From Clostridiaceae bacterium (GTDB lineage Bacteria > Bacillota > Clostridia > DSM-8532): a stretch of DNA of 64,000 nucleotides. The DNA is taken from positions 1 to 64,000 of the forward strand of contig DULR01000037.1 in NCBI GenBank assembly GCA_012840245.1, in the 5' to 3' direction. The position numbers and the translations under genes were made by a program. The notes under the pieces are model-generated. The model was not told the DNA's origin. It saw only the letters and a program-made list of their open reading frames with translations, and did no database searches. Each line of letters opens with the position of its first letter. The first letter of the stretch is position 1. Below, piece by piece: positions 1 to 64,000 of the stretch.

Positions 1-369
1 ACAGGGCTTCTGTAATATCCTCAACCCGCCGTACCGATACACCTGCCAAGTACATTTCTATTAATGCTTCTTCTACTGAACTTTCACGGCGTCGATATCG
101 TTCAATTATGGCTGTTTCAAAGGCTATTCCCTTAAGCTTTGGAACCCATAGTTTTACATTTCCTGATGTTGTTAAATTCCTTTCGTAATGTCCGGATCTA
201 TAGCCTTGCCTTTCCTTTCCTCTGTGCGTTCATAACGCTCTGCTTTTGTTAGCTCTGCTGCTTCCTGATCAAGCAAATTATTAAGAGTTTCCTCGACACT
301 GTGGCATACAAGCTCTTTTAATTCCTGCATTATTATGCCTTCATTTAGCTGTATAATTTTATCTGACAT
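1..369 (-). pseudogene. IS256-family (mutator-type) transposase, N-terminal part, frameshifted
   Basis: The ATG at 369 follows a GGAGG ribosome site. The first ~55 residues read as an IS256 transposase N-terminus (motifs ELVCHSVEETLNNLL and TKAERYERTEER). The frame then breaks near 209-218, where a 5-bp unit AAAGG (minus strand) occurs twice. Removing one copy restores EERQGYRSGHYER and the rest of the family (KLWVPKLKG, ETAIIERYRRRESSVEEAL, VSVRRVEDITEAL) down to position 1. The catalytic DDE region lies outside the window. IS256 members are not known to use programmed frameshifting, so this copy is probably inactive. Confidence 0.85.
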
Positions 370-484
370 GGTTCGTAACCTCCTTTGGTTGATTTTTGTG
401 TGGTAACTTAATTCTACCAAACGGGTACGGCCATGTCATTTCTATTGGGCCTTTATGAATTTGCGAAAAATATTATACTTTATC
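1..484 (-). mobile_element. IS256-family insertion sequence, 5' end of element, cut by window start
   Basis: The element carries an IS256-type transposase reading leftwards out of the window. The putative outer end is GATAAAGT on the minus strand (positions 484-477), which resembles the start of the IS256 terminal repeat as I remember it. It lies 5 bp from the stop codon of the ImmA-type gene. The other terminus is outside the window, so the inverted repeat and target duplication cannot be confirmed. The boundary is inference. Confidence 0.6.
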
Positions 485-488
485 AACT

Positions 489-1319
489 CTATTTACCATA
501 AAGCTCTCGACTGATTAACGAGTAACTGAGTAAATCATCAAAACTTTCTTCTTCATCTACCATGCCGTCATTGATATCAACATCATCAGGACTTAAATCG
601 ACATATTTAAGTGCTGCAGCCAGACTTGTTTTTGGAATCAGTTTTTCATTGTAATTCGCAATGACCCATTCTAAAAATACAGCAGGGACCTTTTTCACCT
701 CAGTAGCTTTACATAGTTCAGTATTGCCACTTATAACCCCCAATAGCTTTGTAGCTGTTTGCTCCGTTTTATCAGCTTGCAGCTTTTCTTTAATTTCATC
801 ATTCAATATGTTCATTGCCTTAAGTCTTATCAATGACATATCATAGCTTACATTAAACGCTGTTTGAAATCTTGCTATATCAAAACCGTCCCATTTTGTT
901 ATACTTTTATCCTTAAGCTCAAGCCTAATAAATTTTTCAACCTTTTCCCTGGGCATCAATAAACATGCTGCAAAATAATTTGCTTCCTTTTCCTGTTCAT
1001 CGGTTTCATTAAAATCATCATCTTTTATCAGGGTTTTTCCCTGTTCACTTAAGTGTAATATTTGGTGTCCTATTTCATGAGCAACAGTAAATATCTCCCG
1101 GGATAATATTAATGAAGAATTTGAAAACACTATTCTTTCAGAATCCTTGATCATAGCAAAACCTAAAAAAGCTTCTGATCCTATTGGATATCTGATTGTT
1201 CTATATCCCAACATCTCAGAAACCTTAAAAATATCTTTGATGCCATAATCAACAATATTACATTCTAATCTGACAATCTCAGCATTTTTTTCAATAAAGA
1301 TTTGTCTGCTTTTATTCAT
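489..1319 (-). CDS. ImmA/IrrE-type metallopeptidase
   Basis: This is an ImmA/IrrE-family (DUF955) zinc peptidase of about 276 residues. HEIGH is near residue 82, followed by a downstream glutamate in EKEANYFAACLLMP; these are the expected zinc ligands and active site. In ICEBs1-type systems such proteases cleave a partner XRE repressor to induce the element. Here the gene overlaps the end of an XRE regulator by 8 bp, so the two are probably translationally coupled. I chose the ATG at 1319 because the AGG-containing ribosome site is about 9 nt upstream. ATG 1325 is an alternative but sits only 3 nt from that site. The C-terminal third is not recognisable. The stop codon is 5 bp from the end of an IS element, so the natural C-terminus may have been altered. 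Confidence 0.85.
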   Translation of the reverse strand: MNKSRQIFIEKNAEIVRLECNIVDYGIKDIFKVSEMLGYRTIRYPIGSEAFLGFAMIKDSERIVFSNSSLILSREIFTVAHEIGHQILHLSEQGKTLIKDDDFNETDEQEKEANYFAACLLMPREKVEKFIRLELKDKSITKWDGFDIARFQTAFNVSYDMSLIRLKAMNILNDEIKEKLQADKTEQTATKLLGVISGNTELCKATEVKKVPAVFLEWVIANYNEKLIPKTSLAAALKYVDLSPDDVDINDGMVDEEESFDDLLSYSLISRELYGK

Positions 1320-1662
1320 TGCCATCTACCTGCCTGACACTGTTATAAAGTCTGCGATGCGCATAAAAAGTATCTATCATCTCATTTATGAATAAAAACA
1401 TATCTTCTTGATTATTACGGCCATTTCCTCTGTATATTGGTTCCTCGACTTTTTCATTGCTGACTGCAGATGTTATTTCATTAATCTCAGTTCCTAAAAT
1501 TTGAGCAATAGCAGATATACTGGCATATGAAATATCAATCAATCCTTTTTCAAGTCTTGCATATTTTTGCCTGGACCAATTCAATTTTTCAGCAATTTGC
1601 TCCTGTGTAATGGCTTTAGCCTCCCTTATACTTCTGATCCTGGCTCCCAAGATCGCATTCAT
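1312..1662 (-). CDS. XRE-family transcriptional regulator (ImmR-like)
   Basis: This 116-residue protein has an N-terminal lambda-repressor-like helix-turn-helix at residues ~7-62 (IRSIREAKAITQEQIAEKL, then SRQKYARLEKG). The C-terminal ~50 residues have no recognised domain. The start ATG has a TGAGGAGGTG ribosome site. The gene is followed by an overlapping ImmA-type protease, the arrangement of phage/ICE repressor-antirepressor pairs. A good promoter and a palindrome lie directly upstream, with a second copy of the palindrome 63 bp further, so autoregulation is likely. No other mobile-element genes are visible nearby apart from the IS. Confidence 0.88.
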   Translation of the reverse strand: MNAILGARIRSIREAKAITQEQIAEKLNWSRQKYARLEKGLIDISYASISAIAQILGTEINEITSAVSNEKVEEPIYRGNGRNNQEDMFLFINEMIDTFYAHRRLYNSVRQVDGNE

Positions 1663-1682
1663 AACTGCACCTCCTCAATTTT

Positions 1683-1710
1683 ATTATACTAGTATATATT
1701 CTGAAGTCAA
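1683..1710 (-). promoter_or_regulatory. Promoter of the XRE-ImmA operon
   Basis: On the minus strand TTGACT (1710-1705) and a perfect TATAAT (1688-1683) are separated by 16 bp, about 20 bp upstream of the XRE start. This is a sigma-A-type promoter by inspection. Confidence 0.75.
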
Positions 1711-1715
1711 TTAAA

Positions 1716-1735
1716 ATGTTACTATTATATAACAT
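1716..1735. promoter_or_regulatory. Putative operator 1 for the XRE regulator
   Basis: Perfect inverted repeat ATGTTA-N8-TAACAT, immediately upstream of the -35 box of the XRE-ImmA promoter. An identical half-site arrangement recurs at 1779-1798. Binding by the adjacent XRE protein is inference. Confidence 0.6.
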
Positions 1736-1778
1736 TATTCATTAATTTCTAGCAGTATTATAAGTTATTTTATTCCGT

Positions 1779-1798
1779 ATGTTATATTTTTATAACAT
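1779..1798. promoter_or_regulatory. Putative operator 2 for the XRE regulator
   Basis: Second copy of ATGTTA-N8-TAACAT. Its inner part is also a GTTATA-TTTT-TATAAC palindrome. It is 63 bp (six helical turns) from operator 1, a spacing compatible with cooperative or looping repression. Confidence 0.55.
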
Positions 1799-2065
1799 CA
1801 TATATATTTATAATACTGTCATCATCATGTCTTGTTGTTCTTACGGAATGATAAGGATTGCTGTGACATATGTTTATTTCATGATTATATGAAAGCTTTA
1901 ATAAACCTTTCCATTCGTCAAGGATTTCTCTTTTTCGGAGGTCATCGTCCATATAAGCCAAGGCATTGTCCCTTATTTCGATGGGTATACCAAATTACAC
2001 CCCAGCAATGTGACTGAAGACAAACTGGACAATGTATGGATAAACTCAGCAAACACGTAGTTAAA

Positions 2066-3583
2066 CTATATTTTCAGGTTTGCCAATTCTTCGTTCAGGC
2101 TCTTTAAGTCGGAAGCAATATTCTCTATCGCAGAGAATGATGACGTTATTTCTTCCATTACAGCGGCTTGTTCCTGAGTTGCACTTGCTATGGACTGCAT
2201 CTCATTCAGTGAGCTTTCAACCAGGTTGTTTATTTTCGATATAACCTCAATAAGTTTCTTGCTATGGGATGAGGAATTTACTGAAGCTGAATCTATATCA
2301 TTTACCTTCGATTTCAAAATATCCTGAAGCTCTTTCAGCTCATCAAATTTCTCTGCAGTCTGCATTACTCTCTGAATGGATGATTTGATTGTATTTGTAC
2401 CGAAATCTATTGTCTCATATACCGAGTTGGTTTTATTTTGTAATTCAGTAACCAGCTCGCTTATATCTTTCGTAGCCTTTCCTGTTTGCTCGGCAAGCTT
2501 TCTTATTTCATTTGCAACCACAGCGAAGCCTTTTCCTGCTTCTCCGGCCCTGGCAGATTCAATTGAGGCATTTAAGGCCAGAAGGTTTGTCTGTGTCGAT
2601 ATTGTATTTATTATTCCAAGGATACCGTCGATTTGACGGGTCGTCTCAAGAAGTGAAGTCATGACCTCTCTTGTATCAACTGTTGATTTTTCAACTATAC
2701 CCATATCCTGCATCGTAATATCCATATATTCCTTGCTCTGCTGTGTGGCCTGATAGCTGGAATTGAATACATCAGCCATTTCAGCAGATTTGATCGACAC
2801 CGTCTCCAGATCTTTTGAAATACTAACTATAAAATCCGATGATTCTTTTATATACTGCAGGTTATCCTGACAGTTATTTACCGCTGATTGTGCATTACCG
2901 GCTATTTCCGTATTGGACTTTGCTGTCTCATCCATCGCTGCCGCAAACTGATTGACTGAGTCAAAAAGCACCTTGGAAGAAACCTTTGACTTTTCAGTTA
3001 CCGAAGCAAGAGTGTCCAGGATCTGCTTTTGCTGCTCGGAATCAGCAAGCGAATTGAACATTCTGTTCAAACGCTTCATAAGCAGGTTGAACAACAAGAA
3101 CATAGCAAGGAACTCAATTACAAATCCCATCAGTATCGGTATATATTCAGCCGCCCTATCAGTGTTTTGTAATCTGAAATATTGAGAAACAGCAAGACTT
3201 ATCAATCCAAGTATAAATGCAGCAAAGTTAAGCTTTCTGTCATAATAGAGACCGCTTAATATACAGGCAAAAAGATATGTAAGATAAATACCTATATGGA
3301 CATTGGTTGCTAGCATTCCTACAATCATCGTGCTTATAAAAATGTTGAAATATTTCAGAAAGGATGGATTTACGCCTTTTCTGGCAAATATAAAATTCAA
3401 AATGACCAGAATAAAGCTGATAATGGTAAAGATCCATAACTGCCCCATATCGATTTTAAATAGCCCAGCACGGGTTAATACAATCAAAGCAGGAAATACA
3501 ATCAGGCATACGATCAATAAAAGTGTGGAAACAAGCTTGTTTACTTCCTTGGTGTTTGACAGAACAAACGATTTTTTATCCAT
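2066..3583 (-). CDS. Methyl-accepting chemotaxis protein, membrane sensor without large extracellular domain
   Basis: This 505-residue chemoreceptor has an N-terminal third with about six hydrophobic segments (roughly residues 17-36, 45-66, 73-110, 118-136, 148-172) and short loops. Any ligand is therefore probably sensed in the membrane or at its surface rather than by a periplasmic-type Cache domain. The remainder is a long cytoplasmic coiled-coil signalling domain. It contains the conserved hairpin tip region ([20 protein letters not shown], then [19 protein letters not shown], around residues 335-380). It would couple to CheA/CheW, which are not in this window. No CheR-binding C-terminal pentapeptide is visible. 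The gene is monocistronic. The ATG follows GGGGAAAGG. Confidence 0.92.
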
Positions 3584-3788
3584 ATACCTTTCCCCTATAC
3601 AGTTTATTTTCTTCTACATTACTTTCAGACTGGAGCTATTAATAAAAAAGCCCTTATATCAAGGACTTTATGTGGAATATATAGTGGGAATACATAATTT
3701 GACCGGTAACTTTTTTTGCCGTAAAATCAGCATTTCCCGCCAGGCAATTTACTTTATAAGTAGATTATAAAACTGTAATCGGCAGAAA

Positions 3789-3995
3789 TCAATAAAAACT
3801 AAACATCGTAAAAACAGCAGATACAAAATTTAGGATACCATGCAGCAGCCAGCCCGGAAGAATCGAGCCGCCTGCTTCTTTCTCATTTAACCAGCCCATC
3901 AGCCATGCAGTAATGCCAGTAGCTAAAATTATAATAATTGTTACAATTAGGTTCGATTTCAGCATCAGGCCGTGAAGCAGACCGAGTTCTTTCAT
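3789..3995 (-). pseudogene. C-terminal fragment of a CPBP-family membrane protease
   Basis: Sixty-eight residues remain, with two hydrophobic stretches and the sequence GWLNEKEAGGSILPGWLLHG. This matches the last conserved part of CPBP/Abi (PF02517) proteins, GGSI.P..LLH....N. The EExxxR and first HxxxN catalytic motifs are absent, so the gene has lost its 5' part. The full-length CPBP gene at 4366-5106 is not its missing half, because that copy has its own C-terminus. Whether the fragment is translated is unknown. Confidence 0.6.
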
Positions 3996-4030
3996 TTTCC
4001 CGAAATCCGATAATTAAAGCAAAAAATAAA

Positions 4031-4090
4031 GGCTTCTGACATTCCCCCCTCACACATGAGTTTTTAGCAAAACCCTATGTCAGAAAACCT
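4031..4090. repeat. Inverted-repeat element, possible terminator or MITE-like remnant
   Basis: TTCTGACAT (4034-4042) and ATGTCAGAA (4077-4085) are perfect 9-bp arms. Pairing extends through AAAGG/CCTTT outside small bulges, with about 34 nt between the arms. On the minus strand the second arm is followed by CCTTTATTTTTT, which would suit an intrinsic terminator after the 64-codon gene at 4126-4320. The long loop and extended symmetry also fit a miniature element. No second copy was seen in the window. Confidence 0.5.
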
Positions 4091-4125
4091 TTACTTCAAA
4101 ACTGTACTTCATTAAAAGCTCACTT

Positions 4126-4320
4126 TCAGCCATCCCTGTGAAATTTGTTTAATATAAGCATCAGTATGGAACTGATAATTTTACTTACAGTCCTGTGTCT
4201 ATTCCCCCGTACAGAACTTCTGAAATAATCTTCGTCTATTTTCTCACAACGGCAAAACTCCCGTACCGTATCATATCTCTTTCTGTTTGTATAAAAGTCT
4301 TCGAAATTAAAATTATTCAT
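4126..4320 (-). CDS. Small hypothetical protein
   Basis: A 64-codon reading frame with a good ribosome site (AGAGGTGG about 6 nt before ATG). The product is basic and polar for 45 residues (NRKRYDTVREFCRCEKIDED) and ends in a short hydrophobic stretch. I recognise no family. It lies 45 bp downstream of the CPBP protease gene on the same strand and may be the last cistron of that operon. Function unknown. Confidence 0.4.
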   Translation of the reverse strand: MNNFNFEDFYTNRKRYDTVREFCRCEKIDEDYFRSSVRGNRHRTVSKIISSILMLILNKFHRDG

Positions 4321-4365
4321 TTTCCACCTCTGCAGCAGTTTCGTCCCGGGCGGGGAAAATATAAG

Positions 4366-5106
4366 CTATGTAGCTAAAGCAACAAATAAATATCCGGTGC
4401 CAACCATTAATATATTGCTGAAACTATGCATCATAACAGGATATAAAATACTTTTGCATTTTTGATATACAATCCCCTGAATAATCCCAAGTACAAAGGC
4501 ATAAAGAATGCCAAAATAGTTCACCTCAATAACAAAAGGGTTTAATGACCAGCTGATGTGAGCAACTGCAAATAATATCGATGCCAGTACTACCTCCAAT
4601 GTAATGCTCCCTTTTACAGGAATGCTATTACCGAAGGCATGCACAAGCAAAGTTACCGCCAATGCCCGATATACGATCTCTTCTGTCGACCCGGTTAAGA
4701 ACATTTGGAAACCCAGGGTTCCGATAATGTTTCTCAAGTCCAGGGGAAAATCATATTTCGGCATCTGGCCAATTAAAAGCAAAAAAACGTGTACTGCAAC
4801 TGAGATCACCACGAAAGCAGTTGTAAATATAGCTACATATTTCATCCCATTTCTGACGTCGCCTGGCTTAAAATAAAAATCAATTTTTAGCAGCTTGCTT
4901 AGAACTATAATAACTATTATTGCAATGAGCATCATAACAGCATGGTGGACTGAGAGCCTGATAAAGCAGTCATAAGGGTCAATATTCTGATATGGAATCA
5001 TATCTGAAATAAAATATCCTGCTTTCCCCAGAAGTCTCTGCACAATAAATAATAAGAAGAAAACAGCTATGCCTGCCAGTGCTCTGGTTTTCACTGCCTC
5101 TTTCAT
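4366..5106 (-). CDS. CPBP-family intramembrane glutamic endopeptidase
   Basis: This 246-residue polytopic membrane protein has about six to seven hydrophobic segments. The CPBP (Abi, PF02517) motifs are present in order: TEEIVYRAL (EExxxR, about residue 140), AHISWSLN (HxxxN) and a final MHSFSN. Family members cleave membrane substrates or prenylated/bacteriocin-type peptides, but no substrate is evident here. The ATG has GGAGGTGATGA upstream. It follows the cysteine-rich 159-residue gene by 20 bp, so the two are probably co-transcribed from the promoter carrying the TAACG-TT-CGTTA palindrome. Confidence 0.85.
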   Translation of the reverse strand: MKEAVKTRALAGIAVFFLLFIVQRLLGKAGYFISDMIPYQNIDPYDCFIRLSVHHAVMMLIAIIVIIVLSKLLKIDFYFKPGDVRNGMKYVAIFTTAFVVISVAVHVFLLLIGQMPKYDFPLDLRNIIGTLGFQMFLTGSTEEIVYRALAVTLLVHAFGNSIPVKGSITLEVVLASILFAVAHISWSLNPFVIEVNYFGILYAFVLGIIQGIVYQKCKSILYPVMMHSFSNILMVGTGYLFVALAT

Positions 5107-5125
5107 GAAATCATCACCTCCATTT

Positions 5126-5605
5126 TCAAAATTTATATGCTTCTAAACTATGTTGCTTTTCGGTTCCGACAGTAATTGTAATCTTGCAGCAGTCACCATT
5201 CATTAAAGTGCTTTCAACCGTTATGTATTTTCTGTCGATCTTGCACACGTCTGATAGCATAGCTATCATAGGATTGAGGCACCAGCCGTCACAGGGGTTT
5301 GCTCCTCCCATTTTCTTTGACAGCGCACATAGCTTACATGAAGTCGCTTCTGCAACATAACCGTCTTCAGTTTTTTTCACAGTCCAATTTGCGCATCCAT
5401 AGATTTCTGAAAGCGTATGGAAGACTTCTTCGATATTTTTAATTTCAAGCTGCTGATTTAAGTAGGGTGCTGTTTGTATCTGTCTTTCTTTTCTTCTTTC
5501 AACGATTGTCTCTAATACTCCTAATTTCTCATAGGTGTTTACAGTCTCTGCGATGGATACTGCATATGTATTTTGCAGCATAGTAAGTCTCTTTTCGATT
5601 TCCAT
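5126..5605 (-). CDS. Cysteine-rich protein resembling L-2-amino-thiazoline-4-carboxylic acid hydrolase family
   Basis: A 159-residue soluble protein whose C-terminal half carries CKLCALSKK, then NPCDGWCLNP and a final MNGDCCKITI. Spaced cysteines, an acidic residue and the T.MxGDxxC ending resemble the ATC-hydrolase family (PF14196), which is widespread in Firmicutes and mostly uncharacterised despite its name. The assignment is by motif impression and needs an HMM search. It is the first gene of a probable operon with the CPBP protease. Its 5' region holds a TATTAT-like -10 and a palindrome identical to the one upstream of the divergently placed tetR, so it is a likely TetR target. Confidence 0.6.
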   Translation of the reverse strand: MEIEKRLTMLQNTYAVSIAETVNTYEKLGVLETIVERRKERQIQTAPYLNQQLEIKNIEEVFHTLSEIYGCANWTVKKTEDGYVAEATSCKLCALSKKMGGANPCDGWCLNPMIAMLSDVCKIDRKYITVESTLMNGDCCKITITVGTEKQHSLEAYKF

Positions 5606-5632
5606 TCATAACATCTCCTTTATAATATTATT

Positions 5633-5644
5633 TAACGTTCGTTA
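5633..5644. promoter_or_regulatory. Putative TetR operator upstream of the 159-residue gene
   Basis: TAACG-TT-CGTTA, a perfect inverted repeat, within a 16-bp sequence ATTTAACGTTCGTTAG that recurs exactly upstream of the TetR gene. It lies about 30 bp upstream of the target start, overlapping where a -35 box would be. Confidence 0.75.
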
Positions 5645-5702
5645 GGTTATTGAGAAATATAATACGGCATCTTCACATGCCGACTTATATAAATCATCTG
5701 TA

Positions 5703-6263
5703 TTATTCGCAGTCTTTTAAAACAATGGCTATTTCCTCCCGGATCTCATTCTCAGGCAGATATCTGTTTTTCACTACAATGTTCTCTATCATCGTCTCCA
5801 GCAAATGCACCAATGTTCTTACAACTGCTGTTTTATTGTCAGTATTCTTAAGATAAGGCTCAAGAAGCTGATAGTGTCTGGGCATAATAGTCTTCTCCCA
5901 TTCATCCATAAGATTCATCAATTCCTCGTCGCCGTCAAAGGAAAGATAAACCTTGATTCCAAGCCGATAAACCTTTTTATCATAATCACTCAGATTATTC
6001 AGATCATAGATAAACCTGGTGTAAAAATCAATGACATTGTCCATTTTCAACTTAGAAGTCTGCTTTTTAATAATATCAAAAAACTCTTTTTTGATGATAT
6101 CATCAAACAGCTCTTTCTTGCTTTTATAATAGTAATAAATCATTGGAAGGGAACAGTTTACTTCATTTGCGATATTGCGTATTGTTGTCCCGTAATATCC
6201 GTCTTTATTGAAATGTTCAACTGCCACTTCCTTGATCCTTTTTCTTAAATCATTATTTGCCAT
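5703..6263 (-). CDS. TetR/AcrR-family transcriptional regulator
   Basis: This 186-residue repressor-type protein has an N-terminal helix-turn-helix at residues ~22-50 (TTIRNIANEVNCSLPMIYYY, then YKSKKELFDDII). The C-terminal ligand domain is unassignable. The palindrome TAACG-TT-CGTTA lies 19 bp upstream of the ATG. The same 16-bp site lies upstream of the next gene downstream on the same strand. Autorepression plus control of the 5126-5605 and CPBP genes is the straightforward reading. The inducer is unknown. Confidence 0.9.
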   Translation of the reverse strand: MANNDLRKRIKEVAVEHFNKDGYYGTTIRNIANEVNCSLPMIYYYYKSKKELFDDIIKKEFFDIIKKQTSKLKMDNVIDFYTRFIYDLNNLSDYDKKVYRLGIKVYLSFDGDEELMNLMDEWEKTIMPRHYQLLEPYLKNTDNKTAVVRTLVHLLETMIENIVVKNRYLPENEIREEIAIVLKDCE

Positions 6264-6281
6264 GGTATCTACCTTCTTATT

Positions 6282-6293
6282 TAACGTTCGTTA
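6282..6293. promoter_or_regulatory. Putative TetR operator upstream of its own gene
   Basis: Second exact copy of TAACG-TT-CGTTA (with flanks ATT and G). A duplicated site, one at the regulator and one at its neighbour, strongly suggests both are bound by the TetR protein. Confidence 0.75.
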
Positions 6294-6392
6294 GTATTGT
6301 AACATATTAAATTTCTGTTATCAATACTTTTTTATTCTGAATGAGTAATAAAATCGGCAGGTCTAAAAAACCTAATGTTCGGAACATACTAT

Positions 6393-6867
6393 TCAGATAA
6401 AATAATACAATAGCAACAGCATAACCAGGAAAATAACATTAATCAAAGTAAATACGCCTAAATAAGCTCCATTTTGCTTGCCTTCTGTTGTTCTGTAATA
6501 TTTGAATGATATAAGGCTTGCCATCGAGGCAATTAATGTTCCAAGACCACCCAGGTTTGTACCTACAATCAATTGCGATATATTGTCAGTAAATACTGAA
6601 TACGAAACAAAGCATTACAAGAACTATTGCCAGACTGCGTACATTACTAGTTTTTTCAAGCATCCATTTTCCAACCATAGAAAATATGCCAAGGCTTCTG
6701 AGCCCGGCCATGATGATCATCAAACCAAGCATGATAGTCAATGTATGAAAGTCAATATAACTAAAATAATGATTATCCGGCGGCACAAATGCAATAGACG
6801 CTAAAGCCAGCAATAAAGAAATGAATAAAACGACTTCTTTTTTTATGTATTTCAGTATTTTTCTCAT
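6393..6867 (-). pseudogene. SLC13/ArsB-NhaD-type anion permease, internal deletion
   Basis: Residues 1-89 (ATG 6867) form a normal permease N-terminus, with membrane segments and the HTLTIMLGLMIIMAGLRSLG region. Translation then stops after a frame change at about 6598. In another frame the family's C-terminus follows directly (QLIVGTNLGGLGTLIASMAS, then a final membrane helix, stop at 6393). Roughly half of a normal protein is missing, so this is a deletion derivative. The stop is followed by a small palindrome ATGTTC-G-GAACAT at 6375-6387. Confidence 0.75.
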
Positions 6868-6891
6868 CAGGTCATTACTCCTAATTGTCCA

Positions 6892-6997
6892 TCAGACAGC
6901 CAGTGTATATCGGTACCTTTCTTTGTCGATCTGTTTGAACCCTATATCAGTGAACATTTTAATACTCTGATTGTTAAATAACCTCCGATTAAAACCA
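6892..6997 (-). pseudogene. C-terminal fragment of a GNAT acetyltransferase
   Basis: About 35 codons without a start read as the end of a GNAT protein: NNQSIKMFTDIGFKQIDKER, with the typical N..S...F...GF pattern of motif A/B, ending in YRYTLAV and a TGA at 6894. An upstream in-frame stop removes the rest. It sits between the broken permease and the ABC transporter. Confidence 0.6.
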
Positions 6998-7014
6998 GCT
7001 TAAGCAACAGGATC

Positions 7015-7800
7015 TCATTTCTGATTATACCTTGTCAGGAACTGTTTGGTCCTCTCTTCCTTCGGGTTTCCGAATACTTCCTCGGGCGGCCCCTGCTCTA
7101 CGATCACACCATCATCCATGAAGATGACACGGTCTGAGACATCCCGGGCAAAATCCATTTCATGGGTCACAATAATCATCGTAGTATTGCGCTCTGCCAA
7201 TCCCCTTATTACCTTCAGCACCTCTCCTGTAAGCTCGGGGTCCAAAGCAGAAGTAGGCTCATCAAAGCAAAGGATGTCAGGCTCGAGTGCAAGAGCACGG
7301 GCTATTGCTACACGCTGCTGCTGTCCTCCCGATATCATATGGGGGTAATAGTCAAGCTTATCAGAAAGGCCAACCTGGGAAAGAAGATATTTGGCTTTCT
7401 CCTGAATCTCTTCAAGTATAACTTTTTTATTCTGTTTATAATCAGGCCTTTCTTTAGCCAAAAGCTCCAAAGCCAGTGTAACGTTCTTCAGGACTGTGTA
7501 TTGAGGAAACAAATTAAAGTTCTGAAATACAAGTCCAAAATGCAGGCGTTTTTTCCGTACTTCACTTTCCCGCTGGGTAGTGGGATCCATTGCGTCAAAA
7601 ATAACCTCATCGTTTACGATTATGCTTCCTTTATCAGGCTTCTCCAGAAAGTTAAGGCAGCGAAGCAATGTGGTCTTCCCGCTTCCGGAAGAGCCTATTA
7701 TCGCAAGCGTTTCTCCTTTTTCCAGAGAAAAACTTATATTCTCCAATACTTTAAGAGTTCCGAAATTCTTTTCTATATCTCTTACTTCCAAAATCGGCAT
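7015..7800 (-). CDS. Polar amino acid ABC transporter, ATP-binding protein
   Basis: This 261-residue ATPase is of the GlnQ/HisP type. It has Walker [10 protein letters not shown] (~37), Q-loop region VFQNFNLFP, signature [14 protein letters not shown] (~157), Walker [13 protein letters not shown] and H-loop IVTHEMDFA. It is the third gene of an importer operon (binding protein, permease, ATPase) and starts 15 bp after the permease stop, with a GGGAGGG ribosome site. It energises amino acid uptake from the cytoplasmic face. Substrate specificity cannot be read from the ATPase. Confidence 0.96.
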
Positions 7801-7815
7801 ATGAATCCCTCCCTT

Positions 7816-8478
7816 CTATGTACGGAAATAGCCAAGCTTCTTTTCAAGCCAGCCAAGCAATAAGGTCAAAGCTCCTACAAATACAAGGAAATATATGCCT
7901 GTGGCAAAAAGCGGCCAAATAAGACCTTTATTGGTATATTCGCCAGCCATCATAATGATCTCTTTATTTGAAATGATACGGGCAAGAGCTGTATCCTTCA
8001 CCAGGGTAATAACTTCATTACCTACAGGAGGAAGGATTCTCTTTATTACCTGAAGCAGTATAACATTGAAAAATATCTGCTTCTTGGTCATACCCAGAAC
8101 CTGGCCTGCCTCATACTGGCCTTGAGGTATGCTTTCAATGCCACCTCTGAATATCTCAGAAAAATAACAGGCATAGTTGATGATAAAGGCTACGGTTGCG
8201 GCAATAAACCGTCCGTTAGTGCCACTGGGCCATGAAAAAGCCAAACTTAAAAGACCGGGGCCGAAATATATTACGATAAGCTGCAGCATAAGAGGCGTTC
8301 CCCTGATTACCCATACAAATCCCCTTACCAGCCACCTGATAGGATAAAAGCGGCTCATGGATCCAAAGGCAATCACTAAGCCCAAAGGCAGTGAGAATAT
8401 AAGAGTTAATGCAAACAGCCTGCAATTGAGCAAGAAACTTTCTGTCAGACGACTTATAATTACAGGAATATCATTCAT
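7816..8478 (-). CDS. Polar amino acid ABC transporter, permease
   Basis: A 220-residue HisM/GlnP-type permease with five hydrophobic segments. It has the family EAA-loop sequence around EAGQVLGMTKKQIFFNVILLQ and the N-terminal RGTPLMLQL segment. It probably works as a homodimer, because only one permease gene is present. It follows the binding-protein gene after an 87-bp gap holding a strong hairpin, which could raise binding-protein mRNA relative to the membrane components. Confidence 0.95.
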   Translation of the reverse strand: MNDIPVIISRLTESFLLNCRLFALTLIFSLPLGLVIAFGSMSRFYPIRWLVRGFVWVIRGTPLMLQLIVIYFGPGLLSLAFSWPSGTNGRFIAATVAFIINYACYFSEIFRGGIESIPQGQYEAGQVLGMTKKQIFFNVILLQVIKRILPPVGNEVITLVKDTALARIISNKEIIMMAGEYTNKGLIWPLFATGIYFLVFVGALTLLLGWLEKKLGYFRT

Positions 8479-8506
8479 ATCAGTCTTACCTCGAAAAACA
8501 AGCGAC

Positions 8507-8530
8507 GGGACAGAGGTCTTCCTCTGCCCC
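8507..8530 (-). terminator. Intercistronic hairpin in the amino acid transporter operon
   Basis: On the minus strand GGGGCAGAGG-AAGA-CCTCTGTCCC forms a 10-bp stem (one G-U) with a tetraloop. A T-run follows only about 8 nt later, so it is more likely a partial terminator or mRNA-stabilising hairpin than a full stop. Confidence 0.6.
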
Positions 8531-8565
8531 AGTCTCTTTACCTTTGTACTATAAATTTAATAAAT

Positions 8566-9357
8566 TTAATTGGAAAGTTCAAGTCCGTACTTTTCAGCCA
8601 GTTTTCCCATGGTACCGTCTGCAATGAGTTCATCAAAGATCTTGTTCACTTTTTCGCAAATATCGGAACCTTTGCGGAAGGCAACTCCATAGTCCTCTTC
8701 TGCCAGATAATCAACGATTTCGATATCCTCATAGCTGGTTCCAGCACCGGTCATGGTCTTTGCAAGAGTCAGGTCAAGCACTGCTGCGTCTGCAGTTCCG
8801 GATTTTATCTCCATAAGACAATCAGTCTGTACGGTCTTTGGTATGTAATTTGCCTGTTTCAGGTTATCATCTGCCATTATAGTTTCTTCACCGGCAGAGC
8901 CCTGTTCAGCAACAACTGTCTTACCTATTAACGATGCAGTTCCGTCATAAGCAGTGCCTTTTTTCACAATTACAACCTGAGCATTCTTAACGTAAGGCTT
9001 GGTAACTTCCATTGTTTCCACACGTTCAGGAAGGATAGTCATACCGTTCCAGATGCAGTCAATGGACTTGGCGTTCAATTCGACTTCTTTGGTATTCCAG
9101 TCGATCTCAACAAAATCAGGCTCTACACCAAGCTTCTCACAAACAATAGTTGCAAGCTCTGTGTCAAAACCAGTGAAATTACCGTTTTCATCGAAATAGT
9201 TCATAGGCTCATAATTGGTATAACCAATAACCAGCTTTCCGTTCTTTTTGACATACTTCCAGTCGCTTTCATTCTGATTACCGCAAGCTGCCAATGCTAA
9301 AACCATGGTCAGCGCCAAAAAAACAAGTAATAATCTGCTTTTTCTAGATCTCTTCAT
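8566..9357 (-). CDS. Amino acid ABC transporter, substrate-binding lipoprotein
   Basis: This family 3 solute-binding protein (PF00497) is about 263 residues. The N-terminus is a lipoprotein signal: basic MKRSRKSR, hydrophobic core, lipobox LALAAC. The mature part has KLVIGYTNYEPMNY, FTGFDTELA and the hinge region VVAEQGSAGEETI, typical of cystine/polar amino acid binding proteins. I chose the ATG at 9357 over 9372 because GGAGG lies inside the longer reading, ideally spaced from 9357. It is the first gene of the importer operon. A TATAAT lies about 40 bp upstream. Confidence 0.95.
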   Translation of the reverse strand: MKRSRKSRLLLVFLALTMVLALAACGNQNESDWKYVKKNGKLVIGYTNYEPMNYFDENGNFTGFDTELATIVCEKLGVEPDFVEIDWNTKEVELNAKSIDCIWNGMTILPERVETMEVTKPYVKNAQVVIVKKGTAYDGTASLIGKTVVAEQGSAGEETIMADDNLKQANYIPKTVQTDCLMEIKSGTADAAVLDLTLAKTMTGAGTSYEDIEIVDYLAEEDYGVAFRKGSDICEKVNKIFDELIADGTMGKLAEKYGLELSN

Positions 9358-9395
9358 TCTTCTTTCCTCCATCTTATTCTCGAAGTCACTTTGTT

Positions 9396-9401
9396 ATTAT
9401 A
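9396..9401 (-). promoter_or_regulatory. -10 box of the amino acid transporter operon
   Basis: Perfect TATAAT on the minus strand 38 bp upstream of the binding-protein ATG. No clear -35 is visible at 16-18 bp, so a regulator may assist. The rest of 9402-9607 shows no gene. Confidence 0.5.
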
Positions 9402-9607
9402 TCACTTTAGCGAGATGAAGGGAAGAAGAATATAGAAAACATTATTAAGCAATTCAATAAAATGCTTGGTATAAAGTCTCATGTTGGCTAAAATACTGGC
9501 AAATCAATATAAATTGACAATCTAATAATGATGACCTGTCTTTAATATTTGTTTAGTCTATTTACATAGGTAGCCAGTGATATGAATCATCTAACAGATT
9601 ACTTGAA

Positions 9608-10027
9608 CTACAATTTTCTTTTTGAATTTGTGATGTATGTTTCCTTAGAAAAAGCACCTTTGTAGACTTCTTCTACAAGAAATCCCATTAATTCTTTAAG
9701 CTTTTTCTTATTCGTAGGTATAATCAGCTTATTATTTTCAACAGCAATTTCTAAACTACAACTCTGTGCTAACTTCTTAATTCTAGCTGCTGTATTATTT
9801 TCAAGAATACCTGAGTCATTTATTACGGCAATTCTACGACGTATCCAGGTATCAGCCATAGATAGAAATTTTTCTTCGTCCTCAATATGTAATAAATTAG
9901 AATTGCTGAAATTATTAACTTCAACATCCGTTGCGGATCGATAATACTCACTCAGATCCAATATTTGGTTAGCATAAAAATATGATGAAAAGTAAAGACT
10001 ATAGTATTTCCATATTGATCCCTTCAT
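9608..10027 (-). CDS. DUF4868 (KwaB-like) C-terminal protein, probably 5'-truncated
   Basis: About 139 residues. The pattern RRRIAVINDSGILEN, IAVENNKLIIPTNKKKLKEL, then the ending KGAFSKETYITNSKRKL resembles the C-terminal half of DUF4868 proteins, the family of KwaB in the Kiwa anti-phage system. Family members are usually about 300 residues, so this reading frame is short. In-frame stops lie immediately upstream of the ATG and I could not find the N-terminal half. It follows the DUF262 protein gene by 75 bp on the same strand and no KwaA-like membrane protein is next to it. Family call is moderate; function as an intact defence protein is doubtful. Confidence 0.5.
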   Translation of the reverse strand: MKGSIWKYYSLYFSSYFYANQILDLSEYYRSATDVEVNNFSNSNLLHIEDEEKFLSMADTWIRRRIAVINDSGILENNTAARIKKLAQSCSLEIAVENNKLIIPTNKKKLKELMGFLVEEVYKGAFSKETYITNSKRKL

Positions 10028-10102
10028 CAAATGTTATTATTCTTGTTCATAATATCGTACATTGACAACATTTTGTTATTCAATTACTCTCCGTAACCTC
10101 TA

Positions 10103-11923
10103 TTAAACGCTTACATTCCATATCTGTTTGGCAAGGTTAAATAATAAATCCTGCCGGTTTTTGACTTCATCCTTATTCCAGACTGTAAAACACTGAAGAT
10201 TCTTTTCCGAAAAGCTATTCCAAGCCGTGTTAACGCCTATTTTTTCTATCTTGGCTATTGTTTGGGTCAGCTTGATATCGGATTTGCAGTATTCCTCTTT
10301 CTTTTTGTCAAACCAATCATTTTCCGTTATTTTATTAACCTTATTCAATGCCTGATTTATGCTTGATTCAACCAATGTAAGATTACCAAGCAAATGTAAG
10401 CAATACTCATAATCGTCTTCATTGCTAAATTGCTCAGGAATATTACCTTCATCAGGAGTCTGGGGAAAGATATGTTCAATTTGCAAACTCTTATAGTGAC
10501 TCATAGGATATACTGGTAAATTACTCATTAGCCTGATATAGTTTTCAATCCGGCCATAAAAATATTTAACTCTGTAAAGGGGTTTTATATCAAACTCCCT
10601 GATCGTATTGCATATCTGATTAAAACTGATTTGCTTGTTTTCAACTTCTATGCCGATTTTTGATTTTATGAAATCCTTTAAACCATCAAGAGTATCGATA
10701 TTTCTCAATTCCTTTGCCCAGCTTGAAAATCGGCTTTCAAATATTTTAGTCTGCTCGCGTGTCATTGTATAATAAAATACAAGAACCTCCAGGTTTTTGC
10801 ATAAGAGCTCAACAGCAGCTTTATTATTTATAAGCCTTGCATTTAATGCAAGCAAAAGTATAATATGCTGTCTGAAAGTACTTTTTCCGATATGCCCTAT
10901 ATATGTAAGAGATGGATTATCGGGATCTTCAGTACTTGCTATTGTTGCGTTGACAAAATCCCTGTAATATACTGAATTTTCCTTCAGCTCTTCAGCAAAT
11001 CTCAAAGGATTGTCTTGATAGTTAATAGCTTTCTTTCCTTCATCGGATATGATCCATTTATATATCTCATCTTCCCTTAACACACCGTTATAATATTTGG
11101 CCATTAAAAAATAACGTAGAAAGCGAAGAGGTTTATCTACTTCACCACATCTTTCAAGATTTAATATAATCTCTTTCCAAATAGACTTTATTTTTGCGAA
11201 ATCCTGTTGGTTTGATTCCTTAAATATCAAGTTTTTGAGCAGATCCATGGGAGTTAATCCGGAACCGCGCTGATTAATCGTTTCGAATATTTTTAAAGCG
11301 CTACCTATGTTTTCTGGGATAATGACAACCATTTCTACTTTAATAAGAAAATATATAATGAAATCCAGCAGGTGATTTTTATTGATGTTCGCAATATAAG
11401 AAGTTATCCTGTCATAGGCTTCCTTCATTTTATTGATTGAATTTGTTGTTTCACCATTATAATCAGTTTCTTCGATCAAGCAGTCCATGTAGTTTTTTGC
11501 TTCTTCATATTGAAGCTTAAGCCTGGGTCTGCTTCTTCCGGTTTCCAAATCATAACTGTAAAGAAGTTCATCAATCTTCTTTTTTATTTCTTCTAACCTT
11601 TTGGTACCAGGAAAGCTTGAATCTATTTTATTCTTTAAATATTCTCTGAAGGCACAAAGAGTCAAAACTATCGTTGTCAATCTTTGTTGACCATCAATAA
11701 CATCAAAATCTCCATCAGGTCTTTTCACAATTATTATTGAGCCAATAAAATAGCTCGACTGTTCATTCATTGGTTTTATTTCTGAAAATTCATTTTCTAT
11801 GTCCTCGAAAAACTGGGCGACATGTTCTTCGGATTTCCAAACATACTCTCTCTGATAGTCAGGAATAGTAAAATAGAATTTCAGCAATTCACCGATAGGT
11901 TTGACATCAGCTTTTATCTCCAT
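10103..11923 (-). CDS. DUF262-DUF1524 protein (GmrSD-like, type IV restriction-related)
   Basis: This 606-residue protein has PDYQREYVW (21-29), the ParB-like nucleotide motif DGQQR (77-81) and FETINQRGSGLTPMDLLKN (213-231), all of the N-terminal DUF262. The C-terminus has the HNH-type DUF1524 motif IEHIFPQ (482-488) followed by GNLTL (513-517) and the downstream asparagine. GmrSD and relatives use DUF262 for NTP-dependent sensing and DUF1524 for cleavage of modified phage DNA. The key residues are all present, so it should be functional. Its neighbours are an HNH endonuclease and a KwaB-like fragment, supporting a defence role. The ATG has a modest AAGGGGAAAG ribosome site. Confidence 0.88.
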   Translation of the reverse strand: MEIKADVKPIGELLKFYFTIPDYQREYVWKSEEHVAQFFEDIENEFSEIKPMNEQSSYFIGSIIIVKRPDGDFDVIDGQQRLTTIVLTLCAFREYLKNKIDSSFPGTKRLEEIKKKIDELLYSYDLETGRSRPRLKLQYEEAKNYMDCLIEETDYNGETTNSINKMKEAYDRITSYIANINKNHLLDFIIYFLIKVEMVVIIPENIGSALKIFETINQRGSGLTPMDLLKNLIFKESNQQDFAKIKSIWKEIILNLERCGEVDKPLRFLRYFLMAKYYNGVLREDEIYKWIISDEGKKAINYQDNPLRFAEELKENSVYYRDFVNATIASTEDPDNPSLTYIGHIGKSTFRQHIILLLALNARLINNKAAVELLCKNLEVLVFYYTMTREQTKIFESRFSSWAKELRNIDTLDGLKDFIKSKIGIEVENKQISFNQICNTIREFDIKPLYRVKYFYGRIENYIRLMSNLPVYPMSHYKSLQIEHIFPQTPDEGNIPEQFSNEDDYEYCLHLLGNLTLVESSINQALNKVNKITENDWFDKKKEEYCKSDIKLTQTIAKIEKIGVNTAWNSFSEKNLQCFTVWNKDEVKNRQDLLFNLAKQIWNVSV

Positions 11924-12003
11924 AGCTTTCCCCTTGCTTTTAAATATACTATGCTTTACTTCTTTTATGATATTGCATACTAAGATAAGATGAAGTTCCT
12001 CTT

Positions 12004-12624
12004 TTAAGTTTTACTTACTAACTTTTCGTTTATTTTATGGTTTCTAAATTTGATTGTATCTACTATAGAAATTAAAAATCTCTTATATTCTTCTATGCTT
12101 AACTTAATCAATTCATCTAAATTTAATCGTTTCTTGTTTTCAATTATGTCATCCATATATGCATCTTTATATACTTTTACAAGAGCTCTCGCCATTCTTT
12201 TGTGCCTTTCAAAGTAAATTTCTGGTATGTCAAAACAATTACTAAATACTCCTCTATCTACATTCCCACCAGGCCATATTGGAATCAAATTACCTATTGT
12301 GAGATAATTATTAACATATTCTTTTAATTCCTTTGTTGTATTCAGTTCTTCGAATTGTTCAAAATTCTCTCTTAAATATTTATTACTATATGCATTAGTG
12401 CCTATATCTGTCTTTATCATATATTTAGTACATGTAAAAATATCTGGATAAAAAGCTTTTAAGCCGATAACATAAATTCCTAGAAATGAGTAAAGGGTAT
12501 CAGTCTTTTCCCATCCTAACTTCTCAATCTCATTACTGAAAATTTTTTCTAAAGTGTCACCCTTTCCATCATATTTCCACGCAATAAAATCTTCTACTGT
12601 TTCTAATTGTTCTTTTAGTTTCAT
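12004..12624 (-). CDS. Hypothetical protein in defence-like cluster
   Basis: A 206-residue soluble protein with no signal peptide or membrane segment. I do not recognise the family with confidence. A central GNLIPIWPGGNVDRG followed by acidic/aromatic residues is reminiscent of uncharacterised proteins with a GN(F/L)xP...RG motif (for example DUF6994-like), but this is only an impression. The start ATG follows AAAGGATG. It lies 80 bp upstream of the DUF262-DUF1524 gene on the same strand, with low-GC codon use like its neighbours, and could be part of the same defence module. Confidence 0.6.
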   Translation of the reverse strand: MKLKEQLETVEDFIAWKYDGKGDTLEKIFSNEIEKLGWEKTDTLYSFLGIYVIGLKAFYPDIFTCTKYMIKTDIGTNAYSNKYLRENFEQFEELNTTKELKEYVNNYLTIGNLIPIWPGGNVDRGVFSNCFDIPEIYFERHKRMARALVKVYKDAYMDDIIENKKRLNLDELIKLSIEEYKRFLISIVDTIKFRNHKINEKLVSKT

Positions 12625-12961
12625 ATTTCGACATCCTTTTGCATAAAGTCATCTATATACCAATTATATATACGTATACCTACATATTTCAAGAAGATGG
12701 AACCAGTCGCCAAATTAGATGACTTATTATAAAGCAAATATTATTTTACTAACCTAAGGATAGCTTTTTTATTCCCGTCCAAACTCTCAATAATTGTTTA
12801 AATGTTTCATCTATTTTGTATGGACTATCAGGGTTTTTCTTTATGCATCCACAGCTTTTTTGACCACGTCTTAGGTTCCCAGTTAAAACGTATACAGCAT
12901 CCCCAAAAGAACATTTACACTCAGATACACTCCTAATTATTTTTAGAATTTATAAAATCAT
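12625..12961. other. Intergenic region containing a zinc-ribbon-like gene fragment
   Basis: No intact gene. Between about 12754 and 12950 the minus strand encodes a startless fragment, described separately. The remainder is AT-rich spacer with no clear promoter. Confidence 0.5.
12754..12950 (-). pseudogene. Fragment of an AP2/homing-endonuclease-type DNA-binding protein
   Basis: About 65 startless codons ending at a TAG (12756-12754). The paired cysteines ECKCSFGDA...GNLRRGQKSCGC match the zinc-binding element (C.C.CG....v....L..G...SCGC) found at the N-terminus of phage AP2-domain and HNH/GIY-type homing proteins. The DNA-binding domain that should follow is missing and stops occur upstream, so it is a relic. 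It suggests phage or intron-type traffic through this island. Confidence 0.55.
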
Positions 12962-13819
12962 TTATAAATGTCGGTTCATTTTAATTTTTTCTTCAAAGCC
13001 ATTGCTATATATAAACATTAATTTTTCTTTTTTAAATTCTGGCTCAGCTTTATGGATAATTCTATGATGGTTTGGACATACAATGATTTGATTATTTGCG
13101 TTGTTGTTTAGAGATTTTATAAAAGGAATTATATGATGGCTCTCAGCTATAGAAATGCCGTATCTATAGCTTATATTCGTTCCGCATATTTGGCATCGGT
13201 ATTCATATAATTCTTTCAAGCATTCTCCAATGGCACGATTAAGTCTTCTAACCTTTGTTAATAGTATCTTTTGCTCAATTGTAGCATTTTCATCGACTAT
13301 ATTATAATCTATTGAATACTCGAAATCTTGTTCCTGAATGTTTATTATTGATTGTCGAATCGCGTTGTAGTCATTGGCATTAAAGCATTCTAGTACATAT
13401 GTATCCGGATAATCAGTAATGTATATAGCAATAGACTCATTTATATCATCGGGTAAACTAATAGCCCGTCTACGTCCACTTTCTCTATCGATCTCTCGTT
13501 GTTGTTTCAGAAATTGATAACTTCTATTAAATATCATTCTTAATTCTACGGCTATATCACTGGTAGGAACATATCGTATTTGAACAATATCAGCTCTATC
13601 TCCGTATTTTTCTTGGTTAAATAACTGATTAACAAGCTTTGCTTTATAAGTTTTTCCATTAAGAATCAAATTTATCGGTTTGCTCTGCCCTCTATCCAAA
13701 TAATTACTTGCTTGCTTAATAAACTTTTTTTGGATAGTGACAGGTATACTTATCCCTTGATGCAGAACTGACCAGTCTATATTCTTTTTGTAAACATAGC
13801 CACCGTAAATATCAATCAT
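12962..13819 (-). CDS. HNH endonuclease with N-terminal recognition-like domain
   Basis: About 285 residues. The C-terminus is an HNH nuclease with paired cysteines (YRCQICG), AESHHIIPF and NQIIVCPNHHRIIHK, the complete zinc and catalytic set. The N-terminal ~100 residues (WSVLHQGISIPV, INLILNGKTYKAKLVNQ, ADIVQIRYV) look like an EcoRII-N/B3-type beta-barrel that binds DNA in restriction-related HNH proteins; this part is inference. I chose the ATG at 13819 because AGAGG lies 10-11 nt upstream and GYKSM before it looks untranslated. ATG 13861 and TTG 13876 are longer alternatives. It is the first gene of the defence-like run. Confidence 0.8.
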   Translation of the reverse strand: MIDIYGGYVYKKNIDWSVLHQGISIPVTIQKKFIKQASNYLDRGQSKPINLILNGKTYKAKLVNQLFNQEKYGDRADIVQIRYVPTSDIAVELRMIFNRSYQFLKQQREIDRESGRRRAISLPDDINESIAIYITDYPDTYVLECFNANDYNAIRQSIINIQEQDFEYSIDYNIVDENATIEQKILLTKVRRLNRAIGECLKELYEYRCQICGTNISYRYGISIAESHHIIPFIKSLNNNANNQIIVCPNHHRIIHKAEPEFKKEKLMFIYSNGFEEKIKMNRHL

Positions 13820-14318
13820 TGATTTATAACCTCTAATGTTTCCCTTTATTTCTTTATACATTAAGCACAATTTCAACAGTTTTCTACTTTACGTTCTTAA
13901 TTTTGGTCTTTCATTAATAACTCTCTTCGGAATACACAGGCAAAAATGCTTTATCTTTCGATTTTACTCCCCTCATAAATTACAAAAATTATAGTATATT
14001 ATAACACATTTTCATCTGTTGCTTCACCATGCATTCCATTAATAACCATCACTTAATTATTTATCCTTAATTCATCAAACTCGTGATTTGGATGTCCAAC
14101 ATCAATCAATTGATAATTTATTATTGAAACATAAATAGATCGTTCACTTTGACCAGGATTATATTAATTTGCGACTTCTAAATAGTTATGGACCTTCTTG
14201 TAAATTAACACTTGATTTTTTCAGGTATATGGTACAATTATGATTAGCGTTAATAAAGCAAATGGATAATTATCTATATATCCATACTTATTAAGTAGAT
14301 TTTTTGGAGGCTAATATC
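13820..14318. other. Long AT-rich intergenic region with a coding remnant and a promoter
   Basis: On the minus strand about 14053-14163 encodes a startless 36-codon tail (VGHPNHEFDELRINN at its end) of an unrecognised gene. On the plus strand TTGATT near 14213 and TACAAT near 14234 form a plausible promoter for the YbaK-like gene. Nothing else is supported. Confidence 0.45.
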
Positions 14319-14795
14319 ATGTCCAATCTAAAGAAAAGTACAGAAAAGGTACATGCTGCACTGAGTAAATTTGGATTCGAATTAAATATAGTTGAGTTTT
14401 CAGAATCTACCCGTACAGCACAGGAAGCGGCAGATGCCATAGGCTGTACTGTTGGTCAAATAGCAAAATCTTTAATATTTAAGGGCAAAGAATCTCAAAA
14501 ACCTATATTGATAATTACAAGCGGCAGTAACAGAGTAAATGAAAAATCAGTAAAAAAACTTATAGGTGAGAAATTGGAAAAAGCAGATGCAAAATTTGTT
14601 CTGGAACATACAGGCTTTGTAATAGGCGGTGTCCCGCCTGTAGGGCATGCAACACCAATAAATACTTTTATTGATGAAGATTTGATGCGATATAATGAAA
14701 TATGGGCTGCAGCAGGAACTCCCAATACTGTTTTTAAATTGACTCCAGAAATCTTGGCTGAAATAACAAAAGGCAGAATTATCAATGTAAAATAA
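14319..14795 (+). CDS. YbaK/EbsC-family aminoacyl-tRNA deacylase
   Basis: A 158-residue single-domain protein of the YbaK/ProX editing family. It has IAKSLIFKG (conserved lysine), GSNRVNEKSVKKLIG, and GFVIGGVPPVGH near the end of the substrate pocket. These proteins hydrolyse mischarged tRNA (Cys-tRNAPro or Ala-tRNAPro) in trans. Start ATG 14319 has TTTGGAGG 8 nt upstream; the longer TTG reading would begin inside that site. It is first in a co-directional trio with an HD hydrolase and a flavin reductase, each separated by about 25 bp. Confidence 0.9.
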   Translation: MSNLKKSTEKVHAALSKFGFELNIVEFSESTRTAQEAADAIGCTVGQIAKSLIFKGKESQKPILIITSGSNRVNEKSVKKLIGEKLEKADAKFVLEHTGFVIGGVPPVGHATPINTFIDEDLMRYNEIWAAAGTPNTVFKLTPEILAEITKGRIINVK

Positions 14796-14820
14796 AATTA
14801 AATTCTTTGGAGGTTTTACT

Positions 14821-15417
14821 ATGAATAATATTACAAGAGAAGAAGCATTGATCTTACTTAAGCAATACAACAAAGATCCATTTCATATTCGGCATGCATT
14901 GACGGTTGAGGCAATCATGAAGTGGTTTGCCAATGAACTTGGGTACGGCGATGAGGCGGATTATTGGGGAATCGTTGGATTACTGCATGATATCGATTTT
15001 GAGCAGTATCCGGAAGAACACTGCATAAAGGCACCTGAGCTTCTTCGTAAAGCCGGTGTCAGTGAGGATATAATTCACAGCGTTGTTTCCCATGGATATG
15101 GAATTACTGTAGGTTGTGGCGCTACTATCGATGTTGCTCCTGAACATGAGATGGAGAAAGTGCTATTTGCTGCAGACGAATTGACAGGGCTTATCTGGGC
15201 TGCTGCACTTATGCGTCCATCAAAAAGCTCTAAGGACATGGATCTGAAATCACTTAAGAAGAAATACAAGAGCAAAGGTTTTGCTGCTGGCTGCTCAAGA
15301 GAAATTATTGAGCGTGGCGCGAATATGCTTGGCTGGGAACTTGACAAGCTTCTTGAGATGACACTTCAGGCTATGGCTGCCAGTGAGGATATTGTCAATC
15401 AGCAGATGAATGTTTAA
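14821..15417 (+). CDS. HD-domain hydrolase
   Basis: This 198-residue protein has HALTVEAIM and GLLHDIDFEQYP (the HD dyad, residues ~62-63), HGYG and a later aspartate in AADELTGLIWAAALM, a standard metal-dependent HD phosphohydrolase set. It resembles the small HDIG proteins of Clostridia with unknown nucleotide or phosphoester substrate. It starts 25 bp after the deacylase gene with TTGGAGG, so they are co-transcribed. Confidence 0.88.
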   Translation: MNNITREEALILLKQYNKDPFHIRHALTVEAIMKWFANELGYGDEADYWGIVGLLHDIDFEQYPEEHCIKAPELLRKAGVSEDIIHSVVSHGYGITVGCGATIDVAPEHEMEKVLFAADELTGLIWAAALMRPSKSSKDMDLKSLKKKYKSKGFAAGCSREIIERGANMLGWELDKLLEMTLQAMAASEDIVNQQMNV

Positions 15418-15445
15418 TTTTATAATATAGGTTGGTGATTTATTT

Positions 15446-16069
15446 ATGAAGGTTTTAATGATCAACGGAAGCCCGAGAAAAGAAGGCAACTGCAGTCTGG
15501 CTTTGGGAGAGATGAAGAAAATCTTCGATGAAGCCGGTATCGAATGCACAGAGATAGTTATAGGCAACAAAGACATCAGAGGCTGCATTGCATGCCATCA
15601 TTGTTCTGATGCAGGCAAATGCGTGTTTGATGATGAAGTTAACAAAATAGCTCCATTACTTGATGAAGCAGATGGGCTCGTAGTAGCCAGCCCGGTATAC
15701 TATGCATCAGCAAATGCAACTCTTATCGCTCTTCTTGACAGACTTTTCTACAGCACTCGCAATAGCATGGATAAGACTATGAAGATCGGAGCATGTGTTG
15801 TTTGTGCCAGAAGAGGCGGTTGTACAGCAACATTCGATCAGCTTAACAAATACTTCACCATTTCTGGCATGCCGGTTGCGTCAAGTCAATACTGGAATAT
15901 GATACATGGCGGTGCTCCTGGTGAGGCCGATCAGGATGAGGAAGGAAAACAGACTATGAGGGCTCTTGCGAGGAACATGGTTTTCCTTATGAAGAGTATT
16001 GAGCTTGGCAAGAAAGAGTTTGGTTTGCCGGAAGAAGAAGAGAGAGTGTATACGAATTTTGTTAAATAA
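15446..16069 (+). CDS. NADPH-dependent FMN reductase / flavodoxin-fold protein
   Basis: A 207-residue protein starting MKVLMINGSPRKEGN, the flavodoxin-like FMN phosphate loop. CIACHHCSDAGKC is a cysteine pair typical of iron-sulfur flavoprotein relatives, and ASPVYYASANATLIALLDR is the second FMN-contact segment. It is a probable multimeric NAD(P)H:FMN oxidoreductase. It ends the deacylase-HD operon. Its stop TAA is exactly the first three bases of a dispersed repeat (TAAGATTCTTCGC), so the last residues may have been set by repeat insertion. Confidence 0.9.
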   Translation: MKVLMINGSPRKEGNCSLALGEMKKIFDEAGIECTEIVIGNKDIRGCIACHHCSDAGKCVFDDEVNKIAPLLDEADGLVVASPVYYASANATLIALLDRLFYSTRNSMDKTMKIGACVVCARRGGCTATFDQLNKYFTISGMPVASSQYWNMIHGGAPGEADQDEEGKQTMRALARNMVFLMKSIELGKKEFGLPEEEERVYTNFVK

Positions 16070-16096
16070 GATTCTTCGCTTCGCTCAAAATGACAA
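16067..16096. repeat. Dispersed repeat family A, copy 1
   Basis: TAAGATTCTTCGCTTCGCTC then AAAATGACA. The consensus across the window is TAAGATTCTTCGCTGCGCTC followed by AGAATGACA. The first three bases are the stop codon of the flavin reductase gene. Confidence 0.85.
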
Positions 16097-16103
16097 CAGT
16101 ACG

Positions 16104-16159
16104 TAATGGGGACACACCGCTGCTTCGTGGGTCATGCTTGCTGCGGAATGTCCCCATTA
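16104..16159. repeat. Repeat family C, copy 1 (hairpin)
   Basis: Perfect 11-bp arms TAATGGGGACA (16104-16114) and TGTCCCCATTA (16149-16159) around a ~34-nt centre. A related element lies at 17932-17994, so the two flank the spoIIA operon. It may also terminate the upstream plus-strand operon. Confidence 0.75.
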
Positions 16160-16167
16160 TTTATAAA

Positions 16168-16203
16168 AGATTCTTCAGTCGCTTCGCTCCCTCAGAATGA
16201 CAT
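16168..16203. repeat. Dispersed repeat family A, copy 2
   Basis: AGATTCTTCAGTCGCTTCGC then TCCCTCAGAATGACA, the longer variant of the family with an inserted AGTCGCTTC segment. It lies between the 3' ends of convergent genes. Confidence 0.8.
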
Positions 16204-16220
16204 TAGGAGTAAAAAAGGAA

Positions 16221-16955
16221 CTATTTCAGCTTACTTTTCAGGTGTTCAAGTATTTTCTTTTCAAGCCTGGATACCTGGACCTGAGAGATACCGAGCTTTT
16301 TGGCTACGGCTTGCTGGGTATCTCCTGAATAATAGCGCATCCAGATAAGATTCTTTTCCCTGCTGGGAAGTTGATTGAGGGCTGAGTATAATGAGATCTT
16401 CTCTACCCTGTCTGTCTCATCATCGTTATCGCAGCAGGTTATGCGGTCTATAAGCCTGTTTTCGGCTCCCTCATCGTCATCGAACTCACGGAACAAGGAA
16501 TCAGGCGCGCGTGAGGCTTCCATTGCATGGATAACATTTTCAGGCTCCTCACCAAGAGCATCCGCAAGCTCATTGATGCTGGGGGGCCTTCCAAGTTCCT
16601 GCTCCAGCTTTTCGCTTATATCTCTGGCCTTGAGAGACAATTCTTTAAGACTTCTGCTTACTTTGATAACGCCATCGTCTCTGAAGTAACGGCGTATCTC
16701 GCCCAGAATCATTGGAACTGCATAGGTAGAAAACCGGACATTGAATGAAGGATCAAATTTATCTACAGCTTTGATCAGGCCAATGCAGCCGATCTGGAAG
16801 AGATCCTCCGTTTCAACGTTACGATTTCTGAACCTTCTTACGACACTCCAAACCAAACCTGTATTTTTATCTATGATTTCATCGCGAGCTTTTGTATCAC
16901 CTTTCTGGGCCTTTAACACAAGGTCCAGCTGGGAATCTTCATTCAAGCTGCTCAT
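16221..16955 (-). CDS. sigF: RNA polymerase sigma-F factor (sporulation, forespore)
   Basis: A 244-residue sigma-70-family protein: region 2 (GLVWSVVRRF, ETEDLFQIGCIGLIKAVDKF), region 2.4/3 (FSTYAVPMILGEIRRYFRDD) and region 4 (LPSREKNLIWMRYYSGDTQQ). Position after SpoIIAA and SpoIIAB and length identify it as SigF (SpoIIAC), the first forespore-specific sigma factor. It is held inactive by SpoIIAB until septation. The start ATG lies 6 bp after the spoIIAB stop. Confidence 0.97.
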   Translation of the reverse strand: MSSLNEDSQLDLVLKAQKGDTKARDEIIDKNTGLVWSVVRRFRNRNVETEDLFQIGCIGLIKAVDKFDPSFNVRFSTYAVPMILGEIRRYFRDDGVIKVSRSLKELSLKARDISEKLEQELGRPPSINELADALGEEPENVIHAMEASRAPDSLFREFDDDEGAENRLIDRITCCDNDDETDRVEKISLYSALNQLPSREKNLIWMRYYSGDTQQAVAKKLGISQVQVSRLEKKILEHLKSKLK

Positions 16956-16961
16956 ATGACC

Positions 16962-17390
16962 TTACCTGCTAACCAACTGTTTTGTCATTCGAATCTTTGT
17001 ACCTTTTCCGGGTGTTGATTCAACTTCAAGACTGTCCATAAAGGTTTCCATGACGGTAAATCCCATTCCCGAACGCTCAAGGTCGGGCCGTGTTGTGAAA
17101 AGAGGAGTTCTTGCCTGTTCGATATCAGGAATGCCTTTTCCGAAATCCTCTATGATGATCTCAACATGATCCTGATATAGAATGCATTCCATCGTGATGA
17201 CCCCCTCTTTTTCCTCGTAACCATGGATCACCGAATTGGTCACAGCTTCTGACACAGCAGTTCGAATATCAGCAAGGATATCGATGGAAGGATCTGCCTG
17301 AGCCACAAAGGAAGCTGCCACAACACGAGCAAAGGACTCATTGGCTGATTTACTCAAAAACTCGGTTTTCATTCTGTTTACTGGTTGCAT
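16962..17390 (-). CDS. spoIIAB: Anti-sigma-F factor / serine kinase SpoIIAB
   Basis: A 142-residue GHKL-fold kinase. It has NESFARVV at the N-terminus, AVSEAVTNSVIHGYE (N box), EDFGKGIPD (G1), and MGFTVMETFMDSLEV with TPGKGTKI (G2 region). It binds sigma-F and phosphorylates SpoIIAA on serine, so it is the switch between the two. It sits between spoIIAA (46 bp gap) and sigF (6 bp gap). Confidence 0.97.
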   Translation of the reverse strand: MQPVNRMKTEFLSKSANESFARVVAASFVAQADPSIDILADIRTAVSEAVTNSVIHGYEEKEGVITMECILYQDHVEIIIEDFGKGIPDIEQARTPLFTTRPDLERSGMGFTVMETFMDSLEVESTPGKGTKIRMTKQLVSR

Positions 17391-17436
17391 AATTTATAAC
17401 CTCACAATACATTGACTTCCTGAAGCAAATTTTATC

Positions 17437-17745
17437 TCAGGCATCAAGCTTAATCAAACTTTCGATATTGGACATCTTCAACATCTTCATGATTTCGGGT
17501 CTCGGATTTCTGATGCTCATTTTGCCGCCCACGCTCGAAACCTTTTTCATTCTGCCCATGATCAGCCCGATGCCGGCGCTGTCCATGAAAGTCACGCGTG
17601 ATAAGTCCATAATCATATCCTTTACAGGTTCCATAATAAATTTGCTGTCGATTCGCTCTTTGAGTATCCTTGATGAGTGATGGTCGATCTCTCCTTCGAT
17701 CATTGCAATGAGCGCTGCGCCGTCCCTTTTGAATCTGACATCCAT
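17437..17745 (-). CDS. spoIIAA: Anti-sigma-F factor antagonist SpoIIAA
   Basis: A 102-residue STAS-domain protein with the phosphorylatable serine in FMDSAGIGLIMGR. When dephosphorylated it captures SpoIIAB and frees sigma-F. The start ATG at 17745 has AGAGGTGAAG upstream; the longer reading begins with the GTG of that site. First gene of the spoIIA operon, preceded by a sigma-H-like promoter. Confidence 0.96.
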   Translation of the reverse strand: MDVRFKRDGAALIAMIEGEIDHHSSRILKERIDSKFIMEPVKDMIMDLSRVTFMDSAGIGLIMGRMKKVSSVGGKMSIRNPRPEIMKMLKMSNIESLIKLDA

Positions 17746-17775
17746 TAGCTTCACCTCTGCTTCCCTTCTTATATC

Positions 17776-17804
17776 AATTTCTTTATTTCCCGCATCAATC
17801 CTTT
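17776..17804 (-). promoter_or_regulatory. Sigma-H-type promoter of the spoIIA operon
   Basis: On the minus strand AAAGGATTG (17804-17796) and AAAGAAATT (17784-17776) are 11 bp apart. The known sigma-H consensus is RNAGGAWWW-N11/12-RNNGAATWW, so only two positions differ. It lies about 30 bp upstream of the spoIIAA start. Known spoIIA operons use sigma-H and Spo0A; I see no convincing 0A box. Confidence 0.65.
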
Positions 17805-17842
17805 ATTTCGTGGAACATTGTTCTGGAAAGAGGTGAATTTGA

Positions 17843-17869
17843 TAAGATTCTTCGCTGCGTACAGAGATG
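17843..17869. repeat. Dispersed repeat family A, copy 3 (degenerate)
   Basis: TAAGATTCTTCGCTGCGTAC then AGAGATGGCA, diverged at its 3' end. It is followed by a small hairpin GCGACT-GA-AGTCGC at 17874-17887. Confidence 0.6.
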
Positions 17870-17931
17870 GCAAAGCGACTGAAGTCGCTTTATAAGCGGG
17901 CATGCTATGCCTGTTTTTTCTGGATTAACAG

Positions 17932-17994
17932 AATGGGGATACATGGAAGGGGTGTCAGGGACGCCGCCCCCTACAACGTGGAATGTCCCGATTA
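17932..17994. repeat. Repeat family C, copy 2 (hairpin)
   Basis: AATGGGGATACA ... TGTCCCGATTA, the same outer arms as copy 1 at 16104-16159 with a different centre. The last three bases (TTA, 17992-17994) are the stop codon of whiA on the minus strand. Confidence 0.7.
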
Positions 17995-18939
17995 CTTATG
18001 GGTTGCACGTAGTTTTTCGGCTATGTTGTCGATCTTTCTTAGTCTGTGGTTGACGCCTGATTTTGTCAGGGCGGGAGTTAGCATCTGGCCCAGTTCGGTC
18101 AGGCTTACATCAGGATTTTCAAGACGCAGCTCGGCTATTTGCCGAAGGCTGCCCGGCAGGCTGTCAAGCCCTTTAGTTTCAGCAATTAATTTTATATTAT
18201 CCACCTGACGAAGTGCTGCATTCACCGTTTTTTCAAGATTGGCTGTTTCGCAGTTTACTATACGGTTGACCTGGTTGCGCATATCTTTCATGATCCTTAT
18301 ATTCTCAAGCTTCATAAGGGCAATATGCGCTCCTATGACATTTAGAAAATCGACTATCTCCTGCCCTTCCTTAAGGTACACCAGATAATGGCCTTTGCGC
18401 ATGATTTGCCTGGGCTCAACCTCGAAATCATTCAGAAACCTGATATATTCCTCTGCTATAAGACTGTCAGGAAATGTTATCTCAAGATGATATGATCTGT
18501 CGGGATCGGATATGGAGCCTGTTGCCAGGAATCCGCCCCTTAAATAGGCTCTTTTGCAGCATCGGTTCTGGATGCTGTAAGTATTGTATATGAGAGCTTC
18601 GCCTTCTCCCTGAATTTTAATTCCCATATCTTCCAGAATATTATGGACCGTATCATTCATAAGATGGGTAAACTCCAGGTGGTAAACAGTATGGGTGCGG
18701 AACCTTTTTGATTTGAGCATGAACACATCGGGGCTGTTTTTATAGAACTCCTTTACCCTTGAATAAATGTGCCTTGAAAGAGAAGGATTCTCGGTTATGA
18801 AAAGTAGCCTTGGCTTTCCCTTGTATGTCCTCAGCGCTATGCCGGCTCTTATAAGACCGGCAAGCTCTGCCTTTTTGCAGCAATTATCCTGCTCTTCAAT
18901 CCTGCTTAGCTCACGTTTGATCTCCAGTGAAAAAGACAA
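17992..18939 (-). CDS. whiA: DNA-binding protein WhiA
   Basis: A 315-residue protein: N-terminal LAGLIDADG-like fold (FSLEIKRELSR, LAGLIRAGIAL, AYLRGGFLATGSISDP) and C-terminal HTH (LPGSLRQIAELRLENPDVSL, then TELGQMLTPALTKSGVNHRL). Conserved in Gram-positives and linked to division and chromosome segregation in Bacillus. I chose a TTG start at 18939 because AGGAGG lies 8 nt upstream, inside the longer ATG (18963) reading, and the family normally begins (M)SFS. It is last in the rapZ-yvcK-whiA operon. The stop TAA lies in the outer arm of repeat C. Confidence 0.94.
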   Translation of the reverse strand: MSFSLEIKRELSRIEEQDNCCKKAELAGLIRAGIALRTYKGKPRLLFITENPSLSRHIYSRVKEFYKNSPDVFMLKSKRFRTHTVYHLEFTHLMNDTVHNILEDMGIKIQGEGEALIYNTYSIQNRCCKRAYLRGGFLATGSISDPDRSYHLEITFPDSLIAEEYIRFLNDFEVEPRQIMRKGHYLVYLKEGQEIVDFLNVIGAHIALMKLENIRIMKDMRNQVNRIVNCETANLEKTVNAALRQVDNIKLIAETKGLDSLPGSLRQIAELRLENPDVSLTELGQMLTPALTKSGVNHRLRKIDNIAEKLRATHK

Positions 18940-18962
18940 CCCTGCTTCCTCCTGATTAAACA

Positions 18963-20219
18963 CTAACCTAACTTGGCTATTTCAAAAATGGTCCGCGCCA
19001 GCATATCTGAATTATGTCTCACCATATCGTTCCTGATACTCGCCATATCCCTCTCTATTATCCTGACACCCATGCTTTTAAGTTTTGCATAATCGATCTT
19101 TACCTGCTCCGAGCCGTCATCCTTATATCGCTTCAAAATATCAGGATCTATCTCACTGTTGTTCACAACACATATCTCGATGATCCGTTTGCCGGTATGT
19201 ACGTCAATAGCGTTAATATGGTCCGAAACAGTATAGCCTTCTGTTTCCCCAGGCTGGGTCATGATATTGCATACATAAACCTTCGCAGCCCGGGAGTTTG
19301 CGATGGCTTCGACTATGCCTTCGACCAGCAGATTCGGGATTATGCTCGTATAGAGGCTTCCCGGTCCGAGCACGATCACATCAGCTTCATATATTGCATC
19401 AATAGCCTGTTCTATTGGCTTGACAGAAGATTTGCTCAGCCTGATCCGCTTAATTTTCCCGGGATGAGAAAGATGATGGTTGCCTATGTTCGATTCGCCC
19501 TGGATCTCGGTGCCATCCTCAAGCTCGGCGATCAGATTGATATTTTCCTCGGTAACGGGAAAGATCCTTCCGGTTACGGCCAGTACGTCACACATATGCT
19601 TTACGGCCTGTTCGAAACTGCCTGATATGCCGTTCATGGCGGCCAGGAAAAGATTGCCGAAGCTCTGGCCTTTCAGTGATCCTTCTGTGAACCTGTATGA
19701 CAGGAGTTTTTCCAGAACCGGCTCGGTTTCGGCCAAGGCCAGCATGCAGTTGCGTATGTCTCCGGGGGGGAGCATTCCAAGATCGTTCCTGAGGGTGCCA
19801 GATCCGCCTCCGTCATCTGCCACAGTTATTATGGCGGTGATATTGCACGTATAGTTCTTGAGCCCGCGCAGTAGTGTCGAGGTTCCGGTCCCTCCTCCGA
19901 TGGTTACCACTTTGGGACCTGAAGCAAGGACCTTTCTTTTATATATGATATCTCCGATTTCACTTACTTTGGAAGGTTTTTTCAGTATTCCGCTCGAATA
20001 AACGTTTACGAACTTGATGAAAATTCTTCTTAAGCAAATCAGTATTCCATATATCCCAAGGACGGCCAGTATGAGCGACAAGCCCCACTGATATGGTCCA
20101 ATAGCGGCATCTTTAAGCAAAACAAGCAAGGAGGCTATCAACAGCAATATGCCAAGTATTCCGCCTATAAGCCATTTTTTGAATCTGAAAAAGATCTGAA
20201 ACCACCTTAGTGATCTCAT
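18963..20219 (-). CDS. yvcK: YvcK/GlmR-family protein with N-terminal membrane anchor
   Basis: A 418-residue protein with two N-terminal membrane segments (residues ~16-34 and 43-66), then the YvcK domain: VVTIGGGTGTSTLLRGLK, ITVADDGGGSGTLR, GMLPPGDIRNCMLAL, VLGPGSLYTSIIPNLL, NIMTQPGETEGYT. Bacillus YvcK binds UDP-sugars and influences carbon flow into the envelope. The membrane-anchored form seen here is the longer version found in many Clostridia. The ATG follows AGGAGGATAACAG, 4 bp after the rapZ stop. Confidence 0.95.
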   Translation of the reverse strand: MRSLRWFQIFFRFKKWLIGGILGILLLIASLLVLLKDAAIGPYQWGLSLILAVLGIYGILICLRRIFIKFVNVYSSGILKKPSKVSEIGDIIYKRKVLASGPKVVTIGGGTGTSTLLRGLKNYTCNITAIITVADDGGGSGTLRNDLGMLPPGDIRNCMLALAETEPVLEKLLSYRFTEGSLKGQSFGNLFLAAMNGISGSFEQAVKHMCDVLAVTGRIFPVTEENINLIAELEDGTEIQGESNIGNHHLSHPGKIKRIRLSKSSVKPIEQAIDAIYEADVIVLGPGSLYTSIIPNLLVEGIVEAIANSRAAKVYVCNIMTQPGETEGYTVSDHINAIDVHTGKRIIEICVVNNSEIDPDILKRYKDDGSEQVKIDYAKLKSMGVRIIERDMASIRNDMVRHNSDMLARTIFEIAKLG

Positions 20220-20222
20220 CTG

Positions 20223-21092
20223 TTATCCTCCTTTGTTATCACGGTCAATATCCCTGTGCTCGATTACCGCGCTTACACCCTTTCTTTTCAGTCTGTCACA
20301 GAGCTTGTTGGCAATGGTCACAGACCGGTGTCTTCCTCCGGTACAGCCGATCCCTACCACCAGCTGGTTTTTCCCCTCTCTGACATAGAGGGGCAAAAGA
20401 AAATTGACCATATCAACAAGTTTATTTAAAAAAGTACGGCTTTCAGGATAGCTCATTACATAGTCTATGACGTCAGATGACATTCCGGTCATAGGCTTCA
20501 GTTCAGGAACATAGTATGGGTTCGGAATGAACCTTACATCAAACACAAGATCGCTGTCTATTGGTATCCCATATTTGAAGCCAAAGGATACTATGTTCAC
20601 GATGATACCTTTAAAGAGCTTTCCCTCAACAAAATGCTCTATTATCGCCTCTTTCAGCTGACGAGGGGTCAGGCAGGAGGTATCTATGATATAGTCGGCT
20701 TTTTCCTTTATTGGTTTCAGAATTTCCCGCTCCTGTCTGATACCTTCGACCAGCCTGCTGTCCTGCGTCAGAGGATGCATGCGTCTGCTTTCCTTGAATC
20801 GTTTGATCAACACCGCATCAGAAGCGTCAAGGAAAAGTATTTTATATTTTATCTCCATTACATCAAGGGTGAGCAATGCAGGCATCAGGTCAAGGAACAT
20901 TGCTCCACCGCGTATATCGATGATAAGCGCTATTTTTTCGATAGGTGACTTGCCCTGCAGGGTCACTTCCGCGAACTTTGGTATGAGCGATGGCGGCAGA
21001 TTGTCCACGCAGAAGTAGCCTATATCCTCAAAGTATTTTACACACAGGCTTTTCCCGGCTCCCGACATGCCTGTGATTATCAGTATTTCCAT
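20223..21092 (-). CDS. rapZ: RNase adapter / nucleotide-binding protein RapZ (YvcJ)
   Basis: A 289-residue protein. It has Walker A GMSGAGKS near residue 8, VDNLPPSLIP, FLDASDAVLIKRFKESRRMH and the C-terminal VGIGCTGGRHRSVTIANKL. It binds nucleotides. In enterics RapZ controls glmS RNA decay, whereas Firmicute orthologues (YvcJ) have a less clear role. Part of the tight murB-rapZ-yvcK-whiA run. Confidence 0.96.
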   Translation of the reverse strand: MEILIITGMSGAGKSLCVKYFEDIGYFCVDNLPPSLIPKFAEVTLQGKSPIEKIALIIDIRGGAMFLDLMPALLTLDVMEIKYKILFLDASDAVLIKRFKESRRMHPLTQDSRLVEGIRQEREILKPIKEKADYIIDTSCLTPRQLKEAIIEHFVEGKLFKGIIVNIVSFGFKYGIPIDSDLVFDVRFIPNPYYVPELKPMTGMSSDVIDYVMSYPESRTFLNKLVDMVNFLLPLYVREGKNQLVVGIGCTGGRHRSVTIANKLCDRLKRKGVSAVIEHRDIDRDNKGG

Positions 21093-21099
21093 TTAGCTT

Positions 21100-22011
21100 T
21101 TACCCTCCGATGATTTTGACTTCCAACTCAAGTAATTTGCCAAAGTTTTTATATACAGTTTCTTGTACATGCTTTATAAGGGCAAGTACATCCGAGGCTG
21201 TAGCATTGCCTGTGTTTATTATGAATCCGCAATGCTTGTCGGATACCTGCGCTCCGCCGATCCTGTAGCCTCTTAAACCGCAGTCGTCGATAAGCTTTCC
21301 GGCAAATGCGCCGGGAGGACGTTTGAAAATGCTTCCTGCGCTCGGATATGTCAGCGGCTGCTTTTCTCTTCTTCTGGCGCTCAGTTCTGCCATCTTCGCC
21401 TTTATTTCTTCCTTATTGCCTCTATTTAGCTTAAGCTTTACTTTAAGGCAGATCAGATCCTCATCCTGCATTCTGCTGTGCCTGTATGAAAAATTGTGCT
21501 CATCACCGCGCAGGGTTATATACCGACCTTCCTTATCGATGCAGAGGGATTCGATTATTACCTGCTTCATTTCACCGTCATAGGCGCCGGCATTCATATA
21601 TGCAGCTCCGCCTATGGTTCCGGGAATACCGAAGGCAAACTCCAGACCTGTAAGGGAATTCTCCATGGCCAGATTGGCTACCGATGAAAGCAAAGCTCCC
21701 GCTTCAGCGGTTATTATGTCACCGTCCACCTCTGTATTCGAGATCGCCGGACCGATCTTTATTATAACGCCGTGATAGCCATTGTCGGTAAACAAAAGAT
21801 TTGAACCGTTGCCCATGATCAAAAAGGGTACATTCTGCGAGCTTAAAAGATTGACGCATTTCCGGATGTTTTCTATAGAGTCTGCCAAAACCATAAAATC
21901 AGCCTTGCCGCCGACCTTCATGGTCGTGTATTCTTTCATTGAAACGCCGGACAGGATAACGTCACGTGGAAAAATAGTGGTTAATTTATTATAAATTTCT
22001 ATGTCCTGCAA
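21100..22011 (-). CDS. murB: UDP-N-acetylenolpyruvoylglucosamine reductase
   Basis: A 303-residue type II (short) MurB. It has an FAD-binding PCMH domain (TTMKVGGKADFMVLADS, LIMGNGSNLLF, GLEFAFGIPGTIGGAAYMNA) and the C-terminal substrate part with the catalytic serine in YPSAGSIFKRP and a late glutamate. It reduces UDP-GlcNAc-enolpyruvate to UDP-MurNAc. TTG 22011 is the best start, since GGGAGTG lies 6 nt before it; GTG 22020 overlaps that site. It is first in the four-gene run. Confidence 0.95.
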   Translation of the reverse strand: MQDIEIYNKLTTIFPRDVILSGVSMKEYTTMKVGGKADFMVLADSIENIRKCVNLLSSQNVPFLIMGNGSNLLFTDNGYHGVIIKIGPAISNTEVDGDIITAEAGALLSSVANLAMENSLTGLEFAFGIPGTIGGAAYMNAGAYDGEMKQVIIESLCIDKEGRYITLRGDEHNFSYRHSRMQDEDLICLKVKLKLNRGNKEEIKAKMAELSARRREKQPLTYPSAGSIFKRPPGAFAGKLIDDCGLRGYRIGGAQVSDKHCGFIINTGNATASDVLALIKHVQETVYKNFGKLLELEVKIIGG

Positions 22012-22104
22012 ACATTTCACTCCCTGGAATCATCCTTTACAGATTATTCTTCTATCCCAAATTATATACGGATTTATGTACTAATATAGAAGATGTACGC
22101 TAAT

Positions 22105-22192
22105 TGTCATTCAGAGTCCAGCAAAGAATCTTGTTTTCTGACAATGCGGGTTTTAAGATTCTTCATTTCGCTTTGCTCCATTCAGAATAACA
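22105..22192. repeat. Dispersed repeat family A, copy 4 (two inverted units)
   Basis: One unit in minus orientation (TGTCATTCAGAGTCC ... AAGAATCTTG) is followed by one in plus orientation (TAAGATTCTTC ... TTCAGAATAACA), giving an imperfect large hairpin between hprK and murB. Confidence 0.75.
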
Positions 22193-22215
22193 AAACCCGT
22201 CTTACCGTAATCCCA

Positions 22216-23139
22216 CTATTCAGTCTTTCTGCCGAAATTTTTATCGATAAATGCCTGCGCCGCATTATAACCCATTTTCTTCTGCCTGTTGTTCATGGCC
22301 GCGACTTCTATGATGACGGCAAGATTTCTGCCCGGTTTTACAGGGATGGTCAGTGAGGGTACTTTTATGCCCAGTATCTCAGTTGTCAGCTCCTCTGTCC
22401 CGAGCCTTTCATAATGCTTCTGCGGATTCCAGAATTCCAGGTTTATTACCAAATTGATGTTCTCGGTCATCTTTACCGAGCCTACACCGTACAGATACTT
22501 GACATCAAGTATCCCTATACCGCGGATCTCGATAAAATGCCTGATTATTTCGGGCGCAGATCCGACCAGAGTCTTGCTCGAGACTCTGCGCACCTCGACC
22601 AGGTCATCAGCAACAAGCCTGTGTCCGCGCTTTACGAGCTCCAGTGCAGCCTCGCTTTTTCCAACTCCGCTTTCACCCAGGATCAGAACGCCCTCGCCAT
22701 ATACTTCGACCAGCTCGCCATGCATTGTTTCCATAGGGGCAAGCTCAACGTTCAAATACGCGATCAGGCTGCTGCTGAAACGGGATGTTTCCTCAGGGGT
22801 GCGAAGAAGCGGGACATTGCATTCTCTGGCTACCCGGATCATTTCAGGGAAAGGCTCCATACCTCTTGCGAGAATAACACATGGGATCCCTGTCGAAAAC
22901 AGTGCCAGAAGGCTTTTATACCGGCTATCAGAATCCAGCTTGGCCAGATAGGTCATCTCGACTTTACCGATTATCTGTATCCGTTCTACGCCGAAATACT
23001 CGAAAAACCCGGCAAGCTGGAGACCAGGCCGGTTGATGTCTGCCGATTCGATCTTTATATTATCGTGCTCATCAGTATAATACAACTTTTCCAGGGACAG
23101 TTCATTAACAACCTTGGGCAGCTTTACACTGGCAGGCAT
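22216..23139 (-). CDS. hprK: HPr kinase/phosphorylase
   Basis: A 307-residue protein. The N-terminal domain is followed by a P-loop [19 protein letters not shown] at ~150, DDLVEV, and the family signature [13 protein letters not shown]. It phosphorylates HPr on Ser46 for catabolite control. The ATG at 23139 has GGGAGTG 7 nt upstream and is preferred to the start at 23154, which would overlap thrC. It begins 5 bp after the thrC stop, an unusual partner. Confidence 0.95.
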
Positions 23140-23144
23140 ATTTT

Positions 23145-24650
23145 TCACTCCCATTCCAAGAGGTTCCGGACTACCGCATCCTTCATGCCCTCTTTTTCAC
23201 ATACTGAATTGTGAAGTATCTCTTTTTTGTCAAGGTCGGCAAGACCGTCCGGTATGGGCAGACCGGTTTCCTTCGACAGCATCTCAAGAAGCTCGAATTC
23301 GGACTTGCCTGCTATCCTGTCCTCGCCAAAAAGGGCTTTGCATACGCTGTGGTTGAACTTGAATGGGCTTGCTGTCGAAACTACGACCGATGGAGTCAGA
23401 TCCCCGGTGGTGATAACATACTTGTCATAAACATCGACCGCAACAGCTGTATGCGTGTCCAGAACATAATTATAGTCATTATATACGCATTCTATAGTTT
23501 TCAGTGTTTCATCCTGATTGGACCAGCCGGCCCAGAAGATATTTCTTATCTCATCGGCATACTTCCGGCCTATATCATAGCTCCCGTTTTCATTGAGCTC
23601 TTTCATCCATTGGGACACTTTTTTGCCGTCATGGCTGGTGACTTCATAAAGAAGTCTTTCCAGATTGCTCGATATTAATATATCCATGGACGGAGACACA
23701 GTTTTTATGAATTCTCTGCGCCTGTCATAGCAGCCGGTTCTTATAAAATCGGTTAGGACGTTGTTATCGTTTGAGGCGCAGATCAGCTTGTTTACCGGAA
23801 GCCCCATCTTCAAGGCATAATAGCCGGCAAGGATATTGCCGAAATTCCCGGTGGGCACGACAAAATTGATCTTATCTCCTGCTTTTATGCGGTTTTCCTC
23901 AACCAGGTCGGCGTATGCTGAAAAGTAATATACGATCTGAGGAACGAGTCTTCCCCAGTTGATCGAGTTCGCCGAGGAAAACTTAAGCTTCCTTTCATTC
24001 ATGAAGCTTTTAAGTTCGTTATCTGTGAAAATCTTCTTAACACCTGTCTGAGCATCGTCAAAATTGCCTTTTACACCGAAAACCCTGACGTTCTTTCCGG
24101 TCTGGGTGATCATCTGATATTTCTGGACTTCGCTGACACCGTTATCGGGATAAAATACTATGATCCCAGTGCCTTCAACATCGGCGAAACCTTCTAAAGC
24201 AGCTTTTCCCGTATCTCCTGAGGTGGCTACGAGAATGATCACCTTGCTTTTTTCGCCTGTCTTCTGCATTGATTTGACCAGAAGATGAGGAAGGATCTGA
24301 AGAGCCATGTCCTTGAAAGCGCAGGTAGGTCCATGCCAGAGCTCCAGTAAAAAGAGACTCTCGTTCAGTTCAACAACAGGTGCGACCTTTTCGTGTGAAA
24401 ACTTATGTGAATAGGCACTGTTGACACAATCCCGGATCTCTTCATCGGAAAAGTCGTCCAAAAAGTACTTAAGAATCGTAACAGCCCTCTGGGGATATGT
24501 CATATCCGCCAAAGCCTGGATTTCTTCAAGATTCAGCTTTTTCAAACTGCAGGGTGTATAGAGTCCGCCATCGGGAGCGATACCCCTTTTTATAGCCTCA
24601 GCAGAGGTAATTCTTTCATTTCCGCCTCTTGTACTCTCATATAAAACCAT
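23145..24650 (-). CDS. thrC: Threonine synthase
   Basis: A 501-residue PLP enzyme converting O-phosphohomoserine to threonine. STRGGNERI and [11 protein letters not shown] at the N-terminus, the PLP-lysine region [25 protein letters not shown] and [14 protein letters not shown] all match the long (fungal/bacterial type 2) ThrC. The ATG at 24650 has GGAGTG about 10 nt upstream. The 17 extra N-terminal residues of the longer reading are not family-like. Confidence 0.95.
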
Positions 24651-24771
24651 ATAACAATAACACTCCAAAACCAGCAAAATTGTTATGGCACATGCCTTCA
24701 AACATACATGATTAATACTACTATGATAAACTATTAAAATAAAAATTGCAAACGGTAGACTATCGACGTGA

Positions 24772-25044
24772 TCATGACCTGACAGGCATGACGAAATAAC
24801 TCAATGCGGGGAGTTCATAGCTACATAGTATTCTCAATTCTTCCGGTTTGATCTCTTTTATGATCCCGATGTCCTGGATGTCAGAAATACGATAAACCAG
24901 ACCATACGATAACTGCTTATTTCTCCCGATAGTACTTATCAACCATGGCTTTATCATATTTATATTCGATGTCGGACATCGCAGGATCGGCTATATAATC
25001 TCTGAAAAATGCATGACACCTTTCTATTATGTAAGGCAGCAATG
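24772..25044 (-). pseudogene. Frameshifted remnant of an unrecognised gene
   Basis: Two overlapping minus-strand frames join logically. The first (about 25044-24914) ends KYDKAMVDKYYREK then stop. The second (24930-24772) continues NKQLSYGLVYRISDIQDIGI and ends YELPALSYFVMPVRS. Loss of one base in the A-run near 24920 would explain the break. There is no start codon with a ribosome site, so the 5' part is missing. I do not recognise the family. Confidence 0.5.
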
Positions 25045-25224
25045 GCTAAAAGTTGTAAAAAATGTAAACCAACATCCAGTAAGCTTGAAACATACTACAG
25101 CAATGTATATTCACAAGAAAAGAAAGATATTGCAAGTGCAATTGTCACATTAAAGAATGCTAAAAATATTGATTTTAAGAAAAAATATAGAGACTATATT
25201 AATAAAAGTGTAGCCACCAACTAA
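25042..25224 (+). CDS. Small basic hypothetical protein
   Basis: A 60-residue lysine-rich frame (MAKSCKKCKPTSSKL start, ending YRDYINKSVATN) with AAGGCAGCA before the ATG and a terminator beginning inside its last codons. No family recognised. The CxxC-like start is the only feature. It could be a genuine small gene or a chance frame opposite the remnant above. Confidence 0.35.
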   Translation: MAKSCKKCKPTSSKLETYYSNVYSQEKKDIASAIVTLKNAKNIDFKKKYRDYINKSVATN

Positions 25225-25240
25225 AGGTGGCTTTACTTTT
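25204..25240. terminator. Bidirectional intrinsic terminator
   Basis: GCCACC (25213-25218) and GGTGGC (25226-25231) with outer AAAAGT/ACTTTT arms. It is T-rich on both strands. It would end the small gene at 25042-25224 and the minus-strand pseudogene run that starts at 26567. Confidence 0.7.
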
Positions 25241-25249
25241 ACAAAGCGT

Positions 25250-26039
25250 TTAAACCGATTTCAATGTCACAATCAATATGTGATGCAATACTTCAAACTC
25301 GGTTCCGAAGTTTTCTAATATAGCTTTTCTGTGTTCATTGTCAAATTCAATGATTTTATCTTCCGGCAACGAAGCTCCTATTCCTCTGCATGCTCTTATT
25401 CTGCCGCACCAGCTGTCTATATCGAAGGGTAATTTTTCATCATAGGAAACAACATCTTTTACTTTTAATCCGCAGGCTTCCCACTCTGATTCGTTGACCT
25501 TCTGTCTGGTATAACCGCCAGCGTTCCAATGAGGATTATATTTCAGAACGATCTTCTCAGAAAGGCCCGAAACCTTATCTTCTCCCGGTACCCATGCCAT
25601 CCACATAGCTGCAAATATCCCGTCTTTTTTGAGCATCCTTTTTATTTCCGGGATCACAAGCTCCTTATCGAAATACAGGAAGCATTGACATGCGGTTATG
25701 ACATCAAAGCTATCCGAAGGCAATTGGGTCGCTTCAGCAGGACGCACATGATATTAAATGTCCATTCCGTTTTCTTTCGAAATGTTTATTGCTGTTTCTA
25801 TCTGTTCTTTTGAAATATCTACTCCTACAAATCTGGCTCCATACTTATAAAGGCCTCTTGGCAGAACGCCTGTGCCTGTTCCAATATCCAAAATACTTTG
25901 TCCCTTTAACCCTATACCTAATGACAACAGATTTTTATAAAAAGAATCCGGATATATGTCTCTGTACCTGCCTGCCTTTTTGTTCAACAAGGCTATAAAT
26001 TTTTCTCAGCATGTGATCTGCGAAATCAATCAATTCCAT
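25250..26039 (-). pseudogene. Class I SAM-dependent methyltransferase with a nonsense codon and an A-run frameshift
   Basis: The N-terminal half has SILDIGTGTGVLPRGLYKYG and FVGVDIS (motif I and post I). The C-terminal half continues in the same frame with DSFDVITACQCFLYFDKE and a full C-terminus. A single in-frame TAA (about 25756) replaces what is probably a lysine codon after ENGMDI. Upstream, the natural start MELIDFADHML (ATG 26039) is out of frame with the rest because of an extra A in a five-A run near 25985. Two lesions make a functional product unlikely. Confidence 0.8.
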
Positions 26040-26335
26040 TCTGCAATTCTGCACCTGTTCTGATATGAATCTATTGCACTTATCAAAAGCTGACTATACT
26101 TTTGGGGAAGGTACACAAGTCCCCAGTTACCACCCTCAAGCTTTGATGTAATCTTTTTGCATCTTAAGAAATATAAAACACGACATAAGTTAAGAATGTA
26201 ATAGACCGGATCATGTATGATCCCCTGTTTTGAGTCTTTGATGTCATAAACTAAGGAATCAATATAATATTTTGTTGGAACATCGATAAACACATCGTGT
26301 ATCTGTTTGCCATATGGATCTATCTGCGTGCAGCA
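26030..26335 (-). pseudogene. C-terminal fragment of an aminoglycoside adenylyltransferase-like (DUF4111) protein
   Basis: About 100 residues: DPYGKQIHDVFIDVP, DPVYYILNLCRVLYFL and SKLEGGNWGLVYLPQKY. These match the DUF4111 C-terminal domain of AadA-type nucleotidyltransferases. The nucleotidyltransferase domain (GSxxxG...D.D) is missing. The 5' side runs directly into a DUF3267 gene in another frame, so this is a deletion fusion. No resistance function is expected. Confidence 0.75.
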
Positions 26336-26567
26336 GTTCATGAATCGGTACAATTAATATGAAGCCTGCCAGCAAAAGCATCGATTTAAACTCAAGCTGA
26401 ATTCCAATTATGGTGGCTGCCAGAATTACGATAAGGATATTCAATATTGCAAAGGGAATCGCCAGCAGCTGGACCAACCATAGATTTGTCGGCTCATTTA
26501 TGGTTTTCCATTCATTCTCCGGATTAAAGCTTATATCATCAGGAATCTCATAAATATAAAATTTCAT
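26325..26567 (-). pseudogene. DUF3267 (putative zincin membrane peptidase), truncated after its HExxH
   Basis: The ATG at 26567 has GAGGGAGG upstream. It is followed by ~45 soluble residues, two membrane segments and VPIHELLHA, the HExxH of DUF3267 proteins. Family sequence ends there. The frame then reads out-of-frame aadA-like DNA for about 20 residues. About half of a normal protein is missing, so this is the other partner of the fusion at ~26330. Confidence 0.75.
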
Positions 26568-26582
26568 TTTGACCTCCCTCAT

Positions 26583-26955
26583 GACAAAATATAAATCTTT
26601 CCTGATAATACCATATTACTGTTAAAAAATATATGAGCCTGTAACAAAATTTCTATACTTAGAATATTTCTTTATCAGGTGCCTGGCCAGCTTTTGTTCA
26701 TCTTTTGTTAACATTTTTATAATCTAAAAGTAACATTAAAACTGGTATTACGATGGTATAATATGATTGAAGTTATTTATTCCTCCTTTTATATATGTAG
26801 AACTTTGATTTGAGTTCAACTTTGCACCAGTTAAGGATCGCAATCATTTTATAAGTAAATCCTGTTGTGGTGCTTTTTTTTTGCATTTTTTTAATATAAA
26901 ATGTATTATTATATCGGTGCTGATTGTCACCGATTTATCATTCCCGGAGGACGCT
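26583..26955 (+). promoter_or_regulatory. Divergent promoter region and long leader of the glycosylation operon
   Basis: A TATAAT at 26757-26762 preceded by TG (extended -10) gives a strong plus-strand promoter. The transcript would have a leader of roughly 185 nt before the first gene. The leader carries a small hairpin (GAACT...AGTTC, 26799-26816) and then the terminator-like hairpin listed separately. I could not match it to a known riboswitch class. Upstream of 26757 I see only AT-rich sequence. Confidence 0.6.
26824..26882 (+). terminator. Leader terminator / possible attenuator upstream of glycosylation operon
   Basis: GCACCA (26824-26829) pairs with TGGTGC (26868-26873). Inside, AGGAT pairs with ATCCT (5 bp). 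Nine T follow at 26874-26882. It lies after the promoter and before the first ribosome site, so it would stop transcription unless an alternative fold or factor prevents it. Confidence 0.55.
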
Positions 26956-28398
26956 ATGCCCGGAGCGAACATCAGAAAGAACGAATATGAATACGTCAAT
27001 AATTATGAAAAGTGGTTCCTTCCGCTTTTACTTCTTATAATCTCATTTCGCATCGTAATTACATGCATCAGGCCTTACCAGATTGATATGGCAGGCTATA
27101 TGGCCTGGAGCAGCCACCTGGCTCAATACGGACCCAGGAATTTTTACATCAGCGGATTTCATGTTGTTTATGCTCCATTTTTCCTATACTTTCTCTGGTT
27201 CACGGGAGAATTGTGCGGTGCTCTTTCACTTCCGCCCGCAATGCAGGTTTATATGATCAAGCTTTGGTCAGTTCTTTTCGAATTTTTAGGCGCATATTTG
27301 ATTATTTTGCTTTCGAAAAAATATAAAAAAAACAATATTGGGATGTTTTTAGCCCTTACTTATGTGGCTAACCCAGGGATATTCATGAATTCGTCCATAT
27401 GGGGCCAGTTTGATTCAATTCCTGCAACCATGCTTATAGGAGTGCTGACGCTCTTTGAGTATAAAAAACCCAATCTGGCAGCACTGCTGTTTCTTGTGGC
27501 TGTGCTCACGAAACCTCAGAGCGGACTGTTGCTTCCGGTGATACTGTATCTGTATTTCAGGGATTTCAGGTTTGATTTTAAGTCATTAACACGGCTTTTT
27601 TCAGGTATCTTTGCCGGTGTTGTTGTTTATCTTTCGATTGTTGTGCCTTTTTATGTCCCCACTAAATTGTCGGGCAGGCTTCCTGCTTTCATAGATTACT
27701 TTTACTGGCTTTTTGACCTTTATTCCACCAGCATAAAGGATTATCCTTTTGCTTCGGCTAATGCTTTTAATTTCTGGTTCCTGGCAGGCGGCCAGATCCA
27801 GAATGACACCATGCCGTTTTTAGGAATGAGCTATCTGGCATGGGGCAATATCCTTCTGATCCTTGCCCTTGCATATGCCTTTACATGCCTGTTCAAAGGA
27901 AAGGCCACCCTGTACTCAATCGCATATTTCTCATATCTGGTTCTTTTCAGTGCTTTCTTCTTTATGACAAAAATGCATGAACGGTATTTGCTGCCTGCCA
28001 TAATCTTTATCACCCTGGCTTCGGTGTTTGACAAAAGGCATTTATTGACTTTATGCCTTTTAAGTTTTTCGGTGTTTATTAATCATCAGTATTTGTATAT
28101 AATTTCCTTTGGGGAAGTATACTGGCTGGACCGATGGGATGGGCTGGGATTGCTCTACTCGTTCATTACGCTTGTAACATACGGAATTTCGCTGTATCAG
28201 GGGTATAGGGCATTTATAAGACCAGGTACATCATTCGGGAAAGATCCTACGCCAAGAACATGCGAAGCGTTTTCCTTCGTCAGGATGACACATGATAATG
28301 CTTCGAAGCAAGCACCCTGTCATTCTGATGGGACAAAACGATTAAAATCGTTGCAACCGAAGAATCCTGATAAAGATTCTTCGCTGCGCTCAGAATGA
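26956..28398 (+). CDS. GT-C-fold membrane glycosyltransferase
   Basis: A 480-residue polytopic protein with ~10 hydrophobic segments. An early acidic loop (QIDMAGYMAWSSHL) and NPGIFMNSSIWGQFDSIPAT are typical of GT-C enzymes of the GT39/GT87/ALG type, which use a polyprenyl-phosphate sugar. FFFMTKMHERYLLPA is a second conserved GT-C element. The ATG at 26956 follows CCGGAGGACGCT. The last ~50 residues (from about GTSFGKDPT) are the translation of repeat family A sequences, so the natural C-terminus has been replaced or extended. First gene of the putative mannosylation locus. Confidence 0.85.
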   Translation: MPGANIRKNEYEYVNNYEKWFLPLLLLIISFRIVITCIRPYQIDMAGYMAWSSHLAQYGPRNFYISGFHVVYAPFFLYFLWFTGELCGALSLPPAMQVYMIKLWSVLFEFLGAYLIILLSKKYKKNNIGMFLALTYVANPGIFMNSSIWGQFDSIPATMLIGVLTLFEYKKPNLAALLFLVAVLTKPQSGLLLPVILYLYFRDFRFDFKSLTRLFSGIFAGVVVYLSIVVPFYVPTKLSGRLPAFIDYFYWLFDLYSTSIKDYPFASANAFNFWFLAGGQIQNDTMPFLGMSYLAWGNILLILALAYAFTCLFKGKATLYSIAYFSYLVLFSAFFFMTKMHERYLLPAIIFITLASVFDKRHLLTLCLLSFSVFINHQYLYIISFGEVYWLDRWDGLGLLYSFITLVTYGISLYQGYRAFIRPGTSFGKDPTPRTCEAFSFVRMTHDNASKQAPCHSDGTKRLKSLQPKNPDKDSSLRSE

Positions 28399-28556
28399 CA
28401 ATACAGGTGTTCAGAATGACATTACGTGGGTAAGGATGGCAGGGTATTTTCTTCGAAGTGTTTATTGTGTCATTCTGAGGGAGCATAGCGACCGAAGAAT
28501 CTAAAAAGATTTCTTCGCTGCGCTCAGAATGACAGTTTTGGTGTTTTGAATGACAG
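28247..28556. repeat. Repeat family A cluster (copies 5), partly translated
   Basis: At least four units in both orientations, including CGAAGAATC and AAGATTCTTCGCTGCGCTC with CAGAATGACA. The first ~150 bp form the 3' end of the GT-C gene. The part from 28247 to about 28345 is closely similar to 50298-50395, including the GCGAAGCGTTTTC and CTTCGAAGCAA segments, so it is a larger composite repeat. The rest of 28399-28627 contains no gene. Confidence 0.85.
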
Positions 28557-28627
28557 TAAAAGCGGTTGGAACGATAATTAAGGCATCCGATTGATATAAC
28601 ATCGCTAAAGAGGAAGGTAAAAGAACA

Positions 28628-30451
28628 ATGGGCAGTAAGATAAATAAAACAGATATCAGAATAATGCTCATAATGACTGCAATATATTTGGTAATAGCCC
28701 TTTTTTATCTGGGAGACTTAAAAGCGCCGCAAACAGGCTGGGAACCGGAACGTCTCAATGATAGTTTCATCATTGATTTTGGTCGTGAGGTATATATAGA
28801 CAAGATCATGCTCTACGGAGGTCTCGGCCATGCCTGGGGCTGTTTTGGAAGCCTGGAGATAGAGGCTCACAGGAATGGAGAGTTCATACCCTATACATTT
28901 GTTGACATGAAATCGGTATTCAAATGGCATTATTCCACAGACACCATAAAAACCGACAAGCTGCGGATCACAGCCATAAACTTAAGATCAGACAGAGAAG
29001 AAGACAAAAACAGATATTATAAAGCAGAATACCGTGAAATGGGGTTTTTCAGCGGTGATGACCTCATAACCGGATTCAAGGTAGAGAAAGAACCCGATTC
29101 AGAAGGTATTGAGCGTCTGTTTGACGAGCAGCACCTGGTTCCTGAACGTCCGACCATACTTAACGGCACATATTTCGATGAGGTGTATTTCCCCAGAACA
29201 GCCTTTGAACAGCTCGACAAGCGCAACATATTATATGAAAACACCCATCCTCCTCTTGGGAAAACCATACTATCATTAGGAATAAGAGTTTTCGGAATGA
29301 CTCCCTTTGGCTGGAGAATAATGGGGACTTTATTTGGAGCAGCTCTTATCCCGCTTATGTACCTGATTGCCAAGCGTTTCTTCAAAGATACATTTTGGGC
29401 GTTTTTCTGCGCATTCATAATGATGTTCGATTTCATGCACTTTGCTCAGACGCGCCTTGCCACGATAGACAGCTATACCGTATTCTTCGTGATGCTCATG
29501 TACTATTTCATGCTTGAATATTATGATTCAAGGTCTTATGAAAAAGGTCTGTTCAAGTCAATGATCCCTCTGCTGTTATGCGGGATCTCGCTGGGACTGG
29601 GAGCGGCGACCAAATGGATCGCTCTGTATGGAGCATTCGGTCTTGCAGTTCTTTTCTTTATGTCAAGAGGATATGAGTTCAGTGGGTATAATAATCATCT
29701 GAACATTGTTCTAAAAGAGCACAGGAATTTCAGTCAGAAATCAAAAAAGCTCGGCGGCTGGCTGGGTAAATATTTCTATCTTACCTGTCTGTTCTGCGTG
29801 ATATTTTTCATAATAATACCCATGGTGATTTACGCTCTTTCATTCATCCCCATCAGTTATAACGAAGGCGATAAATCTCTGATCAAAATAGTTATAGATT
29901 CAGTGAAAAGCATGTATGAATACCATAAAGGCGTGGATGCAGTCCATCCCTATTCCTCGCCCTGGTATGAGTGGCCTTTGAATATCCGTCCTATCTTCTA
30001 TTATCAGGGTCAGCTTCTTGATCCGTTCTGGGGCGCTTCGGTCGCATGCTTCGGACACCCGCTGCTGTTCTGGTTTGGACTGATATCGTTTATCGTCATC
30101 ATATATTTCCTGATCGTAAATATGTTCAGGAAAAGAAAATATATCGGGGATAACAAGCTCCTGTTCTTCCCTGTCATTGGGTACCTGTCCCAATACCTTC
30201 CCTGGGTCGTTGCCCCCAGAAAGATAACATTCATATACCATTATTTTTCCTGTGTGCCTTTCCTGATACTGATGCTTGGAATAGTATTCAGATATCTGGA
30301 GGAACGCGGCATTTTCAGCCGTACGGCTACAAAGGTTTTCCTTATTGTGTTCCTGGCCCTTTTTGTGATCTATTATCCCCTTTTATCGGGAATAGTGGTT
30401 CCGCGCTTTTATTTGAACGGTCTTCAGCTTTTGCCCCGCTGGGAATGGTAG
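28628..30451 (+). CDS. Protein O-mannosyltransferase (PMT, GT39)
   Basis: A 607-residue polytopic protein. After TM1, residues ~36-145 form a soluble, beta-rich insertion like a discoidin/F5-8C fold (FIIDFGREVYIDKIMLYGG, KLRITAINLR). PMT motifs follow: YFDEVYFPRTA (catalytic DE, 184-185), ENTHPPLGK (207-209), FAQTRLATIDSY and LGAATKWIALYG. The PMT_4TMC-like C-terminus has a WPL...YY pattern (SSPWYEWPLNIRPIFYYQGQ). PMTs transfer mannose from a polyprenyl phosphate donor to Ser/Thr of exported proteins. ATG has GAGGAAGG upstream. Confidence 0.92.
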   Translation: MGSKINKTDIRIMLIMTAIYLVIALFYLGDLKAPQTGWEPERLNDSFIIDFGREVYIDKIMLYGGLGHAWGCFGSLEIEAHRNGEFIPYTFVDMKSVFKWHYSTDTIKTDKLRITAINLRSDREEDKNRYYKAEYREMGFFSGDDLITGFKVEKEPDSEGIERLFDEQHLVPERPTILNGTYFDEVYFPRTAFEQLDKRNILYENTHPPLGKTILSLGIRVFGMTPFGWRIMGTLFGAALIPLMYLIAKRFFKDTFWAFFCAFIMMFDFMHFAQTRLATIDSYTVFFVMLMYYFMLEYYDSRSYEKGLFKSMIPLLLCGISLGLGAATKWIALYGAFGLAVLFFMSRGYEFSGYNNHLNIVLKEHRNFSQKSKKLGGWLGKYFYLTCLFCVIFFIIIPMVIYALSFIPISYNEGDKSLIKIVIDSVKSMYEYHKGVDAVHPYSSPWYEWPLNIRPIFYYQGQLLDPFWGASVACFGHPLLFWFGLISFIVIIYFLIVNMFRKRKYIGDNKLLFFPVIGYLSQYLPWVVAPRKITFIYHYFSCVPFLILMLGIVFRYLEERGIFSRTATKVFLIVFLALFVIYYPLLSGIVVPRFYLNGLQLLPRWEW

Positions 30452-30472
30452 TTTCGGAGGATTAACTGACAG

Positions 30473-30931
30473 ATGAAAAGATTACTTGAATGGCTATGCA
30501 CGCTTCCTATACTGAAAAAACTTTTTACACCCGAATCGCTGGCGCAGTTTTTAAGATATATCCTCGTGGGAGTTTTTTGCTTCTCAGTCGAATACGCATT
30601 GTTCATCATACTCAGGAATGCCCTGACCATCAGTGAGATCATCGTCAACATCATTGTCTACACGGTTATTTTCTGGCTCAACTTTTTGCTCAACAGGGTG
30701 TTTTCCTTCAGGTCAAAAAGTGACTTTAAGCGTCAGCTGTTTCTGTACGGCATTTTATTCTTCTTCAATCTGGCAGTCGGAAATGTTCTGCTGTTTTCGG
30801 CGATCCGAAGCCTTCTGGTGCTTGTCAGCGGAGAAGGATCATGGCCGGTTTTATACCTTCCGAAGATACTTATTATGTTTTTCATAATTTCATGGAACTT
30901 CATCCTGTATAAAAAGGTTATTTATAAATGA
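30473..30931 (+). CDS. GtrA-family membrane protein
   Basis: A 152-residue protein with four hydrophobic segments. The typical GtrA start FLRYILVGVFCFSVEYALF is present, with FWLNFLLNRVFSF in the middle and a KILIMFFIISWNFILYKKVI ending. GtrA proteins are proposed to flip or support polyprenyl-phosphate sugars made by a GtrB-type GT2; both partners are in this operon. GGAGG lies 12 nt upstream of the ATG. Confidence 0.9.
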   Translation: MKRLLEWLCTLPILKKLFTPESLAQFLRYILVGVFCFSVEYALFIILRNALTISEIIVNIIVYTVIFWLNFLLNRVFSFRSKSDFKRQLFLYGILFFFNLAVGNVLLFSAIRSLLVLVSGEGSWPVLYLPKILIMFFIISWNFILYKKVIYK

Positions 30932-30988
30932 CAAAGTTTTGCGGCACAAGCAGCTTTCATTATATCAGCAGATACGAGGAGGGCTGAT

Positions 30989-32287
30989 ATGGATATTGCA
31001 ATAATAGGAGCCGGCATGACCGGTCTTACGGCAGGCCTGAGGCTTTCCCAGAAAGGGCACAGGGTAACGGTATATGAAAAGGAGCCGTTCATCGGAGGAC
31101 TTGCATCTTCTGTCGGTGCCGGATCTGCTGATACAGACAGATTCTATCATCATATTTTTGTGAGTGATTCTGAAATACTTGCGCTTATCGACGAGCTGGG
31201 ACTTAATGAAAGCCTTGGCTGGTATGAACCCAAAAATGCCATTTATCTCGATAACCACTTGCATCCCTTCACCTCCCCTGTCGATCTTCTGCTTTTCAAA
31301 CCCCTTGACTTCATATCCAGGATCCGTATGGGGCTGCTGGTTTTGACATCAAGATTCATAAGGGACTATACGCCCTTTGAGACAGTTACGGCAAAGGACT
31401 GGATAGTAAAACGCTCAGGCAGAAAAGCATATGAAAAGATATGGGAGCCTTTGTTGAAGTCTAAATTCGATATTGATTCCGATTATGTTTCGGGAACCTG
31501 GATATGGAACAAGTTCAAGCTGAGAGGCTCTTCCAGAGGTAAGAACATCGGCAAGGAAAAGCTTGGATACATGGATAACGGTTTTATCATCCTTCTGGAA
31601 AAGATGGCTGATTACATAAAGCAGCTTGGCGGAAGCATCAGCCTGTCCGGTGAGGTGATCTCCATCAGAAAAAATGAAAACGGAAAGTTCGAAATCAAAA
31701 CCTCAGCCGGAGCATTTATCCATGACAAAGTCCTTTTTACGGGAGCTCCGAAGCTTCTGTCAGGCATTTGCCCTGAGCTTCCTTCAGATTATTTAGCTGC
31801 GCTTGTTAAAATCAAACACAAGGCAAACATTTGCTTGCTGCTTGAACTTGAAAAAAGCTTGTCTCCTTATTACTGGATAACGGTATCCCAAAAGGATTTC
31901 CCCTTCGTCCTTGTGATCGAGCACACTAATCTTGTGGGAACCGGCGGGTATGGTTCTCATATCGTATACCTTTCCAGGTATTGCGATATGACCGATCCTC
32001 TCTATTCACTTCCGGAAGATGAGATCATAAGCAGGTTTGTCGACGGACTGAAAATAATTTTTCCCGACTTTGATGAAAATAATATAATCAATGCCACCTT
32101 GAGCAAAGCTCCTTTTGCGCAGCCTGTCGTAACCCTGAAATACGGCAGCAGGATCCCTGATCTGAAAACACCTGTGGATGGTTTGTTCCTTGCATCGATG
32201 TCACAGATATATCCTGAGGACCGCGGCCTTAATTATGCTGCAAGACTTGGAGAAAAAGCGGCGAATGAAATGCTTGCTGATTTATAG
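30989..32287 (+). CDS. FAD-dependent amine oxidase-type oxidoreductase
   Basis: A 432-residue flavoprotein. DIAIIGAGMTGLTAGLRLSQ and YEKEPFIGGLASS are the dinucleotide fold and the GG doublet. The C-terminal MSQIYPEDRGLNYAARLGE is the FAD closing motif of the protoporphyrinogen oxidase/phytoene desaturase/UDP-galactopyranose-mutase-like group. The usual UGM signature is not evident. It lies in a glycosylation operon between gtrA and the GT2, so a sugar or polyprenyl substrate is plausible but unproven. GAGGAGGG ribosome site. Confidence 0.88.
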   Translation: MDIAIIGAGMTGLTAGLRLSQKGHRVTVYEKEPFIGGLASSVGAGSADTDRFYHHIFVSDSEILALIDELGLNESLGWYEPKNAIYLDNHLHPFTSPVDLLLFKPLDFISRIRMGLLVLTSRFIRDYTPFETVTAKDWIVKRSGRKAYEKIWEPLLKSKFDIDSDYVSGTWIWNKFKLRGSSRGKNIGKEKLGYMDNGFIILLEKMADYIKQLGGSISLSGEVISIRKNENGKFEIKTSAGAFIHDKVLFTGAPKLLSGICPELPSDYLAALVKIKHKANICLLLELEKSLSPYYWITVSQKDFPFVLVIEHTNLVGTGGYGSHIVYLSRYCDMTDPLYSLPEDEIISRFVDGLKIIFPDFDENNIINATLSKAPFAQPVVTLKYGSRIPDLKTPVDGLFLASMSQIYPEDRGLNYAARLGEKAANEMLADL

Positions 32288-32328
32288 TATACTGATTTAT
32301 GAAGCTTCAAGAAATATGGAGGTTTGCC

Positions 32329-33294
32329 ATGGATAATATCCTGTGTTCAGTAATAGTTCCCATGTATAACGAAGAAGAGGTCATCCCTGAAACCTACAGA
32401 CGTCTGACCAAGGTGATGGAAGGTTTTGGCGAAAGCTACGAGATCATTTTCATCAACGACGGAAGCCGTGACAACACTAAAGCAATGCTTTCGGAGCTTT
32501 GTAAAACCGACAAGCGTGTCAAAATGATCGATTTTGCCCGCAACTTTGGACATCAGATAGCCATAACTGCCGGTATGGACTATGCTGCCGGAGAATGCAT
32601 GGTCATAATCGACGGTGACTTGCAGGACCCTCCCGAACTGATACCTGAGATGATAAAAATCTGGAGAAGCGGATATGATGTCGTCTACGGAAAAAGAAAA
32701 GCCCGTCAGGGAGAAACCTTTTTCAAGAAATTCACTGCAAAAGCATTCTACAGGATCCTTGGCAAGCTTACTGATATAGATATTCCGGTGGATACCGGAG
32801 ACTTCAGGCTGATCGACCGGAGAGTATGCGAAGCATTGAAACAGCTTCCTGAAAGAAACCGTTATGTAAGAGGACTTATGAGCTGGGTTGGCTTTAAACA
32901 GACCGCCATAGAATTCGAACGAAGCGAACGCTTTGCGGGCGAAACCAAATATCCTCTTAAAAAGATGCTTAAGCTGGCCATGGACGGTATAATGTCATTT
33001 TCCTATAAGCCGTTGAAAATAGCTTCGTACCTTGGCACGTTCCTCTCGCTGGCAAGCTTTTTATATCTTATATTCGTGCTTATCCAAAGGCTTTTCTTCC
33101 CCGAATCTACCCAGTCGGGCTGGGCGTCCATCATTGCCGTCAGTCTGTTTTTCAATGGGATCATCCTTCTCATGCTGGGCATCATAGGCGAGTATATAGG
33201 GCGCATCTATGATGAGGCAAAGGGACGTCCTCTCTATATAATCAGCGAGCTTAAAAATATGGAGGACCGCGAAGGCCCCCGATTTAAAATGTGA
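32329..33294 (+). CDS. Polyprenyl-phosphate hexose synthase (GtrB/DPM-type GT2)
   Basis: A 321-residue GT2 enzyme. VIVPMYNEEEVIPE, FINDGSRDNT, IDGDLQDPPELIP (DxD-like QDPPE) and GDFRLIDRRV fit, as do the two C-terminal membrane segments of the GtrB family. It transfers a sugar from a nucleotide donor to polyprenyl phosphate, the expected donor maker for the PMT and GT-C enzymes upstream. ATG 32329 has GGAGG 7 nt upstream, so the ten extra residues of the longer frame are not used. A perfect 28-bp hairpin repeat follows. Confidence 0.94.
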   Translation: MDNILCSVIVPMYNEEEVIPETYRRLTKVMEGFGESYEIIFINDGSRDNTKAMLSELCKTDKRVKMIDFARNFGHQIAITAGMDYAAGECMVIIDGDLQDPPELIPEMIKIWRSGYDVVYGKRKARQGETFFKKFTAKAFYRILGKLTDIDIPVDTGDFRLIDRRVCEALKQLPERNRYVRGLMSWVGFKQTAIEFERSERFAGETKYPLKKMLKLAMDGIMSFSYKPLKIASYLGTFLSLASFLYLIFVLIQRLFFPESTQSGWASIIAVSLFFNGIILLMLGIIGEYIGRIYDEAKGRPLYIISELKNMEDREGPRFKM

Positions 33295-33302
33295 GTTCAG
33301 GT

Positions 33303-33364
33303 GAGTTTAGGGGACGGAGGCTTTGACTCATTTTTGTGAGTCAAAGCCTCCGTCCCCTAAACTC
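33303..33364. repeat. Repeat family B, copy 1: perfect 28-bp inverted repeat, bidirectional terminator candidate
   Basis: Arms 33303-33330 and 33337-33364 are perfect complements (GAGTTTAGGGGACGGAGG start) with a 6-nt loop. It lies between the convergent GT2 and flavoprotein genes. A nearly identical element is at 46805-46887. Confidence 0.9.
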
Positions 33365-33368
33365 ATTT

Positions 33369-33389
33369 GGAGCGCAGCGAAGAATCTTA
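33369..33389. repeat. Dispersed repeat family A, copy 6
   Basis: GGAGCGCAGCGAAGAATCTTA, minus orientation. Its terminal TTA is the stop codon of the flavoprotein gene at 33387. Confidence 0.8.
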
Positions 33390-34457
33390 TTCATCGAAAA
33401 GCGTGTCGGAGCTCATTATGCCGCTTTTCAAAACTGCGGCCCTTAAGATCCTGTTATACATTGCGGGTATCTTATAACGCTTCTTGGATATGGTTTTTAT
33501 CAAAGGCGTAATATTTTTTCTGTACCTCCTCTGGAAGCCTTCAATTCCCGGCGCTAGACTCATGGCCAGCTGATAAGCGCTCTTCAGAGCGAAACTTATA
33601 CCCTCGGCAGAACTGGGGCTTATGAATCCTCCTGCCTCTCCTACCAAAGCGGCATGGTCGTTTCCTGTTATTATATCCTTCTCCCTCGGGCGTATCAGAT
33701 AAGAACCCTCACGCTTTATGCAATCTCCGAACCTGAACCCGTATTCCTTCAGGTTGCTTTTAAGAAGCTCAAATTTGGCCTTTGCATCCTTGTCGGGCTC
33801 CAAGGCCGACCCTATTATCAGTTTCTGGTCTTTGGAGATGGTCCACGAATAAAAGTCGGTCACGTTGCTGTCGAATACAGCTCCGTAATATGGAATGGTC
33901 TTGTCAGTCTCAAACCATTCCTGGATCGCAATATATCTTCTCAGTGTGTCGGTTTCACCAAACAACTGCCGCCTTACATGGGACCAAGCCCCGTCGGCTC
34001 CTACCAGAAGCTTCACTTTTTCGGTGAAAATCCGGTTCTTGTACATGAAGGCTATTTCATATCCTTCTCTCGTTTCGCTCAGGGAACTGAACCTGCAGCC
34101 AAGCGCCAGATCCACATTCTCCGGCACTATCGAAAGAAGCCATTCATCAAAACGCTGTCTGTCGAGATTAAAATAGAAGCGCTGGTAATAGCGTTCCAGA
34201 TAATTATCGAAATCTATAGTCCTGACCAGAAATATCTGGGGATCGACCAAAACCTTTGAGGGAACGGCAAGACCCATTTTACCGAGCATCTCCTGCGCAT
34301 CGGGTGCAAGAAGTCCTCCGCAGCACTTGCTTTTCTCATTTTCTCCGTCGATCAGGTCCCGCCTGTCCATCAGAAGTATCTTATAGTACTTCGGCAGGAA
34401 TCTTGCAAGTGTAGCGCCTGCAGGACCTGCTCCAATTATCGCAATATCGTATGACAT
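33387..34457 (-). CDS. Geranylgeranyl-reductase-like FAD oxidoreductase
   Basis: A 356-residue flavoprotein of the GGR/FixC superfamily. It has YDIAIIGAGPAGATLARFL, CCGGLLAPDAQEMLGKMGL (the CGGG-like segment that follows the FAD loop in geranylgeranyl reductases), LLVGADGAWS and LVGEAGGFISPSSAEGISFA (GD/GE-type FAD motif). Archaeal members saturate isoprenoid chains. The substrate here is unknown. ATG 34457 has GGAGGTAACTGCG upstream; the longer frame starts with the TTG before it. It converges on the mannosylation operon. Confidence 0.88.
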   Translation of the reverse strand: MSYDIAIIGAGPAGATLARFLPKYYKILLMDRRDLIDGENEKSKCCGGLLAPDAQEMLGKMGLAVPSKVLVDPQIFLVRTIDFDNYLERYYQRFYFNLDRQRFDEWLLSIVPENVDLALGCRFSSLSETREGYEIAFMYKNRIFTEKVKLLVGADGAWSHVRRQLFGETDTLRRYIAIQEWFETDKTIPYYGAVFDSNVTDFYSWTISKDQKLIIGSALEPDKDAKAKFELLKSNLKEYGFRFGDCIKREGSYLIRPREKDIITGNDHAALVGEAGGFISPSSAEGISFALKSAYQLAMSLAPGIEGFQRRYRKNITPLIKTISKKRYKIPAMYNRILRAAVLKSGIMSSDTLFDE

Positions 34458-34535
34458 CGCAGTTACCTCCAAAGCAGAAACTACTCTATTAATTTTAACA
34501 TATATGAATGATATGGAATAGTTCGGTCTGCGTCG

Positions 34536-34564
34536 TTGTTTTTAATGCTTTAATTTGGTAAAAT
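34536..34564 (+). promoter_or_regulatory. Rubrerythrin promoter
   Basis: TTGTTT (34536-34541) and TAAAAT (34559-34564) separated by 17 bp, 40 bp upstream of the rubrerythrin ATG. No clear PerR box was seen. Confidence 0.65.
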
Positions 34565-34604
34565 GGAAATTGAATAAAAAACTATCGTATAAGGAGGTAC
34601 GAAA

Positions 34605-35198
34605 ATGAAGAGTTTAAAGGGTACTGAAACCGCTAAAAACCTGTTAAAATCATTTGCCGGTGAATCACAGGCAAGGAACCGCTATACGTATTATGCCTCA
34701 GTTGCTGATAAAGAAGGATATAAACAAATCAGGAACATATTCATTGAGACAGCTGACAATGAAAAGGAACACGGGAAGAGATTCTATAAGTTCCTGCTGG
34801 AAGGCCTGAAAGAAGATCTTCCTGCAGATATCGAGATCACAGCAACATACCCTGTTGCTCAGGGTACTACACTCGACAACCTCAAGGCTGCTGCCTGCGG
34901 CGAAAATGAGGAATGGAGCAAGCTTTATCCTGAGTTTGCCGACATTGCGGACAAAGAAGGGTTCCCCGAAATAGCCAATGCTTTCAGAATGATCTCTTCT
35001 GCTGAAAAAAGGCATGAAACAAGATTTTTGAAGCTTGCTGAGAATATTGAAAAAGGCCGGGTATTCCAGAGAGAAGAAAAGGCACTCTGGAAATGCGGAA
35101 ACTGCGGGTACATACATGAAGGCACCAGCGCGCCTGAAAAATGCCCTGCATGCGTACATCCTCAGGCCTTCTTCGAACTGTTCGTAGAGACCTATTGA
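34605..35198 (+). CDS. Rubrerythrin
   Basis: A 197-residue protein. The ferritin-like diiron domain has ExxH-type helices (SFAGESQARNRYTYYA, ETADNEKEHGKRFY, SSAEKRHETRFL), and the C-terminal rubredoxin domain has WKCGNCGYIHEG and CPAC. It is a cytoplasmic NADH-linked peroxidase in anaerobes for peroxide tolerance. Monocistronic, with a GGAGG site, its own promoter and a strong terminator. Confidence 0.97.
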   Translation: MKSLKGTETAKNLLKSFAGESQARNRYTYYASVADKEGYKQIRNIFIETADNEKEHGKRFYKFLLEGLKEDLPADIEITATYPVAQGTTLDNLKAAACGENEEWSKLYPEFADIADKEGFPEIANAFRMISSAEKRHETRFLKLAENIEKGRVFQREEKALWKCGNCGYIHEGTSAPEKCPACVHPQAFFELFVETY

Positions 35199-35208
35199 TA
35201 TCAGGATA

Positions 35209-35246
35209 TTAGATCCTTCGGCCAGTAAATGGCCTAAGAATGACAA
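35209..35246. repeat. Degenerate repeat family A unit
   Basis: TAGATCCTTCGGCC ... GGCCTAAGAATGACAAG; outer ends match family A, with a GGCCA-GTAAA-TGGCC hairpin centre. Confidence 0.5.
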
Positions 35247-35276
35247 GACGACCGATTATTACCGGTCGTCTTTTAT
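35245..35276 (+). terminator. Rubrerythrin terminator
   Basis: AAGACGACCG pairs with CGGTCGTCTT (10 bp) around an 8-nt loop, followed by TTATTTTA. Convergent with the YibE/F gene and usable in both directions. Confidence 0.85.
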
Positions 35277-35282
35277 TTTAAG

Positions 35283-36470
35283 CTATCTGTAATATCTGTT
35301 ATAATCGTGCTTTTCTTTTTTCTCACTCAGGAAACCTGCTGCCATAGCGGTTATAGGGATAGTAAGTATAAGCCCTATGCTGCCTGCAAATGATCGTACT
35401 ACCTCGCTGGCATAGCCATCCTGGTTGATGATCTCATAAAACGGTATTTGATAGGCTACGAGAAGGATCAGGAGCTGGAGTGCACCTCCGGCATAAGCAA
35501 GTATGAGCGTGTTAGACATTGTTGCTATCATGTCACGTCCTATATTCATGCCTGCTTTGATATGAGCTCCTTTCCTGATCTCCGGATTGATATCCTTTAT
35601 CTCAAACATGGCCGACGACAATGACATGGCAACATCCATAGCCGCACCGAGCGCGCCTATAAGTATGCCGGCAAACAGCAGGCCTTTATAATTGAATGAT
35701 ATGTTCTGAGGTATGTACATCAGCATCTGCGATTCTTCATTGCCAAGGCCGGTCAGCTTTGCGAGCCCTCCCACGATCTGAGCAAGGAATCCGGCTGCAA
35801 CTACACCGCCGGTAGTCCCTATGACAGCGGCAAGAGTCTTTCTGTTGTATCCACTGACCAGAAGCAGCGTGATGCCTGTTATGACAATACATACCCATAT
35901 GGAGGCAAATACAGGATCAAATCCTTTCAGGATAAGCGGAACAAGTATATAAATTATGGCCAGTATGGTCAACGTCAGTGAAATCAGAGCCTTCAAACCC
36001 TTTAGCCTGCCGATGGACAGGATTATGAACCCGAAAATGACAAGCAGAAGCAGAAGATATTTGTCCCTTACCACCGAATATATGAAAGACTGGGCTATTT
36101 CACCCTTTTCGTCCAGCTCAAGCACCAATAGAACTTCGTCTCCGGCCTTCAGTCTGATATTTTCTTCGTTTTGCCCCAAAGAAATGTTCAAGCCATATTC
36201 GGTCACTATGACTTTGTCTTTATACGGACCATCAGTTATGATCTTTACCTCGAGGACCTGAACGCTGTTGGATATGCTGCCTCCGGAATAATCGATATCA
36301 TCCTGCCTGTATTCCAATACCTTGGTAACCTTTCCCCTGACGTTCACCGCAGGTATTTCCCCAACTGCTTCATCGTCGGAAAACCCGGGTGTCATCGAAA
36401 ATCCAATAACGGCAATGAATAAAACCGTAAACAGCATGATTTTGTGTACAATTGTCTTTTGTTTCTTCAC
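35283..36470 (-). CDS. YibE/F-family membrane protein
   Basis: A ~395-residue protein. An N-terminal signal/TM is followed by an extracellular region of ~100 residues, then about seven membrane segments. IGALGAAMDVAMSLSSAMFE and HIKAGMNIGRDMIATMSNTL are hallmark YibE/F sequences. Proposed transporter, substrate unknown. I chose GTG 36470, since GGGGGAT lies 7 nt upstream; the longer TTG start lies at that site. It follows the CPBP gene by about 20 bp. Confidence 0.9.
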   Translation of the reverse strand: MKKQKTIVHKIMLFTVLFIAVIGFSMTPGFSDDEAVGEIPAVNVRGKVTKVLEYRQDDIDYSGGSISNSVQVLEVKIITDGPYKDKVIVTEYGLNISLGQNEENIRLKAGDEVLLVLELDEKGEIAQSFIYSVVRDKYLLLLLVIFGFIILSIGRLKGLKALISLTLTILAIIYILVPLILKGFDPVFASIWVCIVITGITLLLVSGYNRKTLAAVIGTTGGVVAAGFLAQIVGGLAKLTGLGNEESQMLMYIPQNISFNYKGLLFAGILIGALGAAMDVAMSLSSAMFEIKDINPEIRKGAHIKAGMNIGRDMIATMSNTLILAYAGGALQLLILLVAYQIPFYEIINQDGYASEVVRSFAGSIGLILTIPITAMAAGFLSEKKEKHDYNRYYR

Positions 36471-36492
36471 TTTGATATCCCCCAAATCAAAA

Positions 36493-37491
36493 TCAGGCTC
36501 TGTTCAACAGATGGGCTGATTCCGGCACTTCAGCCTTCAGCTCTCTTCCATCCAACGAAAGCAAAATGATTATTGAGATCACAAGGACTGTTGTTACAGC
36601 AAGGCCGCCTTCCAGACCAAAAGCTCCGCCGTTTATGATAGTACCGACTTCTTTGGGCCTGAACGATAACAGCGATACTTTGACAGGATTACCACTTACA
36701 CTGATGCCGAAAACATTTCCTTGGACAAAGTTCCATGCCGTATGGACAGCGCTTATGCCCCATATGCTGTTCATCTTGAGAGTATAAATCGAGGCAAAAA
36801 TGCCGAACAGAGCAATATTGACAAGGGGCAATGTATCGACAGCATTGTTGAAGGAGTGAAGCAGGGCGAAAAGCACTGAGTTAGTAAGAACAGCCAGCAG
36901 TAATGAGCTTCGGTTGGCAAGAGAGATCATGAAGTATCCCCTTGTCAGCACCTCTTCCCCCATACCCTGGATCATAAAGCCTGCGAAAAAAGCCAACAGA
37001 AGATATATACCGTCCCCCAATACGAAACCATCGAAGGTGAGGGTACCGCATAAAAAAGCTATCAAAACGGCTGCGGAAAACATCAGAAAACCTATTAAAA
37101 GACCTGTTATGTAATCAGAAAATGCTTTTTTCCTGTTGAACCCCATGGAATACAGGCTTCTCTTTTCTACTGATCTGCAATATATGATGGCAAATATGAT
37201 CAGGAATATGGTCAGGAACAAGTATGGGAGAAGCATGTCGCTCATTGCTTCCAGTATGACATTATTCATTGCTTCCCTGTCATTCGGACCAACTGCATCG
37301 CTGACAGCACTGCTCAAGCTTGCCCTAAATCCGTATACTGCCCCGAAAATGAGCATAGGTATCGACATTGTGACCTGAGACGCCAAAAATATTCCGATAA
37401 AAATAAAGACCTGGATAATAAAATGTGGTTTAAACTGTGCCTTTTGTGCCTCAAGAACGATCGGCGGACGCTCCCTGAATACCGTCAGCAT
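36493..37491 (-). CDS. CPBP-family intramembrane metalloprotease, second copy
   Basis: A 332-residue polytopic protein with about eight hydrophobic segments. The CPBP motifs are GEEVLTRGYFM (EExxxR), LLHSFNNAVD and HTAWNFVQGN. It is larger than the first CPBP gene at 4366-5106. ATG follows AGGAGGAAAATC. Operon with YibE/F, which might be a substrate or partner, but there is no direct evidence. Confidence 0.9.
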   Translation of the reverse strand: MLTVFRERPPIVLEAQKAQFKPHFIIQVFIFIGIFLASQVTMSIPMLIFGAVYGFRASLSSAVSDAVGPNDREAMNNVILEAMSDMLLPYLFLTIFLIIFAIIYCRSVEKRSLYSMGFNRKKAFSDYITGLLIGFLMFSAAVLIAFLCGTLTFDGFVLGDGIYLLLAFFAGFMIQGMGEEVLTRGYFMISLANRSSLLLAVLTNSVLFALLHSFNNAVDTLPLVNIALFGIFASIYTLKMNSIWGISAVHTAWNFVQGNVFGISVSGNPVKVSLLSFRPKEVGTIINGGAFGLEGGLAVTTVLVISIIILLSLDGRELKAEVPESAHLLNRA

Positions 37492-37785
37492 GATTTTCCT
37501 CCTGTAATTGACTAGAACTCAACCATATAACATAGTATCATATTTCTATTCACTTTTTTACATTAAATTTCAACAACATCAATGATAAGAAGGTAATGAT
37601 GCTTAAATGCCAAATGATCAATAAATTACCCGGCAAATATATATAATGATGGAATGCTCTGGTTGCCCTGAAAATCCTGTCATGTTAAAATAGCTTCAGC
37701 CGGTATTTTTTGCCGGACAGCCTGTTCCCCGGTTTGCCTGGTGCCTGGGGATTTTAAATAAAACTAATATTTTCGGAGGATCGAT
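37492..37785. other. Upstream region of the alpha-mannosidase gene
   Basis: No gene. GC-rich hairpins occur near 37694-37714 (GCCGG...CCGG) and 37723-37752 (TCCCCGG...CCTGGGGA, then TTTTAAAT). The second resembles a weak terminator before the gene, possibly an attenuator. No clear promoter boxes were found. Confidence 0.35.
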
Positions 37786-40700
37786 ATGTATTTTACCGAA
37801 CAGAAAATCAAGAAGATACTTAAGGAACTTGAGATGCGATGTTACCCTGACTCTGTCAAGATCGACTCATATAAAATGTTAAAAGGAAATGATCGGGGCA
37901 ATGAGCGTCCCGACCTTGACGACAGCCGGTGGGATGACTTCCGTACAGGCGACAGATGGGGCGGTCGTGATTCGCACTTTTGGTTCAGAACAAAGATATC
38001 CATCCCTGAGAAATTTCATGGAAAAACTGTGGTATACCGTCTCGAAACCGGCCGGGAAGGTCAGTGGGACGCAACAAATCCTCAGTTTTTTATTTATGTG
38101 AATGGAAACCTGATCCAGGGTCTGGATGTCAATCACAGAGAAATCGAGCTTGCATCTTCGGCTGTTGCCGGCGAAAGCTACATAATTGCGCTCAACGCTT
38201 ATTCCGGTACCCTCGACGGTCTGGTCGAGCTGCGCTCCCAGATCGCTGTCCTTGACAGGGAGATCGAAAAGCTGTACTACAACATCAAGGTCCCCCTTGA
38301 TGTTGCCGCGCTGCTGGAATCTGAAGATAAACGGAAAATAAATATCCTTAAATATCTGGACTATGCAGTCAACCTGCTGGATCTGAGAAAACCTTGCTCG
38401 GACGATTATTATCGCTCGGTCCATGAGGCTAATGAATACCTGGAAGAGGAATTCTACGGCAAGTACTGTACCGAAGATGAGATCACAGCATGGTGCGTCG
38501 GCCACACTCATATTGATGTCGCGTGGCTCTGGCCCGTAAGACAAACAAGGGAAAAAGCCGGTAGAAGCTTTTCCACAGTACTCAATCTCATGGAGCATTA
38601 TCCTGAATATATCTTCATGTCCAGCCAGCCTCAATTGTATCAGTTCGTTAAAGAGGATTACCCCGGTGTTTATGAAAAGATCCGTGAACGGATCAAAGAA
38701 GGGCGCTGGGAGCCCGAAGGGGCAATGTGGCTTGAAGCTGACTGCAATTTGAGCTCAGGCGAGTCGCTGGTTCGTCAGATCCTGTTCGGAACAAGGTTCT
38801 TCGAGCGTGAGTTCGGTGTGAAAAACAAGATCCTGTGGCTTCCGGACGTGTTCGGCTATAGCGCTGCTCTTCCCCAGATCCTCAAGAAGTCCGGTATTGA
38901 ATATTTTGTGACCAGCAAAATCAGCTGGAATGAATATAACAAGATGCCATATGATACGTTCTGGTGGGTAGGCCTGGACGGCACAGGAATATTGACACAT
39001 TTCCTGACAGCATGTTCAACGACCAGAAGATGGCTTCATTCCCATTCCACAACCTACAACGCCAATCTGAATCCCGATGAGATCCTTGGTTCATGGCTGA
39101 GATACCAGCAAAAATCATTGAACAATGAGGTACTTGTATCTTACGGGTACGGCGATGGCGGCGGCGGTCCGACAAAGGAAATGCTCGAGAATGCAAAAAG
39201 GCTTCATAAAGGTATCCCCGGTTGTCCGAGAGTCAGGCTCGGGAAAGCCCTTGAGTACCTGGAAAGATTAAAAGAAAATACACTAAGCGATCCAAAGCTT
39301 CCAAAATGGATCGGTGAGCTTTATCTGGAATACCATCGCGGAACCTACACATCCATGGCGAGGAACAAAAAGTTCAACCGTAAGAGCGAATTTATGCTGC
39401 AGGACATGGAATGGCTGTCTTCCCTGGATCATGTTGTCGGAAATACGGAATATCCCTCCGATATCATTAACAATTGCTGGGAGACTGTTTTGCTGAACCA
39501 GTTCCATGATATCCTGCCCGGTTCTTCCATCAGGGAAGTATACGAAGATTCCCTCGAACAATACCGGGAAGTATTCAGGCAGGGCCAGGCCCTTCTTGGA
39601 TCCTCGATCAGGTCTATAGCTGAAAAAATAGATCTTCCCGGGCCTTCTGTGGTGGTCATGAACCAGCTTGGATTTGAAAGAAGCGATATCGTAACTGTAG
39701 ATATCCCTGAAAATTCCCTTCTCGAGGATCAGGATGGAAATGATGTCCCGCTCCAGCACACAGATGACGGAAAGGCCATCTTCTATGCTGAAAATATTCC
39801 GGCAAAAGGATACAAGACGTATTCACTAAAATATGTATCCTGCGGACCTGAACCAACCTATAAGCCGATTACCAAAGAGCTTGAGAACAGATTTTTTGCT
39901 GTCAGATTCGATGATGAGTATAATATCATCTCTCTGACCGACAAGAGATGCGGAAGGGAAATTATCCGCAAAGGAAGCCGCGCAAACGTGCTTCAAGCCT
40001 TTGAAGACAAACCCTTCAACTTTGATGCCTGGGACATCAACATCTACTATCAGGATAAGATGTGGGAGATCAATGATGTTGAAGGTGTTGAATTAGTTGA
40101 GGACGGGCCTGTTCGCACCTCTCTTAGGATAAAGAGAAAATTCCTGGATTCGGTTATCAGTCAGACAGTAATACTGTATAACGATATCCCAAGGATCGAC
40201 TTTAAAACCGAAATAGACTGGAAGGAAAAGCACATACTTCTTAAGGCCGCATTCCCGGTTGATATCCACAGCGACAAAGCAACATATGATATCCAATTCG
40301 GAAACGTCGAAAGGCCGACCCATTGGAATACGAGCTGGGACTATGCACGCTTTGAGGTTTGCGCACATAAATGGGCAGATCTGTCGGAGGACGATTATGG
40401 TGTAAGCTTGCTCAATGACTGCAAATATGGATACGACATCAAGGATGGCGTTATGAGGATCACCCTGCTGAAATCGGCGACATATCCCAATGAGGACGCA
40501 GACAGGGAAACCCATGAATTCACCTATTCACTGTACCCCCATATGGGAGGCTGGCGCAGCGGCAATACGGTTCAGATGGCATATTCGCTGAACTGCCCGT
40601 TGTATGGCCATGTTGAAGAGGCTCATCCGGGCTCTCTGCCCTCTCGAATGTCAATGGCTCATGTAAACCGGGAGAATGTCATTCTAGAGACTGTCAAGAA

Positions 40701-40908
40701 GGCCGAAGACAGTGATGATATCATCATAAGGCTATATGAGTGCTATAACCGGAGAACTAAGGCCACCCTCGAATTTTTCACGGAGCTTTCCGAAGTTCAT
40801 GAGTGTGATTTGATGGAGAATGAAACAAAAGCTGTCCCTGTATCGGGAAAAGCATTTGAATTCGAGTTGATGCCTTATGAGATCAAAACATTCAAATTAA
40901 AAATCTAA
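37786..40908 (+). CDS. Alpha-mannosidase (GH38)
   Basis: A 1040-residue cytoplasmic enzyme (no signal peptide). The N-terminal beta domain (~1-230) is followed by the GH38 catalytic domain with the metal-binding GHTHIDVAWLWP (H240, D244), the nucleophile aspartate in LWLPDVFGYSAALPQ (D354) and NQFHDILPGSSI. Middle and C-terminal beta-sandwich domains follow. It releases alpha-mannose from imported manno-oligosaccharides. Its proximity to the O-mannosylation locus raises the possibility of glycan recycling, but the two are separated by four unrelated genes. ATG follows TTCGGAGGATCG. Confidence 0.96.
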   Translation: MYFTEQKIKKILKELEMRCYPDSVKIDSYKMLKGNDRGNERPDLDDSRWDDFRTGDRWGGRDSHFWFRTKISIPEKFHGKTVVYRLETGREGQWDATNPQFFIYVNGNLIQGLDVNHREIELASSAVAGESYIIALNAYSGTLDGLVELRSQIAVLDREIEKLYYNIKVPLDVAALLESEDKRKINILKYLDYAVNLLDLRKPCSDDYYRSVHEANEYLEEEFYGKYCTEDEITAWCVGHTHIDVAWLWPVRQTREKAGRSFSTVLNLMEHYPEYIFMSSQPQLYQFVKEDYPGVYEKIRERIKEGRWEPEGAMWLEADCNLSSGESLVRQILFGTRFFEREFGVKNKILWLPDVFGYSAALPQILKKSGIEYFVTSKISWNEYNKMPYDTFWWVGLDGTGILTHFLTACSTTRRWLHSHSTTYNANLNPDEILGSWLRYQQKSLNNEVLVSYGYGDGGGGPTKEMLENAKRLHKGIPGCPRVRLGKALEYLERLKENTLSDPKLPKWIGELYLEYHRGTYTSMARNKKFNRKSEFMLQDMEWLSSLDHVVGNTEYPSDIINNCWETVLLNQFHDILPGSSIREVYEDSLEQYREVFRQGQALLGSSIRSIAEKIDLPGPSVVVMNQLGFERSDIVTVDIPENSLLEDQDGNDVPLQHTDDGKAIFYAENIPAKGYKTYSLKYVSCGPEPTYKPITKELENRFFAVRFDDEYNIISLTDKRCGREIIRKGSRANVLQAFEDKPFNFDAWDINIYYQDKMWEINDVEGVELVEDGPVRTSLRIKRKFLDSVISQTVILYNDIPRIDFKTEIDWKEKHILLKAAFPVDIHSDKATYDIQFGNVERPTHWNTSWDYARFEVCAHKWADLSEDDYGVSLLNDCKYGYDIKDGVMRITLLKSATYPNEDADRETHEFTYSLYPHMGGWRSGNTVQMAYSLNCPLYGHVEEAHPGSLPSRMSMAHVNRENVILETVKKAEDSDDIIIRLYECYNRRTKATLEFFTELSEVHECDLMENETKAVPVSGKAFEFELMPYEIKTFKLKI

Positions 40909-40951
40909 ATTTATTGTCGATAATGAGCAGGCAGTTGGCTCCAAAATAAAC

Positions 40952-40980
40952 AGGCGACCATACATATCGGTCGCCTTTTC
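40952..40980 (+). terminator. Alpha-mannosidase terminator
   Basis: AGGCGACC and GGTCGCCT (8 bp) with a 9-nt loop, then TTTTCATTT. Confidence 0.8.
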
Positions 40981-41096
40981 ATTTATTTGGTCTGGAAAGA
41001 ATCTTTGTTTTGATCCCTGAGTACCAGCGCAGCCTTTGACAGCCGCAGAGCACTAATGTAGCCGAACGGAGTTTGCTATCGATTCAATAAAATCTG

Positions 41097-41222
41097 TTAT
41101 TCTTCTGAATACTTTTTAATTGCTTTGATCATCTTATCTTTGACAATATCCCGGATATGCACCGGTTCCAGAACTTCGAGATACTTTCCGAACGACAACA
41201 AAAACCCATACACCCACCGTTC
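41097..41222 (-). pseudogene. C-terminal fragment of a WYL-domain regulator
   Basis: Forty-one codons, ERWVYGFLLSFGKYLEVLEP then VHIRDIVKDKMIKAIKKYSEE, match the end of YafY/WYL transcriptional regulators. No start and a stop just upstream. The fragment is fused, out of frame, to the small membrane protein gene at 41220. The 40981-41096 stretch holds nothing I can identify. Confidence 0.75.
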
Positions 41223-41469
41223 CTATGCCAATTATACCGCTTAAATATGACATATGCATGTCATATTTAAAAATCTTCTGGTTCCCCTCATGCAGAAAGG
41301 CGGCCCAGCCGCCCCAGAAGGGTTTCGATTTCTGCCCTTCGTGTGTGTAATACAATATGCTTTGAAACTCTATATGACCGGCAGTAATAATAAATATAAA
41401 AGAATAAAAAGCAGAGAATAAGCTGATAAATAAACCGTTGACGGCTGGATATCTCAATATTCTGATCAT
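41134..41469 (-). pseudogene. Small membrane protein paired with an XRE regulator, 3' end replaced
   Basis: The ATG overlaps the XRE stop as ATGA. The first ~65 residues hold a membrane segment (GLFISLFSAFYSFIFIITAG) and a cytoplasmic-like part; a second hydrophobic stretch starts at ~80. From about 41220 the DNA is a WYL gene in another frame, so the last 18-25 residues are artefactual. The family is the unnamed membrane partner often found behind small XRE regulators. Function unknown. Confidence 0.55.
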
Positions 41470-41672
41470 TTTCTATCGCTCTCCTCGAATAAGAATAAAG
41501 TTTCAATGGACACTCCGAAGAATTTTGCCAGATCATAGGCAAGCCAGATGGACGGGTCGAATTTGCCAGTTTCAATTGCATTTATAGCCTGTCTGGATAC
41601 TCCTACCCGTTCCCCTAACTCCTTTTGAGTCAGTTTTCTTTCTTCTCTGTAATACTTGACCAGGTTCTTCAA
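41466..41672 (-). CDS. Small XRE-family regulator
   Basis: A 68-residue protein that is almost entirely a helix-turn-helix (REERKLTQKELGERVGVSRQ, AINAIETGKFDPSIWLAYDL). It resembles YgzD/YozG-type Cro-like regulators that sit in front of small membrane protein genes. Two near-identical 20-bp palindromic sites lie immediately upstream, so autoregulation is probable. The stop overlaps the next start. Confidence 0.9.
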   Translation of the reverse strand: MKNLVKYYREERKLTQKELGERVGVSRQAINAIETGKFDPSIWLAYDLAKFFGVSIETLFLFEESDRK

Positions 41673-41688
41673 ATGATCACCTCAGGTT

Positions 41689-41708
41689 GTGTCAGGTTAA
41701 CCTTACAT
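41689..41708. promoter_or_regulatory. Putative XRE operator, copy 1
   Basis: GTGTCAGGTTAACCTTACAT. The core AGGTTAACCT is a perfect palindrome and the 18-bp TGTCAGGTTAACCTTACA has one mismatch. Repeated at 41735-41754. Confidence 0.7.
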
Positions 41709-41734
41709 CATAAAGATAACAGGTTTCAATAATC

Positions 41735-41754
41735 GTGTCAAGTTAACCTTACAT
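41735..41754. promoter_or_regulatory. Putative XRE operator, copy 2
   Basis: GTGTCAAGTTAACCTTACAT, one base different from copy 1 and 46 bp away. The shared TTAACCTTACAT half-site marks the likely recognition element. Confidence 0.7.
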
Positions 41755-41817
41755 GTATCTTACCAAGAACAGATAAAAGATCTGCCCGTAGACTACTTAA
41801 AAAGTCATTCCCTGATG

Positions 41818-41891
41818 TCATTCTGACGAACCAAAATGCTTCGCATTTTGTCATGAATAATCTTACATGCAGGCACATTCCTGCATGTAAG
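41818..41891. repeat. Repeat family A relative followed by a 12-bp hairpin
   Basis: TGTCATTCTGACGAACC ... GCTTCGCATTTTGTCATGAA is a diverged family A unit. It is followed by CTTACATGCAGG (41862-41873) and CCTGCATGTAAG (41880-41891), perfect arms around a 6-nt loop. No T-run follows on either side. Confidence 0.55.
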
Positions 41892-41923
41892 CCTGAGTAA
41901 AGCGATGGATTTTTATTCTATAC

Positions 41924-43015
41924 TTATGTCTGATCATTGCTTTGTTCTTTCAGAAACTTAATAATATCCTCCGTTTTTGGCGGGCAGCCGGGCAGGTATA
42001 TTTTAAAGCTGGAGGTGCAATTTCCGATGCCCAGGACTCCTTTATAGCCGCGGTAGGCCTGTCCGATACAAATCTGATCTGCGAACTTTTCGGTTATACC
42101 CATAGAGTTCAGCTGTTCCAGCGCGCTTGCAAGATTACTATAGCATGCTGAGCAGGCATCTGCCTCATCAACTATTTTCAGATATTTTTTATCTTTCTGG
42201 ATGATCCTTGTGTCATCCTGGTGATCAGGCTCATAGATGTTGATGATCCGGGTATTGTCGCTCAACGGCCTTCCTATCCCTTCATCCTGAGCCAGTTTTA
42301 TATATTTTATATCCTCGGGCTTATAGCCAAGGATATGCGCGGCATAGCAATCCATCAGCACAGGATCGAAGCCGAGAAGGATCCTGTTAAGGTTTGCAGG
42401 CCTTCCTCCTTCTTCAAAATACGGATCGGGACATATACCGTCTGCTATGATCAGATCCTGCTTTATTACGGCATTCAGCCAGGCGATGGGCTTGTGGAGA
42501 CCCATAGTATGGAATCTCCTCTTTTCTGAATCAGGGATCAAGCCCTTGAGATTTTTCAAAGCGCAGGTGATCCCGGTCTGACAATGGCCCTTGATAAGCG
42601 GGACATTGATCAAATAATCTATATCAAATACGGTTTTGCATACTTTTAAATCCAATCCTTTATAGGATCTAGTGACCCAGGAATCGTCCTTTAAATCGAC
42701 AAGAGGAACATTATACCTCTTTGATAAATCCTCATACCCGCATACCTTGAAAGCCCGTTTGGTGTTGTCCCCCACCCAGGCACCCTCGATGATCCGGATA
42801 TTTTTGAATCCATTTTGCTGAAGATAGATGATAATACCTTCAACAATCTCAGGGTGAGTCGTTGCACCCTGACTTGCCGGAGATGCGCATACAAGATTGG
42901 GTTTGATGCCGATTTTTATGTCCTTGTCTTTACCCTTCAGAGGGTGTACATTATTCAGCAAATCCAGCGTCATCCTCAAAGGATCCTGGCCGGTCGCGAT
43001 ATATAATTTATCCAT
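41924..43015 (-). CDS. DUF362 domain-containing protein
   Basis: A ~363-residue soluble protein of the DUF362 family: IKIGIKPNLVCASPASQGAT, IIEGAWVGDNTKRAF, DYLINVPLIKGHCQTGITCA and LKNLKGLIPDSEKRRFH. Cysteines near the C-terminus (ADACSACYSNLASALE, GNCTSSFKIYLPGCPP) could bind a metal or cluster. Some DUF362 proteins carry ferredoxin domains; here the canonical CxxCxxC pair is not complete. ATG 43015 is preferred to GTG 43024. Function unknown. Confidence 0.88.
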   Translation of the reverse strand: MDKLYIATGQDPLRMTLDLLNNVHPLKGKDKDIKIGIKPNLVCASPASQGATTHPEIVEGIIIYLQQNGFKNIRIIEGAWVGDNTKRAFKVCGYEDLSKRYNVPLVDLKDDSWVTRSYKGLDLKVCKTVFDIDYLINVPLIKGHCQTGITCALKNLKGLIPDSEKRRFHTMGLHKPIAWLNAVIKQDLIIADGICPDPYFEEGGRPANLNRILLGFDPVLMDCYAAHILGYKPEDIKYIKLAQDEGIGRPLSDNTRIINIYEPDHQDDTRIIQKDKKYLKIVDEADACSACYSNLASALEQLNSMGITEKFADQICIGQAYRGYKGVLGIGNCTSSFKIYLPGCPPKTEDIIKFLKEQSNDQT

Positions 43016-43125
43016 TGATCTCACTTTCTGTTTTTGTATATGTAGTATTTTATCTTATATTTATAATTATTTCAAATAAACACATTGATCATATAATGGT
43101 ATAAATCCAACCTCTCCCGAAAAAC

Positions 43126-43165
43126 CAAAAAGAAAACCCGACAAACTAATGTCGGGTTTTCTTTT
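43126..43165 (-). terminator. tRNA-Tyr terminator
   Basis: AAAGAAAACCCGACA and TGTCGGGTTTTCTTT form a 15-bp stem with a 6-nt loop directly after the tRNA CCA end, followed on the minus strand by TTGGTTTTT. Confidence 0.85.
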
Positions 43166-43251
43166 TGGTGGGAGAAGGTGGATTTGAACCACCGAAGTCG
43201 TCAGACAACAGATTTACAGTCTGCCCCCTTTGGCCACTCGGGAATTCTCCC
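43166..43251 (-). tRNA. tRNA-Tyr (GTA anticodon)
   Basis: 86 nt with encoded CCA. Acceptor GGGAGAA pairs with TTCTCCC. Anticodon stem-loop is CAGA-CTGTAAA-TCTG with anticodon GTA. A long class II variable arm follows (TGTCTGACGACTTC region), and the T arm is GGTGG-TTCAAAT-CCACC. A class II tRNA with GTA is tRNA-Tyr. Confidence 0.97.
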
Positions 43252-43370
43252 ATATCCTTTTGTTTGGCTCGTTTCCGAACCGCATTTACTATATTACATG
43301 AGGTTTGCTCTTCTTGTCAACACTTTTTTCAAAGAAATAAATTCCGCTGTCGAAAACATAAGGAGCAGTA

Positions 43371-44558
43371 TTACTGCTCCAGATTCTTGCCGACTATCCG
43401 TGTAAACATCGACCAGTTGTATATCTTCTTGTTTTCCAGACCAAATATGCCGTCGTTCATCAGCAGTGGAACGATCATCTTTCTTTCTCCCATATCGACA
43501 ATGGCTATAAAGTCGGTCCCGTTATTTATATCAACTATCACCAGACCGGATTTTCTGATATCCCCGAGATCATACAGAATCTCACTTAAAAGATCTTTGA
43601 GATCAGAACCGATACTGTCACCTACTGAGAGTTCAGAAACAACATACTTGTTTCTTTCTATTGTGTATGTGATATCCATGCCTGATACCGCGTCAGGATC
43701 TACCTGATCATAATCGCATACAGTCAGGATCTTTTCAATGTTGCCGTTTTGGTCTACCAAAGGCAAAGCCCAGTATCCTTCGTCACTCAATACCTCATCG
43801 TAATCTTCAGATTCGATAAGCGTTCGGGCACTGACACCTTCCTTCGGAAGGCATGTGACGCGCAATATGGTCCCTTCATTCAGTATCAGTCCTGTTTCGT
43901 TGGCCTGATTGTAAATATTGACTATTTCTGTAAATAGCTGCTCCAGCTCGGTAATGGAAGTCTTACTGATGCCGGATTCACGTTTTGCAGACGAATACAG
44001 CGCCGAGGCTTTTGATCTTGCAGATGGTTCAGTGGGTTCCAGAGTTTCAACAGCCACTTTTTCTTCCTGTTCAGACCTGCCGCTTATGTCATCATGGTTA
44101 TCTGCAGTAAGTCCAACTCCAAATTTAATGTCTTCACCAAATTCTTTGTCAACGATTTCCTGGGATGCCACAGACTCTTCAGGACTTGGGGTCGGTGCCG
44201 GTGCCTGCCCTGCCTTGATCTGGGCTTCCTCCGCATCAAACTTACTCATTAAACCGTTTGCCGAGGCCTGAGGTGCCATATTCGTTGAATCGCTCTTCAT
44301 GCGAAGATTGCCTGAATTGATAACCAGTGTCAGAACAAGGGCTCCTGCTGCCAAAGGTGTACCCAGTTTGAGGATCCAGGGTATAAATACTCTTGATTTC
44401 TGTTTTCCTTTTTCTATTTCTTCCTGACATTTTAGCAATGTTTTGTTAACAAGATAATCCGAGGCTTTTATGCTCGATAGCCCTGTCTTTAAAGCATCTT
44501 TTATCATGTCATCATTGATCGCGTCATTATTCGGTTTTCTTTTCAATGATTCAGCCAT
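43371..44558 (-). CDS. Membrane-anchored anti-sigma factor-like protein
   Basis: A ~395-residue protein. The N-terminal cytoplasmic part of ~60 residues holds a sigma-binding-type helical region (no zinc HxxxCxxC motif). One membrane segment follows (PWILKLGTPLAAGALVLTLV), then a low-complexity linker (PAPTPSPEE) and an extracellular domain of ~250 residues with no family I recognise. It is encoded directly after an ECF sigma factor with an 8-bp overlap, the classic sigma/anti-sigma layout. ATG 44558 has GGAGGTGAGG upstream. Confidence 0.78.
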   Translation of the reverse strand: MAESLKRKPNNDAINDDMIKDALKTGLSSIKASDYLVNKTLLKCQEEIEKGKQKSRVFIPWILKLGTPLAAGALVLTLVINSGNLRMKSDSTNMAPQASANGLMSKFDAEEAQIKAGQAPAPTPSPEESVASQEIVDKEFGEDIKFGVGLTADNHDDISGRSEQEEKVAVETLEPTEPSARSKASALYSSAKRESGISKTSITELEQLFTEIVNIYNQANETGLILNEGTILRVTCLPKEGVSARTLIESEDYDEVLSDEGYWALPLVDQNGNIEKILTVCDYDQVDPDAVSGMDITYTIERNKYVVSELSVGDSIGSDLKDLLSEILYDLGDIRKSGLVIVDINNGTDFIAIVDMGERKMIVPLLMNDGIFGLENKKIYNWSMFTRIVGKNLEQ

Positions 44559-45066
44559 GAGCCTCACCTCCAATCATATCGTGAAGCAGCGCTCTTGCTT
44601 TGAAGAGCCTGCTCTTCACAGTTCCCCCCGGAATCTTCAAAACTTTGGATATATCATCAATACCCATCTCCTGATAATAGTGAAGATGGATGATTTCCCT
44701 GTACTTGTCCGGAAGCTTCATTATAGCGTTCAGAAGCGCCTGTTTCTCGCTCCTCTTTTCTATAATATCTTCAGTATCACTTTCAGAAGAATAGGTCAAA
44801 AAATCATCGGTAACAACAACACGCCTTTTCCATGCGCTGCGCATATAGTCTCTGCAGATATTTACGGCTATGCTGATGATCCAGGTTTTTTCACTGCTTT
44901 CTCTGCGATAGCTTGAATAGGAACGAACGACCCTGAGAAAAGTCTCCTGATAAACATCCTCTGCCAGTTCTTTGGATTTCAGTATTACAGTCGCTGTTCT
45001 GAGAACATCGTTGCCATATTCTTCTATCAACCTTGTTATCTCATTCGTAATTTCCGAAGGAGTCAA
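44551..45066 (-). CDS. ECF-type RNA polymerase sigma factor
   Basis: A 171-residue sigma factor: region 2 (KSKELAEDVYQETFLRVVRS, WIISIAVNICRDYMRSAWKR) and region 4 (LPDKYREIIHLHYYQEMGID then KVLKIPGGTVKSRLFKARAL). The start is a TTG at 45066 after AGGGAGGAAG. With its co-encoded membrane anti-sigma it should relay an envelope signal. Its target promoters are unknown. Confidence 0.93.
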   Translation of the reverse strand: MTPSEITNEITRLIEEYGNDVLRTATVILKSKELAEDVYQETFLRVVRSYSSYRRESSEKTWIISIAVNICRDYMRSAWKRRVVVTDDFLTYSSESDTEDIIEKRSEKQALLNAIMKLPDKYREIIHLHYYQEMGIDDISKVLKIPGGTVKSRLFKARALLHDMIGGEAHG

Positions 45067-45225
45067 AAAAACTTCCTCCCTCCTTCACTAAATTTGACGA
45101 AACATGTTTGTTTTGGTTCATCAATAGCATTATACTTTAATAGTGATTTCTTTTAAAGTGTTATTATTGTCTCAGGAGTACATCACACCGGTTACATTTA
45201 AGCTGTAAAATATGAAAAAATCGTG

Positions 45226-45231
45226 TATAAT
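45226..45231 (+). promoter_or_regulatory. -10 box of gltX
   Basis: Perfect TATAAT about 100 bp upstream of gltX; the -35 is weak. The leader contains a small GGG...CCC hairpin before the GGAAGG ribosome site. No T-box features (specifier loop or NGGUGGNA) were recognised. The rest of 45067-45331 shows no gene. Confidence 0.5.
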
Positions 45232-45331
45232 AAGCATTGGTGAAATTTACATACCGAAAATGAGGCAACAGAAAAAGCGGGGGAAGACCCGTATGAAATA
45301 TACAATATAAACATCGGAAGGATAGATTTTT

Positions 45332-46798
45332 ATGCAACGTCAGGTAAGAACACGTTATGCGCCAAGCCCAACCGGATACATGCATGTTGGGAATTTAAGG
45401 ACAGCCCTTTATGAGTATCTCATTGCAAAATCGCAGGGCGGAAAGTTTATTCTGCGTATTGAAGATACCGACCAGGAACGGTATGTCGAAGGCGCTGTTG
45501 ACGTAATATATAAAACACTCAAGCTTTGCGGTTTACGACACGATGAAGGTCCCGACATCGGCGGACCTTATGGCCCCTATGTTCAAAGCGAGAGGAAGAA
45601 CTTGTACAAACCCTATGCCGAGGAACTTGTGAAAAATGGCCATGCATACTATTGCTTCTGCAGCAAGGAAAGGCTTGATGCCCTGCGGGCCGAGGCCGAG
45701 GCCAAAAATCAGACCTTTATGTATGACCGCCACTGTCTGAATCTTTCACAGGCTGAGATTGAGGAAAAGCTGAAAAGCGGTGTGCCTTATGTTATCCGTC
45801 AGAAGATGCCCCGTGAAGGCACCACTTCATTCGAAGATGCGGTATATGGGACCATCACCATTGAAAACAACATGCTGGAGGATCAGATACTGATAAAAAG
45901 CGACGGTCTTCCCACATACAATTTTGCAAATGTCATAGACGATCATCTGATGAACATTACTCATGTGGTAAGAGGGAGCGAGTATCTGACATCTACCCCG
46001 AAATATAATCTTCTTTATAAAGCGTTTGGCTGGGAGATACCGGTGTACGTCCATCTTCCCCTTATAGTCAAGCCTGACGGTTCCAAAATTTCAAAGCGCA
46101 AAGGAGATGCCACCTTTGAGGATCTTCTGAAAATGGGATATCTGGTAGAGGCCATAGTCAACTTCATAGCCCTTTTAGGCTGGTCACCGGATTCTAATCA
46201 GGAGATCTTTACTCTTGCTGAGCTTGAAAAGGCTTTTAATATCAAGCATATAAGCAAGTCGCCTTCATCCTTTGATATGGATAAGCTGACATGGTTCAAT
46301 GCCCAGCATATCAGAACAATGAGCCCTGAAAAGTTCCATGAGCTGGCCCTGCCATACCTGAAGGAAGCAATAACCAACGAAGACATTGATCTGAGCAAAG
46401 TAAGCAGGATACTGCAGAACAGGACTGAAGTACTGACTGAGATACCATCAAAAGTGGGCTTCCTCAATGAGCTTTGCGATTATGACCTTAATATCTATGT
46501 TCATAAAAAGATGAAAACCACACTCGAAAACTCATTGACAAGCTTAAAGGAGGCTTTGCCTGTCCTTGAAGCCATCGATGAGTGGAATGAGACGACCATT
46601 CATGATAGCCTTATGAGCCTTATCGAGCGTCTTGGCATCAAAAACGGACAAATGCTTTGGCCTATACGCACAGCCATCACCGGTTGGGAAGTAACACCCG
46701 GAGGGGCTATAGAAATAGCTGATATCCTTGGAAAGGCCGAAACATTAAGACGTATCAAGGTTGGCATAGAAAGGCTCGAGAAAGCTGTATCTGCATAA
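45332..46798 (+). CDS. gltX: Glutamyl-tRNA synthetase
   Basis: A 488-residue class I aminoacyl-tRNA synthetase: [20 protein letters not shown] (HIGH-type motif), [14 protein letters not shown] and the KMSKS-type [13 protein letters not shown] at ~250, then the C-terminal anticodon-binding domain. Whether it is discriminating or also charges tRNA-Gln cannot be read with certainty. Ribosome site GGAAGG. It converges on the sortase gene, with a 33-bp hairpin repeat between. Confidence 0.97.
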
Positions 46799-46804
46799 GC
46801 GCAT

Positions 46805-46887
46805 TGAGTTTTGGGGACGGAGGCTTTGACTCATTTTATCATCAATCAGTCAGAAAAATGAGTCAAAGCCTCCGTCCCCAAAACTCA
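46805..46887. repeat. Repeat family B, copy 2: perfect 33-bp inverted repeat
   Basis: Arms 46805-46837 and 46855-46887 are perfect complements around a 17-nt loop. Outer sequence is TGAGTTTTGGGGACGGAGG. It lies between convergent gltX and sortase genes, with only 6 and 1 bp left on either side. Confidence 0.9.
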
Positions 46888-46888
46888 T

Positions 46889-47674
46889 TCACTCATCCTG
46901 CTTTGCGTGGACTACCAGCCTGTGGGAACCTACTCCCGGAGGATGGCAGGTGAATATGGTCAGGATCTTGTCGGTACCATTCCTGTTGAGGATGGAAAAA
47001 TCGGTCGGCTCGATTATATGTGATTTATAAACCGTATAGGTAAGGGTCTTGTTTTTCAGCTGCACTGTTATTTTGTCTCCCGCCTCAAGCTCGTTCAGAC
47101 GGTTCAGATATTTTCCGAAGGTATAGCTTCTGTGTCCTGCAAGAACGCAATTCCCGACTTCATCAAAATTATCTGTATTTGTCATTCTGCCTACGGCGAC
47201 AGAGAGTGTGGCATCGTCAGTTCCGTCCATAATGAGCATCTTTACGTCGATCTTGGGAATTATCAAAATCCCGGTGGTTCGCTTTTTCATTTCTTCTTTG
47301 GTCATTTTAGGCTTCTTTGTAGGAAGTCTAAAAGGATCTTCAGACGGTGTTTCAGTTGGAGCAGGCTGTTCGGTCGCTTCCGGAGTGGGATTATTATCCG
47401 GAGATTCTACAGCAGGGGGGTCATGGGGAATATTCTCTGTTTGGGTTTCAACAGGGATTATATCAATAGGATCCACATCTTCGATCTCCATTGATTCCAG
47501 TTCGCTGACCACAAGCTCCGACTCTCTCAGAAACTCTTCGATAATATCATTATTCCTTTTTGTATTATAATAAGTCATGATCAACGGCACCAAAACAAGA
47601 AGAAGCCCGGCTGTCAGTAGAAATACCGAAAGAATGGTTCTGATATTGATCTTTTTCTTTTTTATATCAGACAT
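46889..47674 (-). CDS. Class D-type sortase
   Basis: A 261-residue protein with an N-terminal membrane anchor (ILSVFLLTAGLLLVLVPLIM), an extended linker rich in Pro/Thr/Glu (~75-115), then a sortase domain. That domain has the catalytic histidine in LAGHRSYTFG and the cysteine and arginine in TIFTCHPPGVGSHRLVV. It would attach LPxTG-type proteins to the wall or to pili. No sortase substrate motif was seen in this window. It is the last gene behind rarA (15 bp gap). Confidence 0.92.
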   Translation of the reverse strand: MSDIKKKKINIRTILSVFLLTAGLLLVLVPLIMTYYNTKRNNDIIEEFLRESELVVSELESMEIEDVDPIDIIPVETQTENIPHDPPAVESPDNNPTPEATEQPAPTETPSEDPFRLPTKKPKMTKEEMKKRTTGILIIPKIDVKMLIMDGTDDATLSVAVGRMTNTDNFDEVGNCVLAGHRSYTFGKYLNRLNELEAGDKITVQLKNKTLTYTVYKSHIIEPTDFSILNRNGTDKILTIFTCHPPGVGSHRLVVHAKQDE

Positions 47675-47688
47675 GATGCTTCAGCCCC

Positions 47689-48996
47689 TTAATTTCCTTT
47701 CATGTTCTTTTTATTTCTGCGTTTTTCCAGCCATTCCTTTATCTTCGCTTCATATCCGTTTCCTGTAGGTTCATAATATATCGTTCCTCTCATCTCTTCA
47801 GGCATATATTCCATATCATCGACGATATTTCCCGGAAAATCATGGGCATATTTGTATCCCACACCATATCCCAGGCTTTCCATTCCCTTTGCCGGCGCAT
47901 TTCGAAGGCGCATCGGAGCTTCTCCGGTATTTTTATGCTCCACGTCATACAGAGCTTTTTCCAGAGCCATATATGCCGAATTGGATTTCGGGCTTGTGGC
48001 AACCATGACTGCAGCATGGCCCAGAATAATCCTTGCTTCAGGCATTCCGACCATATGGACCGCCTGTGCGGCGGCAGTTGCAACCAAAAGGGCGTTTGGA
48101 TTGGCCATGCCCACATCCTCAGATGCGCATATCATTATCCTTCGGGCCAGAAACTCAGGATCTTCGCCTGCATAAAGGGCTTTTGCCAGGTAGAGAAGCG
48201 CTGCATCGGGGTCACTTCCCCGCATTGATTTGATAAATGCGCTTATGTTGTCGTAATGTTGTTCTGACGACTTATCAAATCTGACCGGCTTTTTCTGAAT
48301 GCAATCAACGATCACTTCGGGGGTGATTCTGTAAAATCCGTCCTTATCCATATCGGTCGTAAGAACAGCAAGCTCCAGTGCATTCAGCGCTATGCGGGCA
48401 TCTCCCCCCGACATATCGGCAAGAAGGGATATGGCTTCATTGCCGATATTTATCTTGAGGTTGCCCAGACCGCGTTCCCTGTCTTCCACAGCCATTTTTA
48501 CAATTTGCTCAATATGCTCCTTCCTGAGCGGTTCCAGCATGAAAACAGTAGAACGGGATATCAGTGCTTTATTGACTTCAAAGAAAGGATTTTCGGTCGT
48601 TGCCCCGATCAGGACCACAGTGCCGTCTTCAACATGTGGCAAAAGCGCATCCTGCTGGGCTTTGTTGAAACGGTGGATCTCATCTATAAAAAGCACAGAT
48701 TTTCCGGCCGGGTTTATAAAAGTATTCTGAGTATCTTCAACGATCTGCTTTATGTCCCTGACTCCTGCTGTTACAGCATTAAGCTTGAAAAAAGCCGCTT
48801 TTGTAGTATTGGCAATGATTCTGGCGATGGAAGTCTTGCCCGTACCGGGAGGTCCGAACAAAATGATGGATGATATCTTATCAGCCTTGATCATTCTGTT
48901 CAAAAGCTTTCCGTCGCCAATGATATGCTCCTGACCCACGAACTCATCAAGATTCCGGGGTGACATCCGATATGCCAGCGGTTCCTTTTTCGACAT
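47689..48996 (-). CDS. rarA: Replication-associated recombination protein A (RarA/MgsA)
   Basis: A 435-residue AAA+ ATPase: [12 protein letters not shown], Walker [14 protein letters not shown], Walker [21 protein letters not shown], sensor [10 protein letters not shown] and the MgsA C-terminal tetramerisation region ([20 protein letters not shown]). It acts at stalled forks. The ATG 48996 ([11 protein letters not shown]) lies inside the 3' end of trmD, a 50-bp overlap. GTG 49002 is possible. Confidence 0.96.
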
Positions 48997-49759
48997 TTTC
49001 ACTACCAGCCTTTTTTCTTCTCTTTCGCTTCGGCAAAAGGCCGTAAGCTTCTAAAACCTTTTCGTGGTTTTCCCTGTCATATTTTTCATACAAATCAGGC
49101 CTCTTGGCCTTTGTCCTCTCCAGCATCTGAAGAAAACGCCATTTTTCTATATTTGCGTGATGTCCGGAAAGCAGTATTTCCGGGACCTTTCGCCCTCTGA
49201 ATTCCGGAGGTCTTGTATATTGGGGAAACTCCAAAAGTCCATTGTAATGAGATTCGTTAGAATAAGCGTCCTCCGAGCTCAAAACCCCATCCACCAGGCG
49301 GCTTACACAGTCGATCAGCACCATTGCGGCCAATTCCCCACCAGTCAGTACATAATCACCGATTGAGATCTCCTCATCGACTATTTCTTCGATTATCCTT
49401 TCGTCGATACCCTCATAGTGTCCGCAGAGAAGTATCAAATGCTCTTCATTTTTGAGCCTCCGGGCAGTTTCCTGAGTCAGCAGGGTTCCCTGCGGGCTCA
49501 TATATATGGTTCTGGGCTTTCTGCCACATTGCTTTACAACATGCTCCCAGGCATCGTAGATAGGCTGTGGCGTCATAACCATTCCGGATCCCCCGCCATA
49601 GGGGTAATCATCCACCTTCTTATGCTTGTCCAGAGAAAAATCGCGTATATTTATCGTGTTTACTGTAATTATTCCTTTCTCCCTTGCCCTTCCTATTATG
49701 CTTTCATTCAAAAACGCATCGATGCTTTCGGGAAAAAGGGTCAATACGTCAAACCTCAT
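48947..49759 (-). CDS. trmD: tRNA (guanine-N1)-methyltransferase
   Basis: A 270-residue SPOUT methyltransferase forming m1G37: [50 protein letters not shown] and [13 protein letters not shown] (trefoil knot). Its C-terminal ~25 residues, basic then acidic, extend past the usual end and overlap rarA. The start ATG overlaps the rimM stop region by 11 bp. Confidence 0.97.
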
Positions 49760-50261
49760 CAAGTAAACCCTCCGGAATTTTCACCTGCATGCGCCTGCCT
49801 TCCAGATCCACCTTTTCAACGACTGATTTCAGTGCAGGAAGAAGGATTTCATTTTTATCCTTGTCAGTTATTATATAAACGTCATTGCTGCCGGTTTCCA
49901 ATACGTCGGTAAGGATCCCCAGAAAAGTATCCCCTTCATAAACCTCCATGCCGATGATGTCGCAGATATAGAATTCATCTTCTTCAAGAGGTTTTGCGTG
50001 CTTGCGGTGGACTAAAAGCTCAAGTCCCTTGAGTTTTTCAGCTTCGTTCATGTTTTCGATGCCTTTTAATTTGACAAGCACAAAGTTTTTATGTATACGG
50101 CAGTTTTGAACCCTGTATTCCCTGTAATCGCCGCCATGGTTCACTGTAACGAAAAACAGGTATTCAAAACGGGACAAGTCCGAGGTCATGGGCATGACCT
50201 TGAGCTCACCCCTCACACCATGTGTATTGACAACCTTGCCAACTGCCAGATATTCGTTCAT
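49749..50261 (-). CDS. rimM: 16S rRNA processing protein
   Basis: A 170-residue Rim[21 protein letters not shown] is the N-terminal RimM domain, followed by the PRC-barrel ([40 protein letters not shown]). Assists 30S maturation through S19. rimM-trmD are adjacent as in most bacteria, but rpsP and ffh are absent upstream, where a repeat block lies instead. Confidence 0.96.
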
Positions 50262-50297
50262 ATAAATACCTCGACGCTTGAAACTTTTGATTTATAA

Positions 50298-50445
50298 GAT
50301 CCTTCGCAGGAGAACACGCGAAGCGTTTTCTCTGCTCAGGATGACACAAGTAAACACTTCGAAGCAATTTACCCTGTCATTCTGAGGGAGTTTAGCGACC
50401 GAAGAATCTTATAAGATTGCTCGCTGTACTCAGCATAACATTCAG
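50298..50445. repeat. Repeat family A composite, copy 9
   Basis: AGATCCTTCGC ... GCGAAGCGTTTTC ... TCAGGATGACA, then CTTCGAAGCAA, CCCTGTCATTCTGAGGGAG and CGAAGAATCTTATAAGATTG. The first ~100 bp are a close relative of 28247-28345. Confidence 0.85.
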
Positions 50446-50500
50446 GGAGCGATTTTTTCAGTTATTTTAAATCGTCAGACTGCGTCTTTCCTGCCCTGTC

Positions 50501-50540
50501 TGTCCCTGTGACATGTCAGGGAGAACCGTCCCTGTGACAA
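50501..50540. repeat. Repeat family D, copy 1
   Basis: TGTCCCTGTGACATGTCAGG then GAGAACCGTCCCTGTGACAA; the GGGACGGTTC core of REP-like elements common in Clostridia. Confidence 0.65.
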
Positions 50541-50638
50541 TTAAACCTCTAATAGATATCTGCTGCACATCTATTAGAGGTTCCATAGTTTCGGCTAAGT
50601 TCCGGAATGCCTTGCTGATATTGACCGGCATCTCCGCA

Positions 50639-50992
50639 TTATGACTGGATCGGCTTGATTATATCCTTTATAGCCCATTTCTTAACTGTTATTTTTGTGC
50701 GTTCGATACTTGTCTCAAATGTTATCTCATCATCCTTGATATTTACTATTTTACCGGCAATGCCGCCGATTGTTACTATCTGATCACCAACGATAGCACT
50801 TGCCAATGCTTCTCTGTGCTTTTTCTCTTTCCTCTTCTGAGGAACGATCAGAATAACATAAAACAGACCCAATAACAGAAGCGGGAACAGCATTGCTATC
50901 CAGTTTCCTGCAGCCAGCTCAGCGCCCGAGGCGTTAGGATCCACAGTACCTGTTTCAGCTGCGAAAGACAAAAAGTTAGATAAAAATTCCAT
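50639..50992 (-). CDS. yajC: Preprotein translocase subunit YajC
   Basis: A 117-residue membrane protein. A short extracellular N-terminus is followed by one membrane segment (WIAMLFPLLLLGLFYVILIV) and then the conserved PQKRKEKKHREALAS, GDQIVTIGGIAGKI. Accessory to SecDF. ATG 50992 has GGAGGG upstream; the longer frame is untranslated leader. It lies downstream of tgt, the usual order. Confidence 0.95.
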   Translation of the reverse strand: MEFLSNFLSFAAETGTVDPNASGAELAAGNWIAMLFPLLLLGLFYVILIVPQKRKEKKHREALASAIVGDQIVTIGGIAGKIVNIKDDEITFETSIERTKITVKKWAIKDIIKPIQS

Positions 50993-51089
50993 ACAAACCC
51001 TCCGTATATTTCTGCTGATCTTTTTGCATAATTTAGTAATATTACACCCTGTTATTATATAGTATTTTCTTAAGGTTAGCAATTAAAAA

Positions 51090-52274
<1,185 letters not shown>

Positions 52275-52285
52275 TCAAATTTCAA

Positions 52286-53305
52286 TCAGACTCCGGCTTT
52301 ATACGCTGCAATACCGGCCTCGTGGGCAGCTATAAGCCTGTCGCACATCATATCCCATTCTTCATCGAGCCATAAAAGCTCAGGATGTTTAAGGTACCAA
52401 TCTATAGTTTTTTTAATGCCTTCCCTTGCAGGTGTCGTGCATTTGAACTCAGGAACCAGTTCCTTGATCTTTGAGTTATCAAAATAAACACTGTTGATCT
52501 TATCCCCCACCAGCTCGCTGTACAGCTCAGGTATGCAGGCGGTTATAAAATCAGTAGAAATATGGACTATATCAGGCTTAACGCCGACAGCACCGCCTAT
52601 GAGATCGGTTATCTGATCCCAGGTAAGAGCCTCGTCAGAGGTGATCTGGAATGCCTCTCCGATTGCTTTCGGATTTCCCAAGATCCCGACAAAAGCTTTG
52701 GCAAAATCCGTATTATGAGTCAATACCCATAAGGAAGTACCATCACCGGGTACTATGATCTTCTTTCCTCTCCTCATACGCTCAACTACGCTCCACCTGC
52801 TCTTATGGCTGTTGAATATGCATGGGATCAGGGTGTTTCCATAAGTATGGGATGGTCGCACTACTGTGACCGGGAAACCATTTTTTCTGTACTCATCAAA
52901 AAGCAGCTCTTCACATGCGATTTTATTCCGGGAATATTCCCAGAAAGGATTGGAAAGCGGTGTTTTTTCGGTTATTATGAAGTTCTCCGGAGGCTTTTGA
53001 TATGCCGATGCAGAGCTTATGAATATATACTGTCCGGTTTTATCCCTGAACAGCCTCAGATCGGTCTCTATATGCTCGGGGGTAAAAGCGATCCAGTTGA
53101 CAACAACGTCGAAGGAATAGTCTTTCAATATTTCTCTTGCTTCATCCTCCCTGCGTATATCCCCCTGGATTACTTTAGCTCCTTCAGGCACGAACTCTTT
53201 TCTATTGTTCCTGTTGAACAAATAAAGGTCTATCCCCTTTTCCAGAGCCAGTTTTGACACAGCGCTGCTGATGATCCCCGTTCCGCCTATAAAAAGTACT
53301 TTCAT
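52286..53305 (-). CDS. NAD-dependent epimerase/dehydratase (extended SDR)
   Basis: A 339-residue protein with VLFIGGTGIISSAVSKLA (TGxxGxxS-type NAD fold) and FISSASAYQKP. The YSRNKIACEELL segment supplies the YxxxK catalytic pair, and VVRPSHTYG follows. It resembles bacterial UDP-glucose 4-epimerase/mRNA-binding SDR relatives, but the substrate is not clear. ATG follows GGGAGGGGC. Confidence 0.88.
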   Translation of the reverse strand: MKVLFIGGTGIISSAVSKLALEKGIDLYLFNRNNRKEFVPEGAKVIQGDIRREDEAREILKDYSFDVVVNWIAFTPEHIETDLRLFRDKTGQYIFISSASAYQKPPENFIITEKTPLSNPFWEYSRNKIACEELLFDEYRKNGFPVTVVRPSHTYGNTLIPCIFNSHKSRWSVVERMRRGKKIIVPGDGTSLWVLTHNTDFAKAFVGILGNPKAIGEAFQITSDEALTWDQITDLIGGAVGVKPDIVHISTDFITACIPELYSELVGDKINSVYFDNSKIKELVPEFKCTTPAREGIKKTIDWYLKHPELLWLDEEWDMMCDRLIAAHEAGIAAYKAGV

Positions 53306-53433
53306 TTTGCCCCTCCCTCAGCATATCTTATCAATTTGATTTAATTATATCACAAATGTCCAAAAGGGACAGACCTCTGAGCCATAGTTTCCTCAGCAAG
53401 CCTGCCCCTCTAAGAAGCTGCGTATTTAATGAA

Positions 53434-53460
53434 TGAAAGTCTCCGTCCCCTAAACTCATT
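53434..53460. repeat. Repeat family B, single arm
   Basis: TGAAAGTCTCCGTCCCCTAA then ACTCATT matches one arm of the family B hairpins; the opposite arm is missing. It contains the TCA (53456-53458) stop codon of the LysM protein gene. Confidence 0.7.
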
Positions 53461-54937
53461 TTCCTGCAGCCTTCATCACCATGTTCTGGTGCTCCTGTAT
53501 ATATACCTTCGATGTCGATGTGCTGTGGGACGTGCTGTTCTTCATATATAAATCAAAATGACCGTTGACGCCGTTTTCGATGGTGTCTACACCATGAGGC
53601 ATTCCAGAAAGGGAGGCAGCGATGTTCATGCCGTTATGATATATCACAACAGCTCTGGGAGACCATTTCCACGTTCCAAAGAGCGATTTCATGATATTGG
53701 TATCCGAAGCTGTCAAAGGCTCGATATCGGCGTGGTTGTACCCTCCGATCATTTTTGCCCTGAACTGTTTTCCTGTGTCCACATCAACCACTGTAAAGGT
53801 GTCCCCTCTCTTCAGCAGATACTGGCCCTCAAGGTTCCAGTCAACGGCTGTTCCGCGGCGCAGCGGAGCTTTGTCCTGCCCGGGGGTCACTGTATAAGTT
53901 CTCGGAGCATACCCTGAAATGGCTATTTTTTCTCCGGCATTGAACCACTCATCAGCATCCATGTAATTGTATTTCAATATCTGCTGTGCCGGAACTCCGA
54001 ATTTTTTTGATATGGATGTGGCCGTATCACCGGCCTGGACTATATATGTCACATCAGGCCATTTGGTATTGCTTGCCGGAGGCTGTTCGGGTGCGGGGGT
54101 GGAAGGGGCTGGTGTCGTACCTGCCGCTCCCGGTATGATAAGAACCTGTCCCGGATATATTATGTCTCCGGTCAGATTATTTGCTTTCTTAAGACTGTCC
54201 ACCGAAATACCATACTTATTTGCTATCTTCCAGAGGGAGTCACCTGCGACCACAGTGTAGCTGTTCATCTTTTTAGCTGAGGGACTCGAGATGTTCACTG
54301 TCTGTGTGGATGTATTGAGTTCCACAGTATATCCGAGGTTTTCGGCAATAAACCTCAATGGGGCGTATGTCACACCTTCGATCACTATGGAAGGCGGCAT
54401 CTTCACCTGTACTCCGTTTACTCTTGCAAGACCGGATCCCCGGACAAAGGCGATCATGTTATCGTTCTTGTTTATACCCACCGTATTGGACGTATCGTTC
54501 CACCAGACACTTCCACCTATCGCCTTCCCCAGATCATACAGCGGAACATAAGTCGTGTTGTTGTATATAAAGGGAGGTTTGCTGAATGTTTGCAGTGTTC
54601 CGTTGACAGCTACCCTGACATTGTAGTTGTACGCGTTTTGGGTGCTGGTTATGCTTGAAGCCGGAGCTTCCGCTGCCTGGGCGGTCACCGGGGATCCTAA
54701 CATGAATGAAGATAAGAGAACAGTCCCGGCCATGATCTTGACCATATTTATCTTTATATTTGGAAATTTCTCTTTGATATAATCGATTATATTATTGTTC
54801 AAACGCCTTTTGTTATCCTCATCTATTTTATTGAATTCGTCGGCGAACTCCACATCGTTCATATTGGTGTCGATATAAAGGATAAGGTCATAGCCGTCAG
54901 CAGTTTCTATCAGTTTGTAGCTTCTGAAAAGATCCAA
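53456..54937 (-). CDS. Membrane-anchored stalk/LysM protein
   Basis: A 493-residue protein. A cytoplasmic-looking N-terminus of ~65 residues precedes a membrane or signal segment (66-88). A Cu-amine-oxidase-N-like stalk domain (105-218), two LysM modules (226-269 and 296-342) and a C-terminal domain of ~140 residues follow (VDVDTGKQFRAKMIGGYNHA, HGVDTIENGVNGHFDLYMKN). It should sit on the peptidoglycan. The start is a TTG at 54937 lying in the T-tract of the speA terminator. The N-terminal domain has no family I know. Confidence 0.85.
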   Translation of the reverse strand: MDLFRSYKLIETADGYDLILYIDTNMNDVEFADEFNKIDEDNKRRLNNNIIDYIKEKFPNIKINMVKIMAGTVLLSSFMLGSPVTAQAAEAPASSITSTQNAYNYNVRVAVNGTLQTFSKPPFIYNNTTYVPLYDLGKAIGGSVWWNDTSNTVGINKNDNMIAFVRGSGLARVNGVQVKMPPSIVIEGVTYAPLRFIAENLGYTVELNTSTQTVNISSPSAKKMNSYTVVAGDSLWKIANKYGISVDSLKKANNLTGDIIYPGQVLIIPGAAGTTPAPSTPAPEQPPASNTKWPDVTYIVQAGDTATSISKKFGVPAQQILKYNYMDADEWFNAGEKIAISGYAPRTYTVTPGQDKAPLRRGTAVDWNLEGQYLLKRGDTFTVVDVDTGKQFRAKMIGGYNHADIEPLTASDTNIMKSLFGTWKWSPRAVVIYHNGMNIAASLSGMPHGVDTIENGVNGHFDLYMKNSTSHSTSTSKVYIQEHQNMVMKAAGK

Positions 54938-54938
54938 A

Positions 54939-54978
54939 AAAAACTACCCCTTTCACTCAATTATAGTGATAGGGGTAG
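54939..54978 (-). terminator. speA terminator
   Basis: CTACCCCT pairs with AGGGGTAG and, after one mismatch, ATCACT-type inner arms pair (5 bp), with a run of T following on the minus strand. The AAAGGGG in its 3' arm is also the only plausible ribosome site for the LysM gene that begins in the T-run. Confidence 0.8.
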
Positions 54979-55001
54979 TATCTGCAATAATCACGAAAAT
55001 A

Positions 55002-56921
55002 TTATCGTTCATAATAGGTATACCCGCGAAGACCGTTGTCATATGCCTGCATGATCTCCTTGCGCTCGCTTGCGCTTATCAGACCTTCGCTTATGGCTTT
55101 CTCAGCTGTTTTCCTGAAGTTCTCAAGCATTCTTTTCGGATCGAATTCTACATAGGACAAAACGTCCGAAACGCTGTCCCCATGTATTTCCTTCACGAAA
55201 TCAAAATGACCGTCGGGATGTATCCTTATACTTACCACATTGGTATCTCCGAACAGGTTGTGCAGATCACCCAGGGTCTCCTGGTAAGCGCCTACGAGAA
55301 AGATCCCCAGATAATAGTCTTCACTGTTTTTGATGTCGTGTACGGGCAAAGTATGTTTAACATCGTGAAGATCGATGAACCTGTCTATCTTTCCGTCGCA
55401 ATCACATGTTATGTCGGCAAGTACTGCATTTCTTCCGGGCATCTCCAAAAGTCTGTGCATAGGCATGATAGGAAACAGCTGATCTATTGCCCAGCTGTCG
55501 GGTATGGACTGGAATACCGAGAAGTTGCAATAATAAATATCGGCTATGGCGCTCTCTATATCCTCGAGCTCAGGCGGTGCGTGCTTCAGCTTCGTTTTGA
55601 CCCTGGCTATCTGATGCATGGTGTTCCAGAAGATCTTTTCAGCAAATGCCCTTTGCCTCAGGCTTATTTTGCCGTGCTTGAACAAGTCCCGTATCTCATC
55701 GCGGTAATAGAGCGCATCGTTATAGCATTCCTGCAGATTCTTCATGGATATGTTCCTATATACGTCATACAGGTTCTTTATCTGCTCCGGCAGGCCGCTG
55801 TCAAGCTTTTCAGGCAAATCATATTCTGTGAACTTCTCCACATCCAGAACATTGAACAAAAGGACAGAGTAATATGCGACCGTGGTCCTGCCTGACTCGG
55901 TTATTATGGTGGGATGAGGCACATTTGCCGGATCGAGGATCATCATAACAGCCTCGACGATATCAGTGCAATATTCTTCCACTGTGTAGTTGCGGCTGTT
56001 TGTGTAGTTGGTGTTCGAGCCGTCGTAGTCAACGGCAAGTCCACCGCCCAGATCGAGATATCCCATGGGGGCGCCTTCCTTCACAAGCTCCGCATATATG
56101 CATGTAGCCTCCAGAACAGCCGACCTTATATCCCTTATATTGGGTATCTGGGATCCAAGATGATAATGGAGAAGTTTCAATGACCCCAGCATATTCTTTT
56201 CCTTCAATATATCTACCATCTCGATGATCTGGGACATATTGAGACCGAAAATGCTCCTGTCACCGCCTGATTCGGTCCAGTGTCCGCCTGCCTTTGAAGA
56301 AAGCTTGATCCGTATTCCTATGTTGGGCTTTATCCCCAGCATCTGGGATCTTTCCATAACGATGTCTAGCTCTCCCGGCATTTCGATGACAAAGAACAGC
56401 ATGAAACCCATCTTTATGGCATACAGACCCAGATCTATAAACTCCTCATCCTTATATCCGTTGCATATGATGCAGGCTTCTTTGTCTTTCATGACAGACA
56501 GGGCTGCAATAAGTTCAGCCTTGCTGCCCACTTCAAGGCCGTGGTGATACCTCTGGCCGAACTTGGCGACCTCCTCTACCACCTGTTGCTGCTGATTGAC
56601 CTTGATGGGGTATACCCCTCTGTAAGTTCCTTTATAATTCAGCTTTTCTATCGCGCTTTTGAAAGACTCGTTGAGAAATGATATCTGTGCGTCGAGCAAA
56701 TTTTCGATGCGTATTAAAACAGGCATGTTAAGACCACGTTCCCGAATACCTGAAATTATGTCCATAAAGCTTACTGCTGCGTCTGGGTTGTCCTTGTATG
56801 GATTGACCGTGACCTCGCCTTTGTCCGAAACTGAAAAGTAACCGGCACCCCAGTTTTTGATGCCGTAAAGCTCTTCGGACTTTTCTTTGGTCCATCTTCC
56901 CAAAAGCTCACTTTTTATCAT
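55002..56921 (-). CDS. speA: Biosynthetic arginine decarboxylase
   Basis: A 639-residue PLP enzyme of the SpeA type. The PLP lysine is in YRGVYPIKVNQQQQVVEEV. It also has GLEVGSKAELIAAL, LLHYHLGSQIPNIRDIR, YLDLGGGLAVDYDG, and the C-terminal region QSIPDSWAIDQLFPIMPMHR and ADITCDCDGKIDRFI. It makes agmatine for polyamine synthesis; no agmatinase is nearby. ATG has a weak GGGTGG site. Confidence 0.96.
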   Translation of the reverse strand: MIKSELLGRWTKEKSEELYGIKNWGAGYFSVSDKGEVTVNPYKDNPDAAVSFMDIISGIRERGLNMPVLIRIENLLDAQISFLNESFKSAIEKLNYKGTYRGVYPIKVNQQQQVVEEVAKFGQRYHHGLEVGSKAELIAALSVMKDKEACIICNGYKDEEFIDLGLYAIKMGFMLFFVIEMPGELDIVMERSQMLGIKPNIGIRIKLSSKAGGHWTESGGDRSIFGLNMSQIIEMVDILKEKNMLGSLKLLHYHLGSQIPNIRDIRSAVLEATCIYAELVKEGAPMGYLDLGGGLAVDYDGSNTNYTNSRNYTVEEYCTDIVEAVMMILDPANVPHPTIITESGRTTVAYYSVLLFNVLDVEKFTEYDLPEKLDSGLPEQIKNLYDVYRNISMKNLQECYNDALYYRDEIRDLFKHGKISLRQRAFAEKIFWNTMHQIARVKTKLKHAPPELEDIESAIADIYYCNFSVFQSIPDSWAIDQLFPIMPMHRLLEMPGRNAVLADITCDCDGKIDRFIDLHDVKHTLPVHDIKNSEDYYLGIFLVGAYQETLGDLHNLFGDTNVVSIRIHPDGHFDFVKEIHGDSVSDVLSYVEFDPKRMLENFRKTAEKAISEGLISASERKEIMQAYDNGLRGYTYYER

Positions 56922-57009
56922 TTCGATCTACCACCCTACAGCATGAATCTGTTTGCAAACAATTATATATGATAACACAATACTTCCGGTATTATCAATA
57001 ATATGAAAA

Positions 57010-57087
57010 TGTCATTCCGAACGAAGTGAAAAATCTTAAAACCTGCATGGACAGTATATAAGATTCTTCGCTGCATTCAGAATGACA
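57010..57087. repeat. Repeat family A, copy 10 (inverted pair)
   Basis: TGTCATTCCGAACGAAGTGA ... AATCTTA then TAAGATTCTTCGCTGCATTC and AGAATGACA, forming a long imperfect hairpin. Confidence 0.8.
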
Positions 57088-57141
57088 ACAGAGTCAACTC
57101 AGGATGGTTAAAGAATTCTGCCAGAATGGCAGGAAAGCATG

Positions 57142-57199
57142 GAAAAAGGACTGTCCCCTATACGCAAAATGTGCATAAAGGACCGTCCCCTGTGCTCAG
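57142..57199. repeat. Repeat family D, copy 2
   Basis: AAAAAGGACTGTCCCCTATA ... AAAGGACCGTCCCCTGTGCT. It abuts the stop codon of the lipoprotein gene, whose TCA is at 57196-57198. Confidence 0.65.
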
Positions 57200-58104
57200 T
57201 ATTTTATTGCATTTACCATATCTTCTGTAACCGTGTATTCCCTGAGTCTTTCATAGCCATCTGCCATAGATTCCAGACTTGCACCGGCATCTCCGATTAT
57301 CGACTTGTATTTTAAATTATAATCTGGCTCAAACCGTGCTACTATCATTTCAAACTTTTCATCATCACAACTTAACAAATAGGCGTGACCTTCATGCTTC
57401 ATCCGGTCATCATAAGGTTTTTGCGGGATTTCAAAAACCTGTGCCAGATAAGAACCATCAGAAAGCCGCACGATCTCCGTAATTGATCTCGAGACTACCT
57501 CACCGTTGCGTTCAATAATATACTCATATTCCAATGTATTGTTTTTAGTATCAAGCTTTCCTTGATATGTCTTGACATCACCCTTCTTATCGTTAGGGCC
57601 AAATCCATCCTCTTCATTGGTATAGGTTTGGCTGAAAGTTATAATGTCGCCGTTTTTCTCCCTCACTGCGTCAAATTTGCCGTTTTTGCCTGTTTCCTTC
57701 GCATTGTCACCAGGCTCCAGATAGTCATATGGAGGTAAGTTGACTATGGCAGCTGTAGGAACAAGGTAGTCGAAGCCTATACCGGTTATCAGTTCAAAGT
57801 CATCTGATTCATAACTGTTGATCGCACCTTCAAAGCGGCTCATAGCACTGTCAAAGGCATCGTAAAAATCACTCAGTTCCATTCCCGGTTCATTGTAAAT
57901 GCCGCCTTTGGAAGCCTTCGGTTCTTCCTTTTTCGAGCCCTTATTATCAGATTGCTTCGGCTCATCCTTATCCTTTTCTCTGATAGTCTGTTTTTCATCC
58001 CTGTCTATAACATCATCGGAATCAGAAGGAGCAACTCTGCCACAACCGGCAAATAACAGCGCAACAACCAACAATGCGATAATCAGCCTGTTAATCGTAC
58101 TCAT
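57196..58104 (-). CDS. Hypothetical lipoprotein
   Basis: A 302-residue protein with a lipobox (LLFAGC) after a short hydrophobic signal. A charged linker (~25-65, DEKQTIREKDKDEPKQ) leads to a domain of ~230 residues. I recognise no family. The repeated pattern of short beta strands with Lys/Asp loops (GKFDAVREKNGDIITFSQTY) suggests a beta-rich fold. ATG follows AAGGAGGATAACC. Monocistronic. Confidence 0.8.
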   Translation of the reverse strand: MSTINRLIIALLVVALLFAGCGRVAPSDSDDVIDRDEKQTIREKDKDEPKQSDNKGSKKEEPKASKGGIYNEPGMELSDFYDAFDSAMSRFEGAINSYESDDFELITGIGFDYLVPTAAIVNLPPYDYLEPGDNAKETGKNGKFDAVREKNGDIITFSQTYTNEEDGFGPNDKKGDVKTYQGKLDTKNNTLEYEYIIERNGEVVSRSITEIVRLSDGSYLAQVFEIPQKPYDDRMKHEGHAYLLSCDDEKFEMIVARFEPDYNLKYKSIIGDAGASLESMADGYERLREYTVTEDMVNAIKY

Positions 58105-58231
58105 CGGTTATCCTCCTTAATAGCTTATTCTTTTAAAATAATCACTGGATTTTCTATGGTTCCGATGATATTATATTGGGTTCTTCCTGTTTCTGTAATC
58201 ACCCTGAGGATGATTTTGACAGGATGTCGGC

Positions 58232-59602
58232 TTATTTCATTATCTTCTTCAGCAAATCGATTTTATTCTCATATGGCGGATATCTAAGCGGAATATCGAT
58301 ATAGCAGGATTTTTTCATTATGCTTTTCTTATGCGTGAAGGTGTCAAAGCTCCATTTGCCATGATAGCTGCCCATCCCGCTTTCTCCAACTCCGCCGAAG
58401 GGCATGTATGGGGTAGCCAGATGGACCAGGGTGTCATTGATGCATCCGCCGCCGAATGAGATCCTGCTTATGATTTCATGCTCAAATTTCCTGTTTCGGG
58501 TAAACAGATAAAGAGCCAGAGGTTTAGGACGACTGGTTATGGCAGAGAATATCTCTTCCGGATCTTCATACGTCAAAACCGGCAGGATGGGGCCAAAAAT
58601 CTCTTCATGCATCACCGCGTCTTCCCAGGTGACATTTTCAAGGATGGTCGGTGAGATCCGTAGGCCCGACTCATCGTACTCACCGCCATAATACACCTTT
58701 TCTTTGTCGATAAGGCCGAGCAGACGTCTGAAATGCTTTTCGTTCACGATCCTGGGATATTGAGGATTCTCACATGGATGCTCCCCGTAAAATACGGTTA
58801 TATATCTTTTCATCGAGCCAATGAGGCTGTCTTTTACATCTTTATGCACATAAACATAATCAGGCGCAACGCAGGTTTGTCCCGAATTGATGATCTTTCC
58901 CCATATGATCCTTCTTGCAGCAAGATCGATATCGACATCCCTGTCAACGATGCACGGGCTTTTTCCGCCTAACTCAAGGGTAACAGGGGTTAGATTTCTT
59001 GCAGCCTTCTCCATTACCGTTTTTCCTACCTGTACGCTGCCTGTAAAGAAAATATAATCAAATTTTTCGTTAAGCAGCTCCTGATTCGCTTCTCTTCCGC
59101 CTTCCACAACAGCGATGTATTCTTTTTCAAAACAGCTCAATATCCTTCTCAGTACGGCCGATGTGGCAGGCGAGTATGCGGATGGCTTTACAACTGCACA
59201 GTTGCCGCCGGCAACAGCGCCGATCAAAGGCGCGACAGTCAGTTGAAATGGATAATTCCATGGCGACATTATCAAAACTACTCCATATGGTTCAGAAACG
59301 ATGTATGAAGTCGATTTGAACTGTGTCATGGGTGTTCTTGCCCTCTTGGCTTTGCACCATTTCCTTATGTTTCTGATGGCGTCGTTAAGTTCATTATATA
59401 CAAAACCCACTTCGGTCGCGTATGCTTCGAAGGGCGACTTGTTCAGATCCCATTTCAGGGCGTCCAGTATATCGCCTTCGTTTTCTTTGATAACAGCTTT
59501 CAGTTTTTTCAGGGCATTGATGCGAAAATCGATATCCAATGTATTACCTGTCGAAAAAAAAGCCCGTTGCTTCTCTGTCAGATTTTTTATGTCGATTGAC
59601 AT
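58232..59602 (-). CDS. Aldehyde dehydrogenase (ALDH3-like)
   Basis: A 456-residue NAD(P)-dependent aldehyde dehydrogenase. SPWNYPFQLTVAPLIGAVAG, FTGSVQVGKTVMEKAA, the catalytic Glu in LELGGKSPCIV, the Cys in NSGQTCVAPDYV and MPFGGVGESGMGSYHGKWSF match the class 3 group. The ATG at 59602 has AAAGGAGTG upstream. It lies 4 bp after the FGGY kinase stop, so it likely oxidises an aldehyde product of that pathway. Confidence 0.95.
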   Translation of the reverse strand: MSIDIKNLTEKQRAFFSTGNTLDIDFRINALKKLKAVIKENEGDILDALKWDLNKSPFEAYATEVGFVYNELNDAIRNIRKWCKAKRARTPMTQFKSTSYIVSEPYGVVLIMSPWNYPFQLTVAPLIGAVAGGNCAVVKPSAYSPATSAVLRRILSCFEKEYIAVVEGGREANQELLNEKFDYIFFTGSVQVGKTVMEKAARNLTPVTLELGGKSPCIVDRDVDIDLAARRIIWGKIINSGQTCVAPDYVYVHKDVKDSLIGSMKRYITVFYGEHPCENPQYPRIVNEKHFRRLLGLIDKEKVYYGGEYDESGLRISPTILENVTWEDAVMHEEIFGPILPVLTYEDPEEIFSAITSRPKPLALYLFTRNRKFEHEIISRISFGGGCINDTLVHLATPYMPFGGVGESGMGSYHGKWSFDTFTHKKSIMKKSCYIDIPLRYPPYENKIDLLKKIMK

Positions 59603-59606
59603 GGTT

Positions 59607-61235
59607 TCACTCCTTTGTTTGATTTGAATAGCGCTGTACAGCTGCCTTGTTCCCGTTGAGACTGCGGAAATTCGATACATTGTTTTTATACAGGGTTTTG
59701 AATACCTCGAAATACCCGTCGTAGATCCGCTTATTATTAATATCCGGAGAATATTTCCGGCTGACTTTGACCATCCTTTTGGCCTCGCTCAGCCTGTTTA
59801 TGATGCCAAGACCAACTGCAGCCACGAGCGCTGCTCCGACCGACCCTGCATTCTGCGGCTCTTCCACCGTTTCGATCTCCCTGCCCAGTATGTCAGAAAG
59901 GATCTGGCATGTCAAAGGCGCCAGAGCACCGCCGCCCACGAAGCGTATCGGATTTGATGTTCTGATTTTCTTTTCCTGGGCTTCGAGCATCCATCTCAGA
60001 TGGTAACAGACTCCTTCCAGCACCGAATGTATAAGCTCTGTCTTGCCTGTTTCCAGGCTGATGTTGAAAAACATGCCCCTTGCGTTTGAGTCCTCAAAGG
60101 GACACCGGTTCCCATGCAGCCACGGAGTGAAAATGACCCCGTTGCTGCCCGGGGGAACATCCCTGATGGCACTGATCATATAATCATAAAGGCTTCTGTA
60201 TACTGTCTCCTTCGAGTCTGAGATTTTCTTTTTCTCAAGATATATGCCTATTTCATCTAGGGCAAGATGATCCTTCACCCACTCAAGGCATTTGCCTGCA
60301 GTTTCGAGCTCTGCGAAATAATTGAAGCAGTCACTGTCAGCACCTACAATGGCGGCTATCATTGACGAAGTGTCGACAATCTGCTTTTTGACGACCGTAG
60401 AGACCCAGCCCGATGTCCCTGAGTAAATATGCGTATCTCCGGGCTCCACTGCTCCGGCACCTACGCCGATCAGTGAGGCATCACCACCTCCGCCGAATAC
60501 CGGAGTGCCCTCCTTCAGATGAAGCCGGGCTGCCGCTTCTTTTGTTATTCGACCAACCATTTCGGAGCATCCTTTTATTTCAGGCAGGTGATCCATGTTC
60601 ACTTCGAGCATCCTGCACATTTCAGGACTGAAGCCTTCCCTGCCTTTCCTCGTGTCATAGAGCAGAGTCGCATAGGCACTGTCAGGCGTCATAATGAATT
60701 TTCCGGTACATTTGCTTATCAGGAACTCCTTTACGTCAAGCCATTTATGTACTCTCCTGAAGACTTCAGGTTCATGCTTTTCCACCCATTTGTATTTCCA
60801 GACCGGGTCCTTGACGCTTGCCGCCACTGCATGGGTTATTGCCAGTGACTTTATGAGCCTGAATACATTGACGCCGGCTATCTGCAAACCGTATGCCATT
60901 CCATTCTTCAGTTCCTCGCCGGCTCTTTGATCCATGTAGCTCATGGCTCTGCGGACAGGGTTGCCTTCACTGTCTACAAGTACCAGTCCCTGCATCTGGG
61001 AACAGAATGATATCCCCTGAATGCTGTCTGCCGAAATGTTGTTTTTCCTGAGGACTCTTTCGGTTGTAACGCACATGGCGTTCCACCAGCTGTCCGGGTC
61101 CTGCTCCGCTCCTCCGTTTTCCAAAACAAAAAGCTCATAGCCCTCCATTTCGGAAGCTACAAGCTTTATGGTATCGGAAATATCGAATATACAGGTCTTG
61201 ATCCCCGTGGTCCCGACATCATAGGCAATAATCAT
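59607..61235 (-). CDS. FGGY-family carbohydrate kinase (xylulokinase-like)
   Basis: A 542-residue kinase. The N-terminal YDVGTTGIKTCIFD phosphate loop, GISFCSQMQGLVLVD and SYMDQRAGEEL are followed by GTSGWVSTV and the C-terminal VGGGALAPLTCQILSDILGR adenosine site. It phosphorylates a ketose or polyol. Neighbouring class II aldolase and aldehyde dehydrogenase suggest a ketose-1-phosphate route, but the substrate is unknown. It sits 22 bp downstream of tetR in the same operon. Confidence 0.93.
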   Translation of the reverse strand: MIIAYDVGTTGIKTCIFDISDTIKLVASEMEGYELFVLENGGAEQDPDSWWNAMCVTTERVLRKNNISADSIQGISFCSQMQGLVLVDSEGNPVRRAMSYMDQRAGEELKNGMAYGLQIAGVNVFRLIKSLAITHAVAASVKDPVWKYKWVEKHEPEVFRRVHKWLDVKEFLISKCTGKFIMTPDSAYATLLYDTRKGREGFSPEMCRMLEVNMDHLPEIKGCSEMVGRITKEAAARLHLKEGTPVFGGGGDASLIGVGAGAVEPGDTHIYSGTSGWVSTVVKKQIVDTSSMIAAIVGADSDCFNYFAELETAGKCLEWVKDHLALDEIGIYLEKKKISDSKETVYRSLYDYMISAIRDVPPGSNGVIFTPWLHGNRCPFEDSNARGMFFNISLETGKTELIHSVLEGVCYHLRWMLEAQEKKIRTSNPIRFVGGGALAPLTCQILSDILGREIETVEEPQNAGSVGAALVAAVGLGIINRLSEAKRMVKVSRKYSPDINNKRIYDGYFEVFKTLYKNNVSNFRSLNGNKAAVQRYSNQTKE

Positions 61236-61256
61236 TCTTATTACCCCCTTATTGCC

Positions 61257-61910
61257 TTATTTCAGAAAAAATGCACCCTTTATGAATTTCATCAACTGTT
61301 CGGCAACCAGTTCATCCCTGTTTACAACATCTTCTCCGACAAAGATTTTCATCCGCTCTTTATAATATTCGCAGGCATATGAAAACTGAAGCATTATAAA
61401 AAGGTTGTCAAGGTAAAATGCGAACAGGTTCTCATTTATGTCACTTCTGATATATCCCGCTTCTTTTGCCTCTTTTATCATTGATGCATAAAGGCCTGCC
61501 GTCGCGTTTTCCATATCGGAAACGATCTTCCAGACAAGACTTGAGCGGTTCTCGGTCGTCATTTCATTGTACAGCTTTGTAAGGTGGACATTTTCACGCG
61601 TGTGGACCTGAATGGCCTTTATTATCTTTTCGATCCTGGACTCCAGCTTTTCATCGCTCTTTATTATATCCTCCAGAACTGCCTTCAGTTTTTCAACACC
61701 GACATGTACTATTGCAAGGAACAGGTTTTCCTTGTTCTCAAAGTATTTATAAAGTGAACCTACGCTTACATCTGATCTCTGTGCTATAGTATTTATATTT
61801 GCGCTGTCAAAGCCATGCTCCGAGAACTCGGCTATGGCTGCGTCCAGTATCCTTTGCCTTTTTTCTTCTGATATTTTCATGAATGTATCTTTATAAAAGC
61901 CTGAGTTCAT
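61257..61910 (-). CDS. TetR/AcrR-family transcriptional regulator
   Basis: A 217-residue protein with an N-terminal HTH (ISEEKRQRILDAAIAEFSEH, then INTIAQRSDVSVGSLYKYFE). First gene of the operon tetR-FGGY-ALDH. Palindromic sites TGAGTGA-N4-TCACTCA (upstream of itself) and TGAGTGA-N4-TCATTCA (upstream of the aminotransferase) indicate it controls both sides. ATG follows GAGGTGG. Confidence 0.92.
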   Translation of the reverse strand: MNSGFYKDTFMKISEEKRQRILDAAIAEFSEHGFDSANINTIAQRSDVSVGSLYKYFENKENLFLAIVHVGVEKLKAVLEDIIKSDEKLESRIEKIIKAIQVHTRENVHLTKLYNEMTTENRSSLVWKIVSDMENATAGLYASMIKEAKEAGYIRSDINENLFAFYLDNLFIMLQFSYACEYYKERMKIFVGEDVVNRDELVAEQLMKFIKGAFFLK

Positions 61911-61926
61911 CCAGCCACCTCTTTAG

Positions 61927-61944
61927 TGAGTGAGTATTCACTCA
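61927..61944. promoter_or_regulatory. Putative TetR operator 1
   Basis: TGAGTGA-GTAT-TCACTCA, perfect 7-bp arms, 17 bp upstream of the tetR start. Confidence 0.75.
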
Positions 61945-62156
61945 TATTCTATCATACTGTCAATTTTTTTCAAGTGTTGTCAAGGGGACGGTTCTTCTGA
62001 CAACTTATTGTCAAGGGGACGTACATATATGTTATCTGATTACTTTTAATGCAGGTTAGGGGTAGCCCACCCTTAGTGCTGGGCTACATGATATATGTTA
62101 CATGATGCATGATATATTTTACAAATATGATGAATGACATAAGGGTCTGATATTTG

Positions 62157-62209
62157 TTGACTTTTTCCAGCGAAATGATATATTATGATAGTGAGTGAAC
62201 ATTCATTCA
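62157..62209 (+). promoter_or_regulatory. Promoter and operator 2 of the aminotransferase gene
   Basis: TTGACT (62157-62162) and TATTAT (62181-62186) are 18 bp apart. The operator TGAGTGA-ACAT-TCATTCA (62192-62209) lies directly over the expected start of transcription, a classic repressor position. Confidence 0.75.
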
Positions 62210-62275
62210 CCGTATTGAGCAACATATTTATATATCGAATATCAAATATGTGTATGCGGAATGGAGGTCTTTTAT

Positions 62276-63757
62276 ATGGATACGAGGTTCGCGATTTCTG
62301 AGTACCCTGATGCCGCTTCTGTAACAAAGCAGTTGGATGAACTTATCAAAAAACCCATTTACACTATCCGCAAAGATGCGCTTCAAAAATATGAAGAAGA
62401 ATATTTCAATAAAAAATGCGTAAAGTCAAGGGAAATGATCGAGAAAGCGAAAGAGATCATTCCCGGCGGTGTTCAGCACAATCTGGCCTTCAACCATCCC
62501 TTCCCTCTTGTATTCACAAAAGCCGAGGGCGCATATCTCTATGACATAGACGGAAATCGATACTACGATTTCCTGCAGGCGGGCGGGCCTACCGTTCTCG
62601 GAAGCAACCCGATCGAGGTCAGAAGCAAGGTGATCGAGCTTCTGAATGAGTGCGGACCGTCTACCGGACTCTTTCATGAATATGAATACAAGCTTGCAAA
62701 GCTGATTTCGGACAATATAAAATCTGTGGAAATGTTCAGGATGCTTGGTTCGGGTACCGAGGCCTGCATGGCTGCCATCAGGGTCGCCCGTCTTGCAACG
62801 AAGAAAAAGTATATATTGAAAATGGGCGGTGCATACCATGGCTGGAGCGATCAGCTGGCCTACGGGATCCGCATACCCGGCTCCAAATGGACACAGGCTC
62901 CCGGAGTCCCGCTCCATTGCTTCAGACATACCATGGAGTTCTTCCCAAACGACCTGGACGACCTTGAAAGAAAGCTCAGACTGAACAGCCTGCGCGGAGG
63001 AACTGCGGCTGTTCTGATAGAGCCTGTTGGTCCTGAAAGCGGAACCAGGCCTCTTGACAAAGATTTCAACAAAGGTGTTGAAGCTCTTTGCCGCAAGTAC
63101 GGCGCTCTGCTGATCTTTGATGAGGTCGTCACGGCATTCAGGATCGGAATGGCCGGCGCACAGGGATACTTTGACGTCTCCCCTGACCTTACTGTTTTCG
63201 GAAAAGTTGTTGCCGGCGGTTATCCCGGTGCCGGAGGGCTGGGCGGCAAGAAAGAATATATGAAGTATCTGGCTGCAGGTCTTCAGTCGGGCGGCAAAGG
63301 CAAACACAAGAAAGCGCTGGTGGGCGGCACCATGGCAGCCAATCCGTTGAGCTGTGTTGCAGGTTATTATACTCTCCTTGAGATCGCAAGGACCAATGCG
63401 GCCCAGAAAGCAGGACAAATGGGCGACAGGCTTATAAAAGGCCTCCGGGAGCTCATCAAAAAATATGACCTGCCCTTTGTCGCATTCAATCAGGGCTCGA
63501 TCTGCCATCTGGAAACAGTGGGAACCATGCATTTCGCCATCAACTGGTCGAAGCCATGGGAAATCCCTGGTATACTTAAAGCCACCTCCGAAAGAAAAAG
63601 AGAAATGGAACATATGGGCGCGGCTTATATGGCCGAAGGCATCGTGACACTGGCCGGAAGCAGGCTGTATACGAGCGCGGCATATACCGAAGAAATGATA
63701 GATGACGTTTTGACAAGGTTTGATAAAGTCTTTGCAAATGTCGCGATCAAGGAATAA
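62276..63757 (+). CDS. Class III aminotransferase (glutamate-1-semialdehyde aminomutase-like)
   Basis: A 493-residue PLP enzyme. GSGTEACMAAIRVARLATKK, KMGGAYHGWSDQLAYG and the aspartate region LLIFDEVVTAFRIGMAG are followed by the PLP-lysine FGKVVAGGYPGAG. It is longer at the N-terminus than HemL and is not in a heme operon, so a catabolic transamination or amine-moving role is more likely. ATG 62276 has GGAGG 8 nt upstream; the five extra residues of the longer frame contain that site. Confidence 0.9.
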   Translation: MDTRFAISEYPDAASVTKQLDELIKKPIYTIRKDALQKYEEEYFNKKCVKSREMIEKAKEIIPGGVQHNLAFNHPFPLVFTKAEGAYLYDIDGNRYYDFLQAGGPTVLGSNPIEVRSKVIELLNECGPSTGLFHEYEYKLAKLISDNIKSVEMFRMLGSGTEACMAAIRVARLATKKKYILKMGGAYHGWSDQLAYGIRIPGSKWTQAPGVPLHCFRHTMEFFPNDLDDLERKLRLNSLRGGTAAVLIEPVGPESGTRPLDKDFNKGVEALCRKYGALLIFDEVVTAFRIGMAGAQGYFDVSPDLTVFGKVVAGGYPGAGGLGGKKEYMKYLAAGLQSGGKGKHKKALVGGTMAANPLSCVAGYYTLLEIARTNAAQKAGQMGDRLIKGLRELIKKYDLPFVAFNQGSICHLETVGTMHFAINWSKPWEIPGILKATSERKREMEHMGAAYMAEGIVTLAGSRLYTSAAYTEEMIDDVLTRFDKVFANVAIKE

Positions 63758-63814
63758 TACGAAAGACTGTACGATAAATTTTGATAATCGGGGCAGTCCA
63801 GTCGGTCCTGATAT

Positions 63815-63851
63815 GATCCTTCGACTCCGCTATGCTCCGCTCAGGATGACA
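63815..63851. repeat. Repeat family A, copy 11
   Basis: GATCCTTCGACTCCGCTATG then CTCCGCTCAGGATGACAT, between the aminotransferase and aldolase genes. Confidence 0.75.
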
Positions 63852-63876
63852 TAAAGACGAGGGGAAGTGTAACATC

Positions 63877-64000
63877 ATGACTTTGCGTGAAGCAAAAGAA
63901 GCTGTGGTCCTTGCAGGAAGGAAGCTCGTTGAGACCGGGCTTATCGCCCGGACCTGGGGCAATGTAAGCTGCCGGGTAAGTGACACCCATTTTGTCATAA
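63877..64000 (+). CDS. Class II aldolase/adducin-family protein, cut by window end
   Basis: Only the first 41 codons are visible: AGRKLVETGLIARTWGNVSC then RVSDTHFVI, matching the N-terminus of L-fuculose-phosphate/L-ribulose-phosphate aldolase-type class II aldolases (the RxxGNVS pattern). ATG follows AGGGGAAG. It is downstream of the aminotransferase on the same strand and would cleave a sugar phosphate made by the FGGY kinase. Confidence 0.8.
   Translation, partial: MTLREAKEAVVLAGRKLVETGLIARTWGNVSCRVSDTHFVI

What the first reader, a model, noticed from the sequence alone, without database searches (positions are those of the whole stretch)
9608..13819. Defence-island-like run with an intact DUF262-DUF1524 protein, an HNH enzyme and an unknown partner
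An HNH endonuclease, a 206-residue unknown, a GmrSD-like protein with complete DGQQR and IEHIFPQ motifs, and a KwaB-like C-terminus are in one orientation, low in GC and flanked by gene relics. The unknown protein between two nucleases is the most likely novel component.
Basis: partly seen in the sequence, partly recalled or inferred. Interest (0 to 1): 0.65.

Follow-up and report, generated by a model that had tools for sequence, protein, structure and literature searches.

The report
Patchwork defence island, not one system
A short AT-rich stretch of a Clostridia-like chromosome holds two intact DNA-cutting defence enzymes, the broken tail of a third defence gene and one gene of an undescribed mobile family; related genes elsewhere indicate separate acquisitions rather than one four-gene machine.

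Summary
On the - strand of 9608-13819 (GC 31.5% against 42.9% for the rest of the window) lie an intact HNH enzyme, a 206-aa protein (P206), an intact DUF262-DUF1524 protein with DGQQR and IEHIFPQ, and the last 140 aa of KwaB. The reading as one unit with a novel partner is only partly supported. The HNH enzyme and P206 each have relatives elsewhere, and none of 18 P206 loci or 9 HNH loci holds any other of the four. KwaB lacks its first half and KwaA, so Kiwa is dead. The DUF262 protein looks like a stand-alone GmrSD/BrxU-type restriction enzyme (no DndC in the genome). P206 has no Pfam, PHROGs, PADLOC, PDB or viral-fold match and no housekeeping homologue. It is a sparse mobile family: between terminase and portal genes in Streptococcus prophages, on Macrococcus plasmids, beside CBASS and Druantia/NERD-helicase genes, and probably a far relative of DUF6994, which Pfam curators describe as HNH-like. 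Best verdict: a composite, partly decayed defence island; P206 is a plausible but unproven single-gene defence or phage accessory gene.

The parts
12962..13819 (-). HNH endonuclease, 285 aa, intact; unclassified (possibly B3-like) N-terminal domain plus C-terminal McrA-like HNH with CxxC...CPNHH
13988..14015 (-). promoter-like site ATGAAA-16-TATAAT ahead of the HNH gene (consensus match only; such sites occur at chance frequency here)
12740..12930 (-). possible relic of a phage-type zinc-finger/HNH gene (..ECKCSFGDAVYVLTGNLRRGQKSCGC..), by eye only
   Evidence: no Pfam hit
12663..12692 (-). promoter-like site TTGAAA-18-TATAAT (11 of 12), 38 bases before the P206 start codon (consensus match only)
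12004..12624 (-). P206: 206-aa protein of an undescribed mobile family; invariant D-L-SF-GIY, Y-GN-P-WPG-N-G, D132, Y180, R194
10103..11923 (-). DUF262-DUF1524 (GmrSD/BrxU-type) protein, 606 aa, intact; DGQQR at 11695-11681, IEHIFPQ at 10480-10460
9608..10030 (-). C-terminal 140 aa of KwaB (model positions 153-290 of 292); relic of a Kiwa system, no KwaA seen beside it

Best explanation
The stretch is a composite defence island put together by separate horizontal acquisitions upstream of a glnH-like transport operon. It holds (1) a solo HNH restriction enzyme, in which an N-terminal domain probably recognises DNA and a McrA-like HNH domain cuts it; (2) P206, a solo mobile gene of an undescribed family; (3) a stand-alone DUF262-DUF1524 enzyme, in which DUF262 binds and hydrolyses nucleotide at DGQQR and licenses DUF1524 to cut modified foreign DNA; (4) the dead tail of KwaB. 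Shown: gene content, motifs, truncation of KwaB, absence of shared partners, mobile and defence contexts of the relatives. Inferred: DNA cutting by HNH and DUF262-DUF1524 (from their families), and a defence or phage-competition role for P206 (from context and a weak link to DUF6994).
For: Domain and motif matches. Low GC. In the host family of 32 genomes only this genome has P206, and only it has a close match to the DUF262 protein; KwaB occurs in only this genome of 14 in the genus. P206 loci: Streptococcus prophages between TerL and portal, Macrococcus plasmids, beside a CBASS set SAVED/SMODS/ThiF/JAB in Enterococcus cecorum and beside DruE-like and NERD-helicase genes in Butyrivibrio. HNH loci: beside type I restriction genes, DndB-domain genes and at the head of a BREX operon, but also alone; two copies each in G244 and G297. 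No locus of P206 or HNH relatives carries another of the four. The same chromosomal spot in another species of the genus (G004) carries a PLD-SNF2 helicase matching PADLOC helicase models.
Against: P206 and the DUF262 gene are 80 bases apart, same strand, with no terminator found between, so they could share a transcript. Only 18 P206 loci (some near-identical) and 9 HNH loci were examined, and the genome-wide scan used strict peptide patterns, so rare co-occurrence could be missed. No close DUF262 relative was found, so its own partners were not surveyed. No activity was tested.
Confidence: 0.82

Rival explanations
1. P206 and the DUF262-DUF1524 enzyme form a two-gene restriction system, P206 acting as regulator or specificity partner.
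For: Same strand, 80-base gap, the best - strand promoter-like site lies just before P206. In G473 a DUF6994 gene, probably a far relative of P206, lies directly downstream of a DUF262-DUF1524 gene.
Against: None of 18 other P206 loci has a DUF262 relative; the G473 pair is one case, in the opposite order, with a stop in the DUF6994 frame. The known DUF262-DUF1524 enzymes BrxU, Eco94GmrSD and DndI cut DNA as single proteins in vitro (PMC10952713, PMC11662687).
Confidence: 0.12
2. P206 is a phage packaging or head gene that stayed behind from a prophage and does nothing in this genome.
For: In Streptococcus prophages it sits between terminase large subunit and portal.
Against: No other phage gene lies near it in the window; most relatives in genomes and plasmids stand outside phage gene sets; it has no PHROGs match, as a common head gene would.
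Confidence: 0.1
3. The whole stretch is decaying debris and none of the genes is active.
For: KwaB tail is a clear relic; spacer fragments; low GC.
Against: Three frames are full length, have plausible ribosome-binding sites (sequence) and keep all invariant motifs.
Confidence: 0.15

Closest known systems
GmrSD / BrxU type IV restriction enzymes (DUF262-DUF1524)
   Same: Single chain with both domains, DGQQR, His-Me finger motif IEHIFPQ...LGNLTL; PADLOC HEC-06 is the best hit, E=2.4e-79
   Different: The PADLOC mREase_IV model matches only weakly (E=2e-10); substrate unknown
DndI (PDB 9JFL), PT-sensing DUF262-DUF1524 nickase
   Same: Best PDB match, E=4e-13 over residues 1-253; Tyr23 aligns with DndI Tyr25, but this YQR motif is common in DUF262 (PMC11662687)
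   Different: No DndC match in the genome, so no Dnd phosphorothioation to sense
EcoKMcrA (PDB 6GHC), HNH restriction enzyme
   Same: C-terminal HNH domain, hmmsearch E=0.002
   Different: N-terminal domain unrelated by sequence; a low-confidence model resembles EcoRII-N (1NA6, 3HQF), probability 0.72-0.75, E 0.07-0.23
DUF6994 (PF22507), predicted HNH-like fold
   Same: Shared core Y-TIG--I--P-N---RG...D and C-terminal helix Y....I..RN; bridged by the G251 protein: DUF6994-G251 E=1e-9, P206-G251 E=6e-5, above 60 shuffled controls
   Different: No Pfam hit; direct profile match weak (E 0.003-0.009, probability 5-10%); P206 lacks one Asp of the DR-D motif; the P206 model finds no HNH fold
Kiwa (KwaA-KwaB)
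   Same: KwaB C-terminal half
   Different: N-terminal half of KwaB missing and no KwaA beside it

Membership tests
GmrSD/BrxU-type type IV restriction | DUF262 and DUF1524 on one chain | tested here: met
   GmrSD_N 7e-38, GmrSD_C 1e-16
GmrSD/BrxU-type type IV restriction | (I/V)DGQQR nucleotide motif and His-Me finger H-I-x-P motif | tested here: met
   DGQQR 77-81, IEHIFPQ 482-488
GmrSD/BrxU-type type IV restriction | cuts DNA with modified cytosine | not testable with these tools
   needs biochemistry
DndI/SspE phosphorothioate-sensing systems | dnd or ssp modification genes in the same genome | tested here: not met
   no DndC match in the genome; Ssp genes were not searched
DndI/SspE phosphorothioate-sensing systems | DUF262 tyrosine of the PT-binding patch | tested here: inconclusive
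   Y23 aligns with DndI Y25, but YQR is general in DUF262
Kiwa | full-length KwaB | tested here: not met
   only positions 153-290 of 292
Kiwa | KwaA next to KwaB | tested here: not met
   the neighbours are the DUF262 gene and a transport gene; no KwaA profile was run
McrA-like HNH restriction enzymes | C-terminal HNH with CxxC, HHI, N, CxxHH | tested here: met
McrA-like HNH restriction enzymes | N-terminal domain that binds modified DNA | tested here: inconclusive
   weak fold match to EcoRII-N, no sequence family
DUF6994 (PF22507) | match to the Pfam model over its cut-off | tested here: not met
DUF6994 (PF22507) | distant profile homology | tested here: inconclusive
   supported mainly through an intermediate protein

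The most novel reading that the evidence does not exclude
P206 founds a new family of single-gene, phage- and plasmid-borne defence or superinfection-exclusion proteins whose core derives from an HNH-type nuclease that has lost its usual catalytic His, related to DUF6994.
Probability: 0.28. Interest if true: 0.55.

Novelty: new member of a known kind. Interest (0 to 1): 0.33.

Why it matters
It removes a tempting four-gene 'system' from the list of candidates and replaces it with a smaller, testable one: an undescribed 200-aa family that recurs in prophages, plasmids and defence islands of Bacillota, with no known fold match and a possible tie to DUF6994. It also adds an HNH enzyme with an unclassified, perhaps B3-like, N-terminal domain that recurs at BREX, DndB-domain and type I restriction loci.

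Tried and rejected
Four-gene system: rejected, no shared partners. P206 as housekeeping: rejected, 1 of 391 genomes in the class has it and its relatives are mobile. P206 in Pfam, PHROGs, NCBIfam, PADLOC: no match. P206 fold search: nothing in PDB or BFVD despite a fair model, pLDDT 85. PT-sensing DndI role for the DUF262 protein: no DndC. HNH in phages or plasmids by tblastn: only one weak plasmid hit; one viral-contig relative was found later. The HNH model from two sequences was poor, pLDDT 50, so its EcoRII-N match is only a lead. Sequence search of the HNH N-terminal domain in PDB and Pfam: nothing usable. Rfam and tRNA near the island: none; the only tRNA is at 43166-43251.

Full report
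What is there. On the - strand of 9608-13819 lie four frames in one direction: HNH (13819-12962), P206 (12624-12004), DUF262-DUF1524 (11923-10103) and a KwaB tail (10030-9608). The stretch has 31.5% GC against 42.9% for the rest of the window and is among its lowest 4.2-kb stretches.

The DUF262 protein. It is full length, with GmrSD_N (7e-38), GmrSD_C (1e-16), DGQQR at 77-81 and IEHIFPQ at 482-488. Its best PADLOC models are HEC-06 (2.4e-79) and Orf5, and its best PDB match is DndI, 9JFL (E=4e-13 over residues 1-253). DndI and SspE sense phosphorothioated DNA (PMC11662687), but the host genome has no DndC match, so I read it as a stand-alone modification-dependent enzyme of the GmrSD/BrxU kind (PMC10952713). 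Of 32 genomes of the host family only this one has a close match.

The KwaB tail. It covers positions 153-290 of the 292-position model. Kiwa needs the membrane protein KwaA with KwaB (PMC12904381); the neighbours here are a transport gene and the DUF262 gene, so the system is dead. No other genome of the genus searched has KwaB.

The HNH enzyme. Homologues at 54-57% identity exist in distant genomes of the class, twice each in G244 and G297. Some lie in defence islands: ahead of a helicase and type I restriction genes (L038), behind an RT gene and a DndB-domain gene (L040), at the head of a BREX operon with BrxA and BrxC (L041), and near a Dam-like methylase and a DndB-domain protein (L044). 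Others stand alone among housekeeping genes (L039, L042, L043). Only its HNH domain matches a solved structure, EcoKMcrA (E=0.002). Its N-terminal domain has no usable Pfam or PDB sequence match. A poor two-sequence model (pLDDT 50) matched the EcoRII N-terminal domain at ranks 1 and 3 (probability 0.75 and 0.72, E 0.07 and 0.23). I had suspected a B3-like domain from the sequence before that search; it remains a lead.

P206. It has no Pfam, NCBIfam, PADLOC or PHROGs match. Relatives: four Streptococcus prophages in the phage collection, where the gene lies between terminase large subunit and portal in the records opened; three Macrococcus plasmids; ten genome contigs; four viral contigs. Fourteen aligned members share 22 invariant columns. 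Contexts include a CBASS set in Enterococcus cecorum with a serine recombinase beside it, a DruE-like and a NERD-helicase gene in Butyrivibrio, and positions downstream of an RNA-methyltransferase gene of the RumA kind in L009, L010 and L015. Other loci show no defence gene (L008, L011). In the host class 1 of 391 genomes has it. This is a sparse, mobile gene and not a housekeeping one.

What P206 may be. A fair AlphaFold2 model (pLDDT 85, mostly helical) has no match in PDB or BFVD. From the motif I suspected DUF6994 (PF22507). Its members share the core YTIG--I-FP-N---RG---D-DLT and a C-terminal Y...I..RN helix. Profile tests: P206 family against a G251 protein E=6e-5, score 38.5 against a best of 24.1 in 60 column shuffles; DUF6994 against the G251 protein E=1e-9; P206 against DUF6994 directly E=0.003-0.009, score 25-27 against a best shuffle of 21.7. 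The link is therefore likely but not secure. The Pfam authors describe DUF6994 as an HNH-like beta-beta-alpha fold, akin to type IV restriction enzymes, with the catalytic His replaced (PMC11701544). If P206 shares it, P206 may be a derived nuclease. That step is inference.

Do they belong together? A tblastn of the four proteins against every locus fetched found no locus outside this genome with two of them. The nearest thing is G473, where a DUF6994 gene lies behind a DUF262-DUF1524 gene: one case, so only a lead. P206 and the DUF262 gene here are 80 bases apart and may share a transcript, which keeps a two-gene reading alive at about 12%.

The site. In G004, a related species, the same glnH-like gene has a PLD-SNF2 helicase that matches several PADLOC helicase models directly upstream; in G007, G010 and G011 other genes fill the place. 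The spot therefore seems to take up varied genes, at least twice of a defence kind.

Verdict. A composite, partly decayed defence island of known kinds plus one undescribed mobile family. The finding as stated is fairly ordinary; P206 is the part worth a bench test.

Noticed in passing
window 6393-6867: Two short - strand frames (93 and 59 aa) read like the two ends of an ion permease (ArsB/CitM-like) with the middle gone, a likely pseudogene; by eye only.
   Followed up: no
L009, L010, L015: In three genomes the P206 relative lies directly downstream of a RumA-type RNA methyltransferase gene, which looks like an integration hotspot.
   Followed up: no
L040 4175-6600 and L044 1494-5804: HNH relatives lie near DndB-domain genes in two unrelated genomes, and at the head of a BREX operon in L041; the HNH family may be a regular accessory of defence islands.
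   Followed up: partly
L047 1-3351: Another species of the genus has a PLD-SNF2 helicase upstream of the same glnH-like gene, so the site may be a recurrent entry point for defence genes.
   Followed up: partly
L064 212-3189: A DUF6994 gene lies directly downstream of a complete DUF262-DUF1524 gene (PADLOC Orf5, E=4.8e-186).
   Followed up: partly
L055 1162-3115: A protein intermediate between DUF6994 and the P206 family follows a gene that looks like a WYL-type regulator (by eye).
   Followed up: no
L072 2030-4744: On a Pseudarthrobacter plasmid a DUF6994 gene neighbours caspase-like and TIR-domain genes, another defence-like setting.
   Followed up: no
L005 5418-13277: On Macrococcoides canis plasmid pKM0218 the P206 relative lies between type I restriction-modification gene pieces and the mecB region.
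   Followed up: no
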